Assembly: GCA_937868455.1 (NCBI GenBank)
Contig: CALMMO010000271.1
Span: 1-12,455 of the forward strand
Length of the DNA: 12,455 nucleotides
DNA from: an uncultured Marmoricola sp.
GTDB lineage: Bacteria; Actinomycetota; Actinomycetes; Propionibacteriales; Nocardioidaceae
Reading direction: 5' to 3'
The first letter of the stretch is position 1; the number at the start of each line of letters is the position of its first letter. Shown in pieces: positions 1 through 12,455 of the stretch. Under the pieces are notes generated by a model. It saw only the letters and a program-made list of their open reading frames with translations. It was not told the origin of the DNA and did not search any database. The translations under genes and the position numbers were made by a program.

Positions 1-56
1 GCCAGTGCGCCACCGAGGGCGGCACCCATGAGGTGCCGCCGCCCAATGGAGGACAC
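1..56 (-). CDS. N-terminal fragment of a Tat-exported protein, probably Dyp-type peroxidase
   Basis: Partial gene running off the left edge; only 18 complete codons are visible, reading (M)SSIGRRHLMGAALGGAL. The twin arginine followed by a hydrophobic Gly/Ala-rich stretch is a typical twin-arginine (Tat) signal peptide start. The GTG start lies directly after the TAA of the copper-chaperone gene and in the same frame, so no upstream in-frame start is possible; the only other candidate is the ATG at 29-27, which would cut off the twin arginine. An AAGGGG ribosome site at 68-63 sits 6 nt before the GTG. In actinobacteria a Tat-secreted Dyp-type heme peroxidase often follows a PCu(A)C chaperone gene, so that is my inference; no catalytic sequence is visible, and another Tat substrate is possible. 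Confidence 0.6.
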   Translation of the reverse strand, partial: MSSIGRRHLMGAALGGAL

Positions 57-560
57 TTACATCCCCTTCTTCTTCTTGTTGTATTTCTCGTTTGCACCGG
101 TGAAGTTCTTCACCAAGGCATGGATCTCTTGAGATCCACCCCCCGCAAAGTGCAACGTCACGTGCACGTCGTCGCCGGGCTTGAGATCCTTGTTGACCCC
201 CATGAACATGATGTGGAGTCCGCCGGGCTCAAGGGTGATGCTCTGGCCAGCCTTGATTTCAAAGCCGCCTTCCTTCGGTGTCATCACCATTTCGCCGTCC
301 TTCATGACGACCTCATGGAGTTCGACCATCATCGAGATATCTGACGATGCCTTCTCGATGGTGACGCTTTGGTCTGACTCGTTGGTCAAGGTGGCAAACG
401 CAGCAGTCATCTCGCCTTGTTTGGTGGCTTTGACCCACGGGTCGACCACCTTGAGTTCGATGGCCGCCTTTGTCGGGGTCTCTTCTGCGGATGTGGGCTG
501 GGTGGTTTGGGAGCAACCAGCAGTCAATGCGAGCGCAGCAATGAGCGCAATGAATTTCAT
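57..560 (-). CDS. PCu(A)C-family copper chaperone lipoprotein
   Basis: 167-residue periplasmic or cell-surface copper chaperone of the PCu(A)C (DUF461) family, which binds Cu(I) and passes it to cuproenzymes such as cytochrome oxidase. Residues 1-15 form a lipoprotein signal peptide and C16 (LTAGC) is the lipidation site. Candidate copper ligands are H82, M93, H116 and M118, giving HX10MX22HXM, one residue longer in the second gap than the family's usual HX10MX21HXM. The C-terminus is a lysine-rich tail (KKKK). I chose the start at 560 because it opens exactly on the signal peptide and has an AAGGAAT ribosome site 6 nt upstream; an in-frame start at 617 would bury the signal peptide. The Tat-protein gene follows with no gap, so the two are surely co-transcribed. 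Confidence 0.88.
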   Translation of the reverse strand: MKFIALIAALALTAGCSQTTQPTSAEETPTKAAIELKVVDPWVKATKQGEMTAAFATLTNESDQSVTIEKASSDISMMVELHEVVMKDGEMVMTPKEGGFEIKAGQSITLEPGGLHIMFMGVNKDLKPGDDVHVTLHFAGGGSQEIHALVKNFTGANEKYNKKKKGM

Positions 561-566
561 CGGGTG

Positions 567-573
567 ATTCCTT
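567..573 (-). promoter_or_regulatory. Ribosome binding site of the copper chaperone gene
   Basis: AAGGAAT on the minus strand, 6 nt before the ATG at 560. It decides in favour of that start over the in-frame upstream start at 617. Confidence 0.65.
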
Positions 574-584
574 ACGTAGATGGG

Positions 585-600
585 TGAGCCGACCGGCTCA
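585..600. repeat. Inverted repeat in the spacer before the copper chaperone gene
   Basis: TGAGCCG-AC-CGGCTCA, a 7-bp perfect inverted repeat with a 2-nt centre, in the 63-nt spacer between the membrane-protein gene and the chaperone gene. No T-run follows on the minus strand, so it is a poor intrinsic terminator. It could be a repressor operator or an mRNA hairpin that separates the expression of the two genes. It does not match the copper-box consensus known to me for CopY (TACANNTGTA). Function is unassigned. Confidence 0.4.
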
Positions 601-623
601 TGGCACAAGGTGCCCACGCAAGT

Positions 624-1133
624 TCAGGCGGGGCACACGATGAGTGCCGGTGGTCCACGCACGCTGCTCGCGCGCCCGATGAACCCGTGATGTGCTCGCT
701 CTTGATGCCATTCGATGACGTGCACCGCACGTCGCAGTACGACGCAAACAGGTGCGGGCGGCACCAGCGAACACCACAACCGAGTCGCCAGGCGCCACAG
801 CGCGGTCTCTGCGCCAGCAGCCAGCCACGTGGTCAGCAGTGCGGCCAACACGTGACCAGCGACCATGGGCGCCATCGCCCAGGTGGAATCAGTGTGGAAG
901 GCGGTGTGCAGCAGACCTTGACCAAGCAGGGTGATCCCCAGCAATGCGGCTGGGTCGAACCGGCGCTTGGAGAGCAAGTGAGCCGCAACCAGACACACAC
1001 TGAGCGTGCCCACCCAGCCCCAGACAGTGGGCGCGCCTGCGCCTGCATAGGAGTGCGCAGCAACGGCACCGACACCGCAAGTGAGGCCGGTGATCATCCC
1101 CCGAAGGGGCCGAAGCGGTGCCGCTGTGCTCAT
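624..1133 (-). CDS. Small multi-pass membrane protein with intramembrane histidines
   Basis: 169-residue membrane protein that I cannot assign to a characterised family. About four hydrophobic segments are visible (roughly residues 11-27, 36-54, 61-80 and 86-105), followed by a basic, mostly hydrophilic tail of about 60 residues. Histidines lie in or next to the helices (H27, H52, H76, H80, H94), an arrangement compatible with metal or heme contact. It sits 12 nt after the polyphosphate kinase stop and 63 nt before the copper chaperone, on the same strand, so a role in the copper module is plausible but inferred from position only. No clear ribosome site precedes the ATG at 1133, suggesting coupling to the upstream gene; an internal ATG at codon 13 is an alternative start. 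Confidence 0.7.
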   Translation of the reverse strand: MSTAAPLRPLRGMITGLTCGVGAVAAHSYAGAGAPTVWGWVGTLSVCLVAAHLLSKRRFDPAALLGITLLGQGLLHTAFHTDSTWAMAPMVAGHVLAALLTTWLAAGAETALWRLATRLWCSLVPPAPVCVVLRRAVHVIEWHQERAHHGFIGRASSVRGPPALIVCPA

Positions 1134-1145
1134 GTGGTCTATCGG

Positions 1146-2108
1146 TCAGAGTTTGGGGAACAACTTGCCGTGGGTCTCGCCCTCTTCGTGAATCTTGGAG
1201 GCCTTACCCACGATCTTCTTGTCGGGCTTGCCGATGACGTCGTGATCCTTGCCGGGGTAATCAAACTGGGAGAGCACGTGCTTGAGGGCCTCGATGCGGG
1301 CGCGCTTCTTGTCGTTGCTCTTGATGACATACCAAGGCGTGTCGCCGGTGTCGGTGTAGAAGAACATCGCCTCTTTGGCTGCGGTGTAGGACTCCCACTT
1401 GTCGCGGCTGGCCAAGTCGGTGGGGGAGATCTTCCACTGCTTCACCGGGTCTTGCATGCGAGAGGCGAACCGGGCGGCCTGCTCAGCTTGGGAAACCGAG
1501 AACCACAACTTGATCAGCTTGGTGCCAGAGTTGACCAGCATCCGCTCGAACTCTGGGCACGAGCGCATGAACTCCAGGTACTGCTGAGGAGTGCAGTAGC
1601 CCATCACTCGTTCGACGCCAGCGCGGTTGTACCAAGAGCGGTCGAAGAAGACCATCTCGCCAGCAGAGGGCAGGTGCTGCACGTAGCGCTGGAAGTACCA
1701 CTGAGACTTCTCGATCTCGGTCGGCACGCTCAACGCGACCACCCGAGCACCACGAGGGTTGAGGTGCTCCATGAACCGCTTGATGGAGCCGCCCTTGCCG
1801 GCCGCGTCGCGACCTTCAAAGATCAAGGCAACCTTGATGCCGTTGTCTTTGATGTAGGCCTGCATCTTGAGAAGTTCGATCTGAAGTTTGCGCTTGGTGC
1901 GTTCGTACTCATCGCGCGACATCTTCTTGTCATAGGGATAGCCCTGACGCCACGCGGCTGGGCCCTTGTCGGCCTTAGCGGGCTTGTCATCTGTCTCCTG
2001 CTCGTCGGCCTCAGCTTCGGCCAACTCGTCCAGGATCTCAGCGATTGCGTCTAGGTCTTCGGCGTGTCCAGCTTCGCCTGGACCAGCCACCGGCATCTCC
2101 TCAGTCAT
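1146..2108 (-). CDS. ppk2: Polyphosphate kinase 2 (PPK2 family)
   Basis: 320-residue cytoplasmic polyphosphate:nucleotide phosphotransferase, which uses polyphosphate to phosphorylate nucleoside diphosphates or, in reverse, makes polyphosphate. The Walker A loop GRDAAGKGG is at residues 99-107, and the family signature FFDRSWYNRAGVERVMG, which holds the Walker B aspartate, is at 154-170, followed by the arginine-containing lid region and the usual C-terminal helix. A single domain of this length with this C-terminus fits PPK2 class I, usually tuned to ADP or GDP; the exact substrate cannot be read from sequence. Residues 1-50 are an acidic, low-complexity extension (many D, E and A) that is not part of the catalytic fold. 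The gene lies 38 nt after the SDR gene; a weak GGTGG site at 2117-2113 precedes the ATG. Confidence 0.93.
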   Translation of the reverse strand: MTEEMPVAGPGEAGHAEDLDAIAEILDELAEAEADEQETDDKPAKADKGPAAWRQGYPYDKKMSRDEYERTKRKLQIELLKMQAYIKDNGIKVALIFEGRDAAGKGGSIKRFMEHLNPRGARVVALSVPTEIEKSQWYFQRYVQHLPSAGEMVFFDRSWYNRAGVERVMGYCTPQQYLEFMRSCPEFERMLVNSGTKLIKLWFSVSQAEQAARFASRMQDPVKQWKISPTDLASRDKWESYTAAKEAMFFYTDTGDTPWYVIKSNDKKRARIEALKHVLSQFDYPGKDHDVIGKPDKKIVGKASKIHEEGETHGKLFPKL

Positions 2109-2146
2109 AGGGCCACCGTATCTTGTGATGACCCCCTCAGGGCAAC

Positions 2147-2908
2147 CTAGGTGACCGTCATGCCGCCATCGATCGCGATGGTTTGGCCGGTGACGTAGCC
2201 AGCCGCATCAGAGGCCAGCCACACCGCACTTGCCGCGAGCTCGCGCGGGTCGCCCTTGCGCCCACACGGCACCCGAAACATCCCCATCTCCAGATAGCCC
2301 TCGGGATAGAGATCAGTCATTTCGGAGGTGAAGAATCCCGGTGCGATCGCGTTGACCCGGATGCCCTTGCGACCAGTCCATTGCTGGGCCAAGTCGCGAG
2401 TCAGGCCGATGATCGCCGCCTTGCTGGCTGAGTAGGCCGCCTGAGGCAACCCGGCCGTGGTCAGACCCAACACCGAAGAAATGTTGATGATGCTGCTGCC
2501 AGGCTGCATCACCCGGCCACACGCCTGAGCCATCCAGTAACTGCCATTGAGATTGACGTCGATCACGCTACGAAACTGCTCAGGAGTCTCCCGAGTGGCT
2601 GGCACAGCCGTGCCGATGCCGGCGTTGTTGATCAAGATGTCGACTCGGCCAAACGTTGCCATCGCCTCATCGACGAGACGCTGGCACTGATCGGGGTCAG
2701 CCACATCGGTTTGCACTGTGTGCACCCGTTGGCCCGTCGTACGCACGGAGTCGGCGACTGACTCGAGTTTGTTGGTACGTCGCGCGCCCAGCACCACGTC
2801 GGCGCCAGCCTCAGCTAAGGCGTGAGCGAAGGCGACCCCCAGGCCTGAGGATGCGCCGGTGACGATGGCGACTTTGTCGTCGAGTCGAAACAAATCCAAA
2901 ATGCTCAT
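2147..2908 (-). CDS. Short-chain dehydrogenase/reductase (classical SDR, FabG-like)
   Basis: 253-residue cytoplasmic NAD(P)-dependent oxidoreductase with a Rossmann fold. Visible motifs: the cofactor loop TGASSGLG at 17-24, the D69-V dipeptide that contacts adenine, NNAG at 94-97, the structural asparagine N119 in VNLNG, the catalytic serine near S145, Y159xxxK163, and a C-terminal IDGGM typical of classical SDRs. The arginines after the second strand (GARR, 41-44) favour NADP(H), though this is only suggestive. Overall it resembles FabG and gluconate 5-dehydrogenase types; the substrate is unknown. The start at 2908 has a strong AAGGAG site embedded in the last codons of the DUF1272 gene, only 3 nt upstream of the ATG, so translation is coupled to galE-DUF1272. 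Confidence 0.9.
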   Translation of the reverse strand: MSILDLFRLDDKVAIVTGASSGLGVAFAHALAEAGADVVLGARRTNKLESVADSVRTTGQRVHTVQTDVADPDQCQRLVDEAMATFGRVDILINNAGIGTAVPATRETPEQFRSVIDVNLNGSYWMAQACGRVMQPGSSIINISSVLGLTTAGLPQAAYSASKAAIIGLTRDLAQQWTGRKGIRVNAIAPGFFTSEMTDLYPEGYLEMGMFRVPCGRKGDPRELAASAVWLASDAAGYVTGQTIAIDGGMTVT

Positions 2909-2911
2909 GTG

Positions 2912-3151
2912 TCACTCCTTGTGCAGGCCGGGCTGGTAGACGCGCTTTGTGCTTGCGGGGTTGTTGGCCAGGGCACCCTCGGGTCGAACAGGGCGCGGTT
3001 GCAGATCGCCTGAGCAATTGGGGCAGCGTTGCGCCAGGCAGGCTTGAGCGCAATGGGGGCACCACGTGCATTCGAAACTGCAGATCAGTGCCGAGTCGGT
3101 GACGGCCAGATCGCGATCGCAGCACTCGCAATTGGGTCGCAGTTCAAGCAC
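2912..3151 (-). CDS. DUF1272 cysteine-rich protein
   Basis: 79-residue protein of the DUF1272 family, starting (M)LELRPNCECC. It carries ten cysteines (8, 10, 11, 24, 28, 31, 34, 38, 43, 46) arranged as CxCC, CxxxCxxCxxC and CPNC, which looks like a small zinc-binding fold; function is unknown in the family. The start is the GTG at 3151, whose G is the last base of the galE TAG (TAGTG), a classic 1-nt translational coupling. A longer in-frame reading from 3238 exists but lies inside galE and adds residues foreign to the family. About 20 C-terminal residues after RPVRPEG are variable and basic. Confidence 0.88.
   Translation of the reverse strand: MLELRPNCECCDRDLAVTDSALICSFECTWCPHCAQACLAQRCPNCSGDLQPRPVRPEGALANNPASTKRVYQPGLHKE
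2915..2920 (-). promoter_or_regulatory. Strong ribosome binding site for the SDR gene, inside the DUF1272 gene
   Basis: AAGGAG on the minus strand, formed by the last two sense codons of the DUF1272 gene and placed 6 nt before the SDR ATG at 2908. It fixes the SDR start and ties the two genes together. Confidence 0.75.
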
Positions 3152-4155
3152 TAGACGTAGCCCAGAACTTCTTTGCGGCGAGCCATCCAAGCCAATGCCG
3201 ATTCGATCGCGTCTTCGATGCTCAACGACGCGCTCCACCCCAGCAGTTCACGGGCCTTGTCGACGTTGGCGTAGGCACCGACTGCGTCACCGGGACGTGG
3301 GGGTGCTTCATTGACGTTGATCTTGGCGCCGTAAACCTTCTCAAAGGCGGCGACGAGTTCACGCACGCTCACACCATCACCAGTGCCGATGTTGATCACG
3401 GTGCTCGGCGACTGCACCGCGCTCAGCACGTCGTCGAACTTCTCCACGGCACGCACGTGTGCCTGCGCGACATCCCACACGTGGATGTAGTCGCGGATGC
3501 CGGTGCCATCGCGTGTGGGGTGATCGACCCCAGTGATGGTGAAGGCCTCTTTGGCTCCGGTCGCCACCAACAGGAGTTGGCCCAAGATGTGGCTGGGCTC
3601 GCGCACGTAAATGCCTGACTCGAGGTCGGGGTCAGAGCCGATGGGGTTGAAGTACCTCAAAATGATGGCTCGCAAGTCGGTGGCTGCCGCCATGTCTTGG
3701 AGCACCATCTCCATCATCAACTTCGTGCGAGCGTACGGCGACGCGGTCGCCAACGGGTCGCTCTCGAGCACCTCAAAACCCGGCTTGAGGGCATAGAGGC
3801 TGGCGCTTGAGGAGAACAACACCCGGGGCTTGCCAAGGCTGCGCAGTTCGTCGAAGAGTTCGAGACTTTTGGCCACGTTGTCGCGGTAGTACTCATAGGG
3901 CTGCTCAACGCTCTCGGGCACCAAAATGCGAGCTGCCATGTGGATGGTGGCGTCCAGATCGGGGTGCTCGGCCACGATCTTGGCCAGCAGGTCACGATCG
4001 GCGATGTCGCCTTCGTAGAAGATCCGATCCCGCACGAATGCTCGGGGACCGGTCAACAACGAGTCGAGCACGATCGGGGTGTGTCCGGCCTGTTCGAGTG
4101 CCTTGCAGGTGGTCGATCCGATGTAGCCTGCGCCGCCAGTGACAAGAACCTTCAT
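3151..4155 (-). CDS. galE: UDP-glucose 4-epimerase
   Basis: 334-residue extended-SDR enzyme that interconverts UDP-glucose and UDP-galactose, for galactose use and supply of galactose to cell-surface glycans. It opens with the Rossmann strand MKVLVTGGAGYIGS (glycine motif at 7-13); D31 ends the second strand; the region ESVEQPYEYYRDNV (81-94) and the serine run at 115-117 lie where the family has its substrate and catalytic residues; Y141xxxK145 is the catalytic pair; DGTGIRDYIHVWD at 217-229 is the GalE signature. Length is normal for the family. I chose the ATG at 4155 because it starts precisely at the first strand; a GTG at 4203 would add 16 non-homologous residues and overlap the AEC gene. 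No strong ribosome site is visible. A related epimerase specificity cannot be excluded. Confidence 0.92.
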   Translation of the reverse strand: MKVLVTGGAGYIGSTTCKALEQAGHTPIVLDSLLTGPRAFVRDRIFYEGDIADRDLLAKIVAEHPDLDATIHMAARILVPESVEQPYEYYRDNVAKSLELFDELRSLGKPRVLFSSSASLYALKPGFEVLESDPLATASPYARTKLMMEMVLQDMAAATDLRAIILRYFNPIGSDPDLESGIYVREPSHILGQLLLVATGAKEAFTITGVDHPTRDGTGIRDYIHVWDVAQAHVRAVEKFDDVLSAVQSPSTVINIGTGDGVSVRELVAAFEKVYGAKINVNEAPPRPGDAVGAYANVDKARELLGWSASLSIEDAIESALAWMARRKEVLGYV

Positions 4156-4195
4156 GGGGCTTGACCCTAGCCGGTGCAGGTGAGCCCGATCTGCC

Positions 4196-5116
4196 TCACC
4201 CACGAAAGATCCACGAGATCGCGAAGATCACGGGCACCGAGGCAAAGGTGCTCACGAAGATCGCGTCGCGGATCAAGGGGACCGATCGCTGATAGCGCAT
4301 CGCCAGGGTGAAGATGTTCTGTGCGGTGGGCAAAGCCGCGGCCACGCATACGGCGTACAACTGATGCCCGTGCAACCCGAAGGCCACACCGATGGCAGCC
4401 GCCGCGAGTGGTTGGGCCACGAGTTTGAGCGCCACCAAGGTCGCGATCAGCGGCGATGAGCCGTGGGCGCCAGGTCGCGGGCCAAGGCGCAGTGACACGC
4501 CAAACGAGAGCAGCATGGCTGGCACCGCGATGTTGCCGATGAGTTCGATGGGCCGCAGCACTAGCTCAGGCACGTGCACCTGTGAGACCGAAATGACCAA
4601 CCCGATCACCGAGCCGATCGTGATCGGGTTACGCAATGCGGTTTTGATCAGAGTCCACGGACGTGGGCGCAGCCCGGCCTGCTCCCCGTCGAGCAGGCTC
4701 AAACACACCGGAGTGAAGATGAGCAGTTGGAAGAGCAGCACTGGGGCCATCAAACTCACATCGCCCAGCACATAGGCCGCAACCGGGATGCCAAGGTTCG
4801 CGGAGTTGACGTAGGTCGCGGCCATCGATCCCAGCACCCGATCACTGGTGCTCAGCGACCAGCGGCGACTGATCAGCCACCACAATCCGATGCCTGGCAC
4901 GACGCTCAGTGCCGAGGCAGCCAGCATGGGTGAGAGCACCCCAGAGAGAGGAGTGCGCGCCAAGATCACCAGCAACAATGCAGGTGTGGCGACAAAGAAG
5001 GCCACTCGCGAGAGCAAGTGTTGAGCGACCTCATCGAGCACTCCGCGCCACGCCAAGAGATAACCCACAGCCACCACCACGGTGATCGTGGAGAAGCCTG
5101 CGAGTACGTCGAGCAC
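4196..5116 (-). CDS. AEC-family (auxin efflux carrier-like) permease
   Basis: 306-residue inner-membrane transporter of the AEC family (Pfam Mem_trans), whose bacterial members move small carboxylates such as malate or malonate; this one's substrate is unknown. About ten hydrophobic segments are visible. The conserved N-rich motif TYVNSANLGIPVAAYVLGD (residues 101-119) falls in the middle helices, and AAALPTAQNIFTLAMRY is the matching motif near the C-terminus. The start is uncertain: the GTG at 5116 gives (M)LDVLAGFSTI, close to typical family N-termini, while a GTG at 5140 would add 8 residues; neither has a good ribosome site. The gene ends 40 nt before galE on the same strand, so it may be the first gene of that run, and it diverges from leuS. 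Confidence 0.88.
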   Translation of the reverse strand: MLDVLAGFSTITVVVAVGYLLAWRGVLDEVAQHLLSRVAFFVATPALLLVILARTPLSGVLSPMLAASALSVVPGIGLWWLISRRWSLSTSDRVLGSMAATYVNSANLGIPVAAYVLGDVSLMAPVLLFQLLIFTPVCLSLLDGEQAGLRPRPWTLIKTALRNPITIGSVIGLVISVSQVHVPELVLRPIELIGNIAVPAMLLSFGVSLRLGPRPGAHGSSPLIATLVALKLVAQPLAAAAIGVAFGLHGHQLYAVCVAAALPTAQNIFTLAMRYQRSVPLIRDAIFVSTFASVPVIFAISWIFRG

Positions 5117-5190
5117 AGCCCGATCCAAGCACGCTCGCACTCACCCAGCAGCCGATGTCCACGGGTGCCAGCGCCGAGCGCCGCCTCGGG

Positions 5191-5196
5191 TAGCAT
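5191..5196 (+). promoter_or_regulatory. Candidate -10 hexamer of the leuS leader promoter
   Basis: TAGCAT fits the TANNNT form of actinobacterial housekeeping -10 boxes. The GTG at 5204 begins 7 nt after it, the spacing expected for a transcript starting exactly at that codon. I see no convincing -35 match 16-18 nt upstream. The same bases contain the ATG at 5195, so if this is the promoter that ATG is not transcribed. Confidence 0.4.
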
Positions 5197-5230
5197 GACC
5201 CTCGTGTCAACCAACCTCCTGCTTACATAG
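5195..5230 (+). CDS. Leucine-rich leader peptide of leuS
   Basis: Small ORF MTLVSTNLLLT ending in TAG at 5228-5230, with three consecutive leucine codons CTC CTG CTT at 5216-5224. If the start is instead the leaderless GTG at 5204, the peptide is MSTNLLLT; both readings share frame and stop. The ORF lies just upstream of a stem-loop that begins within its stop codon and of an intrinsic terminator, all ahead of leuS. Function is inferred: the ribosome would sense charged tRNA-Leu on the leucine run and control read-through into leuS, as leucine-rich leader peptides do for leucine biosynthesis genes. A peptide this short has no family evidence of its own; its position and composition are the case for it. 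Confidence 0.68.
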   Translation: MTLVSTNLLLT

Positions 5231-5253
5231 CCGCACGGAACTTTCGTGCGGCT
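5229..5253 (+). promoter_or_regulatory. Leader stem-loop after the leucine peptide
   Basis: AGCCGCACG at 5229-5237 pairs perfectly with CGTGCGGCT at 5245-5253, a 9-bp stem. G5238-T5244 and A5239-T5243 can extend it. The 5' arm begins inside the leader stop codon, so a ribosome at the leucine codons or at the stop would block or permit this stem. It would serve as the pause or 1:2 hairpin of an attenuator. Confidence 0.65.
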
Positions 5254-5279
5254 GCCCCTCCTGTGCGAGGGGCTTTTCT
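5254..5279 (+). terminator. leuS: Intrinsic terminator (attenuator) ahead of leuS
   Basis: GCCCCTC at 5254-5260 pairs with GAGGGGC at 5267-5273 across a 6-nt loop, giving 7 bp with six G-C pairs, followed at once by TTTTCT at 5274-5279. No plus-strand gene other than the leader peptide precedes it, because the AEC gene is divergent, so it can only terminate transcripts begun in the leader. That makes an attenuator much more likely than an ordinary gene-end terminator. The T-run is short, so termination may be partial. Confidence 0.72.
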
Positions 5280-5312
5280 ATGTCCAGGAGATGCCAGAGA
5301 TGAGAGACGAAG

Positions 5313-7783
<2,471 letters not shown>

Positions 7784-7787
<4 letters not shown>

Positions 7788-8722
7788 GACGAGCGACGGG
7801 CACTAGCCACGACGGCGACCCCGATCAAGGTCAAGGCTGCGGCGACGTACGTCGAGGTCATGACCTGATCGGGCGCCACGATCAGATCGACCACCAATGC
7901 TGTGCTGACCTGCCCGCACACGCTGGCTAGGCCAAATGTGAGCACCCCAATCACGCGTACGGCGATCGACGCAGTCGCAATGAAGGCCACCCCGATCAGC
8001 CCGCCTAGATAGAGCCACGGCGCGCTCGGCAAACCGCGCACCGCGCCTGGCAACACGTGGGACATCGCAAAGGCGATCACCAAGGCGATCCACCCGACCA
8101 GGAAGTTGTTCCAGGTGGCCACCCCAGCGCTGCTGTGAATCGCGACTTGGCCGTTGATGGCTTGCTGCACTGAGGTGGCCGCACCCGCCAGCAAGGGGAG
8201 CAGGGCCAGCCACAGCACCAGGTGAGATGGGATCGAACCGGTCAGGACACCGGTCGAGACGATCACCGCGATGAGTGTGATGAGCGCTCCGATGACGCGA
8301 AGCGCGGAGACGTGGGATCGCCCAGCGGGGCCGAGCCCGATGTGGTCTACCCACAGCGCTGAAGCCGTCGATCCGGCGACGATGGCAACCACGAAGAGTG
8401 AGACTCCAATGGTGGAAACCGTGATGCCTTGCGATGCCACCAGCAGTGCGCCAGCAGTGCCGCCCAGGAGTTTCCAGCGTGCCAACGTGCTCGTGCGGTG
8501 CAGGCGGCGCAGTTGAGCCCGCCAGCTAGGCAGCACCAGCAACGCGATGGTGAGCACGACCAGACCGGTGCCGAAGCTAATCACCGCGGCCAGCACACCT
8601 GCGCGCGCTCCGGAGCCCAATCGATGGGCCAACTCGCCGTTGATCGCGGTCTGCAGCGTGACCAGGGCGCCAACGACCACGCTCCCGGTCAGGGCAAACA
8701 CTTTCGATCTCGGCACCCGCAC
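7784..8722 (-). CDS. DMT-superfamily permease (DUF606/YdcZ type)
   Basis: 312-residue inner-membrane protein with about ten hydrophobic segments in two repeated halves: [16 protein letters not shown] near residues 23-38 and [15 protein letters not shown] in the second half occupy equivalent places. This Q-x-x-x-N-G repeat is characteristic of the DUF606/YdcZ branch of the drug/metabolite transporter superfamily, here as a fused two-repeat form; substrates are largely unknown. The likely start is the GTG at 8722, with a second in-frame GTG two codons later at 8716; neither has a firm ribosome site. The stop (TAG) overlaps the leuS stop by 4 nt, and the gene diverges from the PfkB kinase. Confidence 0.85.
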
Positions 8723-8798
8723 TGTCTACCCCACGCGAGGCTCACTCACGCGCTGCGTCTTGCGTGTTGGGTGACGCGTCTCTCGGCCAGCCTGGACA
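8723..8798. promoter_or_regulatory. Divergent spacer between the DMT permease and the PfkB kinase
   Basis: 76-nt region that must hold promoters for both flanking genes. Visible elements are a repeated CACGCG (8732-8737 and 8747-8752), a GCGTG at 8762-8766 that is an inverted partner of CACGC at 8747-8751, and an 8-bp palindrome GACGCGTC at 8773-8780. For the kinase, GTGACG (8771-8776) and GACAAT (8795-8800) are spaced 18 nt apart like -35 and -10 boxes. These could include an operator, but the matches are short. Confidence 0.3.
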
Positions 8799-9698
8799 AT
8801 GGCCAGCGTGAGCGTGCTTGTGGTGGGTGAAGCTAATCCCGATCTGGTTCTGCGCGGAGATGTGCGGCCCCGGTTCGGTCAGACCGAGCAGTTGCTCACT
8901 GCGGCCGACTTGACCTTGGGTGGCTCAGGGGCCCTGGTTGCCCATGGTCTAGCTCGATTGGGGGTGCCGGTGGCGTTGTGTGCCGCAGTGGGCGCCGATG
9001 CGTACGGCGATTTCGTGCGCTCATACCTCGCCGATGCCGGCGTCGATTGTCGCTATCTGGTGACCGTGCCGGAGTCGACAGGCATCTCGGTGATCCTCAG
9101 TGACAGCGATCGCGCGATCTTGACGTACCTGGGTGCCATTGATGCGCTGCGGCCGACGCACTTGCCTGACCCTGCTTTGTTTGAGCACGTGCACGCAGCC
9201 TCGGTCTACCTCGCCAGCACTCTGCGACCGGCCTTGCCGAGCTATCTTGCCCAGTTCCGCACTTCCTCGCTCGACACCAACGACGACCCGTTGCGCACCT
9301 GGGCTGACCTGCCAGCCCTCCTGGGAGCCGTGGATGTGGTGCTGCCTAACGAGGGTGAGTTGGCATCGTGGGCGACCAGCCTGGGGGAGCGCGAGACCAC
9401 ATGGGAAGAGCAGGCCCACGCGGTCGCTGCACGTGGACCTGCCGTGGTGCTTAAACGTGGAAGTGAGGGAGGGGCCGTGGTGACAAAGCATGAGGTAATC
9501 ACCGTCGCCGCGCCTCAGATCACGCCGGTTGACACCACGGGTGCCGGTGACACCTTTGATGCTGGCTTTATCGCCGCGCGCCTGGATGGTCGCAGTCTGG
9601 ATGAGTCGTTGCAGTGGGCGGTGCGTGCCGGTGCCGCCTCGACCCAAGCCGCAGGCGGAGCCTCAGCCCAACCCACCCGTAACCAACTGCTGGTCTAG
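8799..9698 (+). CDS. PfkB-family carbohydrate kinase
   Basis: 299-residue cytoplasmic ATP-dependent sugar kinase of the ribokinase/PfkB family. The N-terminal signature region GGSGALVAHGLARLG is at 41-55 (the usual second asparagine is replaced), and the C-terminal signature DTTGAGDTFDAGF is at 245-257, with D251 as the catalytic base and the glycines forming the anion hole. An LDTNDDP segment (158-164) lies mid-protein, where related kinases have a D-x-N-x-x-P motif. The sugar cannot be read from sequence. Two starts are possible: ATG at 8799, or GTG at 8808, which would fit a leaderless transcript from the GACAAT box. The gene ends in a 4-nt convergent overlap with the sugar ABC operon, which may supply its substrate. 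Confidence 0.87.
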   Translation: MASVSVLVVGEANPDLVLRGDVRPRFGQTEQLLTAADLTLGGSGALVAHGLARLGVPVALCAAVGADAYGDFVRSYLADAGVDCRYLVTVPESTGISVILSDSDRAILTYLGAIDALRPTHLPDPALFEHVHAASVYLASTLRPALPSYLAQFRTSSLDTNDDPLRTWADLPALLGAVDVVLPNEGELASWATSLGERETTWEEQAHAVAARGPAVVLKRGSEGGAVVTKHEVITVAAPQITPVDTTGAGDTFDAGFIAARLDGRSLDESLQWAVRAGAASTQAAGGASAQPTRNQLLV

Positions 9699-10537
9699 CC
9701 CTTCATCCCGCTAAACGTCATCGTCGCCACGAACTGCTTCTGGGCCGCCAAGAAGGCCACCAACAGCGGAAGCGTGGCCACCACGTTGCCCGCCATCAAC
9801 AACTGCCATTGCGTACGACGGGTGCCTTGGAAGTTCGCCAACCCAAGCTGCAAGGTGTAGAGCTTCTCATCGCTGATCGAGATCAGCGGCCAGATCAGGT
9901 CGTTCCAGGTGCCAAGCAAGGTGAAGATTGCCAAGGTCGCCAGAGCTGGTTTGGCCAACGGCAAGATGATGTGCCAAAAGACCCCGAACTGGTTGCATCC
10001 GTCGAGGCGACCAGCATCTTCAAGATCGCGTGGCAACGACAAGAAGAACTGCCGCATCATGAAGACGCCGAAGGCACTGGTGAGCCAGGGGATCACCGGC
10101 GCAGCCATCGTGTTGATCGCACCCATGCGGGAGAACAAGATGAAGGTCGGGATCATCAGCAACTGGGTGGGCACCATGATCGTGCCGACCATCATGAAGA
10201 ACCCCATGTTGCGCCCAAAGAACTTCAACCGGGCATAGCCATAGCCCGCCAACGAACACAGCACCAGATGGCCCACGACGCCCAAGGTGGAGACGATCAA
10301 GGTGTTGCGGAACCACAACAAGACGTCGGAGTCGGTCCACAAGCCCGCATAGCCACCGAAGCTGAAGGTGGTGGGCCAAAAACGAGGCGGGAACCTGTTG
10401 ATGTCGGAATCGGGCATGAAGGACGTCAAGATCATCCACACCAGCGGGATCACGAACACCAGCGCAGTGGGAGCAAGCAAGAAATGCCAGAGCGAGAACG
10501 GCAGTTTGGACTTGGTGCTTCGAGCTGTGAGGGCCAT
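9695..10537 (-). CDS. Sugar ABC transporter permease, MalG-like (CUT1 family)
   Basis: 280-residue inner-membrane permease subunit, with about six hydrophobic segments and a short cytoplasmic N-terminus. The loop that docks to the ATPase reads EDAGRLDGCNQFGVFWHIILP (residues 173-193), a slightly divergent EAA motif with the conserved G and LP. The C-terminus FVATMTFSGMKG is the usual ending of MalG-type partners. The ATG at 10537 overlaps the stop of the upstream permease by 1 nt (TGATG), so the two are translationally coupled. The stop shares CTAG with the stop of the convergent PfkB gene. Confidence 0.93.
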   Translation of the reverse strand: MALTARSTKSKLPFSLWHFLLAPTALVFVIPLVWMILTSFMPDSDINRFPPRFWPTTFSFGGYAGLWTDSDVLLWFRNTLIVSTLGVVGHLVLCSLAGYGYARLKFFGRNMGFFMMVGTIMVPTQLLMIPTFILFSRMGAINTMAAPVIPWLTSAFGVFMMRQFFLSLPRDLEDAGRLDGCNQFGVFWHIILPLAKPALATLAIFTLLGTWNDLIWPLISISDEKLYTLQLGLANFQGTRRTQWQLLMAGNVVATLPLLVAFLAAQKQFVATMTFSGMKG

Positions 10538-11496
10538 CAGAATGCCTCCACCTTGCTCTTCTTGCCGTACCAGACCATGAACAGGGTCAAGATCATCGTG
10601 ATGGCGAAGATGGCGTAGGCAATCGCCGAGGCGTAGCCGGCTTTGAACTCCATGAAGGCCATTCGGTAGAGGTAGAACACCAGCGTCACCGTCGAGTTGA
10701 GCGGTTGACCCTTGGTGGTGGTGAAGACCAGATCAAAGAGCTGGATGGCGGCGATGAGTTGCCACACGGCGGTGAAGACGGTGACCGGGCCAAGCTCGGG
10801 CAAGGTCACGTACCTAAAGGTCTGCCACTTGTTGGCCCCATCGACTCGGGCGGCATCCAGGATGTCTTGACTGACGTCTTGGAGCGCGGCGAGGTAGGTC
10901 AACACGCAGAACCCGATCGAGCCCCACAGCGAAATGATGACGATCACCATCATCGCTTGGTGCTTATCGGTCAAGAACCCTTGCTGAGGCAGGCCCATCA
11001 GGCGCAGCACGTTGTTGGCGGCACCGAACTTCTCATCGAACACGAAGTTGGCCAAGATGCCGGTTGCCGCAGCGGAGGCCACGAACGGCACGAAGATGCA
11101 GGTTCGATAGAACCACTGAAATTTGATCGGCCGGTTGAGTGCGATCGCGAGCAGTAGGCCACCGATTACCGAAGTGGGCACATACATCAGTGCGTAGAAC
11201 AAGGTGTGCCAGGCGGCGGCAAACATGTCAGGGTCTTGTGCCAAGACCTTGTAGTTAGCGAAACCGACATTGGTTGCCGGCGTGATCAGGTCATTCTTTT
11301 GCAGGCTCAGGAAGAAGGCCCAACCAGCCGGAAAGACCGAGAGTCCCAAGATCAATAGGGTCGCCGGTGCGCAAAAGGCCCAGCCGGTCAGCGTGGAGCG
11401 AAGTGAAGGGCGGCCTTCTGCGCCGCCCTTCACGGCCCCACGACCGAATGGGGGTTTAGCCGCATTCAGGTCGTGGTTTGGGAACGTGATCGCCAT
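10537..11496 (-). CDS. Sugar ABC transporter permease, MalF-like (CUT1 family)
   Basis: 319-residue inner-membrane permease subunit that pairs with the MalG-like protein. After a hydrophilic cytoplasmic N-terminus of about 35 residues come six or so hydrophobic segments; the EAA loop reads DAARVDGANKWQTFRYVTLP (residues 214-233), a good match to the family. I start it at the ATG at 11496, 4 nt after the stop of the solute-binding protein gene; an in-frame ATG at 11541 would overlap that gene by 41 nt and adds an unlikely N-terminus. No clear ribosome site is visible, so coupling to the upstream gene is likely. Confidence 0.92.
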   Translation of the reverse strand: MAITFPNHDLNAAKPPFGRGAVKGGAEGRPSLRSTLTGWAFCAPATLLILGLSVFPAGWAFFLSLQKNDLITPATNVGFANYKVLAQDPDMFAAAWHTLFYALMYVPTSVIGGLLLAIALNRPIKFQWFYRTCIFVPFVASAAATGILANFVFDEKFGAANNVLRLMGLPQQGFLTDKHQAMMVIVIISLWGSIGFCVLTYLAALQDVSQDILDAARVDGANKWQTFRYVTLPELGPVTVFTAVWQLIAAIQLFDLVFTTTKGQPLNSTVTLVFYLYRMAFMEFKAGYASAIAYAIFAITMILTLFMVWYGKKSKVEAF

Positions 11497-11500
11497 GGGG

Positions 11501-12455
11501 CTATTGCACCAGTTCGACGAGGGAGTTCTTCGCGGCTGCATCCAACGCCGACTTGGAGTCCTTGGCCCCCAAGAGTGCTTGCGAGATGGCCTTGCCGACT
11601 TCCAGTGACATCGCCTGGTAGCCAGGGATGGTGGGCCGAGGCTTCACAGCGTTGGCCATGTTGGCCATGAAGATGTCGGCTCCGGGGTAGTCAGCGACGT
11701 ACTGCTGGAACTCGGGTGTGTCGACGGCAGATGAGCGCAGCGGCAAGTTGCCGTTCGCGACGTTCCAGCGCACATCTTGAGCAGGTGCCGTGAGCCACTT
11801 AGTGAAGTCGTAGGCCACCGCAGCTTTGTTGGTGTCCTTATGGTCAAACAGCGTCCACATGTCGAAGCCGCCCACGGTTTGGTGGTCACCGTCAGTGCCT
11901 GGAAGCACCTGCACGCCATAGTCGAGTTTCAACTGCTTGAGGTCATAGAGCACCCAGGGGCCTGTGATCACCATGCCGACCGAACCAGCATTGAACAGGC
12001 CTTGGTACTTCTCACCATTTTGGTCAAGGTAGACCGACTTGTCCTCGCGAGCCAGAGTTCGCCAGTAGTCCAGCGCCTTGACGCCGGCCTCGGAGTTGAA
12101 CAGCGGCTTGGTGCCATCAGCGTTGAGTACCTCGCCGCCGTTCTGCCACAACTGCGGCCACAGGTGCCAAGTGGTGTCTTCGTTACCGGCCACGGAGTAC
12201 GCCGTACCACTGATCTTCTTGGCTGGGTTGTTGATCGCGGCGGCGTAGGCGCGGAAGTCTTCCCAACTCCACTCTGGTGAGGGATCGCTCAGACCTGCAG
12301 CCTTGAGCAGTTTGCGGTTGTAGACCACAGCCAGGTTGCCGTTGACCGCAGGCATGCCAACGATCTTGGAGCCCACGGTCGCGGTCGCACGGGCGGCCTC
12401 AGGGAACTCTTCCCATGCCTTGGGGTCGGCGTCGATGAGTGGCTTGATATCCAAG
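11501..12455 (-). CDS. Sugar ABC transporter solute-binding protein (family 1), N-terminus outside window
   Basis: C-terminal 318 or so residues of an extracellular solute-binding protein of the SBP_bac_1 (MalE/UgpB-like) type, the capture subunit for the two permeases that follow. Family features include NGNLAVVYNRKLLKAAGL early in the visible part, a segment with W and Q residues likely in the ligand cleft (TTWHLWPQLWQNGGE), GVKALDYWRTLA, the hinge-region stretch GSVGMVITGPWVLYDL, then VGGFDMWTLF, and the C-terminal lobe ending in SALDAAAKNSLVELVQ. The reading frame is open through the right edge, so the TTG at 12454 is not a real start; around 100 residues including the signal peptide are missing. 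The ligand is a carbohydrate by family; which one is unknown. Confidence 0.92.
   Translation of the reverse strand, partial: LDIKPLIDADPKAWEEFPEAARATATVGSKIVGMPAVNGNLAVVYNRKLLKAAGLSDPSPEWSWEDFRAYAAAINNPAKKISGTAYSVAGNEDTTWHLWPQLWQNGGEVLNADGTKPLFNSEAGVKALDYWRTLAREDKSVYLDQNGEKYQGLFNAGSVGMVITGPWVLYDLKQLKLDYGVQVLPGTDGDHQTVGGFDMWTLFDHKDTNKAAVAYDFTKWLTAPAQDVRWNVANGNLPLRSSAVDTPEFQQYVADYPGADIFMANMANAVKPRPTIPGYQAMSLEVGKAISQALLGAKDSKSALDAAAKNSLVELVQ

Follow-up and report, generated by a model that had tools for sequence, protein, structure and literature searches.

Attenuators of the leucyl-tRNA synthetase gene leuS have been predicted in Streptomyces avermitilis and S. coelicolor by Seliverstov et al. 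2005 (PMC1262725), who also mark an antiterminator hairpin for them in a figure. In S. lividans the leuS leader, leuL2, is leaderless, encodes MRAVRLLLSEPR, and is followed by a hairpin and a U-run (Droste et al. 2021, PMC8079986). Among the leaders of branched-chain genes, the hairpin that adjoins the terminator is the antiterminator in Corynebacterium glutamicum ilvBNC (Ryabchenko et al. 2025, PMC11857589), and the same logic, with a hairpin beside the terminator as antiterminator, has been described for Mycobacterium tuberculosis ilvB1 (PMC13236596). Codon substitutions were without effect in a related leader, that of S. coelicolor ilvB (PMC1262725), and this counts against an attenuator reading. 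The leader of the enteric leu operon carries rare leucine codons, which have been explained by selective charging of tRNA isoacceptors (PMC1183508). The accessible parts of PMC11109978, PMC2965389 and PMC4046766 do not mention leuS.

Our analysis concerns a 12,455-nucleotide stretch of DNA from an uncultured Marmoricola sp. (contig CALMMO010000271.1; "the window" below), in which leuS is very probably controlled by a ribosome-mediated transcription attenuator. An earlier note on this DNA had read the region before leuS in this way, and it was right in kind: the leucine codon run, the stems and the T-run are all conserved before leuS. A conserved run of leucine codons, leucine being the substrate of LeuS, lies within a leader reading frame, and a predicted terminator that is both conserved and covarying lies between that reading frame and the gene.

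The leader region upstream of leuS

The controlled gene, leuS, occupies positions 5313–7787 of the plus strand and matches the leucyl-tRNA synthetase model TIGR00396 with 936 bits (cut-off 548). The closest named record for its product is the LeuS of an uncultured Marmoricola MAG (87% identical), and by its LeuS relatives the genome falls near Nocardioides and Marmoricola. An auxin-efflux-carrier-like membrane protein (TIGR00946, 93 bits, below the cut-off of 246) is encoded divergently at 4196–5140 of the minus strand, 172 nt from leuS; this ORF bounds the intergenic region and is no part of the switch. Its presence bears out the statement of the earlier note that the terminator sits between divergent genes, and because it is divergent the terminator is the end of no upstream plus-strand gene; a gene-end role for the terminator is ruled out by this neighbour together with the conservation described below. 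Downstream, a 312-amino acid ORF without an NCBIfam match (7784–8722, minus strand) is convergent with leuS.

The tiny reading frame with CTC CTG CTT in a row that the earlier note had described can be read on the plus strand, with these presumably regulatory codons at 5216–5224, followed by ACA and by the stop codon TAG at 5228–5230. The start proposed for it at ATG 5195 is probably not the true one, since this ATG overlaps a presumed −10 box (TAGCAT, 5191–5196, plus strand; the same box is found in relatives) that lies 7 nt before a GTG at 5204. The transcript is therefore probably leaderless, with its leader peptide starting at GTG 5204, and comparison with relatives likewise points to a reading frame at 5204–5230 (GTG TCA ACC AAC CTC CTG CTT ACA TAG) that would encode MSTNLLLT*. 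A simple sigma-70 scan found no promoter at the leader and no −35 match.

Two adjoining hairpins are predicted between the leucine codons and leuS, both on the plus strand. Hairpin P1 (5228–5254), which folding places with arms at 5228–5239 and 5243–5254, begins in the stop codon; the 9-bp stem that had been drawn from the stop codon exists, but it is only the core of this predicted 12-bp helix. The second, the intrinsic-terminator-like hairpin T (5254–5279 with its T-run), has the arms GCCCCTC at 5254–5260 and GAGGGGC at 5267–5273, and TTTTCT follows it directly at 5274–5279; this 7-bp GC stem with its T-run, which had been seen by inspection, was also found by a terminator scan. Taken by itself, the folding energy is only mildly unusual (z −1.9, with 7 of 200 shuffles equally stable). 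At the gathering score Rfam 15 contains no T-box or other family that matches the window or any of six related loci, and a permissive Rfam scan of 5100–5400 returned two matches only, both at chance level.

Conservation and spread of the element

The comparison covered 100 non-redundant leuS upstream regions of relatives, after removal of ten duplicates and of L085, which has no upstream sequence. A strict pattern of leucine codons, P1 start and terminator is matched by 84 of these, and a covariance model built from 50 of the 84 (R1) recovers five of the remaining 16 (E values 6e-16 to 2e-8). Conservation of the leucine codons, stems and T-run, whose absence in close relatives would by the earlier note's own criterion have refuted its reading, thus extends to 89 of the 100 regions, with covariation of both stems, and the element is missing from the other 11. 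Three loci (L059, L066 and L072) were moved by one codon to the correct register before the codon, folding and swap analyses. In an alignment that comprises 50 sequences with 16 base pairs, 95.9% of the cells are paired, and both-sided changes occur in nine of the 16 pairs (five of the nine helix pairs of P1 and four of the seven of T), which was reached by none of 500 shuffles; when the partner is slid by 1–3 columns, pairing falls to 40–58%. The shuffles ignore relatedness, and the slid controls preserve it. The linker between P1 and T is 0–2 nt in all 84 loci, and the two hairpins have no base in common in 63 loci and one in 21.

Across the class, R1 (E ≤ 0.001) matches 95 of 197 genomes, representing 52 of 91 genera, a genome count that includes some genes other than leuS because leuS is in reach at only 70 of the 91 class loci (L112–L202, the window included). 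A second set of 61 loci was taken from these 70 by leaving out the window itself (L112), seven loci without a readable core and one duplicate; eight of the 61 come from the window's own family. One group of class loci encodes the leader MRAVRLLLSEPR upstream of leuS. At L120, L123, L132, L135 and similar loci the same attenuator stands before a LeuRS that is 38–42% identical to that of the window (first 400 residues), and the leader therefore accompanies two LeuRS types.

A TANNNT box ends 6–7 nt ahead of the leader ATG or GTG in all 83 readable relatives of the 84 (the upstream sequence of L079 is too short) and stands at the same spacing in all 61 loci of the second set, a regularity that is partly due to selection, because our script picked the start with the best TANNNT box. 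The leader peptides have two main forms. The stop codon is at the foot of P1 in 38 of the 84 loci (LLLT*, LLLA*, LLLS* and similar), 9 nt further on in 45 (mostly LLLxQPR*), and 12 nt further on in one. TAG and CAG, which alternate at one position of the RNA, are one base apart, and so the tail of the peptide appears to be determined by the RNA.

The choice of leucine codons is constrained as well. The last leucine codon of the leader is CTT in 76 of the 84 loci and CTC in eight, and in the second set CTT in 53 of 61 and CTC in eight; among the 77 loci whose scanned stretch holds three leucine codons, CTC or CTT fills the second place in 74 and the third place in all 77, and in the second set it fills the second place in 37 of 54. 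CTT makes up 0.7% of the 5441 leucine codons in the leuS genes of these loci (CTG makes up 84%), and 20 of the 357 leucine codons counted over nine coding regions in the window. The genome to which the window belongs carries a gene for tRNA-Leu(GAG), the tRNA that reads CUU and CUC. Conservation of the rare CTT makes it testable whether the leuS leader reads a single tRNA isoacceptor.

Twenty R1 matches were read individually, 18 of them at loci without leuS in reach (there are 21 such loci among the 91; L121, L129 and L182 were left out). Fourteen of the 20 stand before cimA (L183–L191, L194, L195, L199, L200 and L202), three before ilvB (L192, L193 and L197) and two before leuS (L198 and L201). 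The last, L113, is unassigned; this second R1 match in the window's own genome (G000:C209, E 0.155) was set aside for want of a recognisable leader. The cimA leaders carry isoleucine codons (MLHHVIIIR*, MQHRHIVIP* and MQSALIIT* are examples) and a P1 that abuts the terminator, and they covary, with both-sided changes in eight of 16 pairs, matched by none of 500 shuffles. In two CimA pieces the citramalate synthase model TIGR00977 is the best one, with scores that stay under its cut-off, the sequences being partial; the cimA of the window's own genome is cut at a contig end. A model of the cimA leaders, R2, matches 104 of 148 class genomes, which is no count of cimA leaders because R2 also matches some leuS leaders; of 30 R2 loci that were fetched, 24 have a CimA motif, one an IlvB motif, and five none of the three motifs sought. 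The ilvB leaders have the same layout with isoleucine, leucine and valine codons (MRLGILVLH*, for example). Attenuators of ilvB are already known; what is added here is the occurrence of the leuS layout, with isoleucine codons, before cimA. The accessible literature that pairs citramalate or cimA with a leader peptide or attenuation held no report of such a leader.

Several features of individual loci may be recorded here. In L051, L064, L091 and L093, which lack the attenuator, a TATCCT box seems by eye to stand immediately before the start of leuS (a leaderless leuS), and L013, also without the attenuator, has the start of a leucine-codon leader and no terminator. L033, from a record named Ruania rhizosphaerae, has the same attenuator as the window and a LeuS that shares 80% identity with the window's LeuS, nearer to it than that of many Nocardioides; horizontal transfer or a misnamed record are possible explanations. 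Seven genomes of the same order (G042, G044, G047, G049, G052, G055 and G057) contain a second leuS-like gene a few kb from the first. Most of the loci inspected have an [A/G]TG after the T-run (CATG or TGTG; 5278–5283 in the window), and by eye no reading frame from it into leuS is kept in these loci.

Proposed action of P1 on the terminator

Transcription would start at or beside the GTG, and a ribosome would read MSTNLLLT from the leaderless mRNA. With ample charged tRNA-Leu this ribosome would reach the stop codon, inside the 5' arm of P1, and hold P1 open, T would then form, and most transcripts would stop near 5279. With scarce charged tRNA-Leu, above all of the CUU- and CUC-reading isoacceptor, it would stall on the leucine codons, so that P1 could form, T would fail and leuS would be transcribed. 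The footprint of a ribosome covers the 5' arm of P1 from the stop codon and not from the first leucine codon. We infer the leaderless start, the termination and the leucine response.

How P1 acts on T is the least certain step, because the two hairpins abut without competing for bases. When folds were calculated with the ribosome placed on each leucine codon and on the stop codon, T was predicted everywhere, with a single locus of the 84 below 0.5 in one placement. Swap tests of the P1 loop, the P1 arms and the leucine run against the arms of T gave no coevolution of the kind expected from an overlapping antiterminator; for the leucine run against the 3' arm of T, z was −0.8 or −2.6 depending on the test window, and a control that was expected to be null (the leucine run against mid-P1) gave a weak signal (p 0.045). 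With the 5' arm of P1 masked and the 3' arm of T absent, eight of the 84 loci pair the 5' arm of T by more than half, and in 14 loci inspected T returns once its 3' arm is present. At most one common base, a T that forms in all placements and the lack of coevolution mean that P1 works sterically or kinetically, that its role is the reverse of the one given above, or that folding misses the switch. Of these we give somewhat more weight to the first, in which P1 would obstruct the polymerase at its RNA exit, sterically or kinetically.

The reversed role is a rather unlikely competitor. P1 would in that case form after the ribosome has left the stop codon and would aid termination as an anti-antiterminator, and a ribosome stalled on the last leucine codon would cover the foot of P1, with something unseen here as the antiterminator. 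In favour of this role, it is the second and third leucine codons, CTC or CTT, that are most constrained. Since a ribosome footprint extends about 12–13 nt beyond the codon in the A site, the invariant GCCGC of P1 would be covered while the third leucine codon is being read. For C. glutamicum ilvBNC a hairpin that acts in this way has been described (PMC11857589). Against this, T still forms when the foot of P1 is masked, and no conserved alternative pairing appears. That the whole arrangement is a chance ORF beside an ordinary terminator, or hairpins without a regulatory role, is extremely improbable: short ORFs with leucine runs are common and the fold beats its shuffles only mildly, but conservation with covariation in relatives and the divergent neighbour contradict such an origin.

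Another alternative, which we consider improbable, is translation attenuation by way of a tentative base stem, P0 (5216–5290, plus strand), suggested by folding and pairing statistics, in which CTCCTG and ACATAG (5216–5230) can pair with CAGGAG and CTATGT (5278–5290), 5216–5221 with 5285–5290 and 5225–5230 with 5278–5283. P0 would close a three-way junction, and a stalled ribosome would open it and so favour translation of leuS or survival of its mRNA; the LEU element of leuA has been suggested to act through its base stem in a similar way (PMC1262725). The pairing of the leucine codons with the stretch after the U-tract is suggestive: it amounts to a 13-nt match in the window, and in 83 loci a sequence pairs better with its own partner than with swapped ones, with z −6.5, −6.4 and −4.5 in the three test windows nearest T (down to −1.3 further from T), while swap controls off the leucine run and the post-terminator stretch give z −2.3 to +3.0. 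The 61 further loci give z −3.3 and −3.4, but a slid control in the same loci also reaches −3.3. For the window sequence 6 to 13 of the 84 partners (itself counted) pair equally well, when partners are exchanged between nearest relatives p is 0.0017 or 0.32 according to the test window, and the pairing register differs among loci. The AGGAG engaged in P0 is separated by 22 nt from the downstream leuS ATG, swap tests of the leucine run against the stretch before leuS give no signal, and translation attenuation leaves the conserved terminator unexplained.

Returning to transcription attenuation with a steric or kinetic block, the leaders before leuS (leucine codons), cimA (isoleucine codons) and ilvB (isoleucine, leucine and valine codons) might be versions of one compact switch common to Actinomycetes, in which a hairpin at or near the leader stop codon abuts the terminator without base competition and the decision is steric or kinetic, the leuS version reading mainly tRNA-Leu(GAG) through CUU and CUC; we offer this generalisation tentatively and think it less likely than not. 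With P1 and T abutting within 0–2 nt, the question of how attenuation could work without an antiterminator that overlaps the terminator becomes accessible to experiment.

Relation to described leaders

Attenuation of leuS through leucine codons, in print for a few Streptomyces, is predicted here to occur widely across the class, and the present analysis supplies a covariance model of it. The attenuator of the enteric leu operon has codons and stems other than those of the leuS leader, and it controls biosynthesis, whereas the leuS leader here would control the synthetase itself. The two are alike in that the enteric attenuator, with its rare CUA codons, also senses by way of rare leucine codons (PMC1183508). 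The LEU element of leuA combines a leucine-codon leader with a base stem that involves the leucine codons, of which P0 is a possible counterpart (PMC1262725). The LEU base stem takes in the Shine-Dalgarno sequence of its gene and encloses a pseudoknot, whereas P0 would enclose a terminator, with the leuS start further off, and would stop short of the leuS ribosome site.

The leaders of C. glutamicum ilvBNC and M. tuberculosis ilvB1 resemble the leuS leader in their branched-chain codons and in having a hairpin, there the antiterminator, beside the terminator, and the C. glutamicum leader, as is likely for the leuS one, adjoins its transcription start (PMC11857589). In C. glutamicum ilvBNC a GCC belongs to both the antiterminator and the terminator, whereas P1 and T of leuS have no common base in most of the loci (the 63 of 84 given above).

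The Streptomyces leuS leaders, leuL2 among them, are closest, with a leucine-codon leader, a hairpin and a terminator before leuS as in the window, where the spacing of the −10 box also fits a leaderless transcript like that of leuL2. Loci matched by R1 share the core RNA with leuL2, and some of them encode the printed peptide MRAVRLLLSEPR (PMC8079986). The published Streptomyces leader ends in LLLSEPR*, whereas the ORF of the window, from another genus and family, ends in LLLT* with its TAG at the foot of P1. An antiterminator hairpin is marked for the Streptomyces leuS leaders (PMC1262725), whereas no conserved one that overlaps T was found in the relatives analysed here. The leuS element of the window is thus a new instance, outside Streptomyces, of an attenuator whose kind is already published.
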